Source: Micrococcus endophyticus (GTDB lineage Bacteria; Actinomycetota; Actinomycetes; Actinomycetales; Micrococcaceae). From it: 64,000 nt of DNA. Position numbers and translations under genes: made by a program. Positions within the stretch are counted from its first letter, which is position 1, and each line of letters begins with the position of its first letter. The stretch lies in NCBI RefSeq assembly GCF_014205115.1, contig NZ_JACHMW010000001.1, positions 2,046,001 through 2,110,000 of the forward strand, written 5' to 3'. Under the pieces are notes generated by a model that saw only the letters and a program-made list of their open reading frames with translations, searched no databases and had not been told where the DNA came from. This document shows positions 1 through 64,000 of this stretch, one piece after another.

Positions 1-73
1 GGACGGGGCGGGCTTGCCGGCCCCTCCGGTCCGGCGACCGTCCGGCGCGAGTCCGGCTCAGTGATCCAGGGAC

Positions 74-277
74 TCAGCGGTCCTTGGAGAGGCCGTCCTT
101 GATGCCGGCGGCGGCGTCCTTGACCTTGTCCCCCGCGTTCTGCACGGCGTCCTTGGCGCCGGCGGCGGTGGACTCGGTCTTGCCCTCGGCGCGCAGGCGG
201 TCGTCGCCGGTGGCCTTGCCCAGGCCCTCCTTGGCGTCGCCCTTGAGCTTGTCGAACTTGTTGCCCATGTCGGCCAT
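74..277 (-). CDS. CsbD family stress-response protein
   Basis: A 67-residue, highly charged, Lys/Asp/Ala-rich protein beginning MADMGNKFDKLKGDAKEG and continuing with GKATGDD and KDAVQNAGDKVKDAA segments, the pattern of CsbD-like proteins. Family members are small soluble proteins induced by general stress; their biochemical role is unknown. The start at 277 is chosen over an upstream in-frame codon because GAAGGAG lies 6 nt before this ATG and the upstream residues (Pro/Arg-rich) do not fit the family. It is a single gene, separated from clpC by a hairpin region. Confidence 0.85.
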   Translation of the reverse strand: MADMGNKFDKLKGDAKEGLGKATGDDRLRAEGKTESTAAGAKDAVQNAGDKVKDAAAGIKDGLSKDR

Positions 278-446
278 GATGCACTCCTTCGCTCGTCTCC
301 TCGGCGGTCCCGCCCCGATGGCGGGGGCCCGGATGGTCCCCCAGTCAACGAGCGCCGGATCCACCGGTCAAGGGGTCGACGCCGCCGGCGGCCGCGGGCC
401 CTGCGCCCGTCGGGGCGCGCCCGGACCCCTCCCCGGCGGGGACGAC

Positions 447-491
447 GACGGCCCGCCGCCTCCTCCCGGCGGGAGGGGACGGCGGGCCGTC
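447..491 (-). terminator. Hairpin downstream of clpC
   Basis: Twelve-bp perfect inverted arms (447-458 and 480-491) enclose a second nested G/C hairpin. The structure lies 31 bp beyond the clpC stop codon. No T-run follows, so it is a likely L-shaped actinobacterial terminator or an RNA-stabilising stem; function is inferred from structure and place. Confidence 0.5.
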
Positions 492-521
492 GGGCGGCCG
501 CGGCGCGGCGGCCTGCGCGGG

Positions 522-3077
<2,556 letters not shown>

Positions 3078-3193
3078 GGGCACACTCCTTGCGTACGGTC
3101 GTGACCGAGACTACGCACCGCTCCGCCCGTGCCGCGCGGCTGTTCGCCGCTGGGAGAAGCGGCCCGGTCGCCGTCGTCACGGGTCCGGAACGC

Positions 3194-3229
3194 CGCCGGG
3201 GGACGCCGATTCCTCGGCGTCCCCCGGCG
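3194..3229 (-). terminator. Strong hairpin terminator after lsr2
   Basis: Perfect 15-bp inverted repeat (3194-3208 and 3215-3229) with a 6-nt ATTCCT loop, starting 31 bp beyond the lsr2 stop codon. There is no U-tract. Its position between lsr2 and clpC suggests the two are separately transcribed. Confidence 0.65.
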
Positions 3230-3259
3230 TGCGCGCTCAGGCGTGCGGCGCGCGTGTGC

Positions 3260-3562
3260 TCACTTGCGGCGGGCGTTGCGGTAGGCCTCCACCACGTCGC
3301 GGTGCAGGCGCCCGCGGCTGGAGACCTCATAGCCGTTCTCGGCGGCCCACTTGCGGATCTGGGCGGCCTCCACCTTCGGAGAGGGCGGCGCCACCGCGCG
3401 GCCCTTCTTCATGTAGGGCTTCAGGAACTCGCGGAGCTCGTCCGCGTGCTCCTTGGACAGGTCGATCTCGTAATTGCGACCGTCCAACGCGAAGTTCACG
3501 GTCTCATCTGCTGCCGAACCATCAAGATCATCCACGAGGATTACTTCTACCTTCTGTGCCAA
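3260..3562 (-). CDS. lsr2: Lsr2-type nucleoid-associated protein
   Basis: A 100-residue protein matching Lsr2, the actinobacterial H-NS-like xenogeneic silencer that bridges AT-rich DNA. The N-terminal half (QKVEVILVDDLDGSAADETV) is the dimerisation domain. The C-terminal half carries the RKWAAENGYEVSSRGRLHRDVVEAY domain, whose RGR tripeptide is the minor-groove AT-hook-like contact. The predicted start codon is TTG with only a weak GGGA element upstream, so translation initiation may be tuned. A TATTCT box on the minus strand (plus-strand 3674-3679) could be its -10, giving a leader of about 100 nt. It lies between lysS and clpC, as in mycobacteria. Confidence 0.95.
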   Translation of the reverse strand: MAQKVEVILVDDLDGSAADETVNFALDGRNYEIDLSKEHADELREFLKPYMKKGRAVAPPSPKVEAAQIRKWAAENGYEVSSRGRLHRDVVEAYRNARRK

Positions 3563-3729
3563 CGGTGATTCCCACTCTCTTCATCGCGTGCCCGTGTCCC
3601 TCGGCTCCGGTCCGCATGTTCGGGGTCATTCCCCGATGGCTCATGCGGCCGGCCGTGCACTTGTGGTCCTCTGAGAATACCGCACGGAAATGCGCATGAC
3701 GAAGTCCTTCTTCGGGAATCCCAATCAGC

Positions 3730-3963
3730 TCAGCGAGAGTCGTCGCCCCGACGAGGGACGTCGTCGCCCCCGCGCCGGCGGGCCCACTCCCTCGCGTCCG
3801 CCTCCTCGCGGGCGGCGCGGGCGTCCTCGCCGGTGGACCGACGGCCCATGCTCTCGCGCTCGGCAGTGTCCGAGCGCAGCAGCGAGCGCATCACGAGCCA
3901 GAAGATCAGCCCGAGGCCGATGGACGGAGCCAGGACGGAGAAGTACTCCCAGAACGTGGCCAT
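3730..3963 (-). CDS. Small membrane protein downstream of lysS
   Basis: A 77-residue protein with one N-terminal membrane segment (about residues 6-29, SVLAPSIGLGLIFWLVMRSLL) followed by a hydrophilic Arg/Glu/Asp-rich tail. Its ATG lies one base beyond the lysS stop codon, so it is almost certainly co-transcribed and translationally coupled to lysS. Small membrane proteins at this position are common in Micrococcaceae, but no function is known. The tail repeats acidic and basic clusters and is probably disordered and cytosolic. Confidence 0.75.
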   Translation of the reverse strand: MATFWEYFSVLAPSIGLGLIFWLVMRSLLRSDTAERESMGRRSTGEDARAAREEADAREWARRRGGDDVPRRGDDSR

Positions 3964-3964
3964 C

Positions 3965-5488
3965 TCAGGCCTCCGGCTTGAGCAGCGGGAACAGGATGGT
4001 CTCGCGGATGCCGGCGTCGGTGAACAGCATCACGAGGCGGTCGATGCCCAGGCCGATGCCGCCCATGGGCGGGGCGCCGTACTCGAGGGCCCGCAGGAAG
4101 TCCTCGTCGAGCTGCATGGCCTCGTCGTCGCCGGCGGCGGCCATCGCGGACTGCGCGGTGAGCCGCTCGCGCTGGATCACGGGGTCGATCAGCTCGGAGA
4201 ACGCGGTGCCGCGCTCCATGCCTCCGATGATCAGGTCCCACGCCTCGATGACACGGCCGTCCTCGCGGTGCGGGCGGGCCAGCGGCTGGGCCGCTGGCGG
4301 GTAGTCGTGGACGAACGTGGGGTTCATCAGGGTGGGCTCCACGATCTCGCCGAACAGCTCGATCACGAGCTTCTGGGCGTCCCACGCCGGGTCCACCTTC
4401 ACCTCGTGCTCCGCGGCGATCGCGCGCAGCGTCTCGGCGTCGGTGTCCGGGGTGATCTCGCGGCCCACGGCCTCGGACAGGCCCGGATACACGGAGACCC
4501 ACGCCCACTCGCCGTCCAGGTCGATGACGCCCTTGTCCGTCTCGATCCGCCGGCCGGCGCCCACGGCGTCCGCGGCGGCGAGGATGATCTCCTGCATGCG
4601 CTCGGCCATCACGTGCATGTCCGCCCAGGCCTCGTAGCTCTCGAGGGTGGTGAACTCCGGCGAGTGCGTGGAGTCCACGCCCTCGTTGCGGAACACGCGG
4701 CCGATCTCGTACACCCGGTCGATGCCGCCGACGACGGCGCGCTTGAGGTAGAGCTCGGTGGCGATGCGCAGGGTCATCGGCTGGTCGAAGGCGTTCAGGT
4801 GCGTCTCGAACGGGCGCGCCAGCGCGCCGCCGTGGATGAGCTGGAGCATGGGGGTCTCGACCTCCACGTAGCCGTGGCCCTCGAGGGTGCGGCGCACGGC
4901 GGAGGTGACCTTGGCGCGGGTGTAGACCATGCGGCGGGCCTCGTCGCGGACGATCAGGTCCGCGTAGCGCTGGCGGACCCGGGTCTCCTCGTTGAGGTCC
5001 GCGTGCAGCACGGGCAGCGGGCGCAGGGCCTTGGAGGCCATCTCCCAGGCGGAGGCCATGATGGACAGCTCGCCGCGGCGGGAGACGATGACCTCGCCGG
5101 TGACGGAGAGGAAGTCGCCGAGGTCCACGGCCTTCTTCCACTGCGCGAGCGAGTCCTCGCCGACGGCGGCCAGGGAGACCATGACCTGCAGGCGGACGGC
5201 CTCGCCGTCCACGCCGGACTCCTGGAGGGTGGCGAAGCAGAGCTTGCCGGTGTTGCGCAGGAACACCACGCGGCCGGTCACGGAGACGGTCTCGCCGGAG
5301 GCCCAGTCGGGCTCGTGCCCGTCGAACTGCTCGCGCACCTCGGTCAGCGTGTGGGTGCGGGGCACCTGCACGGGATAGGCCTCGCGGCCGGCGGCGAGCA
5401 GCTGCTCGCGCTTGGCGGCGCGGACGGCCTGCTGGTCGTGGTGGTCGACGGCGGAGGTCTGCGGGTTCGCGGAGTTCTGGGAGGTCAC
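3965..5488 (-). CDS. lysS: Lysine--tRNA ligase (class II)
   Basis: A 507-residue cytosolic enzyme that charges tRNA-Lys. The N-terminal OB-fold anticodon-binding domain (about 60-170, including VSVTGRVVFLRNTGKLCFATLQ) is followed by class II motifs: motif 1 around VEVETPMLQ, motif 2 YEIGRVFRNEGVDSTHSPEF, motif 3 near the C-terminus GGIGLGIDRLVMLFT. The GTG start at 5488 has no Shine-Dalgarno but a TAGACT box 8 nt upstream, typical of a leaderless message. It heads lysS - 77-aa protein - lsr2. Confidence 0.97.
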   Translation of the reverse strand: MTSQNSANPQTSAVDHHDQQAVRAAKREQLLAAGREAYPVQVPRTHTLTEVREQFDGHEPDWASGETVSVTGRVVFLRNTGKLCFATLQESGVDGEAVRLQVMVSLAAVGEDSLAQWKKAVDLGDFLSVTGEVIVSRRGELSIMASAWEMASKALRPLPVLHADLNEETRVRQRYADLIVRDEARRMVYTRAKVTSAVRRTLEGHGYVEVETPMLQLIHGGALARPFETHLNAFDQPMTLRIATELYLKRAVVGGIDRVYEIGRVFRNEGVDSTHSPEFTTLESYEAWADMHVMAERMQEIILAAADAVGAGRRIETDKGVIDLDGEWAWVSVYPGLSEAVGREITPDTDAETLRAIAAEHEVKVDPAWDAQKLVIELFGEIVEPTLMNPTFVHDYPPAAQPLARPHREDGRVIEAWDLIIGGMERGTAFSELIDPVIQRERLTAQSAMAAAGDDEAMQLDEDFLRALEYGAPPMGGIGLGIDRLVMLFTDAGIRETILFPLLKPEA

Positions 5489-5496
5489 AGTGGGCC

Positions 5497-5502
5497 AGTC
5501 TA
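5497..5502 (-). promoter_or_regulatory. Predicted -10 box of leaderless lysS
   Basis: TAGACT on the minus strand, 8 nt before the GTG of lysS, with no Shine-Dalgarno between. The spacing puts transcription start at or next to the start codon. Confidence 0.5.
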
Positions 5503-5566
5503 CCGAGGTCCCGCGGGCCGGGACGGGGGCCGTGGGGGCGCCGTGACGACCCTCACGGCGCCCCGC

Positions 5567-6556
5567 TCAGCGGCGCACGTCCGGGTTGACGAGCGCGGGG
5601 ACCTCCCCGCCGGTGGCCATGGCGATCGCGTTGCGGGCGGTCAGCTCGGCCATGGCCGCGCGGGTGTCCCGGGTGGCGGAGCCCAGGTGCGGCAGGAGCA
5701 TGACGTTGTCCAGCTCGGCGAGGCCGGGGGCCATGGCCGGCTCGTCCTCGTAGACGTCGAGGCCGGCGCCGAAGAGCCGGCCGGCGCGCAGGGCCTCCAC
5801 GAGGGCGGCCTCGTCCACGACGGGCCCGCGGGCGGTGTTGATGAGCACGGCGTCGTCCTTCATGCGCGCCAGCACGTCCGCGTCCACGAGGTGCTCGGTG
5901 TCCGCGGTGAGCGGCACGTGCAGGGAGAGGAAGTCGGAGCGCTCCACGAGCTCCTCCCAGCGCACCTGCTCCACGCGGCCGGCGAGCTCGCCGAGCTCCT
6001 CGGGGGCGACCTCGCGGTGCGCGGGCGGGCGGGGCGCGAAGACGACGTCCATGCCGAAGGCGAGCGCCCGCTCCGCCACGGCCTTGCCGATGCGGCCGAA
6101 CCCGGCCAGGCCGAGGGTCGCGCCCTTCACGTCCTTGCCCACGAGCAGGTCCGCCCTCCAGCCCGTGAACTCCCCGGCGCGCATCATCGCCTCGCCCTCG
6201 TGTGCGCGGCGGGAGACGCCGAGGATCAGCAGCAGGGCGATGTCCGCGGTGGCGTCCGTGAGCACGTCCGGGGTGTTCCCGACGGCGATGCCCGCCTCGG
6301 TGGCCGCCGCGACGTCGACGTTGTTGTAGCCCACGGCGTAGTTGGCGATGCCCTTGAGCCTCGCCTGGGCGAGCACGTCGGCGTCGAACTTCTGGGCGAG
6401 GGCGCAGACCACCACGTCGTAGTCGCCGGAGGCGGCGAGCGCGGGGAGCGCGTCGTTCCCGCCGACCTCGGATCCGAGGGTGACCTCGCCCGCCTCGCGC
6501 AGCATGCCCAGGCCGGGCTCGGGGATCTCGGTCATCAGCAGGAAGCGGGGGCTCAC
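5567..6556 (-). CDS. D-2-hydroxyacid dehydrogenase (glyoxylate/hydroxypyruvate reductase-like)
   Basis: A 329-residue NAD(P)H-dependent oxidoreductase of the D-isomer 2-hydroxyacid dehydrogenase family. Seen: NAD-binding GFGRIGKAVAERA, the substrate-side motif ANYAVGYNNVDVAAA, catalytic Arg in NTARGPVVDE, Glu in YEDEPAM, and the His in LLPHLGSAT. The GTG of VSPRFLLMTEIPEP is chosen as start because the longer frame adds 44 Arg/Pro-rich residues unlike the family and runs into the operator region of the divergent efflux gene. Probable substrates are glyoxylate or hydroxypyruvate; the exact one cannot be told. Confidence 0.88.
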   Translation of the reverse strand: MSPRFLLMTEIPEPGLGMLREAGEVTLGSEVGGNDALPALAASGDYDVVVCALAQKFDADVLAQARLKGIANYAVGYNNVDVAAATEAGIAVGNTPDVLTDATADIALLLILGVSRRAHEGEAMMRAGEFTGWRADLLVGKDVKGATLGLAGFGRIGKAVAERALAFGMDVVFAPRPPAHREVAPEELGELAGRVEQVRWEELVERSDFLSLHVPLTADTEHLVDADVLARMKDDAVLINTARGPVVDEAALVEALRAGRLFGAGLDVYEDEPAMAPGLAELDNVMLLPHLGSATRDTRAAMAELTARNAIAMATGGEVPALVNPDVRR

Positions 6557-6670
6557 GAGGGGTGTCTCACTCTCCGGGTCGGGGTGCCGACGGCGGGGCG
6601 CCGCCGGGCATGACCAGGCTAACCGCCGGGGACGGGTGCGGGGCGGGTGCGGGGCGGGGCGCCGACACCT

Positions 6671-6705
6671 ATGATTGACCATCGTCAATCATTGACTGCC
6701 GTCAA
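6671..6705 (+). promoter_or_regulatory. Tandem MarR-type operators at the efflux promoter
   Basis: Two palindromes with a 4-bp spacer. Site 1 (6671-6692) has perfect 9-bp arms around CATC; site 2 (6692-6705) is TTGAC-TGCC-GTCAA. Their centres are 17 bp apart. A TATGAT -10-like hexamer (6670-6675) overlaps the left arm of site 1, so an occupied operator should block transcription of the MFS gene at 6735. TTGAC-N4-GTCAA resembles known MarR-family sites, and a MarR gene ends the operon. Confidence 0.75.
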
Positions 6706-6734
6706 CCACTCCGACGACCCCGCCGAAGGACCCC

Positions 6735-8744
6735 ATGAGCCCCACCTCCCCCGCCGTTGCGGGCACCGCACCGGCCGGCGCGCCCTCGCTGGAGCGCGCC
6801 GCCGCGGACGCCGCCCGCCACCGCGCCGTGCTGCAGGCCCTCACCGGCCTGCTGCTGGGCATGTTCGTCTCGATGATCGCCAACACCGTGGTCTCCACCT
6901 CGATGCCGGTGATCATCAGCGACATCGGCGGCAACCAGAACGACTACACCTGGGTCATCACCGCGGCCCTGCTGGCCACGGCCGTCTCCACCCCGGTGTG
7001 GGGCAAGCTCGCGGACCTCATGGACCGCAAGATGCTGTTCCAGGTCGCGCTCGTGATCTTCGTGGGCGCCTCCGCGGCGGCCGGCTTCACGAACGACCCC
7101 ACGTTCCTGATCGTGTGCCGCGTGGTCCAGGGCCTGGGCGGCGGCGGCCTGGCCGCGCTCAGCCAGGTGATCATGGCGGACATCATCAGCCCCCGCGAGC
7201 GCGGCCGCTACATGGGCCTGTTCGGCGCGGTCATGGCGGTGGCCACCGTGGGCGGCCCGCTGGCCGGCGGCGTCATCACGGACCTGTGGGGCTGGCGGTG
7301 GAACTTCTTCGTGGCCGTGCCCTTCGCGCTCGTGGCCCTCGTGATGGTCCAGCGCACCCTGCACCTGCCCGCCCGCGAGCCCCGCAAGGTGTCCATCGAC
7401 TACCTCGGCATCGTCCTGCTCGGCGTCGCCACGTCCCTGCTGCTGATCTGGGTCACCACGGCCGGCCAGCAGTTCCCGTGGGCGTCCTGGACCACCGCGT
7501 GGATGGTCGGCGGCGCGGTGCTGGCGGCCGCCCTGTTCGTCGTCGTCGAGCTGAAGGTGACCGAGCCGCTCATCCCGCTGACGCTCTTCCGCAACCGCAC
7601 CTTCACGCTGGCCACGATCGCCTCGATCGCCACCGGCCTGGCCATGTTCGGCGCGGGCGTGTACCTGGCGCAGTACATGCAGCTCGCCCGCGGGGCCACG
7701 CCCACGCAGGCCGGCCTCATGACCATCCCCATGATCGCGGGCCTGCTGATCACCTCCACGGTGATCGGCCGCGTCATCACCCGCACGGGCGTGTGGAAGC
7801 GCTGGCTGATCGTCGGCGCCGTGCTGCTCACCGCGGGCATGGCCCTGCTGGCCACCCTGCACTACGACACCCCGTTCGTGCTCGTCTCCCTCCACATGCT
7901 CCTGCTCGGCGCGGGCGTGGGCATGACCATGCAGAACCTCGTGCTCGTGGTGCAGAACACCACGGACCCCCGGCAGATGGGCGTCGCCAGCTCCGGCGTG
8001 ACCTTCTTCCGCTCCCTCGGCGGCAGCGTGGGCGTCGCCGCCATGGGCGCCGTGGTGGCCAACGTGGTGCCGAGCCGGTTCGAGGCCCGTGGCGCGGACC
8101 TCGCCGCCGCCCTGCAGTCCCTCGGCGCGGACGGTCCCGTGTGGGCGCAGCGGCTGCAGTCCGGCACGCTGCCGCGCGTGGCCGAGATGCCCGAGCCTCT
8201 GCGCGTGGTCGTGGAGGACGTCTACGCCACCGGCATCTCCCAGGCGTTCCTGGTGGGCGTGCCGCTGGCGGTCGTCGCCGTGGTCGCCATCGTGTTCCTG
8301 CCGAACATCCCCCTGGGCCGCATGACCACCTCCGAGCGCCTCGACGCCTCCCGCGCGGACCTGGCCACCGTGACCGCGCCCGCGGCCATGCAGAAGGTCC
8401 CCGCCACCGGGGAGATCCCCGTGGTCGCCCCGGCCGCGGGCGGCGCAGGCGGCACCGACGACGCCTGCACGGCGGAGGATGCCGACGGCACGGAGGGTGT
8501 CCCGGCCGCGCAGGGCCCGACGACGGCGCCCGCAGAGCCCACGGCGGAGCGGGCGGAGCGGCCGGCGGTCCAGCCGGCCGCCGAGTCGGTCCCGGCCCGC
8601 GTGGTCGCGCCGGCCGCGGCAGCCCCGTCGACTGCGGCAGCCTCCGGCCGCTCCGGCGGCGCCCGTCCCGGAGCGCGCGCCGCGGCCGCCGTCGCCCTGC
8701 TCACCGCGATCGCCGTGCTCATGCGGCAGGCCCGCCGTGGCTGA
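6735..8744 (+). CDS. DHA2-family MFS multidrug efflux transporter (EmrB/QacA type)
   Basis: A 669-residue inner-membrane drug:H+ antiporter of the 14-helix DHA2 class. Seen: cytoplasmic motif GKLADLMDRK after helix 2, motif C-like GAVMAVATVGGPLAGGVITD, and the helix-1 region MIANTVVSTSMPVI. The transporter core ends near residue 530. The last roughly 130 residues are an Ala/Pro/Thr-rich tail plus a short hydrophobic end (AAAAVALLTAIAVLM), unusual for the family. GAAGGA precedes the ATG. It overlaps the MarR gene by 8 bp and carries two operators upstream, so it is probably induced by its substrate through that repressor. Substrates are unknown. Confidence 0.93.
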   Translation: MSPTSPAVAGTAPAGAPSLERAAADAARHRAVLQALTGLLLGMFVSMIANTVVSTSMPVIISDIGGNQNDYTWVITAALLATAVSTPVWGKLADLMDRKMLFQVALVIFVGASAAAGFTNDPTFLIVCRVVQGLGGGGLAALSQVIMADIISPRERGRYMGLFGAVMAVATVGGPLAGGVITDLWGWRWNFFVAVPFALVALVMVQRTLHLPAREPRKVSIDYLGIVLLGVATSLLLIWVTTAGQQFPWASWTTAWMVGGAVLAAALFVVVELKVTEPLIPLTLFRNRTFTLATIASIATGLAMFGAGVYLAQYMQLARGATPTQAGLMTIPMIAGLLITSTVIGRVITRTGVWKRWLIVGAVLLTAGMALLATLHYDTPFVLVSLHMLLLGAGVGMTMQNLVLVVQNTTDPRQMGVASSGVTFFRSLGGSVGVAAMGAVVANVVPSRFEARGADLAAALQSLGADGPVWAQRLQSGTLPRVAEMPEPLRVVVEDVYATGISQAFLVGVPLAVVAVVAIVFLPNIPLGRMTTSERLDASRADLATVTAPAAMQKVPATGEIPVVAPAAGGAGGTDDACTAEDADGTEGVPAAQGPTTAPAEPTAERAERPAVQPAAESVPARVVAPAAAAPSTAAASGRSGGARPGARAAAAVALLTAIAVLMRQARRG

Positions 8745-9282
8745 GCGCGGGCACGGGGACGACCGAGGCCTCGACGGGGTCGGCGCCGAGCGTGGGGACG
8801 CGGGAGGCGAGATCGACGGGTTCGAGGCGGCCGTGCGCGGCCTCGAGGACGCGTTCGCCCGGATGGTCCGTCAGCACCGTCAGGTGGTCACCCGCCAGGC
8901 GGCGGCACTGAAGCCGGGGCTGTCCGCGGGCGCCATGAAGGCGTTCATCACCCTGTGCAACGCCGGCACCATGACGCCCTCCACGCTGGCCGAGCACCTG
9001 CTGCTGGACCGCGCCCAGGTCTCCCGCATGGTCCGGGACCTCGAGGACGAGGGCCTCATCACCCGCGAGCCGGACCCCGTCGACCGCCGCTCCGCCCTGC
9101 TCACCGCCACCGAGGAGGGCCGGGCCCGTCTGGACGCCGTGCGCGGCGGACCGGCCGGCGAGGGGCTGCGCGCCGACCTGGCGCACTGGGACCGCGCGGA
9201 CATCCACACGCTCGTGCGCCTGCTCGGCCGCCTCGTGGAGGAGCAGCAGGCCCGCGTGGACCGCACGCCCGACGCCGGCTGA
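8737..9282 (+). CDS. MarR-family transcriptional regulator
   Basis: A 181-residue winged-helix regulator. Seen: ALKPGLSAGAMKAFITLCNAGTMTPSTLAEHLLLDRAQVSRMVRDLEDEGLITREPDPVDRRS, i.e. helix-turn-helix and wing (cited here in pieces; key residues are the QVSRMVRDLE recognition helix and DRRS wing). The GTG at 8737 overlaps the transporter stop and gives a typical length; the open frame extends further upstream only because of GC bias. It is likely the repressor of the MFS gene through the two palindromes at 6671-6705, and so of itself. Confidence 0.9.
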   Translation: MAERGHGDDRGLDGVGAERGDAGGEIDGFEAAVRGLEDAFARMVRQHRQVVTRQAAALKPGLSAGAMKAFITLCNAGTMTPSTLAEHLLLDRAQVSRMVRDLEDEGLITREPDPVDRRSALLTATEEGRARLDAVRGGPAGEGLRADLAHWDRADIHTLVRLLGRLVEEQQARVDRTPDAG

Positions 9283-9380
9283 GCGGCGCCCGGGCACCGG
9301 CCCGGGTCCGCGCGACCGGAAGGCGCGCGCGACCAGAGGGCAGGCGCGACCAGAGGGCGGGCCCCCGGCGCGCGCCCGGC

Positions 9381-11444
9381 TCACCAGATGGTGACGCGCT
9401 CCTCCGGGGCCAGCCACATCGGGTCGCCCTCCTGGGTGCCGAACGCCTCGTGGAAGGCGTCGATGTTCTTCACCACCTGGTTGCAGCGGAACTCGTTGGG
9501 CGAGTGCGGGTCCGAGGCGATGCGGGTGACCATGGTCTCCGGGCGCGTGAGCTGCCGCCACACCGCCGCCCAGGCGGAGAAGAACTCCCGGTCCCCGGCT
9601 GCGGCGTCGAGCGAGGCGCCGTCGCCCTCGTCCCGCCAGATCTCCAGGGCGCGGTGCGCGATGCCCAGCCCGCCGAGGTCGCCGATGTTCTCCCCGAGGG
9701 TGAACTCGCCGTTCACGCGGTGGTCCGGGGCCTCGGCCGGGGAGAGCACGTTGTACTGGGCCACGAGCCGCGAGGTGAGCTCGGTGAACGCCGCCCGGTC
9801 CTCCTGGGTCCACCAGTCCTCCAGGCGCCCCGAGCCGTCGTAGCGCGAGCCCTGGTCGTCGAAGCCGTGGCCGATCTCGTGGCCGATCACCGCGCCGATC
9901 GCGCCGAGGTTCGCGGCCATCGACTTCTCCGGGTCGAAGAACGGGGGCTGCAAGATGGCGGCCGGGAACACGATCGCGTTCTCCAGCGGCGAGTAGTAGG
10001 CGTTCACCGTCTGCGGGGTGATGTGCCACTCCTCCGGGTCCGGGCCGTCCTCGATCTTGCGCAGGTCCCGCTCCCACTCGAACTCCGAGGCGGCGCGGGC
10101 GTTGCCCAGCAGGTCCCCGGCCTGCACCTCGAGCGAGGAGTAGTCCACCCAGCGGACCGGGCGGCCCACCATCGGCCGGAACATGGACAGCTTCTCCAGG
10201 GCGCGCTGGCGGGTCTCCTCGCCCATCCACTCCAGCTCGTCGATCGAGCGGCGGTAGGCCTCCTGCAGCAGGTTCACCAGCTCGTCCATCGCGGCCACGT
10301 GGCCCTCGGGGAAGTGGCGGTCCACGTAGAGGCGCGCCACGTCCTCGCCCGCGGCGCCGTTGACGAACGCGACGGCGCGCTTCCAGCGGTGGCGGACCTC
10401 CTCCGTGCCGGCCAGGCGGCGGCCGTAGAAGGAGAAGTTCTCCTGCACGAAGGCGTCCGGGAGGAACCCGGCGAAGGAGCGCAGCACCTGCAGGATCAGC
10501 CAGTGGCGCCAGTCCTCGAGGTCGGCCGCCTCGGGGCCCTCCAGCAGCGCCTGCACGCCGGAGAGGAAGTCCGGCTGCCACACCACGACCTCCCGCGAGC
10601 GCTCGCCCGCGGCGTCCACGCCCTCGAGCCAGGCCTCGGCGAGCGGGAACAGCTCCACCAGCTGCTCGTGGGTCATCAGGTTGTAGCGGGCCACGGCGTC
10701 CCGCGAGCGCACCACGTCCCAGTGCAGGGCCGCGATGCGCTTCTCCAGCTCGACCACGCGGACGCCGGCCTCGGCCGCCTCCGCGGAGTCCGCCCCGATC
10801 CCGGCCAGGCCCAGCAGGCGCCCGGCGTGCTCGGTGTACTGCTCGAGGATCTCCGCGTAGGCCTCGTCCCGGTAGTAGGACTCGTCCGGCAGGCCCAGGC
10901 CGCCCTGCAGCAGGTGCAGGAGCATGCGGTCCGGGTTCCCGGCGTCGTTGAGGGCGCCGGTGTTGACCAGGCCGGACACGCCCTGGCGCTGCAGCCGCCC
11001 GGACAGCTCGAGCAGCTCCGCCGGGGTCTGCACCGACGCCACCGCCGCCATGTCCGTGGCCACGGGCTCGAGCCCGCGGGCCTCCACCGTCTCGTCGTCC
11101 ATGAAGGACGCGTAGAGGGCCGCGATGCGGCGCTTGACCTCGGGCAGCTCCATCCCCTCGGTCTCCTCCGCGTCCAGCGGCTCCAGCGGCGTGTGGTGCT
11201 CCGCCCCGGCCGCGGCCGTGGCGTCCACCCGGGCCTGCGCCGGGTCGAAGCCGGCACCCACCTCGCGCACCGCGTCCTCGCACAGGTGGCGGACGGCGAG
11301 CTCGGCGGCGTCCCGCAGCTCCAGGAACGCGCCGTAGGCGCCCTGGTCCGCGGGGATCTCGTGGGTGTCCAGCCAGGCGGCGTTGACGTGGCGGTACAGG
11401 TCCTCGCGCGGGGCGGGGACGCGGGGTTCGGCGGTGGCGGTCAC
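9381..11444 (-). CDS. M13 family zinc metallopeptidase (neprilysin/PepO-like)
   Basis: A 687-residue endopeptidase. The zinc-binding HExxH is seen as VIGHEIGHGFDDQGSRYD, and the second zinc-ligand motif as GENIGDLGGLGIAH. The C-terminal CNQVVKNIDAFHEAFG and MWLAPEERVTIW-type ending are characteristic of the family. There is no N-terminal signal or membrane segment, so it is the cytosolic PepO-like form acting on peptides. The GTG at 11444 follows CAGGAG by 7 nt and is preferred over a start 13 codons upstream. It converges on the MarR gene. Confidence 0.93.
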   Translation of the reverse strand: MTATAEPRVPAPREDLYRHVNAAWLDTHEIPADQGAYGAFLELRDAAELAVRHLCEDAVREVGAGFDPAQARVDATAAAGAEHHTPLEPLDAEETEGMELPEVKRRIAALYASFMDDETVEARGLEPVATDMAAVASVQTPAELLELSGRLQRQGVSGLVNTGALNDAGNPDRMLLHLLQGGLGLPDESYYRDEAYAEILEQYTEHAGRLLGLAGIGADSAEAAEAGVRVVELEKRIAALHWDVVRSRDAVARYNLMTHEQLVELFPLAEAWLEGVDAAGERSREVVVWQPDFLSGVQALLEGPEAADLEDWRHWLILQVLRSFAGFLPDAFVQENFSFYGRRLAGTEEVRHRWKRAVAFVNGAAGEDVARLYVDRHFPEGHVAAMDELVNLLQEAYRRSIDELEWMGEETRQRALEKLSMFRPMVGRPVRWVDYSSLEVQAGDLLGNARAASEFEWERDLRKIEDGPDPEEWHITPQTVNAYYSPLENAIVFPAAILQPPFFDPEKSMAANLGAIGAVIGHEIGHGFDDQGSRYDGSGRLEDWWTQEDRAAFTELTSRLVAQYNVLSPAEAPDHRVNGEFTLGENIGDLGGLGIAHRALEIWRDEGDGASLDAAAGDREFFSAWAAVWRQLTRPETMVTRIASDPHSPNEFRCNQVVKNIDAFHEAFGTQEGDPMWLAPEERVTIW

Positions 11445-11514
11445 GGCTGGTCTCCTGGACGTCGGGTCGTGGCGGTCTCGCACCGCACTCTAGCCGTGAC
11501 GGCGGACACGCGAG

Positions 11515-11545
11515 CGGGCGCGCACCCCGGGAGGGTGCGCGCCCG
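11515..11545 (-). terminator. Hairpin terminator after the SRPBCC gene
   Basis: Perfect 13-bp arms (11515-11527 and 11533-11545) with a 5-nt loop, 52 bp past the stop of the gene at 11597. No U-tract, as for other hairpins here. Confidence 0.6.
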
Positions 11546-11596
11546 TCGTCGTGGGGCCGGTCCGCCGGCGATCCGGCGTCCGGCGAGGGCCGCCGG

Positions 11597-12079
11597 TCAG
11601 GCGACGGCGGAGGCCAGCTTCGCCAGCGACTCCTCCATCTGCTCCTCGGAGACCATCGGGAAGAGGTTCTTCTCCAGCAGCTCCGGATCGGTCACGGCGG
11701 TCCAGTCGTAGGTGAGGGACACGTCCGTGCTGCCGGAGCCGTTGTCCTCGAGCCGGTAGACCCACTGCCAGCCCTTGGGCTCGGTGCCGGCGGGGGCGGT
11801 CTTCCAGCCGACCAGCTTGTTCGGGTCGTAGGCGACCACGTGGTTGTCGGTCTGGTAGTCGCCCCCCATGTGCTCCGCGTGCATGTTCATGGTGAACACG
11901 TCGCCGACCTTCTGGATGCGCTGGGTCTTGTCGTCCGACTGCACCATGCCCGATCCGTCGAACTTTGCGTGGTTCGCGGGCAGTGTCAGGAAGTCGAACA
12001 CATCCTTGGCGGACGCGTCGATGGTCCGGGTGACGGTCTGCTGGGTCTCACCGTGGGCGGTCTTGTTCATCTCGGTCAT
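11597..12079 (-). CDS. SRPBCC (START-like) family protein
   Basis: A 160-residue protein with a Bet v1/START fold pattern: VTRTIDASAKDVFDFLTLPANHAKFDGSG at the N-terminus, a central sheet ending WKTAPAGTEPKGWQWVYRLE, and a terminal helix (MEESLAKLASAVA). The family binds hydrophobic ligands or acts as cyclase/dehydrase; substrate unknown. A TAGGTT box 6 nt before the ATG suggests leaderless transcription. It stands alone between hairpin-bounded genes. Confidence 0.8.
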   Translation of the reverse strand: MTEMNKTAHGETQQTVTRTIDASAKDVFDFLTLPANHAKFDGSGMVQSDDKTQRIQKVGDVFTMNMHAEHMGGDYQTDNHVVAYDPNKLVGWKTAPAGTEPKGWQWVYRLEDNGSGSTDVSLTYDWTAVTDPELLEKNLFPMVSEEQMEESLAKLASAVA

Positions 12080-12085
12080 GGGATC

Positions 12086-12091
12086 AACCTA
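12086..12091 (-). promoter_or_regulatory. Predicted -10 box of the SRPBCC gene
   Basis: TAGGTT on the minus strand, six bases before the ATG at 12079, with no room for a ribosome-binding site; consistent with a leaderless transcript. Confidence 0.5.
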
Positions 12092-12126
12092 GGCGCGGGG
12101 CCGGGGCGGGCGACAAGGTCTGAGGC

Positions 12127-12816
12127 TCAGTCCGGCACGTTGCGGCCACGACGGAACGCGGACACGCTGCGGTGGCCGGCCACGTTGAACCGCCACGGGA
12201 AGCGCACGGAGCCGCCCTCCCCTGAGACGCCGACGCGCGGGCCCGTCACGACCTCGATCGGCGGCTCGGCCGGATCGCGGGACGCGGGCGGGGCCAGGAG
12301 GAAGCGGGCGGGCGCGGCGAGGCGGGCCGGGGTGCCGCCGTCGTCGGCCACCTCCGGCGGCGCGGCGACGATCTCCACGGGCGCGTGGCCCATCTCCAGG
12401 GTGATGCCGAGGCCCTGGCCGAGGTTGCCCGGCCCGGAGAGCAGCTTGAGGCCGGTGTCCCGGCCACGGCGGGCCACCGCGAGGTCCCCACCCGCGAGCA
12501 CCTCGGCCGCACGCAGCAGCACACCGCCGGCCTCCCCCTCGGGGTGGCCCACCAGGTTCAGGCAGCGGTGGATGCCGTAGTTCAGGTACACGTACGTGCG
12601 CCGCGGCGGCCCGAACAGCGCGGCATTGCGCTCGGTGCGACCGCGGAACGAGTGGGCGCCGGGGTCCTCGCCCGCGTCCCCGTACGCCTCGGTCTCGGTC
12701 AGCCGCACGGTGACGGCGCCGTCCGGGGCGACGACGGTCAGCCGGCACCCCAGCAGCGTCGCGGCGAGCGCGGGCGAGGGGCCGTCGAAGGCCGCGGCGA
12801 GACGCTCCGGGGTCAC
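12127..12816 (-). CDS. 3-methyladenine DNA glycosylase (AAG/MPG family)
   Basis: A 229-residue base-excision repair enzyme removing alkylated purines. Seen: [21 protein letters not shown] (with the catalytic Glu in the TETEAY context), [30 protein letters not shown], and the GVLLRAAEV and [13 protein letters not shown] motifs of the family. The GTG at 12816 overlaps the panC stop by 4 bp (GTGA), so it is translationally coupled to panC, an unusual partner. The longer in-frame extension into panC is rejected. Confidence 0.93.
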
Positions 12817-13826
12817 GGCAGCGGGCCGGCGGCGGGCAGGACCCGGTTGTCGATGAGGCGGACCGGCGGCACATGCGCGGCCACGAGTGCCAGGGCGTCC
12901 CGGCGCAGGGGCTGGCACAGCAGCTCGGCGCCGAGCTCCTCCAGCGTCTCCCGGTCCACCACCACGAGGTGGTCCAGCGTGACGCCCGGCTCGGCGGCCA
13001 CCTCCTCGCGGGCGGCCTGCACGTCCAGGACGCGGCCGGCGACGGCGGCCTCCTCGAGGCGCGTGAGGGCGCGGTTGAGCACCAGCGCGGCGTGCAGGCC
13101 GGCCTCGTCCAGGCGCGTGTTGCGGCTGGACAGGGCCAGCCCCTCGGGCGAGCGGACGATCGGCACCGCCCGCACGTCCACGGCCACGTCCAAGTCGTGC
13201 GCCAGACGGCGCAGCACGGCCAGCTGCTGGGCGTCCTTCTGCCCGAAGTAGCTGCGCAGCATGGCGGGGGCGGGCGGCATCGAGAGGTTCCAGAGCTTGG
13301 CCACCACGGTGCACACGCCGTCGAAGTGGCCGGGACGGGAGGCGCCCTCGAGCACCTCGCCCATGCGGCCGGCGCTCACCGAGACGATCGGGGCGTCCGG
13401 GTGCCCCGGATACATCTCCTCCACGGACGGGGCGAACACCACGTCCACGCCCACGGCGCCCAGCAGGTCCAGGTCCGCCTCGAGTGTGCGCGGGTAGTAC
13501 TCCAGGTCCGCGCGGTCCCCGAACTGGAGCGGGTTCACGAAGATGCTCGCCGCCACCACGTCGTTCTCCGAGCGCGCCTGTCGGGCGAGCGCGGCGTGCC
13601 CGCCGTGCAGGGCGCCCATCGTGGGCACGAGGCCCACGGAGACCTCCTCGCCCGGGTCCTCCGCGGCCGCGCGCCCCACGAGCTCGGCGACGGCGGCGCG
13701 GAAGTCCGCCTTCGTCGTCGTCAGGCGGGGGCGCGTGCCGCCGGCCTCCGGCACCTGGTCCTCCAGGGTGAGGCCGGTGCGGGGCGGGACGGGGGTGCGG
13801 TCGGGGACGCGGTCGAGCGGGGTCAC
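12813..13826 (-). CDS. panC: Pantothenate synthetase
   Basis: A 337-residue cytosolic enzyme joining pantoate and beta-alanine with ATP, the last step to vitamin B5. Seen: [10 protein letters not shown] (HIGH-equivalent), [32 protein letters not shown] and [11 protein letters not shown] (KMSKS-region equivalent). It carries about 35 extra N-terminal residues compared with the usual start near [11 protein letters not shown]. The GTG is preceded at 6 nt by TAGACT, suggesting a leaderless mRNA, which favours this longer form. No panB or panD is in the window. Confidence 0.95.
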
Positions 13827-13832
13827 GGGCCG

Positions 13833-13838
13833 AGTCTA
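13833..13838 (-). promoter_or_regulatory. Predicted -10 box of leaderless panC
   Basis: TAGACT on the minus strand, 6 nt before the panC GTG. It supports the long panC N-terminus because transcription would begin at this codon. Confidence 0.5.
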
Positions 13839-13895
13839 GGACCCTCTCCCCCGGCCGCTCCCCGTCCTGCGTCCCGTCCCGCCTCCGGCGGAGGG

Positions 13896-14594
13896 TCAGC
13901 CGTCCTGGGCCGCGCCCTTCACCTGGCGGGCGGCGTCCTGGGACTCCGCCTTGAGGTCCTGCGCCTTGTCCGCGCCGTCCGCCTTCACGTGGTCGACGGC
14001 CTCGGTGGCCGACTCCTTCACGCTCTGCGCGGCGTCGCGCGCGACGGGCTCGAGGTCCTCGCGCAGCTGCTGGGCGACCTGCTTGGCCTCGTCCACCAGC
14101 GGGGCGGCCTGCTCCTTGAGGCCCTCGGCCGCACGCTGCTCCACGCGCGAGGCGGGGATCAGCGAGCTGACGAGCAGGCCCGCGCCGAACGCGATGAGGC
14201 CGGCGGCCAGCGGATTGCCGGCCGTGCGCCCGCGCAGCTGGGCCGGGGCCTGCTGCACGGCGTGCTGGGCGTCGTCGGCCCAGCCGGACACGCGGTCGCC
14301 CGCGTGGCCCATGGCGTCGCGGGCCTGGTCGGCGGCGCCGTGCATCGAGGCGCGCGCGTCGTCCGCCGCCGCGTGGGCGCGGTCGCCCATCGACGGCTGG
14401 CGGCCGTGGTCCTCCGGGGAGCCCATGATGTTCTCCTTCACCGAGAGCAGTCCGTCCTTCATGCGGTTCGTCTGGCGGCTGACGGCCTTGGTGGGGCTGA
14501 CCTTCTCGGCCAGCGCGTCCACGTCCTGACCCAGCTGGTGACGGGTGCGCTCGATCTCGGCGCGGATCTCGTCGGGATTGTTGCTCGTGGTCAT
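13896..14594 (-). CDS. DUF3618 family membrane-associated protein
   Basis: A 232-residue protein opening with the DUF3618 signature NNPDEIRAEIERTRHQLGQDVDALAEKVSP, then a long Ala/Asp/Gln helical region with repeated DQARDAM and DDAQHAV heptads, one membrane segment near residues 140-160 (NPLAAGLIAFGAGLLVSSLIPASR), and an amphipathic tail of repeated VKADG/DKAQDLKAESQDAARQV helices resembling LEA or apolipoprotein-like repeats. Third gene of an overlapping set; its ATG overlaps the preceding stop (ATGA). A role in envelope stabilisation or stress is inferred from context only. Confidence 0.8.
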   Translation of the reverse strand: MTTSNNPDEIRAEIERTRHQLGQDVDALAEKVSPTKAVSRQTNRMKDGLLSVKENIMGSPEDHGRQPSMGDRAHAAADDARASMHGAADQARDAMGHAGDRVSGWADDAQHAVQQAPAQLRGRTAGNPLAAGLIAFGAGLLVSSLIPASRVEQRAAEGLKEQAAPLVDEAKQVAQQLREDLEPVARDAAQSVKESATEAVDHVKADGADKAQDLKAESQDAARQVKGAAQDG

Positions 14595-15058
14595 CGCGTC
14601 TCCTTCGCGGGGTTCAGGGTCTCGGGGATCTCCTGAAGCGTCTCCTGGGTCTGCGGCAGACCCTTGATCTTCTCGAGGTGCTTCTTGCCCATCAGGGCGA
14701 GCACCGCGGCGCACACGCCCCACAGGACGGCCACGATCAGCGCGGCCCACCCCAGGTGCATGGCGGAGCCCAGCGCCCACATCAGCGCCAGGGACAGGAA
14801 CATCAGCAGGAAGAAGCCGCCCACGGCGGCGCCGGCCAGCAGGCCCGCCCCCGTGCCGGCCTTCTTCGCGGACTCCGTGGCCTCGGCCTTGGCCAGGGCG
14901 ATCTCCTGGCTGACCAGCGTGGAGAGCCGGGACGAGAGGCTCTTGAACATCTCGCCGAGGCTCTCGTGCTCGGCCCGGAACTCCGCCTGCGTGGGCGGCG
15001 GGGTGTGCGCGCCGGCGTGCGGCGTCGCGTCGCGGATCGACTCGTAGGGCGTGCTCAC
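14591..15058 (-). CDS. Phage-holin-like (DUF1469/Actinobacterial Holin-X) membrane protein
   Basis: A 155-residue protein with a soluble N-terminus (about 50 residues, EHESLGEMFKSLSSRLSTLVSQEIALAKAEATE) and two adjacent membrane helices (about 70-95 and 100-120), the layout of the 'putative actinobacterial Holin-X' family. Despite the name there is no phage gene nearby. It is the middle gene of three, overlapping both neighbours by 4 bp, which indicates a translationally coupled operon. Confidence 0.8.
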   Translation of the reverse strand: MSTPYESIRDATPHAGAHTPPPTQAEFRAEHESLGEMFKSLSSRLSTLVSQEIALAKAEATESAKKAGTGAGLLAGAAVGGFFLLMFLSLALMWALGSAMHLGWAALIVAVLWGVCAAVLALMGKKHLEKIKGLPQTQETLQEIPETLNPAKETR

Positions 15059-15858
15059 GCGCGGCCCCCGGGCTGGGACCGGTCGAACGGACGCTCGGCG
15101 GTCAGGCCGTGCTGCTCCGGCGCCTCGACGCCGTACGGGGTCTCCCCCGGGGCGACGGCGCGGCGCGGGGCGCCGCCGGCCACGCGGCCGTCCGCGTTCT
15201 CCAGCGAGTCGCTGGAGTAGGCCGGGGCCTGGGACTGCAGGTGGTGCGGGGTCACGTCCGCGTGGACGGCCTCCGGGCGCACGCCCTCCCGACGACGGCC
15301 GGCGAGCTGGTCCCCGGAGTCCGGGCGGCCGGCGTCGCGCATGCCGCGGGTCAGGCGGCCGGCCACCAGGCCGGCGCCCAGGGCGATCGCCAGGAACGTG
15401 CCCGGACGGCGGGCCGCGAAGCCGCGCACGTCCTGCAGCAGCTCCTGCGGGGACGCGGTCTCGAGGCGCTGGGTGAGGGCCTCGGCGCGGTCCGCCACGG
15501 ACGCGAAGCCCTGGCGCACCAGGTCGGTCTGGGGCTGCTCGCCGGAGACCACGCGGTGCAGGTCGTCCGTGTAGGTGCGGGCCTGGCCGGCCAGGCGCTC
15601 CCGCTGGGCGTGGGCCTGCGAGCTCATCTGCTCCTGGGCCTGGCCCGCCAGGGACTTCACCTGGTGCACGGCCTCGTCCTTGACGTGGCCGGCCTCCGCC
15701 TGGGCGGTGGAGGCCAGGTCCTGCGCCTTGGCCTTGGCGTCGTGGGCCACGGCCTGCGCCTGGCCCTGCGCCTCGCCGGCGACCTGCTCGGCCTTGTCCT
15801 TCGCGGTGGACTCCTCGGCGGAGGAGCCGCGGTGGGCGTTCGACGGATTCGTCGTCAT
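15055..15858 (-). CDS. Alanine-rich helical-repeat membrane protein (first gene of stress triad)
   Basis: A 267-residue protein. Residues 15-100 are a long Ala/Gln/Lys/Asp helix made of repeated KAEQVAGEAQGQAQAVAHDAK-like 11-mers; residues about 140-170 form a DUF3618-like segment with one membrane helix (RPGTFLAIALGAGLVAGRLTRG); the C-terminal 90 residues are disordered. The ATG follows GAGGAAGG by 6 nt. It starts the operon with the Holin-X-like and DUF3618 genes. Function unknown; the repeats resemble desiccation or membrane-coating proteins. Confidence 0.75.
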   Translation of the reverse strand: MTTNPSNAHRGSSAEESTAKDKAEQVAGEAQGQAQAVAHDAKAKAQDLASTAQAEAGHVKDEAVHQVKSLAGQAQEQMSSQAHAQRERLAGQARTYTDDLHRVVSGEQPQTDLVRQGFASVADRAEALTQRLETASPQELLQDVRGFAARRPGTFLAIALGAGLVAGRLTRGMRDAGRPDSGDQLAGRRREGVRPEAVHADVTPHHLQSQAPAYSSDSLENADGRVAGGAPRRAVAPGETPYGVEAPEQHGLTAERPFDRSQPGGRA

Positions 15859-16045
15859 GCTGTGCCTTCCTCGTCTGCGTCGGCGGGCCCCTGGCGGCCG
15901 GCCCTTCTGGCCGTCCGCGTCGCCGGGGTCCACCGGGCTTGGGCGCCACCCTAAGCACGGGAACGCGCGCGGAGACAGGGCTGAGCGCCACTGCGTTCCC
16001 ACCGACCTCCGAGCATCCGTGCAGGTCACCGGCGGGTCGAGGACG

Positions 16046-16082
16046 ACGACGGCGCCCCCCGGAAGCCGAGGGACGCCGTCGT
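16046..16082 (-). terminator. Hairpin after the S9 peptidase gene
   Basis: Nine-bp perfect arms ACGACGGCG (16046-16054) and CGCCGTCGT (16074-16082) around a 19-nt loop, 22 bp beyond the stop at 16105. The left arm contains one copy of the enriched GGCGCCGTCGTC 12-mer in inverse orientation. Confidence 0.45.
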
Positions 16083-16104
16083 GAGGTCAGGCCGGGCAGC
16101 GAGC

Positions 16105-18354
16105 TCAGGCCGGGTCCGGCGCGGTGAGGCCGAGCGTCTGCGGCGCGGTCGGCGCGCCCTCGCCGAGCACGTGCTCGCCCAGGAAGCCGAGGACGACCTC
16201 GTACCAGACCTTCGCGTGCTGCGGCGCGAGGATCCAGTGGTTCTCGTGCGGGAAGTACAGGAACCGGTGGTCGGTGGTGCCGTCGGCCGCGGCGGGCCGC
16301 CCGGACTTCGCCAGCAGCTCCGACCACAGGCGCAGCCCCTCGCCGATCGGCACGCGGTAGTCCTTGTCGCCGTGGATCACGAGCACCGGGGAGACGATGT
16401 CCCCCACGAAGCGGTGCGGGGAGTTCGCCTCCTGCATCTCCTCGTCCATCTCGCGCGCCCAGTAGAAGGCGGCGTCCGTCGTCGGGCCGAAGCCGTCGAG
16501 CGCCCACAGCGAGGCGTGCGTGACCACGGCCTTGAACCGGTCCGTGTGGCCGGCCACCCAGTTCGCCATGTACCCGCCGAACGAGCCGCCCATGGCGGCG
16601 GTGCGCTCGGCGTCGACGTCGTCCCGGGCCACGACGGCGTCCGTGAGCGCCATCAGGTCCGTGTAGGGCGCCTGACCCCAGCGGCCCCAGCCGCGCTCGA
16701 TGAACTCCTGCCCGTAGCCCGTGGACAGCGCAGGGTCCGGCAGCAGCACCGCGTAGCCGCGCGCGGCCATGATCCACGGGGTCCAGCGCCAGCTCCACGC
16801 GTTCCACGAGCCGAGCGGCCCGCCGTGGATCCACAGCAGCAGCGGGTGGCCGCCGGCGGGGGCCTGCCCCTCGGGGAGCACGAGCCAGCCGCGCACGCGC
16901 GTGCCGTCCTCGGCCGTGGTCTCGACGTCCTCGAGGGTGCCGGGGACCACGGGGCGCTCCACGGGGTTGGGCAGGCGCACGACGTCGCCGGTGGCCAGGT
17001 CGATCCGCGCGACCTCCGGCGGGAACAGGTAGGAGGAGCGCACGCCGTACGCGGTGGCGCCGTCCGGGGCGAGCACGACGTCGCTCCACGCCTCGTCCTC
17101 GGCGGTCACCTGGGCGACCTCGCCGGTGGCGACGTCGATGCGGAACACGGGGCGGCGTCCGTCCGAGTCCGCGAGCGCGATCACCGCCGAGTCGTCCGGC
17201 AGCCAGGCGACGACGTCGGCCCACCGGTCCCAGTCGTGGGCCAGGGGCGTGGTCTCGCCCGTGGCGGTGTCCATGACGTACAGGCGCGGGTGCGCGGCGG
17301 CGTGCGGGGTGGAGTCAGGGGTGCGGACGACGACGGCGCGCGAGCCGTCGTGGCTGACGGGGCCCACGTGAGCGTCCTCGCCCGGGACGTCGTGGAGGAC
17401 TCGGTGCTCGCCCGTGGCCAGGTCCACGCGCACGATCGTGCCCTCGCGGACGTTGCCGCGCGCCTCCGCCGTGGCGGCCGTGGTCAGCAGGAACGAGCCG
17501 TTCGGGGACACCTGGGCGCCGACGCCGAACGCGTGCGAGCGGGGGAACCCGGAGACGTGGCGCAGGTGGTGCGGGACGTCGTCGGCCTCGGGGGCGAGGC
17601 CGGAGGCCGCGGTGGTGGCGGACGAGGAGGCGGGCGTCGAGGCGGAGGCGGCGGTCGAGGCGGAGCCGGCGGCGCCGTCGTCGTGCCCGGACTGCGGGGT
17701 CGACTCCGGATCCGCGGCGTCCGCGTCCGAGGCGGGCTCGCCCTGCGGATCCACGCCCTCCTCGAGGACGAACAGCTCGGGGCGGGCGGGGCCGAGGTCG
17801 TGGTCCCAGAAGCGCACCGGGTAGCCGGTGTGCAGGATCGCGTCCACGCCGGCGTCCTTGCGGGCCTTCGCGAGCGCGGCATGCTCGGCCTCCGTGGACG
17901 CGCCGAGCAGACGGTCCGCCGTCACGACCACGCGGTCCGCCGCCGACGCGCAGGCCACCGAGGCGACGCCGCCGGGGCGGGAGAGCAGCACGCGGGCCTC
18001 GCCGCCGCGGGCGGGCAGGGCCCACAGGGCGCTGCGCTTCTCCGCCTCCGCGTCCGCCGGATCGGGGCGGGCCGAGGTGAAGTACAGGGTGCCGTCCGCG
18101 GCGAACTGCGCGCCGGCCTCGCCCTCGCGGGAGCGGGTCAGGCGGTGGGCCGGCCGCTCCCCGGCCGGGTCGACCTCCCACAGGGCGGAGGCGTAGCCGG
18201 TGCCCTTCGCGTCACGGGTGGCCACGGTGGTGACCAGGCGCGTGCCGTCCGGGCTGAGGGTGAGGCCGGAGACGCGGGGCAGGGCCGTGAAGGCGTCGAG
18301 GTCGTGGAAGGGGGTGGCGGGGGTCGGAGCGGGGGTGTCCGCGGTGGAGGTCAT
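16105..18354 (-). CDS. S9 family serine peptidase (acylaminoacyl/dipeptidyl peptidase type)
   Basis: A 749-residue cytosolic peptidase. The N-terminal 450 residues form a WD-like beta-propeller (repeated SPDGTRLVTT, SPNGSFLLTT, APDGATAYGV strands). The C-terminal alpha/beta hydrolase domain has the nucleophile MGGSFGGYMANW, the Asp in IHGDKDYRVP and the His in PHENHWIL. A low-complexity Ala/Ser/Thr insert near residues 210-245 sits inside the propeller. TAGAAA lies 7 nt before the ATG, consistent with leaderless transcription. It degrades peptides; substrate preference unknown. Confidence 0.93.
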   Translation of the reverse strand: MTSTADTPAPTPATPFHDLDAFTALPRVSGLTLSPDGTRLVTTVATRDAKGTGYASALWEVDPAGERPAHRLTRSREGEAGAQFAADGTLYFTSARPDPADAEAEKRSALWALPARGGEARVLLSRPGGVASVACASAADRVVVTADRLLGASTEAEHAALAKARKDAGVDAILHTGYPVRFWDHDLGPARPELFVLEEGVDPQGEPASDADAADPESTPQSGHDDGAAGSASTAASASTPASSSATTAASGLAPEADDVPHHLRHVSGFPRSHAFGVGAQVSPNGSFLLTTAATAEARGNVREGTIVRVDLATGEHRVLHDVPGEDAHVGPVSHDGSRAVVVRTPDSTPHAAAHPRLYVMDTATGETTPLAHDWDRWADVVAWLPDDSAVIALADSDGRRPVFRIDVATGEVAQVTAEDEAWSDVVLAPDGATAYGVRSSYLFPPEVARIDLATGDVVRLPNPVERPVVPGTLEDVETTAEDGTRVRGWLVLPEGQAPAGGHPLLLWIHGGPLGSWNAWSWRWTPWIMAARGYAVLLPDPALSTGYGQEFIERGWGRWGQAPYTDLMALTDAVVARDDVDAERTAAMGGSFGGYMANWVAGHTDRFKAVVTHASLWALDGFGPTTDAAFYWAREMDEEMQEANSPHRFVGDIVSPVLVIHGDKDYRVPIGEGLRLWSELLAKSGRPAAADGTTDHRFLYFPHENHWILAPQHAKVWYEVVLGFLGEHVLGEGAPTAPQTLGLTAPDPA

Positions 18355-18361
18355 GCGGACG

Positions 18362-18367
18362 TTTCTA
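18362..18367 (-). promoter_or_regulatory. Predicted -10 box of the S9 peptidase gene
   Basis: TAGAAA (minus strand), seven bases upstream of the ATG and with no Shine-Dalgarno in between. Confidence 0.4.
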
Positions 18368-18479
18368 TCGGTCCCCGCGTGATCCGGGCAACACGGGGTG
18401 GCGGGCGGTGGGCGGTGGGGAGCGCCGCGCGACGAGCGGCGAGCGGCGGGCGGTGGGCGGCGGGCGGCGGGCGGCGGTG

Positions 18480-18542
18480 CGCCAGGGCTGGCAGACGCGC
18501 CGCTGCGAGTTCCACGTAGCGGCGCGTCTGCCAGCCCTGGCG
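18480..18542. repeat. Perfect 25-bp inverted repeat, terminator-like
   Basis: Perfect 25-bp arms (18480-18504 and 18518-18542) with a 13-nt spacer; two further base pairs and a wobble can extend the stem to 28. It lies 39 bp past the stop of the gene at 18581 and is preceded at 18400-18480 by GGCGGGCGGTGGGCGGC low-complexity repeats. It may terminate the leftward transcript, though the arm length exceeds ordinary terminators. Confidence 0.7.
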
Positions 18543-18580
18543 AAAGGGGGGGTGGGGTGAGCGGGCGAGGCGGTGCGCGC

Positions 18581-19039
18581 TCAGTCCTGCGGCGCGACGC
18601 CGTCGGGCCGGTCGCCCGCGCGGATCCCCTGGAGCTGCTCGCCCAGCCAGTCGACGTACTCGCCGAGCCACGCGCCCGTGACCTGCTCGTTCCACGCCTG
18701 CCCGACCGCCGGCTGCGGGAACACGACGGCGTCCGAGAGCGTGTCCCGCAGGGCCAGGGCGGGGCCCTCGTCGTCCGAGACCGTCACCCACTGCATACCG
18801 TGGCGGGCGCCCAGGTGCTCGCCCAGCAGCACGGCGACGACGTCCAGCAGCACCGCCAGCTCGTCCGGGTCGAGCGCCTCGGCCTCGGAGACGGACCGGG
18901 CGAGGATGCCGTCGTAGTACGCGGCCACCGCGTCCAGGTCGAGGTGGTCCACGCCCTCCTGGGCGGCGAACTCGCGGCGGACGCGCACCCACTCCTGCTC
19001 GGGCTCGGACAGCGGGTGCATCTCGGGCTGCTCGGTCAT
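18581..19039 (-). CDS. Conserved protein, possibly DUF3806
   Basis: A 152-residue acidic soluble protein with a helical N-terminal half and LLGEHLGARHGMQWVTVSDDEGPALALRD plus QPAVGQAWNEQVTGAWLGEYVDWLGEQL in the C-terminal half, a pattern I associate tentatively with DUF3806. No catalytic motif is visible. Start at MTEQPEM; the frame continues upstream only through a family A repeat, and an ATG three codons earlier cannot be excluded. Function unknown. Confidence 0.7.
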   Translation of the reverse strand: MTEQPEMHPLSEPEQEWVRVRREFAAQEGVDHLDLDAVAAYYDGILARSVSEAEALDPDELAVLLDVVAVLLGEHLGARHGMQWVTVSDDEGPALALRDTLSDAVVFPQPAVGQAWNEQVTGAWLGEYVDWLGEQLQGIRAGDRPDGVAPQD

Positions 19040-19065
19040 GGCCTCCATCCTGCCAGGCCGGCCCG

Positions 19066-19119
19066 CTCCCGTTTCCCGCAAGGAAGGGGCAGGGGAGGCT
19101 CCCGTTTCCCGCACGAAAG
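19066..19119. repeat. Family A dispersed repeat, 2 copies
   Basis: Two minus-orientation copies of the core TTTCGTGCGGGAAACGGGAG: 19066-19087, degraded at its distal end, and 19096-19119, intact. They fill the gap between the genes at 18581 and 19128 and create a spurious upstream reading frame. Confidence 0.85.
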
Positions 19120-19127
19120 CGGCGGGG

Positions 19128-19289
19128 TCAGCCGACGCGTCGCGCCAGCGGCACCTGCACCGCGAACGCCGCGAGGCCCAGCACCGCCGCCCAGGGCCAC
19201 GCCGTCGTCGTGCCGGGATCCGTGCGGTCGGGGACCTCGTCCGGTGCGCCCCTCGCCCCCTCCTGTGCCGATGCTGTGGGCGGACTCAC
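19128..19289 (-). CDS. Predicted small membrane protein
   Basis: A possible 53-residue frame with GTG start at 19289: an acidic Pro/Thr-rich N-terminus, then one C-terminal membrane helix (TTAWPWAAVLGLAAFAVQVPL) and a basic end ARRVG. It is divergent from the phosphatase gene with a 35-bp gap. Support is the tail-anchored layout and absence of any other gene here; there is no database-like hallmark. Confidence 0.4.
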   Translation of the reverse strand: MSPPTASAQEGARGAPDEVPDRTDPGTTTAWPWAAVLGLAAFAVQVPLARRVG

Positions 19290-19324
19290 GCTAGCGCGTC
19301 CGGGGAAGTTGAGACACTGGGGGC

Positions 19325-19804
19325 ATGCGCATCATGACCGTCTGCCTGGGGAACATCTGCCGCTCGCCCGCCGCCGAGGCGGTGCTGCAGCGCAAGCTCG
19401 CGGAGGCCGGGCTCGCGGACGAGGTGACCGTGACCTCCGCCGGCACCGCCGACTACCACGTGGGCGATCGTCCGCACGAGCTCACCCGCGCGGTCGGCGG
19501 GGAGCTGGGCTACGCGTTCGAGTCCGTGGGCGTCCACCTCGCCGCCGAGCACCTGGACGAGGCTGACCTGGTGCTGGTCATGGACGAGTCGAACCTCGCG
19601 GACGTGCACGCGCTGGCCGCCACGGACGAGCGGCGGGCCAAGGTGCGGATGATGGGCGAGTTCGCCTCGGACGCGGCCACCGCCGGGGTGCTCGAGGTCC
19701 CGGACCCCTACGGGCACCCGCGCGCGCAGTTCGAGGACATGTACCGCCAGCTCGAGGACGCCGCCGACGGGGTGGTCGCAGCGATCCGCGACGGCCGCCT
19801 CTGA
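19325..19804 (+). CDS. Low-molecular-weight protein-tyrosine phosphatase
   Basis: A 159-residue cytosolic phosphatase. The P-loop CX5RS is CLGNICRSPAAEAV at residues 7-20, and the general-acid Asp is in VPDPYGHPRAQFEDMY near residue 120. Both catalytic elements are intact. Family members dephosphorylate tyrosine on kinases of capsule synthesis or on host proteins; no kinase gene is near, so the target is open. A GACACT box 6 nt before the ATG may be a leaderless -10. Confidence 0.94.
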   Translation: MRIMTVCLGNICRSPAAEAVLQRKLAEAGLADEVTVTSAGTADYHVGDRPHELTRAVGGELGYAFESVGVHLAAEHLDEADLVLVMDESNLADVHALAATDERRAKVRMMGEFASDAATAGVLEVPDPYGHPRAQFEDMYRQLEDAADGVVAAIRDGRL

Positions 19805-19842
19805 GCTCCGCCGCCGCGCGCCGGACCGCGCCCCCACCGGCC

Positions 19843-19868
19843 CTTTCGTGCGGGAGACGGGAGGCTCC
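19843..19868. repeat. Family A repeat, single copy carrying a ribosome-binding site
   Basis: One plus-orientation copy (GAAACGGG changed to GAGACGGG) abutting the GTG at 19869. Its GGGAGG lies 4 nt before that GTG, so the repeat supplies the Shine-Dalgarno of the next gene. Confidence 0.8.
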
Positions 19869-20726
19869 GTGGCGCTGACCGGACGCACCGGCCGGTGGAT
19901 CCGCGACGACGGCACGCCCGTCTTCACGAAGGCCCGCGCCGACGCCCCCGCGCACCTCTTCGAGCGCGAGGCCGCGGGCCTGCGCGCCCTCGCGGCGGCC
20001 GGGGCCCGCGTGCCCCGCGTGCTGGGGTGGAGCGAGACCGGCCTGGAGATCGAGTGGATCGACGACGGCGGCCGGCGCACCCCGCAGACGGAGGCCGCGT
20101 TCGGCCGGGAGCTGGCGGGCCTCCACGCGGGGTCGCGCCCGGAGGCCGGCGCGCCGGACCGGTTCGGCTCGCCCGACGACGTCTCGGCCGGCTGGCTCGG
20201 CGCCTGCCCGGTGGACTACACGCCCGCGGACACGTGGGCCGAGTCCTGGGTGGGGCGCCGGATCCTGCCCCTGGCCCGCCGGGCCGCGCGGGCCGGCGTC
20301 GTGCCCGCCTCTGCGAGGGCGGACGCCGAGCGCCTCGCCGAGCTCACCGACGACTTCGGCCCGGACGCCCCCGCCGACCACCCGGGCGCGGCGGTGCTGG
20401 GGCCGGCCGAGCCGTCGTCGCTAGTGCACGGGGACCTGTGGGCCGGGAACCGGCTCGTGGACGCGGACGGGCGGTCCTGGCTGATCGACCCCAGCGCGCA
20501 CCGGGGCCACCGTGAGGCGGACCTGGCGATGATGCGGCTCTTCGGCGGGTTCGGCGAGGAGGCGTTCGCGGCGTACCGGGAGGCGTTCCCGCTCGCCGAC
20601 GGCTGGCGCGAGAGGGTGCTGCCGTACCAGGCGGTCCCCCTGCTGGTGCACGCCGTGCTGTTCGGAGGCGGGTATGGGGAGCAGGCGGCGGCGTCGCTGC
20701 GGGCGGCGGTGCGCCTGGCGTCCTGA
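19869..20726 (+). CDS. Fructosamine kinase family protein
   Basis: A 285-residue kinase of the fructosamine-3-kinase/APH fold, which phosphorylates Amadori products on glycated proteins or free ketosamines as a repair step. Seen: glycine-poor N-lobe with VFTKARADAPAHLFEREAAGLRAL, catalytic loop LVHGDLWAGNRLV and metal-binding DPS in SWLIDPSAHRGHREADLAMM. The GTG at 19869 is used because GGGAGG precedes it and the longer frame translates only repeat DNA (a MRETGGS peptide). It may form an operon with the phosphatase. Confidence 0.9.
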   Translation: MALTGRTGRWIRDDGTPVFTKARADAPAHLFEREAAGLRALAAAGARVPRVLGWSETGLEIEWIDDGGRRTPQTEAAFGRELAGLHAGSRPEAGAPDRFGSPDDVSAGWLGACPVDYTPADTWAESWVGRRILPLARRAARAGVVPASARADAERLAELTDDFGPDAPADHPGAAVLGPAEPSSLVHGDLWAGNRLVDADGRSWLIDPSAHRGHREADLAMMRLFGGFGEEAFAAYREAFPLADGWRERVLPYQAVPLLVHAVLFGGGYGEQAAASLRAAVRLAS

Positions 20727-20753
20727 GCCGGGGCCCGGACCCGGGGGCCGGAA

Positions 20754-20842
20754 GGCTCCCGTTTCCCGCACGAAAGTGCCCGTGGAGGCTCCCGTTTCCC
20801 GCACGAAAGTGCCCGTGGAGCCTCCCGTTTCCCGCGCGAAAA
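20754..20842. repeat. Family A tandem array, 3 copies at 33-bp period
   Basis: Minus-orientation copies at 20754-20776, 20787-20809 and 20820-20842, separated by a conserved 10-bp TGCCCGTGGA-type linker. The array fills the whole gap between two convergent stop codons (20726 and 20845). The third copy has one change (GCGCGAA). Confidence 0.92.
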
Positions 20843-20844
20843 GG

Positions 20845-21780
20845 TCAGGCGTCGGGGGCGAGGGCCTCGCGGAGCCGGGCGGCGACGTCGGGCCTCAGGG
20901 CGCCGCGGGCCTCGGCCCGGTCGGCGGTGGCCCGGGCGAGCGTCTCCCAGACGGCCAGCACGTCCGCGGGCATCCCGTCGGCCACGAGCTCGGCGAGCGT
21001 CTCGCGGTGCGCACGCACCGTCTCGACGTCGCCGCGGGCCACCGGGCCGGTGAGGGTGCCGTCGCCGTCCGCGAGCGCGTTCTCCAGCGAGGCCGCCATC
21101 AGCGGGCGCAGCAGCCGCTCTGTGTCCGTCACCCCGATGCCGCGCAGCAGCTGCGCGGCCTGCGCCGTCAGCGTGACCAGGTGGTTCGAGCCGTGCGAGA
21201 GGGCCGCGTGGTAGACGCCGCGGTCGGCCTCCTTGATGACCACGGGCTCCCCGCCCATCTCCACCGCGAGCGCCTGCGCCACGGGCAGCACCACGGGGTC
21301 CGCGGTCACCCCGAACACGCAGTCCTGCAGGCGGGCCAGGTCCAGGCTGAGGCCGGTGAACGTCATGGCCGGGTGCAGGGCGATCGGGATGGCCCCGTGC
21401 GCGCGCACCGGGTTCAGCGCGCCCACGCCGTGCCGTCCGGAGGTGTGCACCACGAGGTGCCCGGTCTGCACGTGCCCGGCGGCGGCGAGCCCGGCCACGA
21501 GCTCGGGCAGCACGTCGTCCGGGACGGCGAACAGCACCATCTCCGAGCGGCGCAGGATCTCGGGGATCTCCAGGACGGGCGCCTCGGGCAGCAGCGCCTC
21601 CGCGCGGGTGCGGGAGGCCTCGGAGACGGCGTGCACGCCGGTGATCGTGTGCCCCGCGTTGCGCAGGGCGGCGCCGAGCACCGCGCCCACGCGGCCCGCG
21701 CCCACCACCCCGACGCCGAGGCGTCCGGGCCGCTGCGTGGGGTCGGTGGGGTCCAGGGTCAGGTCGAGTCCGCCGGTCAT
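20845..21780 (-). CDS. Rossmann-like/DUF2520 NAD(P)-binding protein
   Basis: A 311-residue oxidoreductase-like protein. N-terminal Rossmann fold GVGVVGAGRVGAVLGAALRNAGH, then the DUF2520 part with IALHPAMTFTG, FGVTAD and DRGVYHAALSHGSNHLVTLTAQA. The family resembles ketopantoate or pyrroline-carboxylate reductases and lies next to panC in most actinobacteria, suggesting a pantothenate-linked role that is not proven. It overlaps the upstream PH-domain gene by 4 bp (ATGA) and ends the fol operon here. Confidence 0.88.
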   Translation of the reverse strand: MTGGLDLTLDPTDPTQRPGRLGVGVVGAGRVGAVLGAALRNAGHTITGVHAVSEASRTRAEALLPEAPVLEIPEILRRSEMVLFAVPDDVLPELVAGLAAAGHVQTGHLVVHTSGRHGVGALNPVRAHGAIPIALHPAMTFTGLSLDLARLQDCVFGVTADPVVLPVAQALAVEMGGEPVVIKEADRGVYHAALSHGSNHLVTLTAQAAQLLRGIGVTDTERLLRPLMAASLENALADGDGTLTGPVARGDVETVRAHRETLAELVADGMPADVLAVWETLARATADRAEARGALRPDVAARLREALAPDA

Positions 21781-23579
21781 GGTCGCTCCTCGTGGCTCGT
21801 GCGGGGCTCCGGGTCAGTGCCCGCGACACCCCCCGCGGGGGCGGCGGGCCGGGCGACGCCGGCGCGCGCCAGCTCCTCGCGGCCCACCTCGGTGGCGGCC
21901 ACCTCGCGGGTGCGCTGCTCGAAGCGGGCGAGCTCCTCGGGGCGCATCCAGCGGTCGCGGTCGGCCAGGCGGCGGGAGACGGCGGCGTGCCGGGCCTCCT
22001 CCGCGAACAGCTCGAGGGCGACCGCCTCGTCCAGGTCCGGCAGGACGGCGTGGCCGCCGGCCGTGCGCACGTGCACCGTGGCCAGGCGCAGGCGGCGCTG
22101 GACGGGGCCCTGGTCCAGGGCGGCGGTCTGCACGCGCTCGTGCTGGAGGGTCTGCAGCACGCGGTTCCAGCGTCCGCTGCGCACCACCAGCAGGGCCCGC
22201 GTCGTCGTGAAGCCCCGGCGCCGCCAGGCGAACCAGTTGAACCACCAGCGGCCGCGGTGCGGGATGTGGTGGAAGCCGCCCTCGGTCCCCGAGCCGTGCA
22301 GGCCCAGGTGCATGAGGCGGGCGGGGGTGAGGCCCTCGGCCTCGCGGGGGTCGCCGTCGAGGCCCGGGTCCGGGGCGACCACGGTGAGCACCCGCAGCAC
22401 GTCCTCCCACGTGCCCACGGGCAGCGCGGTGCTGCGCTTGCCGGCGGCGTCCTCGCCGTAGCCGGCCACGGACACCTTCACCCGGTGCCAGCCGAACGGC
22501 CGCCAGAACAGCGGCTGGCTCACGGTCACGCCCTGCACGCGGCCCGGCGGGACGGTCTGGTGGGTGGTCTCGGTGAGGCCGTGGCGCAGGCGCAGCCCGT
22601 CGGCGGAGCGGCGCACCTGGAAGCCCCAGCCGCCGTTCAGCCCGGACCACGCCTGGCCCACGACGGCGAACGCCAGCGGCAGGCCCCAGGCCACCACGAT
22701 CGGCGTCAGGGAGGTGTCCTCGCCCTCCAGCCACGTCCCGGGGGCGAGCGCGAAGAACAGGCTCGTGCCCAGCACCACCACGAGGTAGACCGCCACCGTG
22801 CCGGCCACGCCGCCGGAGAGCAGCACCGAGCCGATCAGCCGGCCGGAGGGCACCCGGAGCATGAGCTCGCCCTCGTCGTCTGCGCGGCGGGCCAGGCCCG
22901 GGCCGGACGACGACGGCGCCGCCCCCTCCGGCGCGTCGGCGCGGGGGGTCGTGGGATCGGCGTCGGCGCCGGGCATGACTCCCGGCATCACTCCGGCGGC
23001 CGCGTCCGCGCCCTCGGCGATCCGCGGGGCGGAGGCGGGCCCGACGAGGACCCCGGAGGCACGGTCGAGGATCTCCCGGCGGACCTGCTCCGCGCGGGCC
23101 TTGGGCAGGAAGGACAGCTCGAGCGCGGACTCGCCGCCGTCCGCGGCCTCCACCTTCACCACGGCCAGGCCCAGCAGCCGGGCCACGAGCGGGTGCTGCA
23201 GGTCCACGGCCTGGATGCGGTCGTACTTCATCTGCCGGCGGGTGCGGAAGAGCCAGCCCTGCCGCAGCTCGATCTGGTCCTCACCGATCCGGAACCGGGT
23301 GAACCACCACGAGAAGAAGAAGGCCAGGCTGACCAGCAGGGTCACGCCCAGCAGGATCCCGCCGGCCACCAGCAGGCTGCCCTCGCCCTCGCCGGAGCCC
23401 CCGCCCGCGCCCGCGCCGAACCGGCCTGCGGCGAAGTCCTCCACCGCGTTGCGGCCCAGGAAGAACAGGATGAGCAGCAGGAACGTCCAGCCCCGCACCC
23501 ACGGGGAGGCTGGATGGACGCGGGCCCAGCCGTCGTCGTCCGCCGGGCACGTCGCGGGGACGGGCGCGGCGGCGCTCAC
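21777..23579 (-). CDS. PH domain-containing membrane protein (YdbT-like)
   Basis: A 600-residue protein with paired membrane helices near residues 25-45 and 65-90, again around 290-310 and 330-355, each pair followed by a bacterial PH (DUF304/bPH_2) domain: YDRIQAVDLQHPLVARLLGLAVVKVEAADG first, then VPPGRVQGVTVSQPLFWRPFGWHRVKVSVAG and ERVQTAALDQGPVQRRLRLATVHV. Three PH copies are visible. The GTG start overlaps the neighbouring stop. YdbS/YdbT pairs protect cells against secreted sublancin-like bacteriocins in Bacillus; here the role is unknown. Confidence 0.88.
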   Translation of the reverse strand: MSAAAPVPATCPADDDGWARVHPASPWVRGWTFLLLILFFLGRNAVEDFAAGRFGAGAGGGSGEGEGSLLVAGGILLGVTLLVSLAFFFSWWFTRFRIGEDQIELRQGWLFRTRRQMKYDRIQAVDLQHPLVARLLGLAVVKVEAADGGESALELSFLPKARAEQVRREILDRASGVLVGPASAPRIAEGADAAAGVMPGVMPGADADPTTPRADAPEGAAPSSSGPGLARRADDEGELMLRVPSGRLIGSVLLSGGVAGTVAVYLVVVLGTSLFFALAPGTWLEGEDTSLTPIVVAWGLPLAFAVVGQAWSGLNGGWGFQVRRSADGLRLRHGLTETTHQTVPPGRVQGVTVSQPLFWRPFGWHRVKVSVAGYGEDAAGKRSTALPVGTWEDVLRVLTVVAPDPGLDGDPREAEGLTPARLMHLGLHGSGTEGGFHHIPHRGRWWFNWFAWRRRGFTTTRALLVVRSGRWNRVLQTLQHERVQTAALDQGPVQRRLRLATVHVRTAGGHAVLPDLDEAVALELFAEEARHAAVSRRLADRDRWMRPEELARFEQRTREVAATEVGREELARAGVARPAAPAGGVAGTDPEPRTSHEERP

Positions 23580-24088
23580 AGCCCCGCCAGCCGGGCCTGG
23601 CCGCGCGCCATGAGGACCTCGCGCAACTCGTCCGCGGTCTCGCGGGGCAGGCCCTCGAGGGTGACGTCGGACCCGGAGGCCGCGGTATTGAGGGTGAGGG
23701 TCTGCAGGCCGAACCGGCGCAGCAGCGGGCCGTCCGAGACGTCCACGTACTGGAGGCGGCCGTAGGGGACGGCGTGCACGCTGCGGAACAGCAGGCCCTC
23801 GCGCCACAGGACGTCGTCCTCGCGCTCGGCCCAGCCCATGGCGCGCACGCGGCGCGGGATCAGCACGAGGTCCACGAGCCAGGAGACCACGACGATCGCC
23901 GGCAGCCCCCACGCAGTCCACGCCCACAGGCCCTCCCAGGGCCCGAGGAGCTTGAGGACCAGCGGCACGCTGAACACGACCAGCCAGATCAGGTGACCGA
24001 TGCTCGAGGAGATCAGCTTCACCGGGGTGAGCTTCGGCGAGGCCGGCGCGAACGTCACGCCGGTCAGGTCAATCCCGGGCACGGGCAT
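23576..24088 (-). CDS. PH domain-containing membrane protein (YdbS-like)
   Basis: A 170-residue partner of the downstream YdbT-like protein. Two membrane helices (about 28-48 and 55-77) are followed by one bacterial PH domain, VHAVPYGRLQYVDVSDGPLLRRFGLQTLTLNTAAS. The ATG has GAAGGAGG immediately upstream and is preferred to an earlier start in an Arg/Pro-rich extension. It overlaps the DUF3180 gene by 20 bp and the next gene by 4 bp. Confidence 0.88.
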   Translation of the reverse strand: MPVPGIDLTGVTFAPASPKLTPVKLISSSIGHLIWLVVFSVPLVLKLLGPWEGLWAWTAWGLPAIVVVSWLVDLVLIPRRVRAMGWAEREDDVLWREGLLFRSVHAVPYGRLQYVDVSDGPLLRRFGLQTLTLNTAASGSDVTLEGLPRETADELREVLMARGQARLAGL

Positions 24089-24602
24089 AGCCTCCTTCGG
24101 TCTCGGGGCGGGGCGCTCGTCCGCGGCCCGCGGTCCCATCCTCCCCGCGGCCGCCCTCGGCCGCATCCCCCTCCGGGGGGATCCGGCACCAGCGCTCCAC
24201 CACGAGGCCCACGGCCAGCAGCACCAGGCCGCCCGCCGTCTGCAGGGCCGCCTCCCGCACCGTGGGCGCCCCCGCGCCGGCCCGGGCCGCCACCTGCAGG
24301 GCCACGCCCGCGTGCCAGCCGGCCAGGGCGGCGCCCGCGAAGCCGGCGGCCTGGCCGAGCACCAGGGTGCGCGCCGCCGCGATCGGGTCCATCCGCGCGG
24401 CCGGCGGCTTCTCCCGGTCCCGGCGCACCCGCCAGCCCAGCACCAGGCACAGCACGGACACCGCGGCCACGGTGATCAGGCCGCTGCGGCCCACCACGGG
24501 CGCGCCCCAGCCCAGCGACGGCGCGGCGAGCCCGGCCAGCCAGCCGAGCAGCACGGCGGCCGCCACCGCGACCACGGTCCACCACGAGCGCAGCGCGATC
24601 AC
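24069..24602 (-). CDS. DUF3180 family membrane protein
   Basis: A 177-residue protein with four predicted membrane helices (about 8-26, 34-52, 80-100, 120-140) and a disordered acidic tail. DUF3180 proteins sit directly after folK throughout actinobacteria (Rv3605c position); function unknown. The GTG overlaps folK by 4 bp. The RMDPIAAARTLVLGQAAGFAGAALAGWHAG segment is the conserved core. Confidence 0.88.
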   Translation of the reverse strand: MIALRSWWTVVAVAAAVLLGWLAGLAAPSLGWGAPVVGRSGLITVAAVSVLCLVLGWRVRRDREKPPAARMDPIAAARTLVLGQAAGFAGAALAGWHAGVALQVAARAGAGAPTVREAALQTAGGLVLLAVGLVVERWCRIPPEGDAAEGGRGEDGTAGRGRAPRPETEGGYARARD

Positions 24603-25258
24603 GGGGCCGACCCGTCGATCGCGTCCCGGCCCGGCGCGCGCGGGGCGCGGGGACGCACGGGGACGACGTCGTCCCGGCCGGCGAGCAGCCGATGCCGCTC
24701 CGGCTCGGCGCGGCGCACCCCGGGGGAGTCCGCGGCGAGCGCGGCCAGCTCGGCCACCGGCCGGCCCGCGAGCACGGCGTCCGGGTCCAGCCACAGCCAG
24801 GGCAGCAGCACGAACCCGCGCTCGGCGGCGCGGGGGTGCGGGAGCGTGAGGTCCGGGTGGTCGCTGACGAGGTCCCCGTAGGCGATCACGTCCACGTCCA
24901 GCGTGCGCGCGCCCCAGCGGACCTCGCGGCGGCGGTGGTGCTCCTGCTCGAGGCGGTGCGCCACGGCGAGCAGCTCCCACGGCGCGAGGTCCGTGCGCAG
25001 CGTGACCACCTGGTTGAGGTAGTCGGGCTGGCCCGGCGGCCCGCCCACGGGCGCGGTGACGGCCCGGGGCGAGGCCTGGACGTCCGTGACGTGCGGCAGC
25101 GCGGACAGGGCGGCGACGGCGGCGTCGAGGGTCTCGGCGGGCTCGCGCAGGTTGGCGCCGAGGGCCAGCACGGCCGCCACGGGCTCCGCGGGACGGGCAC
25201 CGAGCGCCGGCGTGGGCGCCGGGTCCTCGGCCGGGTGCCGCCAGTCCACCCCGCTCAC
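24599..25258 (-). CDS. folK: 2-amino-4-hydroxy-6-hydroxymethyldihydropteridine diphosphokinase
   Basis: A 219-residue cytosolic enzyme that pyrophosphorylates hydroxymethyldihydropterin for folate synthesis. Seen: VLALGANLREPAETLDAAVAAL, the YLNQVVTLRTDLAPWELL segment, EVRWGARTLDVDVIAYGD with the two catalytic Asp, and LTLPHPRAAERGFVLLP. About 28 extra N-terminal and 45 C-terminal Arg/Pro-rich residues lengthen it relative to E. coli. It overlaps folB and DUF3180 by 4 bp on either side. Confidence 0.95.
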   Translation of the reverse strand: MSGVDWRHPAEDPAPTPALGARPAEPVAAVLALGANLREPAETLDAAVAALSALPHVTDVQASPRAVTAPVGGPPGQPDYLNQVVTLRTDLAPWELLAVAHRLEQEHHRRREVRWGARTLDVDVIAYGDLVSDHPDLTLPHPRAAERGFVLLPWLWLDPDAVLAGRPVAELAALAADSPGVRRAEPERHRLLAGRDDVVPVRPRAPRAPGRDAIDGSAP

Positions 25259-25635
25259 GCGAGGTCCCCCCGGGTGCGGTGCACGGTGACGGCTGCGTCC
25301 GCGAAGTCGTGCGGGATGGGCGCCTGGGGCTTGTGCACGGTGACCTCCACGGCCTCCACCACGGGCTGCTCCGCGAGCACCGCCCGCGCGATCCGCTCCG
25401 CCAGGGTCTCGATCAGGTCCACCGGCTCCCCGGTGACCAGACGGACCACCGTGTCCGCGACCTCGGCGTAGTTGGCGGTGCGGGCGAGGTCGTCCCCCGC
25501 GGCGGCCGGGCCGGCGTCGAGGTGGAGGACGACGTCCGTGACGAACGGCTGCCCGTCCCGGCGCTCGTGGTCGAAGACCCCGTGGTGCCCCACGGCGGAC
25601 AGCCCGGCCAGGCGGATGCGGTCCCGGGCGCTCAC
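25255..25635 (-). CDS. folB: Dihydroneopterin aldolase
   Basis: A 126-residue enzyme that splits dihydroneopterin to hydroxymethyldihydropterin and glycolaldehyde. Seen: RIRLAGLSAVGHHGVFDHERRDGQPFVTDVV with the substrate-binding Glu, LARTANYAEVADTV, and the catalytic-lysine region VTVHKPQAPIPHDFADAAVTVHR. It overlaps folP and folK by 4 bp, so the four fol genes are one coupled unit. Confidence 0.96.
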   Translation of the reverse strand: MSARDRIRLAGLSAVGHHGVFDHERRDGQPFVTDVVLHLDAGPAAAGDDLARTANYAEVADTVVRLVTGEPVDLIETLAERIARAVLAEQPVVEAVEVTVHKPQAPIPHDFADAAVTVHRTRGDLA

Positions 25636-26546
25636 GGCAGCACGTCCTGGGAGACGGGCTCACCCGGGGCGTGCGCCCCGGCCCAGGCCGCGGCGGTGCG
25701 GACGGCGTCGGCGCTGGCGCGCACGTCGTGCACGCGCACGCCCCACGCGCCCTGGGCGGCGGCGAGGGCGGAGATCGCCGCGGTGGCGGCGTCGCGCGCG
25801 GCGGGCGGGGCCGGGGCGCCGTCGTCGTCCGCCAGCAGGGTGCCCAGGAACCGCTTGCGCGAGGCGGCGACGAGCACCGGGTGGCCCATGGCGCGGAGCC
25901 ACTCGAGGCCGCGCAGCAGCTCCCAGTTCTGCTCGCCGGCCTTCGCGAAGCCCAGGCCCGGATCCACGATCAGCTGCGCGGGCTCGACGCCCGCGGCGAG
26001 GAGGCGGCCGGCCACGTCCCGCAGCTCGCACACGACGTCCGGGACGGTGTCCTCGTAGACGGCCAGCCCGTCCATGGTCTGCGGGTTCCCGCGGTTGTGC
26101 ATGAGGATGTACGGCGCGCCCGACGCGGCGATCAGCACCGGCATCTCCGGCTCGTGGGCGAGCCCGGAGACATCGTTGACGATCACCGGCCCCAGCGCCA
26201 GGGCTGCCCGGGCGGTGGCGGTGTGGCGCGTATCCACGGAGACGACGACGTCCTCGGCCAGCAGCGCCTCGATCACGGGCAGGATGCGCGCCTGCTCCTC
26301 GGCCGGCGGCACGGCGCGGGCCCCGGGGCGGGTGGACTCGCCGCCCACGTCCACGATGTCCGCGCCGTCCGCGACCATGCGCCGGGCGTGCTCGACGGCC
26401 GCGCGGACGGTGGCGTGCTCCCCGCCGTCCGAGAACGAGTCAGGGGTGACATTGAGGATGCCCATGACCAGGGTCCGGTCCGCGGGCAGCCGCCCCAGCA
26501 GGGCGCGGTTCGCCTCCCGCGCCGCCGCGTCGATGCTCTCGTCCAC
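25632..26546 (-). CDS. folP: Dihydropteroate synthase
   Basis: A 304-residue TIM-barrel enzyme joining pterin pyrophosphate and p-aminobenzoate; the sulfonamide target. Seen: VMGILNVTPDSFSDGGEH, VDVGGESTRPGA, VNDVSGL, LIVDPGLGFAKAGEQNWELLRGL and ASRKRFLG. All conserved loops are intact. The GTG at 26546 follows GGAGGAGG. It lies 26 bp after folE. Confidence 0.97.
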   Translation of the reverse strand: MDESIDAAAREANRALLGRLPADRTLVMGILNVTPDSFSDGGEHATVRAAVEHARRMVADGADIVDVGGESTRPGARAVPPAEEQARILPVIEALLAEDVVVSVDTRHTATARAALALGPVIVNDVSGLAHEPEMPVLIAASGAPYILMHNRGNPQTMDGLAVYEDTVPDVVCELRDVAGRLLAAGVEPAQLIVDPGLGFAKAGEQNWELLRGLEWLRAMGHPVLVAASRKRFLGTLLADDDGAPAPPAARDAATAAISALAAAQGAWGVRVHDVRASADAVRTAAAWAGAHAPGEPVSQDVLP

Positions 26547-26572
26547 GTGTCCTCCTCCGCCGTCGGTGGTCC

Positions 26573-27268
26573 TCAGCCTTGCATGATGAGGCTCATCGCC
26601 TCGGAGCGCGTGGACGGATCCCGCAGCTGGCCGCGCACCGCCGAGGTGACGGTCTTCGCGCCCGGCTTGCGCACACCGCGCATGGACATGCACATGTGCT
26701 CGGCCTCCACCACCACGATCGCCCCGCGCGGGGCCAGGTGCTCCATGAGCGCCTCCACCACCTGCGTGGTCAGCCGCTCCTGCACCTGCGGACGCCGCGC
26801 GTACAGCTCCACCAGCCGGGCCAGCTTGGACAGGCCCGTCACCCGGCCCTCGGCCGAGGGGATGTAGCCGATGTGCGCCGTGCCGTGGAACGGCACCAGG
26901 TGATGCTCGCACGTCGAGTAGAACGGGATGTCCTTGACCAGGACGAGCTCCTCGTGCGCGATGTCGAACGTGGTGCCCAGGACCTGCTCCGGGCCCTGGT
27001 GCAGGCCCGCGAAGAACTCCGCGTACGCCTTGGCCACCCGCTTCGGGGTGTCCTGCAGGCCCTCGCGGTCAGGGTCCTCGCCGATCGCCAGCAGGATCTC
27101 GCGCACCGCCGCCTCGATGCGGGGCCGGTCGATCGCCGTCGAGTCCGGGTCGAACGTCCCGGGCACCCCGGCCGCGGGCGTCGACGCCGTGGGGGCCGCC
27201 GCGCTGCCGTCCGCCGCCGCGGGCACCGGGCCGCGGGCGGCGTCGTCGTGGTGGGTCTGCTCCGTCAT
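26573..27268 (-). CDS. folE: GTP cyclohydrolase I
   Basis: A 231-residue zinc enzyme converting GTP to dihydroneopterin triphosphate, first step of folate synthesis. Seen: [23 protein letters not shown] (Cys and His zinc ligands), [23 protein letters not shown] and the C-terminal [19 protein letters not shown]. The first 35 residues are an Ala/Thr/Pro-rich disordered extension. It follows ftsH by 17 bp. Confidence 0.97.
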
Positions 27269-27285
27269 GCCAGCCTCCTCGGCGC

Positions 27286-29376
<2,091 letters not shown>

Positions 29377-29578
29377 GGTCCCTCTGCTCTCCCGGTCGGA
29401 CTGTCGTCGTGGGGTCTCGCCCCACCGGACGGACCGTCCCGTGGAACACCTCTGCGACCCGGTGCCGTGGCGCGCGGGGGCGCCGTGCCCGGGGTCACTG
29501 CCCCACCGTACCGGCCGAGCGGACACGCGAGGCGACCGGGCCGCCGTCGTTCGCCGCCGGTGGACAGTGCCGCGGGGC

Positions 29579-29638
29579 GCGAGGGGGCCCGTCCGCCGCA
29601 GACGCGCGGCGAGGGGGTCCGTCAGCTGTAGACGTGCG
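29579..29638. repeat. Tandem 30-bp duplication at the 3' end of hpt
   Basis: Two adjacent 30-bp units (29579-29608 and 29609-29638) agree at 25 of 30 positions. The right unit contains the last codons and stop of hpt; the left is a diverged non-coding copy just beyond the stop. Confidence 0.6.
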
Positions 29639-30173
29639 GGGCGAGGGTGCCCACGAAGTCCAGGTTGCGGTACTTCTCCGCGTAGTCGAGGCCGTAGCCC
29701 ACCACGAACTCGTTGGGGATGTCCCGGCCGACGTACTTGACGTCGATCTCCACCTTCATGGCGTCCGGCTTGCGCAGCAGGGTGCAGATCTCCACGGACG
29801 CCGGGCCGCGGGACTCCAGGTTGGCCTTGAGCCAGGAGAGGGTCAGGCCGGAGTCGATGATGTCCTCGACGATCAGCACGTCGCGCCCGGTGAGGTCCGC
29901 GTCGAGGTCCTTGAGGATCCGCACCACGCCGGAGGACTTCGTGCCGGAGCCGTACGAGGAGACGGCCATGAAGTCGATCTGCACGTGCGAGTGCAGGGCG
30001 CGCGTGAGGTCGGCGACCACCATGATCGCGCCCTTGAGGACGGCGACGATGAGCAGGTCCTTGCCCTCGTAGTCGCGGTCGATCTGGGCGGCCAGGTCCT
30101 TGACGGTCTCCTGCACCTCCTCGCGGCTCATGAGGACGTGGGTGAGATCGTTCTGGACATCCTGTGCGTCCAT
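29622..30173 (-). CDS. hpt: Hypoxanthine (guanine) phosphoribosyltransferase
   Basis: A 183-residue purine-salvage enzyme making IMP/GMP from the bases and PRPP. Seen: PRPP-binding [17 protein letters not shown], the flexible-loop serine-tyrosine region [26 protein letters not shown] and the base-binding [22 protein letters not shown]. Full length for the family. It lies between tilS and ftsH, the actinobacterial norm. Confidence 0.97.
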
Positions 30174-30224
30174 GCGGCGCCGCTCCTGGGGGTTCTGCTG
30201 GGGATGGGTCCTCCGCCGGCGGCC

Positions 30225-31409
30225 TCAGGGGCGGGCAGCCCGACGGACGATCTCAAGCATGGCACACCCCCGCCCGCCGCGCAGGGCCGATTCCGGCCCC
30301 GCGAGACCACCGTCACCCCCCTCGCCTGGGCCCCCGCTGTGACGACGCCTCACTTCCACCCCACCGGGCAGCTCCACGGGCCCCGCGGACCCCCCGGCGC
30401 CGGGGTCGGCGGGCACGGCGAGGGCGTCGACGGCGAGGGTCCGCTCGCGGGTGGGCCGGGGTCCGCCCGCCTCGACGACGGCCAGCCCCAGCACCCGGTG
30501 CCGCACCGCCGGGGGCAGGGCGGCGAACGCGGCCAGGTCCAGGCGCACGACGGCGTCGCCCCGGCCCGGCGCCCGGCACTCCGCGAGCGCGCGGGCGGCC
30601 CACTGCTCCAGCGCCGCGGCGTCCTCCGCGGCGATCGCGGCCGTGCGCACGAGCCCCTCGCGCACTCCCGGCCCGAGCCCGTCCGCGGGGTCCTCGAGCG
30701 CGGGCAGCACGCGGGTGCGGACCCGCGAGCGCAGCAGCGCGGGGTCGGCGTTGTGGGGGTCCTCCCACCACCGCACGCCGGCCCAGCGGCAGATCGCCTC
30801 GGCGTCGGCGCGGGTCAGCCCGAGCAGCGGCCGGGCGAGGGCCGCCCCTCCCGGCAGCGCGCCCGCGGCGGGGATGCCCGCGAGTGAGCGGGTCCCGGAG
30901 CCCCGGGCCAGGCCGAGGAGCACCTGCTCGGCCTGGTCGTCGGCGGTGTGGGCGGTGAGCACCACGCCCGCGCCGGCCTCTCGGGCGGCGTCGGCGAACG
31001 CTCCCCGACGGGCCCGGCGGGCGGCGGCCTCGGGCCCGTCCCCGGCCTCGCGCACGGCCACGCGGCGCACGAGCACGGGCTCCAGCCCCAGGGTGCGGGC
31101 CACGCGGGCGGCTGCCTCGGCCACGTCGGCGCTGCCGGCCTGCAGCCCGTGGTCCACGACGACGGCGCCCACCGGCCCCAGCGCCGCCCCGGCCCGGGTG
31201 CCCCGCAGCGCGGCGGCGGCCACCGCGAGCGCGCAGGAGTCCGCGCCACCGGAGAGGCCGATCAGGGCGCCGCCGTCGTGCGCGGCGAGGACGGGGCGCA
31301 GGGCGGCCACGGCCCGGTGCAGGGGCTCCGGCCAGCGACCCCGGGGCGGCCAGGACTCCAGGGCGGGCGGCGCGGCCGACCCGCTCGGCACCGGCTCAGG
31401 CCTGGGCAC
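30225..31409 (-). CDS. tilS: tRNA(Ile)-lysidine synthase
   Basis: A 394-residue PP-loop ATPase that attaches lysine to C34 of tRNA-Ile(CAU), converting its specificity from AUG to AUA. Seen: PP-loop [57 protein letters not shown] (the HxxDDQAET-type motif with Gln-Val here) and [12 protein letters not shown]. The substrate-binding C-terminal domain is short, as in actinobacteria. The GTG start overlaps the zincin gene by 14 bp. Confidence 0.95.
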
Positions 31410-32571
31410 GGACGCGGGCCGTCCAGCGCTCGGGACGGTGCAGCTCGTCCTCGGTGGGCAGCAGCTCGGGGGCGTCCCACACCACGTTGAACCCGTCCAT
31501 GCCCAGCTCGGCCACGGCCGCGGACACGAACCTCTGCCCGTCCCGGTACTGGGCCATCTTGGCGTCCATGCCGAGCAGGCGGCGGAGCATGCGGTCCAGC
31601 GGGGAGCGGCGGTCCGCGCGGTCCTCGAAGCGGCGGCGGATGGTCTTCACGGAGGAGACGACGTCGGCGTCCACCCCGTCCATCACCACGTTCGCGTGCC
31701 CCTCGAGCAGGGACATCACCGCGGTGACGTGGGACAGCCGCGCCCGGTCCTCCTCGTCCTGGAGCGCGCCCAGCAGGCCTGCACCGCGGGCGGGCACGAC
31801 GTCGCCGCCCGCCTGCGCCGGACCGGGCCGGCCGTCGTCGGGCCCGGAGGCCGGCCCCGTGGACGCGGCCCCCGCCCCGGACCCGCGGCCCAGGGGGTTG
31901 GCGGCGGCGAGGGCGGAGCGCAGGCGCTCGGGGAGGGACTCGGCCTTGTCGAAGAGGCCTGAGGCGAGGGCGGTGATCTGCTCCTGCAGGTGGCCGCGCA
32001 GCCAGGGGGCGGCGGCGAACTGTACGCGGTGCGTCTGCTCGTGCAGGCACACCCACAGGCGGAAGTCCTCCGGGTCCACGTTGATCTCGGTGCGCACCTG
32101 CGCCACGGAGGGGGCGTTGAGCAGCAGGCGGCCGCCGGAGGGGCCGGCGAACGGGTCGTACTGGCCGAGCACCTTCCCGGAGAGCCAGGCGAGGATGCCG
32201 CCCATCTCCAGGGCGGTGGCGTGCCGGGCCACGGGCGTGAGGGCGGCCTGGTACTCCTGGGGCCGGGTGGCCTGCAGGTGCGCGAACGTGGGCTCGAGCA
32301 TCGTGGCGAACGACTGCGTGGCCGAGGCAGACCACGTGGGCCGGTCCACCACGAGCACCTGGGAGTCCCGCAGGTCCTCGGCGGCGGCCAGGCCGGTGAG
32401 GCGGTGCACGTGCGGCACGGAGGCCTCGGCGGCGGCGCGCAGCCCGGCGGCCTCGCGGGCGGCCTCGCGCGCGGTGAAGCGGGGGCCGGCGGGAGCGAGG
32501 GCGGCGGCGGTGCGCGCGGCGAAGGCCCAGTCCACGGGCTGCGGGACGCGGTCGGCGGGGGCGGTGTCCAT
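31396..32571 (-). CDS. Zinc-dependent metalloprotease, DUF2342 (F420-associated zincin) family
   Basis: A 391-residue zincin-like protein. The metal site is LWVCLHEQTHRVQFAAAPWL near residues 180-200 (HExxH as HEQTH). Upstream DPFAG and LLLNAPSVAQV, and downstream LEGHANVVMDGVDADVV, are family landmarks. Though often labelled 'coenzyme F420 biosynthesis associated', its substrate is unknown. It lies between dacB and tilS exactly as Rv3626c does. Confidence 0.92.
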   Translation of the reverse strand: MDTAPADRVPQPVDWAFAARTAAALAPAGPRFTAREAAREAAGLRAAAEASVPHVHRLTGLAAAEDLRDSQVLVVDRPTWSASATQSFATMLEPTFAHLQATRPQEYQAALTPVARHATALEMGGILAWLSGKVLGQYDPFAGPSGGRLLLNAPSVAQVRTEINVDPEDFRLWVCLHEQTHRVQFAAAPWLRGHLQEQITALASGLFDKAESLPERLRSALAAANPLGRGSGAGAASTGPASGPDDGRPGPAQAGGDVVPARGAGLLGALQDEEDRARLSHVTAVMSLLEGHANVVMDGVDADVVSSVKTIRRRFEDRADRRSPLDRMLRRLLGMDAKMAQYRDGQRFVSAAVAELGMDGFNVVWDAPELLPTEDELHRPERWTARVRAQA

Positions 32572-32683
32572 GGGGCCATGAGACCACAGGGGGCGGACGC
32601 GCTCACGGCCTGCGGGGCGCGTTCGCCCTGCGCTCAGCGGCGCGGGGCCCCGCGCGGCGGGCGGCGGACCCGCGCGGCGGCGC

Positions 32684-34057
32684 TCAGAGCCCGGCCATCG
32701 CGGTGACGGCGGCGTCCACGGCCTCCCGGGCCTCGTCGAGCTTCCAGTCGAGGTCCGAGGCCACGATGCTGAACGCCAGCACCCGCCCGTCCTGCGTGGT
32801 CACGGTGCCGGTGAGGGACACGGTGTGGTCCAGCGTGCCGGTCTTCGCGGCGACGGCGCCCTCGGCCGCGGTGCCCCGGAACCGCTCGTCGAGGGTGGAG
32901 TCCTCCCCCGGCCGCGGCAGCCCGTCCAGCACGGGGGCCAGCCACGGCACGCGGGACGCGGCGGACACCACGGCGGCCAGCTGGGCGGGGCTCACGAGGG
33001 ACCCCTCCGCCAGCCCGGAGGCGTCCAGGACCGCCATCCCCGCCGTGTCGGCCCCGAGGTCCGCGGCGACGTCCTCGAGCAGGTCCGCGGCCCCCTCGTG
33101 CGTGGCGGGACGGCCGACCGCGTAGGCGGACAGGCGCCCGAGCGCCTCGGCCACCTGGTTCTCCGAGTGGGCCAGCATGTACGCGGCCACCTCCGCCACC
33201 GGCGCGGACTCCACCTGGGCCGTCGGCTCGGCGGCGACGACGTCGTCCCGCACCGCCGTCGTGGCCGGGATGGTGTCCCGCAGCCCCAGGTCCAGGTCCG
33301 CCCCCGTGCGCTCGATCTCCTCGTCCAGCAGGCGCTGGAACACGAGCGCGGTGTGCCCGGCGGGGTCCTCGATGCGCTCCTCGTCCACGCCCGGCGCCTC
33401 GCGCCCGCCCCACGTGGCCAGCGGCTGCACGGCCGAGACGTGCCCGTCCTCGAGCAGGTCCGGCGTCCACGCCGGGTTCACGGCGGCGCCGTCGAACAGG
33501 CGCAGGTCTACGGACACCACGACGTCGCCGCTCACCCCCGCCTCGGCGAGGCCGGCGACGGTCCGCTCGGCCAGGGTCCTCAGCCCCGCCCGGCCGGCCA
33601 CCGCGTCCGGGTCCGAGGCGCCGTCGCCCAGGAGCACGTCCCCGCCGCCCACGAGCACGAGCTCCGTGGCGCCGTCGTCGGCCGCGGGCGCCGCGACCAC
33701 GCGCGTGCGCAGGGTCCGCTCCGGGCCGAGCGTGCGCAGCGCGGCCGCCGCCGTGAGCACCTTGAGCGAGGACGCCGGGGCCGCGAGGGAGTCCGCGTCG
33801 CGCGCGTGGAGCACCTCGCCGGTGGCCGCGTCCCGCACCTGCGCGGCGACGCGGCCGGGCGAGGCGTCCAGGGCGGCGTCCACGGCGGAGGCGAGGGCCC
33901 GCGCGTCGGGGGACGGGGCCGCCATGGCCTCCGCCGTCACCGGGTTGCCGGGGGCGAGCGCGGCCGGGCCGGCCAGGGGCGTGAGCACCGGGGCCGCCGA
34001 GAGCAGCGCCGCCGCGAGCGCGGCGAGCAGGGAGGCGAACGGCGAGCCGGGGGTCAC
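32684..34057 (-). CDS. dacB: D-alanyl-D-alanine carboxypeptidase/endopeptidase (PBP4, S13)
   Basis: A 457-residue secreted penicillin-binding protein trimming peptidoglycan peptides. N-terminal signal/anchor about residues 8-35 (SLLAALAAALLSAAPVLTPLAG). Active-site motifs in order: SSLKVLTAAAAL (SxxK), HSENQVAEAL (SxN) and AKTGTLDHT (KTG). All three are intact. The GTG overlaps the XRE-regulator stop by 4 bp, an unusual coupling of a regulator to a cell-wall enzyme. Confidence 0.93.
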   Translation of the reverse strand: MTPGSPFASLLAALAAALLSAAPVLTPLAGPAALAPGNPVTAEAMAAPSPDARALASAVDAALDASPGRVAAQVRDAATGEVLHARDADSLAAPASSLKVLTAAAALRTLGPERTLRTRVVAAPAADDGATELVLVGGGDVLLGDGASDPDAVAGRAGLRTLAERTVAGLAEAGVSGDVVVSVDLRLFDGAAVNPAWTPDLLEDGHVSAVQPLATWGGREAPGVDEERIEDPAGHTALVFQRLLDEEIERTGADLDLGLRDTIPATTAVRDDVVAAEPTAQVESAPVAEVAAYMLAHSENQVAEALGRLSAYAVGRPATHEGAADLLEDVAADLGADTAGMAVLDASGLAEGSLVSPAQLAAVVSAASRVPWLAPVLDGLPRPGEDSTLDERFRGTAAEGAVAAKTGTLDHTVSLTGTVTTQDGRVLAFSIVASDLDWKLDEAREAVDAAVTAMAGL

Positions 34058-34506
34058 CCGCGGGCCCCCGCCTCCGCCGCGGCCGCGAGGACGTCGGCCA
34101 GTCGGGCCTCCCCGGCGGCGCGGGCCGCCGACTCCGCCGCCCGCAGCCCCGCGGGCCCGGCCAGGCGCGCGAGCCGGGCGGGCAGGTCGGCCTCCGGGGA
34201 GGCGGCGAACGACTGCGAGGTCAGCACGGGCTCGGAGTCGCGCACCTCGGCGAGGACGGCGGCCGGGTCCGGCTCCCCCGCGCGTTCCTCGAGCATCACG
34301 AGACGGGCGTAGACGGCCGGGCTGCCGATCTTGATGCGTTGCCCGCTCGCGAGCTGGGACAGCATGGGGGCGGACAGGCCCAGGGTCTGGGCCAGGGCGC
34401 GCTGGCTCAGGCCGTAGGCCTCGCGCACGCCCGTGAACCGCTCGGCCAGGGGGGCGCCGTACAGCGTCCTCTGCTGCTCCAGATGCTCGTCACTCACGGG
34501 GGACAT
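34054..34506 (-). CDS. XRE-like helix-turn-helix regulator
   Basis: A 150-residue DNA-binding protein. Residues 20-55 form the helix-turn-helix: FTGVREAYGLSQRALAQTLGLSAPMLSQLASGQRIKIGSP. The C-terminal half is Ala/Arg/Leu-rich and helical, probably for dimerisation. ATG at 34506 is used; GTG at its fourth codon is equally possible, having GAGG at better spacing. It overlaps dacB and faces a degraded vWA gene across a 100-bp region with palindromes, so autoregulation is likely. Target genes unknown. Confidence 0.85.
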   Translation of the reverse strand: MSPVSDEHLEQQRTLYGAPLAERFTGVREAYGLSQRALAQTLGLSAPMLSQLASGQRIKIGSPAVYARLVMLEERAGEPDPAAVLAEVRDSEPVLTSQSFAASPEADLPARLARLAGPAGLRAAESAARAAGEARLADVLAAAAEAGARG

Positions 34507-34512
34507 CCTCGC

Positions 34513-34558
34513 ATGTGTTTGCAAACGCGAACACATCGGGTAGCTTTGCGATTGCAAA
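34513..34558. promoter_or_regulatory. Palindromic operator candidates between the XRE regulator and vWA gene
   Basis: Three overlapping or adjacent symmetries in AT-richer DNA: ATGTGTT-N10-AACACAT (34513-34536), the perfect 10-bp palindrome GTTTGCAAAC inside it (34517-34526), and TTTGC-GATT-GCAAA (34545-34558). The shared GCAAAC core in two sites suggests one protein binds both. The XRE regulator is the obvious candidate. Confidence 0.6.
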
Positions 34559-34606
34559 CGCACGAGGTCCGGCCCACTCGGACCCCGCCCCAGCGGGAGA
34601 GAGACA

Positions 34607-35520
34607 ATGACGCACCCTCGCACCGCCCCCGCCCCGCTCGCCGCCGTGGCCGGATCACTCGGCCTCTGCCTGTCCGCCGCCGTCCTCGCCGGGGCGCCGG
34701 CGCTGGCCGCCCCGACGTCGACGCCGGCGGCCGACCAGGCCCGCCAGCAGCCCGTCGTCGTCATGGACCACTCCGGCTCCATGCTCAACGCCGACGCGGA
34801 CGCCTCCGGCACCACCCGCGTGGACGCCGCCAAGGCCGCCACGAAGGACCTCATCCAGGCCGCCCCAGAGGGCGCCGAGCTCGGCCTCGTGACCTTCGGC
34901 CACCGCCGCGCCGAGGACTGCACGGACATCGAGACCATCCAGCCGGTCGGACCGGTGGACAAGGCCGCGCTCACCGCGCAGGTCGACGCCCTCGGCGCCC
35001 GGGGCGAGACCCCCATCAGCGCGGCCCTCCAGCAGGCCGCCGACGCCCTCGAGGAGAAGGAGAAGGGCACCATCGTGCTCGTCTCCGACGGCCAGCCCTC
35101 CTGCGACACCCCGCCCGCCTGCGAGGACGCCGCCCAGCTCACGGAGCACCTCACCACCCGGACCACGCGCGCCCTCCATGGCTACGAGGCGGCCGGAACC
35201 CCGATCACGGGCGGGTCGAGCCTCGCGGAGGCGCCCCTCCTGCTCCCCGGCCCCGCCACGGACACGCTCGCCTCGCACGCCCGCCCTGAGCAGATCGGCC
35301 ACCGCCTGGGCACCGACGACTTCGCCGACGGGGACGTGACCGGGCTGCCGCAGGAGGCCGGACCCGGATTCCTCACGACGGCGGCCCAGTTCCGCGAGCG
35401 GTTCCCCGACGAGGCCGCCGCGGCGCCTCCCCCTGGGCCTGGGCCCTGGACGCCCTCGGCCTGCTCGCCGTGGCCGGCGGCGCCGTCCTGACCCGTCGCA
35501 CGGGCGCCGAGCGGGGCTGA
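34607..35520 (+). pseudogene. Degraded secreted von Willebrand factor A-domain protein
   Basis: The frame opens with a signal peptide (LAAVAGSLGLCLSAAVLAGAPALAAP) and a vWA domain with the metal-site motif MDHSGSM, the later Thr in RGETPI and Asp in VLVSDGQPSCDTPPAC. The domain is then cut short: TTRTTRALHGYEAAGTPITGG joins directly, so an internal deletion is likely. The frame stops at 35491, but a C-terminal membrane anchor (PWAWALDALGLLAVAGGAVLTRR, ending at TGA 35518-35520) is readable in another frame, indicating a frameshift near 35411-35425. Intact relatives are surface-anchored; this copy is probably non-functional. Confidence 0.7.
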
Positions 35521-35655
35521 CCCGGGCCGCGCGTCGTCGTCGTCCACGCGGCGGCAACGCGGCGGCGCGCCGGTAGGCTGGGACCCAGTCCCGCCGTGCC
35601 GCGCACCGCCGCGGTCCGGCGCCCTGCCCAAGAGCAGTCCCACCGAAGGAGAGTC

Positions 35656-36243
35656 ATGCCGCACGACGTCACCATCGAGATCCCCGCGGGCTCCCGCGTG
35701 AAGTACGAGTTCGACCACGAGACCGGCCGCCTGCGCCTGGATCGCGTGCTCTTCACCTCGATGCAGTACCCCACCCACTACGGCTACTTCGAGAACACCC
35801 TCGGCGAGGACGGCGACCCGCTGGACGCCATGGTCCTCCTGCCGGGCTTCGACCTGGTGCCGGGCTGCGTCGTGGAGGCCCGCCCCGTGGGCGTCTTCAA
35901 CATGACCGACGACGGCGGCGGCGACGCCAAGCTGCTCTGCGTCCCGGCCGACAAGCGGTTCGACCACATCACCGAGCTGGAGCACATCGAGGAGTCGCTC
36001 AAGCAGGAGATCGAGCACTTCTTCACCCGCTACAAGGACCTCGAGCCCGGCAAGTGGGTCAAGGCCGAGGGCTGGCAGGGCCGCGCCGACGCCGAGGCCG
36101 AGCTGGAGGCGTCCATCGCCCGCTTCGATGCCGCCGGCGAGCACTCCCCTGCCGACGAGCCCCAGGGCCGCGACGTCGAGACCGAGGACCCCAGCCCCGC
36201 CACCGAGGAGGGCGAGGAGAAGGACGTGCCGCAGGGCCGCTGA
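35656..36243 (+). CDS. ppa: Inorganic pyrophosphatase
   Basis: A 195-residue family I soluble enzyme hydrolysing PPi to drive biosynthesis. Seen: [47 protein letters not shown] (in parts; metal ligands in EDGDPLDAM), and DKRFDHI. The last roughly 35 residues are an extra Glu/Asp/Pro-rich tail beyond the usual ~160-residue core. GAAGGAGAG precedes the ATG, and a TAGGCT box about 80 nt upstream could be its -10. ppa divergent from dacB is conserved in actinobacteria. Confidence 0.96.
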
Positions 36244-36315
36244 CGCCCGGCGCCTCGGGGCCGCCCCGAGCCGGCGGTGCCGTGCTCGCTGCGCCGAGCC
36301 GCCGCCCGCTCACCG

Positions 36316-36374
36316 GAGCTGTCCTGCAGATGGCCGGTATGACGCCGATCCACGGCGCCATACCGGCCATCTGC
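36316..36374. repeat. Family B palindromic element, solitary copy (B1)
   Basis: Begins GAGCTGTCCTGCAGATGGCC and contains 22-bp inverted arms (36326-36347, 36353-36374) with one mismatch and a 5-nt ATCCA loop. It shares the GCTGTCCTGCA-N3-GGCCG-TATGA arm with the two copies at 57 and 58.7 kb. It lies between ppa and the SatD-like gene. No T-run follows. Confidence 0.8.
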
Positions 36375-36422
36375 GTTCCCGCTCGACGTCGGGGCCACTG
36401 AGCCCTGGCAGAATCGGGCACC

Positions 36423-37055
36423 ATGCTCGTGCTCACCATCAACCAGCGGGACACCCTCGACGCCGGGGACCGCGTGGACGCGTTCCTGCGCTCCCTCGGC
36501 GACGCCCCGGGGCTGGCGGGCGCCGTCGCGCTGCCGTTCCAGCGCGCCGTGGGCGACGAGCTGATCGGCGCCGTGACGGACCCGGCCGCCGCGGTGGAGG
36601 TGGCGCTGCGGGCGCTGCGCGAGCGCCGGTGGAACGTGGGGATCGGCGTGGGCGCGCTGCGCGGGGCGGACGGGACGGACGGGGCGCCGTCGTCGGGATC
36701 GCTCGACGACGCGGCCGGCCCCGCCCTCGCCCACGCGCGGCGGGCCGTGGAGGCGGCGGCCGTGTCCACCGCCCGGATCCCGCTGGCCGTGCGCGGCGCC
36801 GACGCGCAGGCCGCGGCGGAGGCCGAGGCCGTGCTGCGGCTCGTGGGGCAGCTGGTGTGGAGCCGCACGGACGCCGAGTGGGCGGTGCTCGACCTGCTCG
36901 TGCCCGGCGTGCGGGGCCAGCAGAAGCCGGCCGCGGACGCCCTCGGCATCACGGCGCAGGCCGTCTCGCAGGCCGTGCAGCGGGCCTACTGGAACGAGGA
37001 GCACGCCTGCCGGCCGGCCGCGGCCCGGCTCCTCGCCCTCGCCGAGGAGGGCTGA
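36423..37055 (+). CDS. SatD-like protein with C-terminal helix-turn-helix
   Basis: A 210-residue protein. The N-terminal half (MLVLTINQRDTLDAGDRVDAFLRSL, PFQRAVGDELIGAVTDPAAAVEVALRAL) matches SatD-family proteins; the C-terminal part (WAVLDLLVPGVRGQQKPAADALGITAQAVSQAVQRAYW) is a helix-turn-helix with clear turn and recognition helix. Probably a DNA-binding regulator. SatD genes often neighbour a membrane protein; a convergent membrane-protein gene follows here. Confidence 0.75.
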   Translation: MLVLTINQRDTLDAGDRVDAFLRSLGDAPGLAGAVALPFQRAVGDELIGAVTDPAAAVEVALRALRERRWNVGIGVGALRGADGTDGAPSSGSLDDAAGPALAHARRAVEAAAVSTARIPLAVRGADAQAAAEAEAVLRLVGQLVWSRTDAEWAVLDLLVPGVRGQQKPAADALGITAQAVSQAVQRAYWNEEHACRPAAARLLALAEEG

Positions 37056-37092
37056 GCGGGCGGGGCCAAAACCCGCGCGAGGGCCGGGCGGG

Positions 37093-37608
37093 TCAGCGCG
37101 GGTCGGGCAGCGTCGCGTGCCCGGCCACGAGCTTGGTGAACCACACCGGCCCGAGCCAGCGCTGGCGCGGACCCGCCAGGGCGACGTCGGCGGCCGTCAG
37201 CCCGGCGGCGAGCACGAGGCCCGCCGGGCGCCGATGCGCCGCCGGCACGGCGCACTGCAGCAGCGCGGTGGACGCCACGACGCCCGCCCAGCGCCCCGCG
37301 GCGGCACTCCACGTGCCCTCCCCCACGATCGGCAGAGCGAAGCACTGCACGTGCGCCGCGGCCAGCGCCATGCGCCGCGAGAGCGACGTCCGCGCGTAGT
37401 GCTCCCGCGTCGGCCGCAGCTGGAACGCGACCATCCCGCCCACCAGGTCCACCGCCGTCACCCCGACGAAGGCGCCCACGCCCGGCCCGCACCGAGCGGC
37501 GGTCTCCGTGCCCGCGACCAACCCGGCCGCCGTCGCGGCACCGACCACGCCCGCCGAGCGAGCCACGCCCAGCGGTCCCACGAGGCCGGACCAGGCCCGC
37601 CTCAGCAT
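37093..37608 (-). CDS. Hypothetical membrane protein
   Basis: A 171-residue protein with four or five hydrophobic segments (about 15-32, 42-60, 78-95, 103-122, 128-145) and no recognisable motif. Its ATG overlaps the stop of the HAD gene by one base (TGATG), so the two are translationally coupled. Not recognised; function unknown. Confidence 0.65.
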   Translation of the reverse strand: MLRRAWSGLVGPLGVARSAGVVGAATAAGLVAGTETAARCGPGVGAFVGVTAVDLVGGMVAFQLRPTREHYARTSLSRRMALAAAHVQCFALPIVGEGTWSAAAGRWAGVVASTALLQCAVPAAHRRPAGLVLAAGLTAADVALAGPRQRWLGPVWFTKLVAGHATLPDPR

Positions 37609-38450
37609 CAGGCCGCCGCCGGCTCCTGGACGCGCACGTCCGCCGGGCGGTCCGCCTCCGGGACGAGCGACCAGAGGACGTCCGCGAGGCCGTGGTCGTC
37701 CACCGACGCCGTCACCTCGTCCGCGGCCTCCTTCACCTCGCGCACGGCCTGGCCCATGGCCACGCCGCGGCCGGCCCAGGCGAGCATCTCGAGGTCGTTG
37801 CGACCGTCGCCCACGGCCACCGTGTGCTCCGGGGCCACGTGCAGCACGGTGCGCAGCGCCTCGAGCCCGGACGCCTTGGTGACTCCCGCGGCGGCCACGT
37901 CCAGCCAGGCCGTCCAGCCCACGGAGTAGGTCACGCCGGACAGGCCGATGCCCTCCACCGCGCGTCCGAACTCCTCGGCGGAGGAGTCCGTGGAGAACAC
38001 GACGAGGCGCACCGCCGTCGTGTTCTTGAGCTCCTCGAAGGTGGTGCCCTCGGCGGCCACGCCGAAGCTCATGTCCTGGAACCGCTCGGTGGACAGGAAC
38101 GAGCCGTCCGGCACCTCCACCGCGTACTTCGCCCCGGGCAGGCGGCTGCGCAGCTGGGAGAGCACGGAGCGCGGGTCGAAGGTGCGGCAGTCCGTCACCT
38201 CGTAGCCGTCCTCGAGGGCGGGGTCCAGGCGCAGGGTGACGCCGCCGTTCGAGCAGACCATGTACCCGGCCTCGATGCCGAGGGACTGGGCGACGGGCAG
38301 CGTGGCCCCGCGCGAGCGGCCGGTGGCGATCACCACGTGGTGGCCCGCGGCGACGACGGCCTTCACGGCCTCGCGCACCGGCTCGTGCAGGTGGCCGTCA
38401 TGGTCCACGATCGTTCCGTCCACGTCGAGGCACACGAGCTTCTTCTCCAT
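37608..38450 (-). CDS. Cof-type HAD-superfamily hydrolase
   Basis: A 280-residue cytosolic phosphatase of HAD subfamily IIB. Seen: motif I VCLDVDGTIVDHDG, motif II VIATGRSRGATLP, motif III lysine in VTKASGLEAL and motif IV VAVGDGRNDLEML. The cap domain lies between residues 85 and 190. Typical substrates are sugar phosphates or flavin phosphates; the exact one is open. It is immediately downstream of serS, as in many actinobacteria. Confidence 0.93.
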   Translation of the reverse strand: MEKKLVCLDVDGTIVDHDGHLHEPVREAVKAVVAAGHHVVIATGRSRGATLPVAQSLGIEAGYMVCSNGGVTLRLDPALEDGYEVTDCRTFDPRSVLSQLRSRLPGAKYAVEVPDGSFLSTERFQDMSFGVAAEGTTFEELKNTTAVRLVVFSTDSSAEEFGRAVEGIGLSGVTYSVGWTAWLDVAAAGVTKASGLEALRTVLHVAPEHTVAVGDGRNDLEMLAWAGRGVAMGQAVREVKEAADEVTASVDDHGLADVLWSLVPEADRPADVRVQEPAAA

Positions 38451-38565
38451 GGGTCCAGTAGACCAGAGTCCCCGGACACGACGGCGACGCGCGGGTGAAC
38501 GGGCGGGGCGCAGCGGGGCCGGCCTCGACGGCGACGCCGACGGCTCCGGCCTCGGGCGGGTCCGC

Positions 38566-39861
38566 TCAGACCAGCTCGAACCGCTCCATGCCGCCGAGGT
38601 ACGGGCGCAGCGCGGCCGGCACGGTCACGGAGCCGTCCGCGTTCTGGTGGTTCTCCAGGATCGCCACGATCCACCGGGTGGTGGCCAGCGTGCCGTTGAG
38701 GGTGGCCACCATGCGGGTGCCGCCGCGCCGGGCCCCGCCGTCGCCGTCCTCCTGCCGCACCCGCTCACGGATGTTCAGGCGGCGCGCCTGGAAGGTGGTG
38801 CAGTTCGAGGTGGAGGTCAGCTCGCGGTAGGTGCCCTGCGTGGGGACCCACGCCTCGCAGTCGAACTTGCGGGCGGCGGAGAGGCCGAGGTCACCGGCGG
38901 CAATGTCGATCACGCGGTACGGCACCTCGATCGCCGCGAGCATCCGCTCCTCCCACTCCAGCAGGCGCGCGTGCTCGGCCTCGGCGTCCTCCTGGGTCGC
39001 GTAGACGAACATCTCGAGCTTGTTGAACTGGTGCACGCGGATGATGCCGCGGGTGTCCTTGCCCGCGGAGCCGGCCTCGCGGCGGTAGCACGTGGACCAG
39101 CCGGCGTACCGGACCGGGGCGTCGACGTCGATGATCTCGTCCGCGTGGTAGCCGGCGAGGGCCACCTCGGAGGTGCCCACGAGGTAGAGGTCGTCGCGCT
39201 CGAGGCGGTAGATCTCGTCGTCGTGCTCCACGTCGAAGCCGGTGCCCTGCATGGTCTCGGGGCGCACCAGCGTGGGCGGGATGACGGGCACGAAGCCGTT
39301 CTCCAGCGCCAGGTCCATTCCCATCTGCATGAGGGCGAGCTCGAGGCGCGCGCCCACGCCCTTGAGGAAGCTGAACCGGGCGCCGGAGACCTTCGCGCCG
39401 CGCTCCATGTCGATCGCGCCGAGCAGCTCGCCCAGCTCCAGGTGGTCGCGGGGCTCGAAGCCCTCGGCCGCGAAGTCGCGCGGGGCGCCGACCTCCTTGA
39501 CCACCACGAAGTCGTCCTCGCCGCCGGACGGGATGCCGTCGACGATGAGGTTCGGGAAGCCGCGCTGCAGCTCGGCGACGCGCCCCTCGGCGGCGCCGGC
39601 GGCGGCCTCGGCCTCCTTCACGCGCGCGGCCAGGTCCTTCACCTCGGCCAGCAGCGCCTGCTTCTCCTCGCCCTGGGCCTTGGCGACCTTCTTGCCGAAC
39701 GCCTTCTGCTCGGCGCGCAGCTCCTCGAAGGCCGTGATCGACGCGCGGCGGGAGGCGTCCGCCTCGACCATGCGGTCCACCAGGGATGCGTCCTCCCCGC
39801 GGGCCTCCTGGGAGGCGCGGTACTTCTCGGGCTGCTCGATGAGGTCCTTGACGTCGATCAC
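38566..39861 (-). CDS. serS: Serine--tRNA ligase
   Basis: A 431-residue class II synthetase. The N-terminal 110 residues form the antiparallel tRNA-binding coiled coil ([33 protein letters not shown]...). Catalytic core: motif 2 [30 protein letters not shown], the serine-binding [10 protein letters not shown], and motif 3 with [18 protein letters not shown]. The GTG of [15 protein letters not shown] is chosen as family start; the 21-residue upstream extension is read from intergenic DNA. Confidence 0.97.
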
Positions 39862-39926
39862 GGGTTTCAGCCTAGCGGCCGGGCGGACACGAAAGGTGAG
39901 CTGGGCTCCGGAGACGGGCACCATCG

Positions 39927-40007
39927 CTTTCGGGCGGGAAACAGGAGCCCATCACTTTCGTGCGGGAAACGGGACCCCATCACTTTCGTGCGGGAAACGG
40001 GAGCCTC
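39927..40007. repeat. Family A tandem array, 3 copies at 28-bp period
   Basis: Plus-orientation copies at 39927-39949 (two changes), 39955-39977 and 39983-40007, with CATCAC linkers. They lie between the serS start and the stop of the PKD gene. Confidence 0.9.
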
Positions 40008-40049
40008 CCAGCAGAGCACGACGAGGACGGCACCGGCCGCCTGGCCCGA

Positions 40050-41015
40050 TCAGGGCGCGTCCGGGGCCTCGATGGGCCCGGTGCAGCCCCACGCGGACGG
40101 GTCGGCCGCGCAGTCCTCGGCGACGTTGCGGGTGACGGTGCGCCAGATGTCCGCCGTGACCGGGGCCGCGTCCAGGGTGATGGTGCCCGGAATCAACACC
40201 CAGTCCCCGTCCGCCTCGCGGTACTCACCGATGTAGACCGTGGTCAGCGTGACCGTGTACTCCCCGGTCTCCTCGTACACGTGGCTCGTGGGCGTGGGCG
40301 TGTTGAACTCGGCCTGGGCGTGGCCGCCCACGTGCGTGACCCGCGGTGCCGTGCCGTCTCCGTAGTTCCAGTGGAAGGACACCGGGGTGGCGCGCAGCTC
40401 CACCGGCACCCCGTTGATGGTCGTGGAGAGCGTCTCCACGCCGGCATCCGTGTAGAAGTTCGTCTCCGCGTTGCGCACGCCGCGGCCGGCGTTGTCGGAC
40501 TCGATGGTCGGATCCAGCAGCAGGAGGGTGCGGACCTCCTCCAGGGTGAACGACGGCGCCCCGCCGGCCCCGGCGGCGGCGTCGGACGTGCAGGTGGGCC
40601 GCCCGTACAACGGATCGGCATCCGGGCGCGTGATGTCCACCGTGCGCGCCTGGACCCATTCCCCGTCCGGGCAGAAGGACTCATCCTGGTTCAGGCAGCT
40701 GCCGTAGTCAGGGTTGATGAGCTGATGGGGCACGCACGCGCTCACCGTCGAGTGACGGAGGTTCGGATTCTCCGGAGGAGGCTCAGAAATCTGCGAGAGG
40801 CCTTCATCAGTCTCGGCGTCTTTTCGATTTCCATGGCAGTCTATGGCGCCCGCAAGTCCTCGATCCTTCAATCCGAAGACCGGCTGGTCCCATGGACAGG
40901 TGCCCGGTGTAAACGTAGTCTCAGCAGAGGCCACCGATGGATTCACACTCACCAAGAGAGCACATAAGAGCGATAATCTAATCATGCGAGAAGATCCAAG
41001 TGTGAGGGAAGTCAT
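40050..41015 (-). CDS. Secreted PKD-domain protein
   Basis: A 321-residue exported protein. A signal peptide is seen at residues 11-31 (MIRLSLLCALLVSVNPSVASA). The middle (ATPVSFHWNYGDGTAPRVTHVGG, then TSHVYEETGEYTVTLTTVYIGEY) is a PKD beta-sandwich with its W-N-Y-G-D-G-T signature. The N-terminal third is Cys-containing and unrecognised, and its DNA is clearly lower in GC than the surroundings. The ATG overlaps the DUF6318 stop (ATGA) and follows AGGGG. Likely a surface or secreted protein paired with the lipoprotein upstream. Confidence 0.8.
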   Translation of the reverse strand: MTSLTLGSSRMIRLSLLCALLVSVNPSVASAETTFTPGTCPWDQPVFGLKDRGLAGAIDCHGNRKDAETDEGLSQISEPPPENPNLRHSTVSACVPHQLINPDYGSCLNQDESFCPDGEWVQARTVDITRPDADPLYGRPTCTSDAAAGAGGAPSFTLEEVRTLLLLDPTIESDNAGRGVRNAETNFYTDAGVETLSTTINGVPVELRATPVSFHWNYGDGTAPRVTHVGGHAQAEFNTPTPTSHVYEETGEYTVTLTTVYIGEYREADGDWVLIPGTITLDAAPVTADIWRTVTRNVAEDCAADPSAWGCTGPIEAPDAP

Positions 41016-41755
41016 CGAGACCCCTCGTAACTCATCTCATCGACAGTCCACACACCTCTGGTGGCATCAAAGGAGAGTTCAACAATCCACGGCATCTTCT
41101 CTTCGGCTGGAGTTTCACTGCCGGGAGCAACGTCACCACTGGCGAGGTAGCCAGTTGCCGACTGCGAGTCCACCAGAAGCGTGCCGATATATCCATTGGC
41201 TGACGGACGCAGGATCATGGATTGATTCCTTGGACTCGTGCCGGTAAACCATCCTCCATCGTCATAGATTTGCTCCATGCTGCTGGAGGTCAGTGAGCAA
41301 AACTCGCAGTACTGGCTGTACGACTCTCGATAGACCTCGACATCTCCAGTGCGCTCCGCGTAGTACATCGCATCCCAGAAGTACTCCACCGCCGCCTCGG
41401 CGCCCTCCTGGGTCTCCTCCTTCATCACCGCCGGCATCTCAGGCTTGGGCACGTTCTGCGCAGGACCCTCCGCAGACGCCGGCACATAGGCGCCACCACT
41501 GCCCGAGGACCCTGCAGCGGCCGTCGAGCCGACAGACCCGCTGGGCGACGTCGTCGGGCTGGACTCACCGGACGGGCTCGGCGTGGTCGCCTCGGCAGAG
41601 CTGGACGACGACCCGGCCGGCGTCGACGAGGAGCTCTCGGCCGGCTCCGACCCGCCGCCGCAGGCCGTGAGCAGCAGCGCCAGACCGGCCCCGAGGGCCC
41701 CGACCTGGGTCAGACGACGACGGCGCAGGACGCGCCGGGGTGCAGTGAAGGACAT
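41012..41755 (-). CDS. DUF6318-like lipoprotein
   Basis: A 247-residue lipoprotein with signal peptide and lipobox LLLTACGGGSEPA (Cys about residue 32). A long Ser/Thr/Pro linker (about 35-100) is followed by the globular part: EGAEAAVEYFWDAMYYAERTGDVEVYRESYSQYCEFC..., the pattern of DUF6318 lipoproteins of Micrococcaceae. GGAGGAGG precedes the ATG. The globular half is encoded by DNA of lower GC. Function unknown; it heads a two-gene operon with the PKD protein. Confidence 0.82.
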   Translation of the reverse strand: MSFTAPRRVLRRRRLTQVGALGAGLALLLTACGGGSEPAESSSSTPAGSSSSSAEATTPSPSGESSPTTSPSGSVGSTAAAGSSGSGGAYVPASAEGPAQNVPKPEMPAVMKEETQEGAEAAVEYFWDAMYYAERTGDVEVYRESYSQYCEFCSLTSSSMEQIYDDGGWFTGTSPRNQSMILRPSANGYIGTLLVDSQSATGYLASGDVAPGSETPAEEKMPWIVELSFDATRGVWTVDEMSYEGSR

Positions 41756-41945
41756 GAGCCCCCTCCTCCAGAAGGTTCCGTTCTGCGAACCGTCGGGCCC
41801 CGCGCTGATCCCGCAGCGCGCCCTCCCATGGGCTCAGGGGGCCGACCTGCCCGAGTGTACGCAGACACCCCCACCCCGCCACAGACTTCTCCACAGGCCG
41901 CCGAGACGGCCGCCCACACCGGCCCGCACCGCCACCTGATCGCGC

Positions 41946-41980
41946 GATGCAATCGAAATGCGCGGCTTTTCGATTGCATC
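41946..41980. promoter_or_regulatory. 13-bp perfect inverted repeat, operator-like
   Basis: Arms GATGCAATCGAAA (41946-41958) and TTTCGATTGCATC (41968-41980) with a 9-bp spacer, strikingly AT-rich for this genome. As it lies between divergent genes it is unlikely to be a terminator. A regulator binding site or a short structured RNA is possible. Confidence 0.55.
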
Positions 41981-42097
41981 CGTCCCCGGGGACCTCCCCC
42001 GGGCGGGGCCGGCGAGGCCTTCTGTCGAGGGGCGCGGGGAGAATCCCCGGCTCCACACGCTGCGCCCCGGAACGGGTCCCGCGTCCGCCCCGGACCC

Positions 42098-42103
42098 TAG
42101 ACT
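42098..42103 (+). promoter_or_regulatory. Predicted -10 box of the lipid kinase gene
   Basis: TAGACT, 6 nt before the ATG at 42110. GAAGG lies between, but the spacing to transcription start leaves it outside the message, pointing to a leaderless transcript. Confidence 0.5.
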
Positions 42104-42109
42104 GAAGGC

Positions 42110-43288
42110 ATGACTGCTGAGTGGTGGATGGCCATGGCCGCGCTGGTGCTCGGCGCCGTGCTGGCGGTCGCCGTGATCGTCCTGGCGGTGCGGCATCGCG
42201 GCCTCGCCAAGCGCCACGAGCGCACGCGCGGGCAGCTGGACGCAGTCGAGCACCGGCTCGACGCGGCGCAGCGCCGCCTCGGCGAGCTGCCGGGCGTGGA
42301 CCGGCCGCGCCAGGAGATCGCCCTGGTGCTCAACCCCGTCAAGACCCGCGCGGACGAGGTCCGGCGCGCGCTCGAGGCGATGGCGGACCGCGAGGGCCTC
42401 GGCTCCGTGCTCGTGCTGGAGACCGAGGAGGACGATCCGGGGACGCAGATGGCCAAGGACGCCCTCGAGGCCGGGGTGCGCCTGGTGATCGCCGCGGGCG
42501 GGGACGGCACGGTGCGCACCGTGGCCGAGCAGCTGACCGGAACGGACGTGGCCCTCGGAGTGGTCCCCCTCGGCACGGGCAACCTGCTGGCGCGCAACCT
42601 GGACCTGCCGATCAACGACATCGAGGAGTGCCTGCGGATCGCCCTGACGGGCCGCCAGCGTCGCATCGACACGGTGGACGTGCGCTTCACGCACGAGGAG
42701 GGTGAGGTCACCCGTCAGACGTTCACGGTGATCGGCGGCGCCGGCTACGACGCGGACATCATGGGCGACACCAAGGACGAGCTGAAGGACGTGGCCGGCT
42801 GGCTCGCGTACAGCGAGGCCGGCATGCGCCACCTGCGCGGCAAGCGCCACGAGGTGTCCATCTCCCTCGACGGCGGCGCGTCCCGCCGGTTCAAGGTGCG
42901 CACGGTGATGGTGGCCAACTGCGGCATGCTCACCGGCGGCGTGGAGCTGCTGCCGGAGGCCAAGCTCGACGACGGCCTGCTGGACGTCCTGGTCCTCTCC
43001 CCCCGCCATGCCCTGGACTGGGCGCGGATCGCGGCGAAGACCGTGACGCGCCACGGCGCGAAGATCCCGGTGATGCACACCGAGCAGGCCCAGCGCGTGA
43101 AGGTGGAGTTCGCGGACCCCATGCCGTCCCAGCTCGACGGCGACGCGACCGGGGACATCGTGGCCCTCGACGCCCGCGTGCAGCCGGACTCGCTCGTGGT
43201 GATGCTCGTGGACGAGAAGGAGGCCTCGGTGCACGACGACGGCCGCTCCGAGGCCGCCCCCGTCCCGGAGCCGGCGCCCCACATCTGA
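42110..43288 (+). CDS. Diacylglycerol kinase-family lipid kinase
   Basis: A 392-residue protein with one N-terminal membrane helix (about 7-28) and a short coiled segment, then the DAGK catalytic domain: ALVLNPVKTRADEVRRALE, the nucleotide loop AAGGDGTVRTVAEQL, GVVPLGTGNLLARNLDLP, and the C-terminal sheet with LPEAKLDDGLLDVLVL and QLDGDATGD. It phosphorylates diacylglycerol or a related lipid at the membrane. The N-terminal anchor is additional to the usual ~300 residues. It converges on pheA across family A repeats. Confidence 0.92.
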   Translation: MTAEWWMAMAALVLGAVLAVAVIVLAVRHRGLAKRHERTRGQLDAVEHRLDAAQRRLGELPGVDRPRQEIALVLNPVKTRADEVRRALEAMADREGLGSVLVLETEEDDPGTQMAKDALEAGVRLVIAAGGDGTVRTVAEQLTGTDVALGVVPLGTGNLLARNLDLPINDIEECLRIALTGRQRRIDTVDVRFTHEEGEVTRQTFTVIGGAGYDADIMGDTKDELKDVAGWLAYSEAGMRHLRGKRHEVSISLDGGASRRFKVRTVMVANCGMLTGGVELLPEAKLDDGLLDVLVLSPRHALDWARIAAKTVTRHGAKIPVMHTEQAQRVKVEFADPMPSQLDGDATGDIVALDARVQPDSLVVMLVDEKEASVHDDGRSEAAPVPEPAPHI

Positions 43289-43297
43289 CCCCACCCG

Positions 43298-43373
43298 CTT
43301 TCGTGCGGGAAACGGGAGGCTCCCGTTTCCCGCACGAAAGTGCTCTGCCAGGCTCCCGTTTCCCGCACGAAAA
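43298..43373. repeat. Family A cluster with a 43-bp perfect palindrome
   Basis: Copies at 43298-43318 (plus) and 43320-43340 (minus) form 21-bp perfect arms around one G; a third minus copy lies at 43352-43373. The palindrome starts 9 bp after the lipid kinase stop and lies between convergent genes, so this pair probably works as a bidirectional terminator. Confidence 0.9.
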
Positions 43374-43406
43374 CGCCGGGCAGCAGGGGCGCCGGGCAAC
43401 GCGGGG

Positions 43407-44360
43407 TCAGCGGGCGAGGAGCCCGTCGACCCAGGCGCGGCCGGCGCGGTAGGCGTCGTCCGAGGTGTGCCGACGCACGGCCACGGGCCGGTGCTCGGCC
43501 CGCGGGTAGGACCCCAGGAAGCGCACGCCGGGGAAGATCCGGTGCAGCGCGCCCATCGCGGCGGCCACGCGCTCCTCGGCGAGGTGCCCCTCGAGGTCGA
43601 TCGAGAAGAAGTACTTGCCCATCCCCTCGCCGGTCGGCCGGGACTCGATGCGCGAGAGGTTGATCCCGCGCGTCGCGAACTGGTCCAGGATCTCCCTCAG
43701 CGCGCCCGGATGGTCGTCCGGCAGGGGGACGGTCAGCGTGGTCTTGTCCGAGCCGGTGTGCGCGGGCAGCGGGCCCGGCCGGCCCACCAGCACGAACCGC
43801 GTCACCGCGCCCGTGACGTCCTCGATCGCCCGCGCCAGCACGGGCAGGCCGGTCTGCTCGGCCACGAGCGGGGCGCACACGGCGGCGTCGAACGGCTCGG
43901 ATCCGGGCTCGGCGTCCGCGAGGGCCCGCGCCGCGGCGGCGGTGGATCCGGAGGGGGTGTACTCGACGCCGGGCAGGTTCGCCTCGACCCAGCCGCGCAC
44001 CTGCGCCCACGCGTGGGTGTGCGTGGACACGCGCCGCACGTCCGCCAGCTCCACGCCGGGCCGGCCCACCAGCACGAAGCTGATCTGCACGAGCTCCTCG
44101 CGGAGGATCTGGAGGTCGTCGCCCGAGGCGATGTCGTCCAGGGTGGCGCTCACGCCGCCCTCCACGGAGTTCTCGATCGGCACCATGGCGTGGTCGGCCT
44201 CCCCGGCCCGGACGGCCGCGAGCGCGGCCGGCACGGACGTGGCGGGGATCAGCTCGGCCTGCTCGGCACCCGGCACGGCCCGCAGCGCGGCCTCCGTGAA
44301 GGTGCCCGCGGGGCCCAGGAAGGTGCAGCGCCCGAGGGGCGCGGCGTCGTCGCGGGTCAC
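43407..44360 (-). CDS. pheA: Prephenate dehydratase
   Basis: A 317-residue enzyme converting prephenate to phenylpyruvate for phenylalanine synthesis. Catalytic domain: CTFLGPAGTFTEAAL, MVPIENSVEGGVSATLD, FVLVGRPG. The catalytic TRF appears as GAVTRFVLVG. The C-terminal ACT domain (TTLTVPLPDDHPGALREILDQFATRGINLSRIESRPT) gives phenylalanine feedback; its ESRP and GALxxxL motifs are intact. The GTG overlaps the rhodanese stop (GTGA). Confidence 0.96.
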   Translation of the reverse strand: MTRDDAAPLGRCTFLGPAGTFTEAALRAVPGAEQAELIPATSVPAALAAVRAGEADHAMVPIENSVEGGVSATLDDIASGDDLQILREELVQISFVLVGRPGVELADVRRVSTHTHAWAQVRGWVEANLPGVEYTPSGSTAAAARALADAEPGSEPFDAAVCAPLVAEQTGLPVLARAIEDVTGAVTRFVLVGRPGPLPAHTGSDKTTLTVPLPDDHPGALREILDQFATRGINLSRIESRPTGEGMGKYFFSIDLEGHLAEERVAAAMGALHRIFPGVRFLGSYPRAEHRPVAVRRHTSDDAYRAGRAWVDGLLAR

Positions 44361-44683
44361 TTGACGGTGGGCTCGGCGCCGCCGTCGGCCTCCATGGGCT
44401 TGCCGGCCTCCAGCCATGCGCCGGAGCCGCCGGCCACGTTGATGGCCGTGTAGCCGCGGCCCACCATGAACTCGGCGGCGCGGGCGGAGCGGCCGCCGGT
44501 GCGGCAGATGACGTAGTAGTCGGTGTCCGGGTCCAGCTCCTCGAGGCGGTCCGGCAGCTGGCCGAGCGGCAGGTGCTGCGCGCCGGCGGCGCGGCCCAGG
44601 GTCCACTCGTCGTCCTCGCGGACGTCCAGGATGGCCGCGTCCGCGGGGATCTCGTTCACATCGACGGTCTCGAAAGCGCTCAT
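44357..44683 (-). CDS. Rhodanese-like domain protein
   Basis: A 108-residue single-domain rhodanese (GlpE-like). The active-site loop is YYVICRTGGRSARAAEFM with the catalytic Cys near residue 62; the N-terminal AAILDVREDDEW motif is intact. It transfers sulfane sulfur or binds thiols in the cytosol. A TACGCT box 6 nt before the ATG suggests leaderless transcription; it is coupled to pheA. Confidence 0.92.
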   Translation of the reverse strand: MSAFETVDVNEIPADAAILDVREDDEWTLGRAAGAQHLPLGQLPDRLEELDPDTDYYVICRTGGRSARAAEFMVGRGYTAINVAGGSGAWLEAGKPMEADGGAEPTVK

Positions 44684-44689
44684 GGCCTC

Positions 44690-44695
44690 AGCGTA
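44690..44695 (-). promoter_or_regulatory. Predicted -10 box of rhodanese-pheA operon
   Basis: TACGCT on the minus strand, six bases before the rhodanese ATG at 44683. Confidence 0.4.
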
Positions 44696-44794
44696 GCCAC
44701 CGGGGCGGACGCCGCAGGAAGAGTCCACGGTCGGTGAACGCGGGCGGCGTCCGGCGCGCACCGCCCGCCCCGGCGCCGCGTCCGGCCCGCCCGT

Positions 44795-44800
44795 TAGGCT
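44795..44800 (+). promoter_or_regulatory. Predicted -10 box of the amidase gene
   Basis: TAGGCT, 7 nt before the ATG at 44808, without a Shine-Dalgarno between; leaderless architecture. Confidence 0.5.
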
Positions 44801-44807
44801 CGGCCGC

Positions 44808-46232
44808 ATGCTGACTCCCCACGACGACGCGCCCGCCCCCGCCGCCCCCGCCCGCCTGCTGGACCGCACGGCAGTGCAGCTGCGGGACGCCCTGGCGGCC
44901 GGGGAGCTGAGCGCCCGCGAGGTCACGCAGGCCGCCCTCGACGCCGCGGAGCGGCACGCCGGCCTCGGCGCGTTCACGCTCCTGGACCCCGAGGGCGCGC
45001 TGGCCCGCGCGGACGAGCTGGACGACGACGGCGCCCGCGCCTCCCTGCACGGCCTCCCGCTGGCCTACAAGGACCTCACGGACGTGCGGGGCCTGCCCAC
45101 GCGGCACGGATCCGCCCTGCTGGCCGGCGCCCCGGCGGCGGAGGAGGACGCCCCGCTGGTGCGGCGGCTGGTCGGCGCCGGCACGGTGACCCTGGGCAAG
45201 ACGACCGTCCCGGAGTTCGGGCTGGACTCCTACTCGGAGAACCTGGTCTCCGCGCCGGCCCGCAACCCCCTGGACCCCGCGCGCACGCCGGGCGGCTCCT
45301 CCGGCGGGTCCGCGGCCGCCGTCGCCGCGGGGATCCTGCCGTTCGCGCCGGGCTCGGACGGGGGCGGGTCCATCCGCATCCCGGCCGCCGCGTGCGGGCT
45401 GGTGGGCTTCAAGCCCGGCCGCGGGGAGCTGCCCGTGGACGAGCCGGCGGACACGGTCCGCAACCTCACGGTCTCCGGGCCGCTGGCGCACACGGTGGAG
45501 GACGCGGCCCTGCTCTACGACGAGCTGCTCACCCCCGAGGGGCTGCCCGGCCGCGTGCTGGCGGACCTGCGCCGCACGGTGGAGACCGCCCGGGCCGGCG
45601 GCGCCGTGGAAGGGCGGCGGATCGGGGTGACCACCGCCTCCCCGTTCGCCCCGGACGTGCCGATCACCCTGGCCCGGCCGGCGGTCACCGCGCTGACGAA
45701 GGCCGCCGCCGCCCTGTCCGCGGGCGGGCACGCGGTGCAGGACTTGCACCCGGCCTACGGCGAGGAGTACCACCGGGACTTCCGCACGGTGTGGACGTCG
45801 GGACTGCTGCGCGCCCCGCTGCCGGAGGACGCCGAGGAGCGCGTGGGCACGATCGCCGCGCACTTCCTGCGCACGGCCCGGACCGCGGGGCGAGAGGAGA
45901 TCGACGACGCGGTCCGGCGGCTCGAGGCGTGGGCACGCGGGGTGCGGGGCCAGTTCGCGGCCGTGGACGTGGTGATGACGCCGGTGCTGGCCACCGCGCC
46001 GCCGCCGGTGGGCCACTTCCTGGCGATGGAGCCGGAGGACAACTACACGGCGCAGTGCGCGTTCACTCCGTACACCTCGATGGTCAACGTGCTCGGCCTG
46101 CCGGCCGCGTCCGTGCCCGTGCTCCGGGACGAGCGGGGCCTGAGCTGGTCCGTGCAGCTGATCGGCCGCCCCGGCACCTCCGGCGCCCTGCTCGCCCTGG
46201 CCGCGCACCTCGAGCTGCTGCTGGCCGGCTGA
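44808..46232 (+). CDS. Amidase (amidase-signature family)
   Basis: A 474-residue hydrolase with the Ser-cisSer-Lys triad: Lys in [12 protein letters not shown], cis-Ser in [15 protein letters not shown], and nucleophile Ser in [27 protein letters not shown]. Length and order match GatA-type amidases, but no gatB or gatC is adjacent and the C-terminus differs from GatA, so it is more likely a stand-alone amide hydrolase. Substrate unknown. Confidence 0.9.
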
Positions 46233-46238
46233 GCCGCG

Positions 46239-46276
46239 GCGCCCGGCCGGCTGAGCCGCAGTGCGCCGCCGGGCGC
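46239..46276. terminator. Hairpin between convergent amidase and DUF4190 genes
   Basis: GCGCCCGGC (46239-46247) and GCCGGGCGC (46268-46276), 20-nt loop, in the 48-bp gap between two stop codons. A 15-bp direct repeat GGCCGGCTGAGCCGC (46223-46237 and 46245-46259) covers the amidase stop codon. Confidence 0.45.
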
Positions 46277-46280
46277 GGCG

Positions 46281-46844
46281 TCAGTAGGTGGAGTACTCGC
46301 TGGCCGCCATGCCGGCGGCCACCAGGATCGTCAGCAGGACGACGCCGAGCAGCACGAACGCCAGGGACAGGTAGTTCATGACCAGGCCGGCGATGGCCAT
46401 GCCGCGGCCGTTGGGCTCGCGCTTGAGGCCCAGGTGGCCCAGGATCACGCCGACGATCGGCGGGACCACCAGGGTGAAGCCGCCGACGATCGAGACGATG
46501 CCGAGGATCATCGAGGCCACCGACCGGCCGGTGCCCTCCGTCTGGCCGGGCGCCAGCGGGGCGCCGAAGCCGTAGGCGGGCCGGCCGTGGCCCGGCGCCG
46601 GGGCGTACCCGGCCGGCGCGTAGCCGTCCTGGCCGTGCCCGGCCTGGCCGCCGTACGCGGGCGCCGCCTGCTGCTCGGAGTAGGACGGGGCCTGCTCCCA
46701 GCCGGCGCGGTCGGCGTCGGCCGCGGGGCCGTCCGGCCAGCTCGCGGCGGAGGAGCCGCCGCCGGACGCTCCGCCCCCGTACCAGCTCGGCTGGCCGCCG
46801 TCGGCGCGGCGGTGCGGGTCGTGGGCGGGGTGCGGTTCGGTCAT
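46281..46844 (-). CDS. DUF4190 domain membrane protein
   Basis: A 187-residue protein. The first 100 residues are a Gly/Ala/Tyr/Pro-rich disordered cytosolic region (PAYGGQAGHGQDGYAPAGYAP repeats). The DUF4190 module follows with two membrane helices (SVASMILGIVSIVGGFTLVVPPIVGVILGHLGLK and GRGMAIAGLVMNYLSLAFVLLGVVLL). The RSxASMxLGIxS and GHxALxxI-like elements are recognisable. Function unknown. Confidence 0.88.
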   Translation of the reverse strand: MTEPHPAHDPHRRADGGQPSWYGGGASGGGSSAASWPDGPAADADRAGWEQAPSYSEQQAAPAYGGQAGHGQDGYAPAGYAPAPGHGRPAYGFGAPLAPGQTEGTGRSVASMILGIVSIVGGFTLVVPPIVGVILGHLGLKREPNGRGMAIAGLVMNYLSLAFVLLGVVLLTILVAAGMAASEYSTY

Positions 46845-46886
46845 GACGGTCCTTCCGGTCGGGGGCGTCGCGGTCCTGCCCTGAGT

Positions 46887-49004
46887 CTACGGGCGCGCCT
46901 GCGCGCCCCTCCTCGGCACCGCCTCGCCGCCGACCTCCTGCAGGTGCCCGGCGAACCCGCCCGGGGTGCGCCCGGTCAGCCGGGAGGAGGTGAGCACCCG
47001 GGTGGTGTCCGTGGCCCGCACGCGCGCGTCCGGCAGGGCGCGCACGGCCTCCACGAGGCGCACGTCCTCGTGCTCGGCCACGGGCGGGAACCCGCCGGCG
47101 GCCTCGTACAGGGACCACGGCAGGCCCAGGTTCGCGCCGTGCACGTGCGGGTGGCCCTCCTCGTGCCGGTAGTCCCGCACCCAGGCGCGCCGCAGCGCCC
47201 CCTCGCGGACGTCCACGGTGCCGAGCACGAGCGCCCCGTCCGGCCCAGCGGCCGTGGTCTGGGCCAGGAGCCAGTCCGCGGGCACGCGGCTGTCCGCGTC
47301 GGTGGAGGCGAGCCAGAGCCGCTGCGCCGGCACGTCCGGGAACAGCGCGCGGGCGCGGCGGGCGGCCTCGGCGCGGGCCCGGCCGACGCCGGCCTCCCCC
47401 GGCCCCGGCTCGCCGAGCTCGAGCACGTGCACGCGCGGGTCCGCGTGCCGGGCCGCCACGGCGGCGGCCACCGTGGCGTCGTCGCAGCGGTCCGCGGCGA
47501 CCACCACGGCGGCGCTGCCCTGCGCGTGGTGCTCCTCCCAGCGGTCCAGGGCGGCGCCGAGGGCCGCGAGCGCGGCGGGCAGCCGCTCCTGCTCGTCCTT
47601 GGCGGGCACGATCACCACGGCGTGCGTGGCGGCGGCGGCCCGCACGTGGAGGCTGAGCCGGAAGTCGTCCTCCACGAGCTCGGTGCGCAGCCGCCAGCGC
47701 GGGTCGGCGGCGACGCGCGCGTGCACGGCGTCCCCGTCCAGCGGCCAGCCCTCGATGGGGTGGCGCCAGTGGCACAGCAGCAGCTCCCCGCCGGGGGCGA
47801 GCGCGGCGTCGGCGTCGTCGATGAGCGCGTCGAGCTCCTCGGGCTGCAGGAAGTAGCCGATCTCCGAGGCGATCACGAGGTCGGCCCCGGCGACGTCGTC
47901 CGGCCAGTGCCCGGGCAGCACGGCCCGGCGCACCTCGGCGTGGGGCGTGTCCGCGAGGCGGGCGGCGGCGCGCTCCACGGCGGTGGGCGAGGCCTCCAGG
48001 CCGACCACGCGGTCCGCGCGGGCGGCCACCTCCCCGGTGAGCACGCCGATGGACGCGCCGGCCTCCACCACCGTCCCGTACCGGGGGCGGGGCAGCACGG
48101 CGAGGGTGAGCGCGCGCTTGCGGGCCTCGTACGGGGAGCTGAGGTACCGCCACGGGTCCTCGTGCTCGCGGTAGAGGCGGTCGAAGACGGCGGCGGCGCG
48201 GTGGGCGTCGGCGTCGTCGGGGCCGGAGAGGCGGTGCGCCTCGAACGGGCGGTCGTGGTGGGCCAGCACCTGCGGCCCGAGGACGGCCTCGTCGCCGGGG
48301 GCGTCGGAGAGGGGGCGCACCTGGGAGGCGTGGGCGTCGAGGGCGGCGCGGCGGGTGGCCCGGTCGTCGTCGGTGAGCGCCAGCCGCCGGTAGCGGCGGG
48401 CGGGCAGCTCGGCCGGGTCGGCCCAGTGCCAGAACCAGATGGGGAACGCGCACAGCGGCAGGTCCCGCTCGCCGGCGAGCTCCCCCACGGCCCGGCCCAC
48501 GGCCTCGTGGTCCGCGTGCCCGTCCCCCGGGTCGTGGGAGGCGAGCACCGCGGGGCCGGGGTGGGCGGCCAGGGCGGCGACGACGGCGGCGCGCACCGCG
48601 TCCTCGCGCCCGGCCACGCCGGAGTCGGGCAGGCCGAGGGACTCCCAGGTCAGCGCCGACCGGCGGTCCTCCCCCGGCCCGGGCAGGTCCGCGGCGAGCG
48701 CGTCGAGGGCGTGCTCCATCTCGGCCCGGCGCAGCCGCACGAGGTCCTCGGGGGCGTGCGTGGGCGAGTCTGGGTGGGAGGCCTCGCCGGCGGTGGCCAC
48801 GAGCACGTGCACGCGCGCCCCGCCGCGCAGGGCGGAGCGGATCAGGCCGGTGGCGCCGAGCGTCTCGTCGTCGGGGTGGGCGACGGCCACCAGCAGCAGG
48901 GTGTCGGCGTCCCACGCGGGCGCCTCCAGCACGGGCAGCGCGCCCACGCCGGCGGCCGCCCAGGCCTCCTCGGACGTGCCGGCGTCGGTGTGGGAGAAGC
49001 TCAC
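46887..49004 (-). CDS. Trifunctional PIG-L deacetylase / SAM methyltransferase / family 2 glycosyltransferase
   Basis: A 705-residue fusion. Residues 30-250 are a PIG-L/LmbE zinc deacetylase (VAVAHPDDETLGATGLI; HDPGDGHADHEAVG). Residues 280-470 are a class I methyltransferase (YGTVVEAGASIGVLTGEVAARADRVVGLEAS; ASEIGYFLQPEEL; ELLLCHWRHPI). Residues 480-700 are a GT2-like domain (HAVVIVPAKDEQERLPAALAAL; VVVAADRCDDATV; WLASTDADSRVPADWL). Two-domain deacetylase-methyltransferases are known; having all three in one chain is notable. It overlaps the acyl-CoA-dehydrogenase-like gene and probably tailors a sugar-containing metabolite or glycolipid. Confidence 0.85.
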   Translation of the reverse strand: MSFSHTDAGTSEEAWAAAGVGALPVLEAPAWDADTLLLVAVAHPDDETLGATGLIRSALRGGARVHVLVATAGEASHPDSPTHAPEDLVRLRRAEMEHALDALAADLPGPGEDRRSALTWESLGLPDSGVAGREDAVRAAVVAALAAHPGPAVLASHDPGDGHADHEAVGRAVGELAGERDLPLCAFPIWFWHWADPAELPARRYRRLALTDDDRATRRAALDAHASQVRPLSDAPGDEAVLGPQVLAHHDRPFEAHRLSGPDDADAHRAAAVFDRLYREHEDPWRYLSSPYEARKRALTLAVLPRPRYGTVVEAGASIGVLTGEVAARADRVVGLEASPTAVERAAARLADTPHAEVRRAVLPGHWPDDVAGADLVIASEIGYFLQPEELDALIDDADAALAPGGELLLCHWRHPIEGWPLDGDAVHARVAADPRWRLRTELVEDDFRLSLHVRAAAATHAVVIVPAKDEQERLPAALAALGAALDRWEEHHAQGSAAVVVAADRCDDATVAAAVAARHADPRVHVLELGEPGPGEAGVGRARAEAARRARALFPDVPAQRLWLASTDADSRVPADWLLAQTTAAGPDGALVLGTVDVREGALRRAWVRDYRHEEGHPHVHGANLGLPWSLYEAAGGFPPVAEHEDVRLVEAVRALPDARVRATDTTRVLTSSRLTGRTPGGFAGHLQEVGGEAVPRRGAQARP

Positions 49005-50182
49005 CACGTCCAGCCGCCGTCGGCGTCGCCGTCGAGCAGCGCGCGGCCGAGCCGGGCGTCGTCGCGGTGGGCGTGGTGCTGGCGCAGGTAGACCTGCAGG
49101 TCGGCGACGGCGCGCGCGTGCGCCGCGCTGCCCGTGAGGGGGCCGGGGCCGGTGGCCTGCCCGACGACGTCCACCACCTCGGTGCACAGCTGCGCCACGG
49201 TGCCGCGGATGCGGTCGGCCTCCACCATGCCGCGCCCGTGGTCCAGGCGGCCGGCGTCCACGTCCTCGGCGGCGCGGGCCAGCAGGGCGGCCATCGCGTG
49301 CAGCAGCCGGTCCACCCGGCCGAGCGCGGCCTGGGCCACCTGGTCCGGGCCCGGGCCGCGGCCCTCGGCCTCGGCGGCCGCGCGGGAGCGGGTGGCGTCC
49401 CGCAGGGTGCGGGCGATGCCCACGGCGCCGCCGAACCACACCGCGGCCACGCCGATGCCGCCCCACGCGAAGCCGGGGCGGCGCAGGTACCACTCGGGCC
49501 CTCCCACGGCCGTGCCGGGCACGGCGTCGAAGCCCAAGCCCACCGTGCGGATCGGGGCCAGGCCGAGGGCCGGCCACGCGGAGGAGGTCTCCGCGACGCC
49601 CGGGTGGTCCAGGTCCACGAGGACGGCGTGGCGGGTCCCGTCGGCCTCGCGCCCCGTGATCACCGCGGCCGCGCACTCGTCCGCGAGCGAGCACCACGGC
49701 TTCTCGCCGTCGAGCAGCCAGGCGTCCGGGCCGGCGTCGGGCCGGCCGTCCGAGGCTGAGCCGGCGTCGTCGTCGTGGGGTGCCGGGGTGAGGCGGGGCG
49801 TGCGCCCGCCGGACTCCGAGGCGTAGACGCCCAGCAGCCCGGCCGGGGCGGGCACGGACGCCTGGGAGAGGATCGAGAGCGCGTCCAGGTGCGGCTCGAG
49901 CACGCGCGCGGCGGAGAGGTCCTGGGCCGCCACCGAGGCGAGCAGCTCCCACTGCTGCCGCGTGCGGCCCTCGCCGGTGAGGGGCAGCTCGAGCGGGGCG
50001 GCGTCGGGGGCCGAGGCCTCGGTGTCCGGGGCGCGTCCCGCACCGAGCAGGGCCAGCATCGGGGCGACGTCGCCGTCGCAGGCCGACGCCGCGGCGAGCA
50101 GGGCGCGCTCGGCGGAACGGGCGGCGTCGGGCTCCGCGGTGCGCCCCGGGGGTGCGAGGCGGACGGGCTCGGGCTGGGCCAT
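49001..50182 (-). CDS. Acyl-CoA dehydrogenase-like protein
   Basis: A 393-residue protein with the three-part acyl-CoA dehydrogenase layout: helical N-domain, beta middle domain (DAWLLDGEKPWCSLADECAAAVITGREAD, VDLDHPGV, VGLGFDAVPG) and C-terminal helices (FAWGGIGVAAVWFGGAVGIARTLRDA). The flavin-contact motifs are weak and the usual catalytic Glu context is not clear, so enzymatic activity on acyl-CoA is uncertain. Coupled by GTGA overlap to the trifunctional gene, suggesting one pathway. Confidence 0.8.
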   Translation of the reverse strand: MAQPEPVRLAPPGRTAEPDAARSAERALLAAASACDGDVAPMLALLGAGRAPDTEASAPDAAPLELPLTGEGRTRQQWELLASVAAQDLSAARVLEPHLDALSILSQASVPAPAGLLGVYASESGGRTPRLTPAPHDDDAGSASDGRPDAGPDAWLLDGEKPWCSLADECAAAVITGREADGTRHAVLVDLDHPGVAETSSAWPALGLAPIRTVGLGFDAVPGTAVGGPEWYLRRPGFAWGGIGVAAVWFGGAVGIARTLRDATRSRAAAEAEGRGPGPDQVAQAALGRVDRLLHAMAALLARAAEDVDAGRLDHGRGMVEADRIRGTVAQLCTEVVDVVGQATGPGPLTGSAAHARAVADLQVYLRQHHAHRDDARLGRALLDGDADGGWTW

Positions 50183-50306
50183 GGGTGCGGTCCTCCTCGT
50201 CGGCGGCCCGGGCCGAGGAAGCCCGGGGTCAGAGGATTCACCGTAGTCAGGCGGCGGTCGGCCGGGAATGCCCGGTCCGCCGGGAGCGATCACGGTCCGC
50301 GCTTTC

Positions 50307-50335
50307 TTGACATGTTCCAGAGAACGGGATGGTAT
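50307..50335 (+). promoter_or_regulatory. furA-type gene promoter with embedded palindrome
   Basis: TTGACA (50307-50312), 17-bp spacer, TGGTAT (50330-50335): the best sigma-70-like promoter in the window. GTTC-CAGA-GAAC (50314-50325) inside the spacer is a candidate autoregulatory operator. The -10 overlaps the upstream ATG at 50329, which is therefore unlikely to be translated. Confidence 0.65.
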
Positions 50336-50343
50336 CGACGGAC

Positions 50344-50790
50344 ATGGACACCACGACGCAGACCCCGGACGAGCGCACGCTGCTGCGCGCCGCCGGCCTG
50401 CGCGTCACCCGGCCGCGGGTCGCGGTGCTCACCGCCCTGGACAAGAGCCCTCACGCGGACGCCGCCACCGTGCTCGCCGCCGTCCGCCGCGAGCTGCCCG
50501 CCGTCTCCCACCAGGCCGTGTACGACTCCCTGCACACCCTGACCCACGTGGGGCTCGTGCGCTCCATCCAGCCGGCCGGCTCCACGGCCCGCTACGAGAT
50601 CCGCCGGGACGACAACCACCACCACCTCGTCTGCCGCGACTGCGGCACCGTGGTGGACGTGCCCTGCCACACCGGCCAGGCGCCCTGCCTCGAGGCCCGG
50701 ACCGACCACGGCTTCCTCATCGACGAGGCCGAGGTCTACTACTGGGGCCTGTGCCCCTCCTGCCACGGGGCCCCCGCCGCCTCGTCATGA
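50344..50790 (+). CDS. Fur-family (FurA-type) transcriptional regulator
   Basis: A 148-residue metal-dependent repressor. Winged helix: LRVTRPRVAVLTALDKSPHADAATVLAAVRRELPAVSHQAVYDSLHTLTHVGLV. Metal region: DDNHHHLVCRDCGTVVDVPC, and the second CxxC at the C-terminus (LCPSCHG). The pattern fits FurA/PerR-type peroxide sensors, which in actinobacteria usually precede katG; here pgm follows and no catalase is near. Start at 50344 is preferred because transcription should begin about there, 8 nt after the -10. Confidence 0.9.
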   Translation: MDTTTQTPDERTLLRAAGLRVTRPRVAVLTALDKSPHADAATVLAAVRRELPAVSHQAVYDSLHTLTHVGLVRSIQPAGSTARYEIRRDDNHHHLVCRDCGTVVDVPCHTGQAPCLEARTDHGFLIDEAEVYYWGLCPSCHGAPAASS

Positions 50791-50838
50791 TGGCCGGGCC
50801 TCTTCCCCCGCCCCGCCGCCCGTGCCAAAGTGAGGGAC

Positions 50839-52557
50839 ATGACCGAGAACACCGCCGCCATCCCCGCCTCGGAGCGTCCCGGCACCCCCGCCCAGCCGCA
50901 GGACCTCATCGACGTCGACGCCCTCCTCGAGGCGTACCGCACCGGCCGGCCGGACGTGACGGACCCCGCCCAGAAGGTCGTGTTCGGCACCTCCGGGCAC
51001 CGCGGTTCGGCACTGAAGACCTCGTTCAACGACGACCACATCGCCGCCATCACGCAGGCCGTGGTCGAGTACCGGGCCGCCCACGGCATCACCGGCGCGA
51101 TCCTCGTGGGCAAGGACACCCACGCCCTCTCCGGGCCGGCGCAGGACACCGCCGTCGAGGTGCTGCTCGGCAACGACGTGGAGGTGCTCGTGGACGCCCG
51201 CGGCGGGTTCACCCCCACCCCGGCGGTCTCCCACGCGATCCTGCACCTCAACGCCGGACGCGAGCTCACCCCGGCCGGCTTCGCCGCCGACGGGGACAAC
51301 GCCGGCCTCGTCGACGGCCTGGTGATCACGCCGTCGCACAACCCGCCCGCGGACGGCGGCTTCAAGTACAACCCGCCCCACGGCGGCCCCGCCGACACCG
51401 AGGCCACCACGTGGATCGCGGACCGCGCCAACGAGCTGCTCGCCGCCGGACTGGAGGGCGTGCGCCGCGTGGCGGGCGCCGACGTCGCCGGCCACCCGCG
51501 CCTGGGCGAGTTCGACTTCCTGGACCGCTACGTCTCCGACCTGCCCCAGGTGCTGGACCTCGAGGCGATCCGCGACGCCGGCGTGCGCATCGGCGCCGAC
51601 CCCATGGGCGGGGCGTCCGTGGCGTACTGGGGTGAGATCGGGCGGCGGCACGGGCTCGACCTCACCGTGGTCAACCCCGAGGCCGACCCGACGTTCGGCT
51701 TCATGACCCTGGACTGGGACGGCAAGATCCGCATGGACTGCTCCTCCCCGCACGCCATGGCGTCGCTGATCGAGCGCATGCGCCCGGACGCCGACGGCGA
51801 GGCCCCCTTCGACGTCGCCACCGGCAACGACGCCGACGCCGACCGCCACGGGATCGTCACCCCGGACGGCGGCCTGATGAACCCCAACCACTTCCTGGCC
51901 GTGGCCATCGACTACCTCTACCGCCACCGCCGGCGCTGGCCCGCCGACGCCGGCGTGGGCAAGACCCTGGTCTCCTCCTCCATGATCGACCGCGTGGCCG
52001 GGGACCTCGGCCGCGAGCTCGTGGAGGTGCCGGTGGGCTTCAAGTGGTTCGTGCCCGGCCTGCTCACGGGCACCGGCGTGTTCGGCGGCGAGGAGTCCGC
52101 GGGCGCGTCCTTCGTGAAGTTCGACGGCGGTGCCTGGTCCACGGACAAGGACGGCTTGCTGCTGTGCCTGCTGGCCGCGGAGATCATCGCCGTGACCGGC
52201 CAGTCCCCGTCCGAGCGGTACCGAGACCTCGTGGCGCTGCACGGCTCCCCGGCGTACGCACGCATCGACGCCCCGGCCACCGCCGAGCAGAAGGCGAAGC
52301 TGAAGACCCTCTCCCCGGACGACGTCCCCGTGACCGAGCTGGCCGGCGAGACCATCCTCGCCACGCTGACGAACGCGCCCGGCAACGACGCCCCGATCGG
52401 CGGGCTCAAGGTGGTCACGCAGAACGCGTGGTTCGCCGCCCGGCCCTCCGGCACCGAGGACGTGTACAAGATCTACGCGGAGTCCTTCCGCGGGCCCGAG
52501 CACCTCAAGCAGGTGCAGGAGGAGGCGCAGCGGCTGGTGGACGCGGTCATCGGCTGA
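50839..52557 (+). CDS. pgm: Phosphoglucomutase (alpha-D-glucose-specific)
   Basis: A 572-residue enzyme interconverting glucose-1- and glucose-6-phosphate, linking glycolysis to glycogen and cell-wall sugars. Seen: [20 protein letters not shown], the phosphoserine loop [20 protein letters not shown], metal loop [11 protein letters not shown], sugar-binding [10 protein letters not shown] and phosphate-binding [16 protein letters not shown]. Complete for the family. ATG at 50839 is used (GAGGGAC upstream). Confidence 0.96.
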
Positions 52558-52585
52558 CCCCGGGACGCTGGCCCCGACCCCCAAC

Positions 52586-52721
52586 GTTGTCGTGCGGGAA
52601 ACGGGAACCTGCCGCGCCGTCGTCGCGCGGAAGCCTCCCCTTTCCCACACGAAATTGCCCCCGAAGCCTCCCGTTTCCCACACGAAAGTGCCCCCGAAGC
52701 CTCCCGTTTCCCGCACGAAAG
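52586..52721. repeat. Family A cluster, 4 copies
   Basis: One plus copy (52586-52609) faces three minus copies at 52633, 52666 and 52699, exactly 33 bp apart with TGCCCCCGAA linkers. Copies 52633 and 52666 share the ACACGAA variant. The array fills the gap between convergent pgm and the VOC gene. Confidence 0.92.
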
Positions 52722-52746
52722 TGGGGACGGGGGGACGCGCCGGGGC

Positions 52747-53661
52747 TCAGAAGTCCGCGATCACCAGCTTCTTCATCCCCAGCAGCGCCTCGAACGCGCC
52801 GGGCCGCTCCATGAGCTCGCCCATCTCCTCCGGCACGATCTGCCAGGACACGCCCCAGCGGTCCTTGAGCCAGCCGCACTGCTCGGCCTCGGGCACGGCG
52901 CTCAGCGCCTCCCACAGCCGGTCGATCTCGGCCTGGTCCCGGCACTGCACCATGAGCGAGACGCCCTCGGTGAAGGTGAAGTCCTGCGCCACGGCCGAGT
53001 CCATCGCCGCGACCCACTCGCCGCGCAGCCGCGCGTCGGCGAACACGATCGACCCCGCCTCCACGGGCCCGCCCTCCGGCACGTGCCCCATGTCCCCGTA
53101 GGTGACGCGCTGGCCGGGGGTGGCGTCGTCGAACACGGCGAGGTAGTGGTCCAGCGCCTCCGCGGCCCGGTTCTGCGCGGGCCCGCAGAACATCAGCTGC
53201 GGGATGATCGCCGGCCGCGGGTCCCCGGCGGGGTCCGTGAGCATGAGCTGCCAGCTCACCCCGTGGCGGTCCTCCACCCAGCCGTAGTGCTCGGAGTGCG
53301 GGTAGGGGCCGAGGTCCATGAGCACGCGCCCGCCGTCGGTGAGCTCGGCCCACAGGGCGTCCAGCGTGCCGCGCGGGTCCTCCATGCGCGACGGGTCCGC
53401 GTTGACGAAGAAGCTGATGGACGGGTTCGGGGCGAACTCGTCGCCGGCGTTGACCAGGATGAAGCGGTGGCCGCCGAGGTCCAGCTCTTGCGTGAGGGTC
53501 TTCCCGGCCAGGGGCCTCTGGAAGTCCAGCAGGCCCTCGGTGGGGTAGCGGTCGGTCCGCACGTGGGCGGTGCCGGGCAGCCCGGCGAAGGCGCGGAGGT
53601 AGAACTCGGCGGCCGCGTCGGCGGTGCCGTCGCACCAGATGTTCGGGACGATGCGCTGCAT
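52747..53661 (-). CDS. Double-VOC (PhnB-like) family protein
   Basis: A 304-residue protein with two tandem 3-demethylubiquinone-methyltransferase-like VOC domains. Domain 1: IVPNIWCDGTADAAAEFYLRAF ... NPSISFFVNADPS ... HYGWVEDRHGVSWQLML. Domain 2: PQLMFCGPAQNRAAEALDHYLAVF ... VSLMVQCRDQAEIDRLWEALS ... CGWLKDRWGVSWQIVP. Each repeats the WxxDRxGVSWQ end. Function unknown. TACCCT lies 7 nt before the ATG. Confidence 0.9.
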   Translation of the reverse strand: MQRIVPNIWCDGTADAAAEFYLRAFAGLPGTAHVRTDRYPTEGLLDFQRPLAGKTLTQELDLGGHRFILVNAGDEFAPNPSISFFVNADPSRMEDPRGTLDALWAELTDGGRVLMDLGPYPHSEHYGWVEDRHGVSWQLMLTDPAGDPRPAIIPQLMFCGPAQNRAAEALDHYLAVFDDATPGQRVTYGDMGHVPEGGPVEAGSIVFADARLRGEWVAAMDSAVAQDFTFTEGVSLMVQCRDQAEIDRLWEALSAVPEAEQCGWLKDRWGVSWQIVPEEMGELMERPGAFEALLGMKKLVIADF

Positions 53662-53668
53662 GCCGCCG

Positions 53669-53674
53669 AGGGTA
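53669..53674 (-). promoter_or_regulatory. Predicted -10 box of the double-VOC gene
   Basis: TACCCT (minus strand), seven bases before the ATG at 53661; the following GGCGGC is not a ribosome-binding site at that spacing. Confidence 0.4.
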
Positions 53675-53745
53675 CGCCCGGCGGCGGACACGCTCGGCGC
53701 GTCGCGGGGCGTCGCCCTCGGGGGCACGACGACGGCGGCCCGCCG

Positions 53746-53808
53746 GTTCCCGTTTCCCGCACGAAAGCGGTGGGGGGCTGGGCGAGGCTCCCGTTTCCCG
53801 CACGAAAG
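53746..53808. repeat. Family A repeat, 2 copies between divergent genes
   Basis: Minus-orientation copies at 53746-53767 and 53787-53808 (41-bp period). This cluster is upstream of both neighbours, so termination cannot be its general purpose. Confidence 0.88.
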
Positions 53809-53860
53809 CACCCGGGGGCGGCGACGGCAGCCCGCCCTGCCGCCGGTCAGGCTCGGTCGG

Positions 53861-53866
53861 TAGCGT
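53861..53866 (+). promoter_or_regulatory. Predicted -10 box of the aldehyde dehydrogenase gene
   Basis: TAGCGT, 7 nt before the ATG at 53874. Confidence 0.45.
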
Positions 53867-53873
53867 GACGGGC

Positions 53874-55436
53874 ATGAGCACGCAGCATCCCGGCATCGCC
53901 ACGGACTCCCCCGTCTCCTCCGACGACGACCTGCGCCCCGGCCTGGACGCCGCCCCGGTCGGACCGGCCGGCGAGGACGGCGACGACCCCGTGCGCGAGC
54001 CGCTGCCCACCGAGGCCCTGCCCCTGGCGCCCGCCGGGCCCCGCCCCGAAGACCCGCGGGCCGCCGTCGTGCGCCTGCGCGCCGCCGCCCGCTCCCGCGC
54101 CGCCCACCCGCGCGCGGTCCGCGTGCGCCAGCTCAAGGGCCTCAAGCGGCTGCTGACCGAGGGGCAGGACCGGCTGGTGGCCGCGCTGGGGCAGGACCTC
54201 GGCAAGCCGGCTACCGAGGCGCTGATGACGGAGATCGTCTCCGTGCGCTCCGAGGTGGACCACGCCCTGCTGCACCTGACCGACTGGATGGAGCCGCGCC
54301 CCGCGAAGCTGCCGCTGGCCCTGCGGCCCGCGAGCGCCGAGGTGCGGCCGCGGCCCAAGGGGCTCGTGCTGATCATCGGCGCGTGGAACTACCCCGTGCA
54401 GCTGACCCTGGCGCCCCTGGTGGGGGCGCTGGCGGCGGGCAACGCCGTCGTGGTCAGCCCCTCGGAGAAGGCGCCGGCCACGGCCGCGGCGCTGCGCGAG
54501 CTGGTGGCGGAGCACCTGGACTCGGCGCTGGTGTCCGTGGTGGAGGGCGGCAAGGACTGCAACACCGCCCTGCTCGCGGAGCCGTGGGACCACATCCTCT
54601 ACACGGGCGGCGAGCGCGTGGGGCGGATCGTGTACGAGGCCGCCGCGAAGACGCTCTCCCCGGTGACCCTGGAGCTGGGCGGGAAGTCGCCGGCCGTGGT
54701 GACGCCGTCGCGCAACACGGGGGCGATGGCCCGGCGCATCGCGTGGGCGAAGTTCACCAACGCGGGGCAGACGTGCGTGGCCCCGGACTACGTGCTGGCT
54801 GTGGGCGACGTCGCCCATCGGCAGGTCGTGGAGGAGCTGCCGGGCGCGCTGCGCGAGTTCTACGGGGCGGACCCCCGCGCGTCGAAGGACTACGGCCGGC
54901 TCGTCTCCGCGGAGCACGCGGAGCGGCTGCGGGACCTGCTGCGGGAGGACCTCGACGCCGGCGCCGAGGTGCTCGTCGGCGGGGACGTGGACCCCGCGCA
55001 GCGGTACATGGCGCCCACCGTGGTCACGGGCGTCCGTCCCGACGGTGCTCTCATGCGCGAGGAGATCTTCGGCCCGATCCTGCCCGTGCTGCAGGTGGAC
55101 ACCTTCCAGGACGCCCTGGACTTCATCGCCGAGCGCCCCCACCCGCTGGCCGCGTACCTGTTCACGGACCGGCCGAGCTACCACCGCGCCTTCGACGACC
55201 AGGTGCAGGCCGGCGGCCTCGGCTACGACGTCGGCCTGCTGCACGCCGGCATCGCCACCCTGCCGTTCGGCGGCGTGGGCGCCTCCGGGATCGGGGCGTA
55301 CCACGGGGTGCACGGCTTCGAGACGTTCTCCCACCTGCGGGCGTCCATCACGAAGTCCGACCAGGTGGACACGCTCAAGACGGCCTACCCGCCGTACGGC
55401 TGGGTCAAGCGGACGATGATCCCCAAGATGCTCTGA
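53874..55436 (+). CDS. Aldehyde dehydrogenase (class 3-like)
   Basis: A 520-residue NAD(P)-dependent dehydrogenase oxidising aldehydes to acids. Seen: IGAWNYPVQLTLAPLVGALAAGNAVVVSPSEKAP, YTGGERVGRIV, the Glu in LELGGKSPAV, the catalytic Cys in NAGQTCVAPDYVLA and EIFGPILPVL. The tetramer-lacking class 3 layout and a C-terminus ending in a basic/hydrophobic stretch fit the fatty-aldehyde type. The first 55 residues are an extra acidic disordered segment. A start at GTG 53865 is possible but lies inside the -10. Confidence 0.93.
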   Translation: MSTQHPGIATDSPVSSDDDLRPGLDAAPVGPAGEDGDDPVREPLPTEALPLAPAGPRPEDPRAAVVRLRAAARSRAAHPRAVRVRQLKGLKRLLTEGQDRLVAALGQDLGKPATEALMTEIVSVRSEVDHALLHLTDWMEPRPAKLPLALRPASAEVRPRPKGLVLIIGAWNYPVQLTLAPLVGALAAGNAVVVSPSEKAPATAAALRELVAEHLDSALVSVVEGGKDCNTALLAEPWDHILYTGGERVGRIVYEAAAKTLSPVTLELGGKSPAVVTPSRNTGAMARRIAWAKFTNAGQTCVAPDYVLAVGDVAHRQVVEELPGALREFYGADPRASKDYGRLVSAEHAERLRDLLREDLDAGAEVLVGGDVDPAQRYMAPTVVTGVRPDGALMREEIFGPILPVLQVDTFQDALDFIAERPHPLAAYLFTDRPSYHRAFDDQVQAGGLGYDVGLLHAGIATLPFGGVGASGIGAYHGVHGFETFSHLRASITKSDQVDTLKTAYPPYGWVKRTMIPKML

Positions 55437-55453
55437 CGGGCCGGCCGGGAGGG

Positions 55454-55524
55454 CTTTCGTGCGGGAAACGGGAGGCTCCGTCGGCGTCCCCACCCCCGCT
55501 TTCGTGCGGGAAACGGGAGGCTCC
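55454..55524. repeat. Family A repeat, 2 copies
   Basis: Plus-orientation copies at 55454-55479 and 55499-55524, both with the full GGCTCC end, spaced by 45 bp, 18 bp after the aldehyde dehydrogenase stop. Confidence 0.9.
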
Positions 55525-55616
55525 GCCGGCCTCCCGCCCGGGCCTTCAAGCGCCCGCGCAACGGACCTAGGCTCGCCTCCATCGACCCCGCCGGGGTCCT
55601 CTCGAGAAGAGCCGCC

Positions 55617-55958
55617 GTGCGACTATCCGCTCCCCCGCGCCGGCCGCGCGTGACCCGGATGGCGGCCCTGACCGCCGTCGTCGTCCTGGGCGTGGCCGGG
55701 TGCACCGGCCCCGAGGGCCGCACCCGCACGACGACGACGGGCGGGCCCGGCACGTCGACGTCCCCGCCGCCGGTGGTCCAGCAGTCCGAGGCGGCCGCGC
55801 ACCCGGCCGACACCCTGCCCCTGGGGGACGAGGCTGCGGTCGCCGCCCTGCGGGAGCTGTTCGACGGGACCGTCCAGGTGACGCCCCCGGGCGGGGCCGA
55901 CGTCGAGATGCGGCTGCGCCGCGCGGACGTGGAGCTGGTGCTGTCAGAGGAGGGGTGA
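55617..55958 (+). CDS. Small predicted lipoprotein
   Basis: A 113-residue protein with a basic N-terminus, hydrophobic stretch and lipobox AVVVLGVAGCTGPEG (Cys about residue 29), a Thr/Pro-rich linker, and a short C-terminal region (AVAALRELFDGTVQVTPPGGADVEMRLRRADVELVLSEEG). Not recognised; probably membrane-anchored on the outer face. GTG start, with GAGAAGAG upstream; a TAGGCT box lies at 55568-55573. Confidence 0.65.
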   Translation: MRLSAPPRRPRVTRMAALTAVVVLGVAGCTGPEGRTRTTTTGGPGTSTSPPPVVQQSEAAAHPADTLPLGDEAAVAALRELFDGTVQVTPPGGADVEMRLRRADVELVLSEEG

Positions 55959-55990
55959 GGGGCGTCGGGCGGGGCGCCTGCCGCCCCGCA

Positions 55991-56047
55991 AGCCTCCCGT
56001 TTCCCGCACGAAAGCGCCCCGGAAGGCCCCCGTTTCCCGCACGAAAG
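55991..56047. repeat. Family A repeat, 2 copies
   Basis: Minus-orientation copies at 55991-56014 and 56025-56047 (about 34-bp period) between convergent lipoprotein and phosphodiesterase genes. Confidence 0.88.
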
Positions 56048-56068
56048 CGCGGGGCGGCGGGCCGGGAG

Positions 56069-56920
56069 TCAGCGCTGGGGCCAGATCCCGCGCGTCGTGA
56101 AGACGTCGGCGAGGACATCCGCCCGGTCGGTCATGATGCCGTCGACGCCGAGGTCGAGGAGGCGGTGCATCTCGTCCGGCTCGTCGATCACCCACACGTG
56201 CACGGGCAGCCCGGCCGCGTGGCAGCGCCGCACGAAGTCCGCGGTGACCACGCGGACGCGGCCGTGGCGCACGGGGACCTGCACGCAGTCGACGTCGAGG
56301 GCGTGGCGGGCCAGCCAGCGCGTGAGCCCCACCGGGCCGAGCGCCACCAGCGCCGCGATGGCGGCGGCCCCGCCCGACGTCGCCACGCGTCCCGGGCCGA
56401 ACGCGCGGTCCTCGTGGCCCAGCGCGGCGAGCGCCCGGCGGAACGCGCGGCGGCGTGAGTCGTGGAACGAGGCGACGAGGACCCGCTCCCACGCCTCGTG
56501 CTCCGCGAGCAGGCGGGCCATGGCAGGGGCCGCGGCGCGGTCCTTGAGGTCCACGTTGAGCCGGGCCTCGGGCAGGGCGGCGAGCAGGTCGGCGAAGCGC
56601 AGCAGCGGCTCCCCGCCGACGTGGACCTCGGTGAGCCCGTTCCACGTGTGCTCCTGAAGGCGGCCGCGGCCGGTGGTCACGCGCTCCAGCGTCTCGTCGT
56701 GGAAGACGACCAGTTCGCCGTCCGACGTCGTGCGCACGTCCAGCTCGAGGTAGGCGAAGCCGGCGTCGTGCGCGGCCTGGAAGGCGGCGAGCGAGTTCTC
56801 CCGCCCGACGTCGGCGCCCCGGTGCGCGAACCCCAGCGGCCAGCCCTCGCGCCCGGGGACGGAGTCGGCGAGGTAGGCGGGGGCGGGGCGGTGCCGGGAC
56901 GACGGCGGACGGCGGGTCAC
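56069..56920 (-). CDS. Glycerophosphodiester phosphodiesterase
   Basis: A 283-residue TIM-barrel enzyme releasing glycerol-3-phosphate from deacylated phospholipids or teichoic acid. Seen: LGFAHRGADVGRENSLAAF (first catalytic His), LELDVRTTSDGELVVFHDETLERVT (metal ligands and second His), LNVDLKD and the C-terminal VWVIDEPDEMHRLLDLGVDGIMTDRADVL. No signal peptide, so probably cytosolic. GTG start. Confidence 0.93.
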   Translation of the reverse strand: MTRRPPSSRHRPAPAYLADSVPGREGWPLGFAHRGADVGRENSLAAFQAAHDAGFAYLELDVRTTSDGELVVFHDETLERVTTGRGRLQEHTWNGLTEVHVGGEPLLRFADLLAALPEARLNVDLKDRAAAPAMARLLAEHEAWERVLVASFHDSRRRAFRRALAALGHEDRAFGPGRVATSGGAAAIAALVALGPVGLTRWLARHALDVDCVQVPVRHGRVRVVTADFVRRCHAAGLPVHVWVIDEPDEMHRLLDLGVDGIMTDRADVLADVFTTRGIWPQR

Positions 56921-57025
56921 GGGGCCAGGGTAGCGGGGGCGGAGCGGGCCGGTGGAGGGGTGGGAGGAGGGTCGGTGGGGTGGTGGGAGGAGGGGTCAGA
57001 GAGTGATGGACGCCGCGGGAGATCC

Positions 57026-57126
57026 CGAGCTGTCCTGCATCTGGCCGTTATGAGGCCCGGAATCGCCCTCATCACGGCCCTTTGCAGGACAGCTCGGACA
57101 CGAAGCGGCCATTTGCAGGACAGCTC
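57026..57126. repeat. Family B palindromic element, left flank copy (B2)
   Basis: Imperfect 30-bp arms (57026-57055 and 57067-57096, four mismatches) with an 11-nt loop, followed by a second copy of the right arm (about 57105-57126). The stretch 57030-57072 is identical over 43 bp to 58692-58734. It precedes the anomalous membrane-protein gene. Confidence 0.88.
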
Positions 57127-57210
57127 CGGCACCATTCGGAGAACGCGCGGACCTTGCGCGCACCGGACGCGAGACGGACGGTTCCCTCGCGATGGCGCAC
57201 GATGGGACGC

Positions 57211-58503
57211 ATGGGGGATGACAACGCACGCATGATCCGACGCTTCCGCAGCAGCTCGACGAGGCGGCCGCTCCACAGGTCCCTGACCCGCCGCGGCAAC
57301 CGATCGAGCAGGAGGCTCCACACTGACGATCGGGTGTCATTGCCTCCGAGTTCCGTCGCAGGGTTGTTCCTAGGACCCTTTTTGGCCACGCATCTCTTCG
57401 CTTGGGGACTCTTCGCTTTTGTCTATCTGATCGCACACCCGGGAGGCGGTTCCGTCTTCACCGCCTCCATGTGGAGATTCACCACCGATGTGGCGGTGAA
57501 CACCGGTCTGGCCATGGAGGATTCGCTCCTGGCCCTGACCTCCACGGGCGTGACCGTGACGGTCGCCTTGTACATTCCGGTGGCAGCCGGGCAGTTGGTC
57601 AGCCCCCGAGGCGGCGGTGAAACCCAGCGTCGCCTCGGAAGCCTTGCTCTCGCGACGTCGGGTGTGTTCGCGGGTATCACGACGGGGGCGTACATCGCAT
57701 CGATGACCCACGGGGCCCACCCGGCATCGATGATTCCCGAGCTCCTCCTCCAAGGGCTCATGATCGCCCTGTCGCTTCAGCTGGGAACGCATCTCTTCGA
57801 CGATCGGGAAGAACTGCCATCGCGCTTGGAGGACGACGAACGCAGACTCGAGATGCAGCTCAGCGACGCCGCCCGGAACTCGCTGTCAGACGACATCCAA
57901 GGAAAGCTGGGCGGTGACTTCACGCTCCCTTCGATGAACCAGTGGGCGAAGGCCGCCCGCACGCTGACCCTCCGACGAACCCTGCGTCTGATCATCTGGG
58001 TCTTCGGTTACCTACTGGCCGGTGCATTCCTCGGCGCGTTGACGTTCGCGTGCACCTCACTGGTGCTGGAGCGCGAATGGGATGCCAGGATCGTCGCCTT
58101 GGGCGCGGTCATCGGGGTCTACGCGTATGTTGCCAGTGGGATGATCACCTCCCACGACCAGTCCACTCCAGTCTTGAGCTGGCTGGTACGAGCCGCGGGA
58201 GCCACCGTCTGGCTCCTGTTGCTCGCGAGTGGTCTTGTGCTCCTGGCCCCATCGTCCTCGCAAGGCAGCGTTTCCTTGGGCATCGCGGTGCTCGGAGTCA
58301 TCCATGTCCTGTGGCGGCGAAGGTCCCCGGGCGAACAGGGTCTGGGGCTCTCACCCTTCATGCTCTCGCATCGCGTGAACACAACCCTCGCTGAAGAAGC
58401 ACTCACCAGCGTGTGGTCCAGGCAGCTTCACGCCGGCATCCTGCCGCGTCCCCTTCTCGGGACGACCTGCCGGACTTCGCCCTTGAGGGATGCTGCTCGC
58501 TGA
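57211..58503 (+). CDS. Anomalous lower-GC polytopic membrane protein
   Basis: A 430-residue protein, not recognised. After a very basic 45-residue N-terminus it has four membrane helices (about 55-80, 100-127, 143-163, 172-195), a charged cytosolic segment of about 80 residues (DDREELPSRLEDDERRLEMQLSDAA...), then four more helices (about 265-295, 302-322, 328-355, 360-378). Codon use differs sharply from neighbours, with many A/T-ending codons. It is flanked by family B direct repeats. Three ATGs (57202, 57211, 57232) compete as start and none has a strong ribosome-binding site. Confidence 0.65.
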   Translation: MGDDNARMIRRFRSSSTRRPLHRSLTRRGNRSSRRLHTDDRVSLPPSSVAGLFLGPFLATHLFAWGLFAFVYLIAHPGGGSVFTASMWRFTTDVAVNTGLAMEDSLLALTSTGVTVTVALYIPVAAGQLVSPRGGGETQRRLGSLALATSGVFAGITTGAYIASMTHGAHPASMIPELLLQGLMIALSLQLGTHLFDDREELPSRLEDDERRLEMQLSDAARNSLSDDIQGKLGGDFTLPSMNQWAKAARTLTLRRTLRLIIWVFGYLLAGAFLGALTFACTSLVLEREWDARIVALGAVIGVYAYVASGMITSHDQSTPVLSWLVRAAGATVWLLLLASGLVLLAPSSSQGSVSLGIAVLGVIHVLWRRRSPGEQGLGLSPFMLSHRVNTTLAEEALTSVWSRQLHAGILPRPLLGTTCRTSPLRDAAR

Positions 58504-58893
58504 GCACTCCTCTCCCCCGCAGCGTGGACCGCTTCCCGGATCAGGAAGGACCAGCCACAGCTCTCGAAGGACGAGCTCCTTCGGGCGACGCTGGAGCACT
58601 ACGGCCAGAAGCGCTTGACCGAACAGATTCGCGCCCATCTGAACGCCGTCCATGCACTCATGGACTCGATAAGCGGCGGGACGCGGTAACCCTGTCCTGC
58701 ATCTGGCCGTTATGAGGCCCGGAATCGCCCTCATAACGACACTCTGCAGGACAGCTCGGACAGGGAACGGCCATCTGCAGGACAGCTCGGCCTGGGGGCC
58801 GCGAAGAGCCCGCGCCTAGACTGGCCGCGACCCCTCGGCCCACCCCCACGCACCCACACCCCACACCCCACACCCACCCCAGGAGCCCCCGCC
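58504..58893 (+). other. Region after the anomalous gene: in-frame coding remnant and repeat B3
   Basis: Directly after the TGA at 58501 the same frame stays open for 61 codons to TAA at 58687. Its second half (LSKDELLRATLEHYGQKRLT, then EQIRAHLNAVHALMDSI) reads like real protein, but no ATG, GTG or usable TTG starts it. Repeat B3 follows, then about 100 bp of CACCCCACACCC-type low-complexity DNA before the next gene. Confidence 0.5.
58692..58789. repeat. Family B palindromic element, right flank copy (B3)
   Basis: Same orientation as B2 and 1662 bp from it. Identical for the first 43 bp, then similar through a right arm and a second right-arm copy ending GCAGGACAGCTCG. Together the two copies bracket the anomalous gene as direct repeats. 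Confidence 0.88.
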
Positions 58894-59994
58894 GTGCCTC
58901 GCGTCTCATCCCGCCCGCACACGGGCCGCGACCGCCTGGTCTGGGTGGACGTCGCGCGCGGGATCGCGCTGGTCTCCATGTTCGTCGCGCACGTGGCGCC
59001 CTCGGGCGGCCCGGCGGGCGTCCTGAACCTCTCCGAGCACCTGACTGCGGCGCTGTTCGCGGCCCTCGTGGGCGTCTCAGCGCGCCTGGAGGTGCAGGGC
59101 CTCGGCGTCGGCCGCGCCCTCGTGCGCGCGATGGTCCGCGCCGCCGCCCTGCTCGGCGCCGCCTGGCTCACCGCCCTCTTCGACGCGGCGGTCGTGGACG
59201 TGCTCACCCACCTGGCCGTCATCACCGTCCTCATGGCGCTCCTCGCGGCCCTGCCCTTGGCCGTGCACCTCGTGCTCGCGCTCCTCGCCGGCGGCGGCGG
59301 GATCCTGCTGACGGCGGCCGGCACGCTCGCCGTCGCCGACGCCCTCGCCCCGGCCGCGCGCGCCCTCGGCCTGGACCCCGCGGAGCTGGTCCCGGCGGTC
59401 GCCGGCTTCCTCACCGCCGGCCCGTACCGCCTCACCGCGTTCCTCGCGTGGGCGCTGCTCGGCGCGGTCCTCGTGCGCACGGTCCACGTCACGACGACGG
59501 CGCTCCCCCGTTCCGGCCGCCTCGTCGGCCTGGGCTGGGGCGTCGGCGGGGTGGTCCTGGCCGGCCTGGTGATCCTGCTGTCCCGGGTGCAGACCGGGGC
59601 CGCGCCCGTGCCCTACGCGGGCACCGCCGCCGAGATCCTCGTGGACACGGGCCTGGTGCTCGGCGTGCTGGGCCTGTGCGCCGCCGTCGTGCCGTCCCGG
59701 CCCTCGCCGGCCACGGACCTGCTGGCCGTGCCGGGCTCCATGACCCTCTCCGTGTACGTGGCGCACCAGGCCTACCTGGGCTGGGTGCTCACGGCCGGCC
59801 CCGGCCCGTGGGTCGACGGGCGCGGCGCGGACGACACCTGGTTCAACCTCGCCTCGCTCCTGGCCGGCGGGATCCTGCTGCCGCTGCTGTGGCGGGGCCT
59901 CGTGCGGGTCCGCCCCTTCCGCGCCGGCCCGCTCGAGGGGATCGTCCGCCTCGTCACCGACCCGATCGGGCGCCGCTCGAGGGGAGAGCACTGA
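58894..59994 (+). CDS. YeiB/DUF1624-like (heparan-alpha-glucosaminide acetyltransferase-related) membrane protein
   Basis: A 366-residue protein with about ten membrane helices. The N-terminal LVWVDVARGIALVSMFVAHVAP is the signature of the DUF1624/acyltransferase-like clan, and the C-terminal SMTLSVYVAHQAYLGWVLTAG fits DUF418. Family members may move acyl groups across the membrane; no substrate is known. GTG start with GGAG 8 nt upstream. It may be co-transcribed with the NYN gene, although that has its own box. Confidence 0.8.
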   Translation: MPRVSSRPHTGRDRLVWVDVARGIALVSMFVAHVAPSGGPAGVLNLSEHLTAALFAALVGVSARLEVQGLGVGRALVRAMVRAAALLGAAWLTALFDAAVVDVLTHLAVITVLMALLAALPLAVHLVLALLAGGGGILLTAAGTLAVADALAPAARALGLDPAELVPAVAGFLTAGPYRLTAFLAWALLGAVLVRTVHVTTTALPRSGRLVGLGWGVGGVVLAGLVILLSRVQTGAAPVPYAGTAAEILVDTGLVLGVLGLCAAVVPSRPSPATDLLAVPGSMTLSVYVAHQAYLGWVLTAGPGPWVDGRGADDTWFNLASLLAGGILLPLLWRGLVRVRPFRAGPLEGIVRLVTDPIGRRSRGEH

Positions 59995-60130
59995 TGGGCC
60001 GCCGCGCCGACGCCCCCGCCGGGCCGGGCCGCGCCGTCGTCGTGCCGACCACGATGTCCTCGCCCGCACCGGCCTCCGCCCCCGTCCACACCCCCGCGCC
60101 CGCGCCCGCGACCTCGTCCGCCCCAGCGGG

Positions 60131-60136
60131 TAGCCT
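60131..60136 (+). promoter_or_regulatory. Predicted -10 box of the NYN gene
   Basis: TAGCCT, 7 nt before the GTG at 60144; this supports that GTG over upstream in-frame codons. Confidence 0.5.
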
Positions 60137-60143
60137 CGGGCAG

Positions 60144-60692
60144 GTGAGCGAATCCACCACGTACCTGCTGGTCGACGGCGAGAACATCGACGCCACCCTC
60201 GGCACCTCCATCCTGCAGCGCCGTCCCCAGCCGGACGAGCGCCCGCGGTGGAACCGCCTCCTGTCCTTCATGGGCGAGCACTGGGACCAGCCGGTCAAGG
60301 GCCTGTTCTTCCTGGCCATCGACGGTGACATCCCCGTGCCCTTCGTGCAGGCGCTCACCGCGATCGGCTACAAGCCGATCATGCTGCGCGGCGCCGGCAA
60401 GGTCGTGGACATCGGCATCCAGAAGACGATGGAGGCCCTGCAGGAGCGGGACGACGACGTCGTCCTCGTCAGCCACGACGCCGACTTCGCCCCCCAGCTC
60501 ACGGACCTCGCCGCCACCCCGGACCGCCGGACCGCGATCATCGGCTTCGAGGAGTTCCTCTCCCACGAGCTGCGCCGGATCCCGGACGTCGAGTTCTTCG
60601 ACCTCGAGTACGGCGTGGGCTCGTTCGACACGCCGCTGCGCCGCCTGCGCGTCATCGACATCGACGAGTTCGACCCGCTCGAGTTCCTCTGA
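60144..60692 (+). CDS. NYN domain (PIN-like) putative ribonuclease
   Basis: A 182-residue protein with the NYN/PIN-like fold: acidic sites in TTYLLVDGENIDATLG, FFLAIDGDIPVPFVQAL, KVVDIGIQKTMEAL and VVLVSHDADFAPQLTDLA. These four Asp-containing positions match the metal site of NYN nucleases. It probably acts on RNA in the cytosol. The C-terminus (LRRLRVIDIDEFDPLEFL) is conserved in actinobacterial members. Confidence 0.9.
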   Translation: MSESTTYLLVDGENIDATLGTSILQRRPQPDERPRWNRLLSFMGEHWDQPVKGLFFLAIDGDIPVPFVQALTAIGYKPIMLRGAGKVVDIGIQKTMEALQERDDDVVLVSHDADFAPQLTDLAATPDRRTAIIGFEEFLSHELRRIPDVEFFDLEYGVGSFDTPLRRLRVIDIDEFDPLEFL

Positions 60693-60708
60693 CCGAAGAA
60701 GGCCCGCC

Positions 60709-60891
60709 ATGGCCCCGCGCCCCACGCCCATCCGCTCCGTGCTGCAGGTCTTCGCGCTCGACTGCCCGGACCCGCCCGCGCTGGCCGAGGCCGCAGGCGC
60801 CCGCCGGCACCCGGTCCAGCCGGCCGAGGACGGCTCCTGGGTGGTCTTCACCGACCCGGCGGGCCACCTCTTCTGCCTCTGCCAGGCCTGA
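60709..60891 (+). pseudogene. Internally deleted VOC-family protein
   Basis: A 60-residue frame with good GAAGAAGG ribosome-binding site. The first part (IRSVLQVFALDCPDPPALAE) matches the start, and the last part (GARRHPVQPAEDGSWVVFTDPAGHLFCLCQA) the end, of a ~115-120-residue glyoxalase-like VOC domain. The two are joined in frame, so about 55-60 central residues including a metal ligand seem deleted. It may still be translated but can hardly fold as a VOC domain. Confidence 0.65.
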
Positions 60892-60922
60892 CGGCCCGGT
60901 GCCCGGGGTCAGGCCCCCGGCG

Positions 60923-61384
60923 TCACTCCCCCGCGTCCGGCAGCGGCAGCATCGGCCGGTGCTCGTAGAACGTCTGCAGCACCACGGTGGTCCGCGTGTT
61001 CACGGAGGCGGTGTGCCGGATCTCGCTGACGAGGGCCTCGAGCTCCCGGGGCGAGCCCACGCGCACGAACAGCATGTAGGCGGCATCCCCGGCCACGGAG
61101 TGGCAGGCCTCGATCGCGGCGATGGGCTCGAGCAGCGCGGGGGCGTCGTCGGGCTGGCGGGGGTCCAGCGGGGTGATCTCGATGAACGCGGCGAGCGGCT
61201 TGCCCACGGCCTCGGGGTCGAGGATCGCCTGGTAGCCGGTGATCACGCCCGTGGACTCGAGCTTGCGCAGGCGCGCCTGCACGGCGGAGGCGGAGAGCCC
61301 CACCCGTTCCGAGAGCTGGGCCAGGGTGGCGCGCGGGTCGCGGGAGACCTCGGCGGCCAGGCGTGCGTCCACGGGGTCGTCCAT
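60923..61384 (-). CDS. Lrp/AsnC-family transcriptional regulator
   Basis: A 153-residue regulator. Helix-turn-helix: DARLAAEVSRDPRATLAQLSERVGLSASAVQARLRKLESTGVITGY; C-terminal RAM (ligand) domain: AFIEITPLDPRQPDDAPALLEPIAAIEACHSVAGDAAYMLFVRV. It presumably senses an amino acid and controls the divergent DUF6421-SDR-threonine-aldolase cluster. TAGCGT 7 nt before the ATG suggests leaderless expression. Confidence 0.92.
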   Translation of the reverse strand: MDDPVDARLAAEVSRDPRATLAQLSERVGLSASAVQARLRKLESTGVITGYQAILDPEAVGKPLAAFIEITPLDPRQPDDAPALLEPIAAIEACHSVAGDAAYMLFVRVGSPRELEALVSEIRHTASVNTRTTVVLQTFYEHRPMLPLPDAGE

Positions 61385-61391
61385 GCGCGGA

Positions 61392-61397
61392 ACGCTA
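61392..61397 (-). promoter_or_regulatory. Predicted -10 box of the Lrp-type regulator
   Basis: TAGCGT on the minus strand, seven bases before the regulator ATG. Confidence 0.45.
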
Positions 61398-61416
61398 GCA
61401 GGCGCGGTCGCCCTGT

Positions 61417-61467
61417 TTGACACCACCCCATCCCGCCGTGGATTCTTCTGGCAGTGACACCCGTCAC
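61417..61467 (+). promoter_or_regulatory. Promoter and candidate Lrp operator for the DUF6421 operon
   Basis: TTGACA (61417-61422), 18-bp spacer, GATTCT (61441-61446), placing transcription start near 61453. Directly there lies GTGAC-ACCC-GTCAC (61454-61467) inside a wider imperfect symmetry (TTCTGGCAGTGAC to GTCACCGGAAATT). An Lrp-type protein bound here would block initiation. Confidence 0.55.
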
Positions 61468-61504
61468 CGGAAATTCTCCGCCCAGAGCGCGACAGGAGGC
61501 GACC

Positions 61505-62938
61505 ATGTCCACTTCCCTGCACCCCCCGCAGGCCGTCATCGGCGAGCCGGAGGTCCTCGAGGACGTGCGCGCCGACGTCGTCTCCCACCCGGCCTGGCTG
61601 CGCCTGAAGGCCGCCGCCACCGCCCTCCAGGGCCTGCAGGCCAAGGACGGCTCGGTCCCGGACCCCGCCGACCACCCCACCGCCGGCGGCCACGTCGAGA
61701 CGATCACGGCCGCCGTCGCCGAGCTGGCCCCGCTGTTCCCGCACGACGCCGCCTACCTCGCCGCGCTGCCCCGCGACTTCGCGCGCTGGCGGGACGGCGG
61801 CTTCGGCGTGCCGGACTTCCTGGACTCCCTCGTGGCCTTCCAGCCGCAGGAGCACCGCGTGGACGGCATCCGCCACCTCGCTGTGTTCCCCATGTACACG
61901 CAGAACGGCTCGTCCTCCCGGCACGTCGAGGCGCTGCTGGTGGAGGCCATCTGGCCGGAGTTCATCGCGGAGCTCGAGGCCGGGGACTACGGCAACCGGC
62001 TCTTCCTCTCCCTGCGCCTGCTCGACTTCACCCCGGGCTACGAGACCAACTCGGCCGTCCTCTTCCCGGAGACCGTGGCGATGCGCGAGATCCCCACCTT
62101 CACGTGGGGCGCCATCTTCCAGGACCGCGAGGCGGCCCGCTTCCGGCGCGTGGTGGCCGCGGCCGCCGAGATCACCCGCCTGGACCTGCCCCAGGACGCG
62201 GCGGAGCTCGTCGCGGACCAGGACCTGGCCGAGCAGACGTTCGTGATGTGGGACCTCATCCACGACCGCACGCACATGCGCGGGGACCTGCCCTTCGACC
62301 CGTTCATGATCAAGCAGCGCATGCCGTTCTTCCTCTACACGCTCGAGGAGATGCGCTGCGACCTCACAGCGTTCCGCGAGTCGGTCCGGATCGAGCGCGA
62401 GCTCTCCGCGCGCGCCACGGCCGGTGAGGAGCTGACGGCCGTCGAGGCGCAGACGCTGCGCCACGCGAAGCTGGTCCAGTACGCGGTGCTCTTCGACCGC
62501 GTCTTCCGCTTCGCGCTCACCGGCTCCCGCGTGCGCAACTACGACGGCCTGGGCGGCCAGCTGCTCTTCGCGTGGCTGCACCGCCGGCACGTGGTCCAGT
62601 GGCGGGACGTGAAGCTCACGATCGACTGGGACCGCCTGGCCGAGGCCGTCGTGGAGCTCGGCGACGCGATCGACCGCCTCTACTGGGAGTCCATCGACCG
62701 CCCCAAGACGGTGCACTGGCTCAAGGCCTACGAGCTCGTCGCCTCCGTGGTGGCCCCGCATCCCGCCTCCGTGTGGGCCCAGGGCCTGCCCCGCGAGGTG
62801 CTGGCTGGCCCGCCGAAGGAGATGACGGACCTCGTGCTCGACGACGAGTTCCCGCTGTCCATGTTCTTCGAGGCGCTGGACAAGAAGCTGCGCGGGGTCA
62901 TCGAGTCCACCGCCGGCATCCGCGCCGCGGACGCCTGA
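61505..62938 (+). CDS. DUF6421 family protein
   Basis: A 477-residue soluble protein, recognised as the DUF6421 type by LFPHDAAYLAALPRDFARWRDGGFGVPDFLDSLVAFQPQ, VFPMYTQNGSSSRHVEALLVEAIWPEF, and the HxxH-like MWDLIHDRTHMRGDLPFDPFMIKQRMPFFLYTLEEMRCDLTAF. The HDRTH context could be a metal site, though this is inference. GGAGG precedes the ATG. First gene of an operon with the SDR and aldolase genes and divergent from the Lrp regulator. Function unknown. Confidence 0.88.
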   Translation: MSTSLHPPQAVIGEPEVLEDVRADVVSHPAWLRLKAAATALQGLQAKDGSVPDPADHPTAGGHVETITAAVAELAPLFPHDAAYLAALPRDFARWRDGGFGVPDFLDSLVAFQPQEHRVDGIRHLAVFPMYTQNGSSSRHVEALLVEAIWPEFIAELEAGDYGNRLFLSLRLLDFTPGYETNSAVLFPETVAMREIPTFTWGAIFQDREAARFRRVVAAAAEITRLDLPQDAAELVADQDLAEQTFVMWDLIHDRTHMRGDLPFDPFMIKQRMPFFLYTLEEMRCDLTAFRESVRIERELSARATAGEELTAVEAQTLRHAKLVQYAVLFDRVFRFALTGSRVRNYDGLGGQLLFAWLHRRHVVQWRDVKLTIDWDRLAEAVVELGDAIDRLYWESIDRPKTVHWLKAYELVASVVAPHPASVWAQGLPREVLAGPPKEMTDLVLDDEFPLSMFFEALDKKLRGVIESTAGIRAADA

Positions 62939-62941
62939 GCC

Positions 62942-63619
62942 GTGGGGACGCTGACCGGACGCACCGTCCTGATCTCCGGCGCCACGAGCGCCTCCGGGCT
63001 CGCGGCCGCGCGCGCCCTCCTGGCCGCCGGCGCGGACGTGGTCGCCACGGGCCGCAGCCCGGAGCGGCTGGCGCCGCTGGCCGCCCTCGGCGCCCAGACC
63101 GCCGCCCTGGACCTCACCGACGAGACGGCCGTGCGCGGCCTCGTCGAGGACCTGCACGCCCGCGGGGTCCGCGTGGACGGCCTGCTGCACCTCGTGGGCG
63201 GCTGGCGCGGCGGCGGCGGGCTCGCGGGGCAGTCCGAGGAGGACTACCGTGCCCTGGAGTCCTCCCTCACCGCGCTGCGGCACGTGAGCCGCGCCCTCGA
63301 CGACGACCTGCGGGCGTCCTCGGCGGGCCGGCTGGCGATCGTCTCGTCCACGGCGGTCGCCCGCCCCCTGGCCGGCGGGGCCGCCTACGCCGCGGTGAAG
63401 GCCGCCTCAGAGGCCTGGACCCGCGCCGTGGCGCAGGGCTGGGCCAAGGCCGCCCGCGACGCCGGCACGGAACTGCGCGGCGCGGCCGTGGTGCTGCGGG
63501 TGACGTCCCTCGCCGGGCTGGAGGACCGGCTCGCGGAGCAGTTCGTCCGCCTGTGGTCCGCCGACGCGGCCCAGCTCAACGACTCGATCCTGGCCGTCCA
63601 GGAGAAGGAGACCGCCTGA
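62942..63619 (+). CDS. Short-chain dehydrogenase/reductase
   Basis: A 225-residue NAD(P)-dependent oxidoreductase. Cofactor loop VLISGATSASGLAAARAL (TGxxxGxG with Ser for the first Thr), Ser in LAIVSSTAVARPLAGG and catalytic YAAVKAASEAW. The C-terminus is short for the family. GTG start three bases after the DUF6421 stop; the next gene starts one base after its own stop. Likely acts with the PLP enzyme on a hydroxy-amino acid. Confidence 0.88.
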   Translation: MGTLTGRTVLISGATSASGLAAARALLAAGADVVATGRSPERLAPLAALGAQTAALDLTDETAVRGLVEDLHARGVRVDGLLHLVGGWRGGGGLAGQSEEDYRALESSLTALRHVSRALDDDLRASSAGRLAIVSSTAVARPLAGGAAYAAVKAASEAWTRAVAQGWAKAARDAGTELRGAAVVLRVTSLAGLEDRLAEQFVRLWSADAAQLNDSILAVQEKETA

Positions 63620-63620
63620 C

Positions 63621-64000
63621 ATGCAGCAGATCCACGACCCGGCCTCCCGGGGCTTCGCCTCGGACAACTACTCGGGCGTCCACCCGGAGGTGCTCGCCGC
63701 GATCGCCGAGGCCAACGGCGGCCACCAGACGGCGTACGGCGAGGACGCGTACACGGCGCGCCTGGCGGAGGTGGTCCGCGGCCACTTCGGCGAGGACGCG
63801 CAGGTGTGGCCGATGTTCAACGGGACGGGCGCCAACGTCGTCGCCCTGCAGTCCATGCTCCCGCGCTGGGGCGCCGTGATCTGCGCGGACACCGCGCACA
63901 TCCACGTGGACGAGGGCGGCGCCCCGGAGAAGTCGGCCGGGATCAAGCTGCTGACCGTGCCCACCCCGGACGGCAAGCTCACCCCCGAGCTGATCGACGT
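63621..64000 (+). CDS. Threonine aldolase family PLP enzyme (3' end beyond window)
   Basis: The first 126 residues of a beta-eliminating-lyase/threonine aldolase type enzyme: GFASDNYSGVHPEVLAAIAEANGGHQTAYGEDAYTARL, FGEDAQVWPMFNGTGANVVALQSMLPRWGAVICADTAHIHVDEGGAPEKSAGIKLL. The SDNYSG start and the NGTxAN and HIxxDEGGAPE motifs are clear; the PLP lysine lies beyond the edge. Probably cleaves a beta-hydroxy amino acid. An ATG with GGAGAAGGAG upstream starts it. Confidence 0.92.
   Translation, partial: MQQIHDPASRGFASDNYSGVHPEVLAAIAEANGGHQTAYGEDAYTARLAEVVRGHFGEDAQVWPMFNGTGANVVALQSMLPRWGAVICADTAHIHVDEGGAPEKSAGIKLLTVPTPDGKLTPELID

Follow-up and report, generated by a model that had tools for sequence, protein, structure and literature searches.

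A foreign-looking membrane-protein gene between two directly repeated composite palindromes in Micrococcus endophyticus, and its possible place among palindrome-ended units

Introduction

Integron gene cassettes carry palindromic sites that adjoin single genes, and the hairpins of IS200/IS605 elements are much shorter than the palindromes considered in this study. Those hairpins are recognised at both ends of the element. REP palindromes are usually present in more than 100 copies per genome. One report describes rayt genes as always flanked by two inverted REPs, with which they co-evolve (PMC2817692).

This study examined a locus of Micrococcus endophyticus within a stretch of 64,000 nucleotides (contig NZ_JACHMW010000001.1, positions 2,046,001 to 2,110,000), hereafter the window. 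An earlier note, made by inspection of the window, had singled out a gene of unusual composition between two direct repeats, B2 and B3, and had read the layout as a cassette gained by recombination between the repeats or carried with them.

Materials and methods

The genome containing the window (G000) is a single contig of 2.71 Mb, and it was compared with genomes of other species of the same genus (G001 to G010). Relatives of a nuclease-like gene found in the genus were sought by tblastn with the genus proteins, which gave three Arthrobacter, three Tsukamurella and one Nonomuraea loci; one further DUF559 gene, taken from a control stretch, was included. To score bracketing, palindromes up to 350 bp upstream of a gene were compared in direct orientation with those downstream, and the best match was taken, with gene limits that were approximate for G007, L174, L175 and L180.

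Results and discussion

B2 (57027-57126, forward strand) is a composite element. Its 69-bp palindrome (57027-57095) is joined by a third half-site that lies 31 bp past the second and ends at 57126. B3 (58689-58788, forward strand) repeats the composite form, with its third half-site again 31 bp past the second, and lacks the palindrome's first three bases, which are different. The two are direct repeats with 92% identity over 97 nt and starts 1662 bp apart, so that the orientation and distance given in the earlier note are borne out by alignment; the 43 identical bp that it mentioned are those with which the alignment begins. The internal palindromes it had described are long, with arms that are 87% complementary in B2 (57025-57055 and 57067-57097) and 81% complementary in B3 (58692-58717 and 58729-58754). 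As single strands, B2 and B3 fold at -28 kcal/mol (z -8.7 against shuffles) and -20.9 kcal/mol (z -7.1), respectively. A 17-mer core, allowing up to three mismatches, was matched seven times in the window against 0.35 expected, which excludes chance as the source of its recurrence; one of the seven matches, at 44547, is probably fortuitous. A single palindrome of the same family, B1 (36316-36384, forward strand), lies between ppa (Pfam PF00719) and a gene at 36423-37055 with a sub-threshold match to KorA.

The locus resembles the REP/RAYT system in having a gene between two palindromes, palindrome sequences that diverge and scattered copies without a gene (PMC2817692). It differs in that B-type palindromes are longer, mostly 55-73 bp, and show no GT(A/G)G head by eye; at least nine copies were found here among the candidates scored. 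Moreover, B2 and B3 are direct whereas REPs are inverted, and the nuclease-associated pairs of the genus and its relatives are of mixed orientation. A Y1 (HUH) transposase (PF01797) was matched in none of the 11 genus genomes by a search that was positive in 5 of 14 control genomes; assignment to RAYT was rejected because no Y1 gene was found in these 11 genomes, and a Y1 transposase (TnpA) is likewise what the locus lacks in comparison with IS200/IS605. By analogy, B2/B3 and the nuclease-associated units may work like REP/RAYT without belonging to it. The direct palindrome-gene-palindrome order, with palindromic sites beside single genes, also recalls an integron-like gene cassette with attC-like sites. 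This explanation has a negligible chance of being correct and was rejected, since the best integrase match in G000 reached 82.4 bits against a cut-off of 265 (14 of 14 control genomes likewise gave sub-threshold matches only) and no attC core was visible by eye.

The interval between B2 and B3 had been described as holding a single gene. It contains one full gene (57211-58503, forward strand, 430 codons) and, at 58546-58689 on the forward strand, a stub of 47 codons from the 3' end of another gene. The GC content at third codon positions (GC3) is 0.77 in the full gene and 0.97-0.98 in the five neighbouring genes compared with it. The codon usage of the full gene lies 1.9 to 3.2 times farther from the pooled neighbours than that of each neighbour, with each neighbour itself included in the pool; the lower GC and atypical codon use noticed previously are thereby confirmed. 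The encoded protein, also correctly called unrecognised, matched no family in Pfam, NCBIfam, PADLOC or PHROGs, and its one match in the PDB (E 0.59) was not used. Hydropathy peaks, merged by hand, predict about 7-8 membrane segments, which makes the eight helices proposed earlier plausible. The homologue in G002 shares 92% amino acid identity, and the dN/dS ratio between the two is 0.48 in the gene's frame against 1.0-1.2 in two other frames, which suggests that the gene is probably real and mildly constrained.

Of the 59 genomes searched, two had the membrane-protein gene, G000 itself and G002, which makes one of 58 relatives. In a draw of 396 genomes of the phylum, the protein had, apart from the match in its own genome, five matches that were weak and partial (E 7.6e-4 to 9e-3) and were set aside as noise; no homologue was found in plasmids, genome_contigs (searched with a peptide pattern) or viral_contigs. 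The gene is foreign by its composition and patchily distributed. No relative of the stub was found, its single weak PHROG match having an E-value of 0.013.

On the left, the interval adjoins a glycerophosphodiester phosphodiesterase (GDPD) gene (56069-56920, reverse strand; Pfam PF03009), and on the right a gene for an HGSNAT-like/acyltransferase-like membrane enzyme (58894-59994, forward strand; Pfam PF07786, just above the cut-off). In G008 and G010 the GDPD gene adjoins the acyltransferase gene, and neither the membrane-protein gene nor a palindrome is found there. An empty site with a single B copy had been suggested as a check; these sites carry none. As they belong to other species and are devoid of B, they do not tell whether two B copies recombined or a complete unit was inserted. 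Approximately 1.26 kb of extra DNA separates GDPD from the gene matching window 60159-60692 in G007 (L042, 7401-8664) and G003 (L044, 6754-8017), and is absent in G009, which makes the GDPD junction a variable site.

The left junction of G002 is organised as in G000, with GDPD, B and the membrane-protein gene in succession. This left B is the only one beside the gene in G002, where a restriction-modification island follows on the right. Homology to the window ends at 58544, just before the stub, and beyond it lie a gene for an SNF2-like helicase, a DUF4391 gene and genes for a type III methyltransferase, an AlbA/Schlafen-type protein, a type III restriction enzyme and a Swt1-HEPN protein, followed by a second GDPD copy 80% identical to that of the window. 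On the sequence fetched from G002 (L037, 1-14730), this type III restriction-modification/SNF2-like helicase/AlbA-Schlafen/Swt1-HEPN island has a GDPD copy at each end; nothing in it matched the stub. Window positions 55826-58544 are 92.7% identical to G002, whereas the aligned segments leftward reach 75-88%, and the GDPD genes differ at 12 of about 822 aligned bases, on which grounds G002 probably acquired a G000-like tract. Over the 97 positions shared by the three composite copies, private differences number seven in B2, four in the G002 copy and one in B3. The G002 left copy differs from B3 at 5 positions and from B2 at 11, though B2 is its positional equivalent, and because of this closeness to B3 the B2/B3 duplication probably predates the split between G000 and the G002 donor. 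The short G000 interval may be what is left of a longer one, and it is just as possible that the right side was exchanged in the G002 lineage.

The G002 arrangement bears on an explanation that we consider unlikely while granting it real weight, namely that the B elements are ordinary intergenic palindromes, such as terminators or protein-binding hairpins, that the foreign gene arrived by homologous recombination after DNA uptake, and that the bracket is incidental. A gene lying in a G000-like tract beside an 80%-identical second GDPD copy fits the pattern of additive recombination, and several B copies stand, by reading, at or near gene ends. Conversely, B2 lies between divergent genes and not at a 3' end, and visual inspection of the remaining G000 copies showed none with the composite form that B2 and B3, alike at 92%, share.

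The 2.7-Mb G000 genome holds at least nine B-type palindrome loci, 150 of 7111 candidates having been scored by the model, and half-site patterns with up to three mismatches revealed no further palindrome in it. Weaker relatives, many with different arms, occur in eight of the ten other genus genomes, where counts are lower bounds because 150 candidates per genome were scored. All 11 genus genomes had matches to the covariance model at E <= 1, and 10 of them still did at E <= 0.001, the best for G005 being 0.0023; some of the weak matches are plain GC-rich hairpins; among the matches listed, that of G002 lies only beside the membrane-protein gene. An alignment of ten sequences (nine from G000, one from G002) has 82.7% of its cells paired. 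Both partners had changed in 10 pairs, compared with 6.3 +- 1.2 after shuffling that ignores kinship, a covariation signal that a DNA palindrome yields in the same way as an RNA hairpin. No known RNA family reached its gathering score in window 35800-59300. In searches for the half-site elsewhere, unrelated genomes in genome_contigs gave 14 single exact matches, about the number estimated for chance, viral_contigs gave none, phages gave no match, and plasmids gave only matches of 26% coverage (E 0.9). The palindrome arms differ from genome to genome, and a 31-bp spacing of half-sites is common to B2, B3 and the arrays of G004. From these comparisons, the B family appears genus-wide, with a fast-changing half-site that differs between species. 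In G004, all 12 distinct B-like matches, among the matches listed, fall within 1.67-2.11 Mb, or 19% of the chromosome.

The position of B1 varies in content across the genus. The gap after ppa holds a palindrome with arms unlike those of B1 in G004 and GC-rich hairpins of 56-58 nt, taken for terminators, in G007 and G010, while the palindrome scan found none in G002.

Another B pair of G000 encloses cstA (Pfam CstA), whose neighbours are a HIT gene and a class IV aminotransferase gene. As cstA was matched in all 11 genus genomes, in G005 weakly and in part, its reading as a foreign cassette was rejected. Strong matches to the B model at cstA occur in G000 only among 10 cstA loci examined; the G002 locus has two weak ones (E 2.7e-4 and 4.1e-3), and in G003 and G006 one flank carries a palindrome of a different type. 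Both the enclosure of a genus-wide gene and these palindromes of another type favour the explanation by ordinary intergenic palindromes. The pair at cstA also bears on the cassette proposed for the membrane-protein gene. The foreign and patchy character of the gene, the empty junction in G008 and G010 and the bracketing of other genes agree with it, but given the pair at cstA and the lone left B of G002 the proposal is right only in part, and travel of the gene as a B-ended cassette stays conjectural.

The direct copies that surround foreign DNA would also suit a non-autonomous element that ends in B2 and B3 and owes its movement to an undetected DDE transposase. We consider this highly improbable, given that the long frames between the repeats are the membrane-protein gene, the stub and overlapping frames only, and that no B half-sites beyond the two known pairs frame an interval the size of a transposase gene.

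The best two B-model loci outside G000 and G002, with 150 candidates per genome scored, form a pair in G009 (E 4.1e-11 and 7.5e-9) that encloses a 334-codon gene between ftsH and hpt. A nuclease-like gene occupies this position in G002, G004, G006, G007 and G009 and is missing from G000 and G010, and palindromes flank it on both sides in these five of the seven genomes, none being present in the two without the gene. Both palindromes were found by automatic scan in G002, G007 and G009; the scan found one side in G006, where the second is a weak model match (E 0.22), and neither in G004, whose flanks, tandem half-sites at 31 bp, were recognised by half-site pattern and reading. The arms around this gene vary between the genomes. 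In the window, the gap between the hpt-type phosphoribosyltransferase gene and ftsH (29377-29624; both genes assigned by Pfam, ftsH through Peptidase_M41) has neither the gene nor a palindrome and is the natural empty site of the unit bracketed in the five relatives. The joint absence of gene and palindromes in two of seven genomes tells against ordinary intergenic palindromes.

These bracketed genes resemble AbiEi_4, DUF559 and REase_MTES_1575 proteins through Pfam matches, for which nothing pertinent on bracketing palindromes or mobility was found in the open-licence literature. The matches are weak and below the cut-off in the G004, G006 and G009 proteins (AbiEi_4, DUF559 or MTES_1575), and the G002 protein has no Pfam match. 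DUF559 exceeds the cut-off in Tsukamurella L177 and L182 and falls just below it in Arthrobacter L176, and the AbiEi_4 matches are N-terminal, above the cut-off in Tsukamurella L182 only. Neither the window nor five further stretches taken from the surroundings of B copies yielded an AbiEi/DUF559-like gene, and the B2/B3 interval holds the orphan membrane-protein gene and none of this type.

The bracketing score reached at most 0.48, with a median of 0, in 133 control coding sequences, which come from outside the genus, in two stretches of Tsukamurella and one of Arthrobacter (142 were annotated; the DUF559 gene, five end-cut and three short hypothetical ones were omitted). B2/B3 scored 0.93, and 9 of 13 nuclease-type loci from the genus, Arthrobacter, Tsukamurella and Nonomuraea exceeded 0.48. 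When G009 and G006, found through the palindrome model, and G004, reached by way of a palindrome nearby, were excluded, 7 of the 10 loci not chosen by palindrome scored above all 133 controls (Fisher 5.7e-10, with the control maximum as threshold and with palindrome thresholds and a bracketing score of our choosing). L174 fell below this threshold and looks bracketed by eye, Tsukamurella L178 has inverted flanks only, and no bracket was found at Nonomuraea L180 or around two short Bacillota DUF559 genes. A stricter scan, in which 18 of 22 positions had to be paired on both sides, retained 4 of the 13 loci (G002, G007, L175 and L177) and missed the other nine as well as B2/B3; it returned no pair from the 150 kb of control sequence and no matched pair from 165 kb of the genus, in 11 stretches retrieved for reasons other than palindromes. 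Among 16 chosen pairs, direct orientation was the better in 11, comprising all six without a nuclease gene and five of the ten with one, the other five nuclease pairs being inverted or near a tie; three L080 pairs (another family, two better inverted), a weak L136 pair and the G004 nuclease arrays were left out of this count.

The palindromes might instead be operators for AbiEi-type proteins near their own promoter, with the 31-bp phasing serving co-operative binding and no mobility involved, a possibility that we rate as improbable. AbiEi antitoxins autoregulate, the N-terminal AbiEi_4 matches (above the cut-off in L182 only) agree with such a role, and a half-site spacing of 31 bp amounts to about three turns. 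Operators near a promoter fit poorly with the same arms also lying downstream of the nuclease-like gene, with B-type arms at unrelated loci and with a B2/B3 pair around a gene whose product showed no known domain.

Palindrome pairs enclose other cargo in the genus. An Rce1-like gene is bracketed in this way, as is a weak AbiEii match with a helix-turn-helix gene (G001 included); G004 adds a weak match to metallophosphoesterases and a gene of 145 codons. The suggestion that B elements might be found around different cargo is thus corroborated by B-like palindromes bracketing other single genes elsewhere in the genus; since these loci were fetched for their palindromes, they carry no information on frequency.

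Taken together, we lean, on a nearly even balance, towards reading B2, the membrane-protein gene and B3 as a palindrome-ended unit that resembles REP/RAYT, with a nuclease-like protein in place of the Y1 transposase. In this reading B2 and B3 are two copies of the same composite palindrome. It belongs to a family present across the genus, the members of which bracket single accessory genes, most consistently the AbiEi/DUF559 (MTES_1575)-like nuclease gene. The B2-gene-B3 unit would have been inserted between GDPD and the acyltransferase gene, and it might be the leftover of a larger island whose interior was deleted at 58544/58545. The nuclease-like protein, supplied in trans from its own bracketed unit, would bind half-sites in extruded or single-stranded hairpins, and nicking or joining at these hairpins would allow palindromes, sometimes with a gene between two of them, to be copied or moved. 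Several observations weigh against the palindrome-ended unit: the window and the five other B stretches contain no nuclease-like gene; a B pair also stands at cstA, and G002 has one B beside the membrane-protein gene; the strict scan kept 4 of 13 loci and missed B2/B3, and nuclease pairs are of mixed orientation; L180 and the two Bacillota DUF559 genes are unbracketed, and L178 has inverted flanks only; the genus Pfam matches lie below the cut-off, with none for the G002 protein.

A broader proposal is offered tentatively, with the balance tilting somewhat against it. It holds that a widespread, so far undescribed class of mobile units exists in Actinomycetota, in which a PD-(D/E)XK-like (AbiEi/DUF559/MTES_1575) gene would lie between two long palindromes, recognising their arms and co-evolving with them. 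Such units would scatter solo palindromes and carry other single genes, among them the membrane protein, the Rce1-like protease and an AbiE-like pair. REP-type palindromes are common in bacteria, and their proposed Y1 mover was not found in the 11 genus genomes; a nuclease-like gene with matched palindromes in three Actinomycetota genera, with arms that are different at each locus, would represent a testable second solution. It could explain single foreign genes set into core-gene junctions without a visible transposase.

Other palindromes and repeats were observed alongside the B family. A G001 contig (L136, 1-11310) carries several palindrome pairs of differing arm types, one nested in another, around several genes, and one of these pairs, 97% identical, encloses the weak AbiEii match and the helix-turn-helix gene. 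Three palindromes within 3.2 kb at L080 (8053-11231), with arms around GGCGACTTGTCGGGGGT, represent another family, and a further one, with arms like CGCCAGGGCTGGCAGACGCGCCGC, was seen in two copies in G000 (window 18478-18544 and L076, 10582-10654). A second repeat, TTTCCCGCACGAAA, was matched 21 times in the window with up to one mismatch, against 0 expected, at 19105-20841, 39928-39997, 43299-43372, 52588-52720, 53753-53807, 55455-55513 and 56000-56046. Its sites often occur in tandem at approximately 28-33 bp and as inverted pairs, a build similar to that of the B half-sites, and they are denser in the window.
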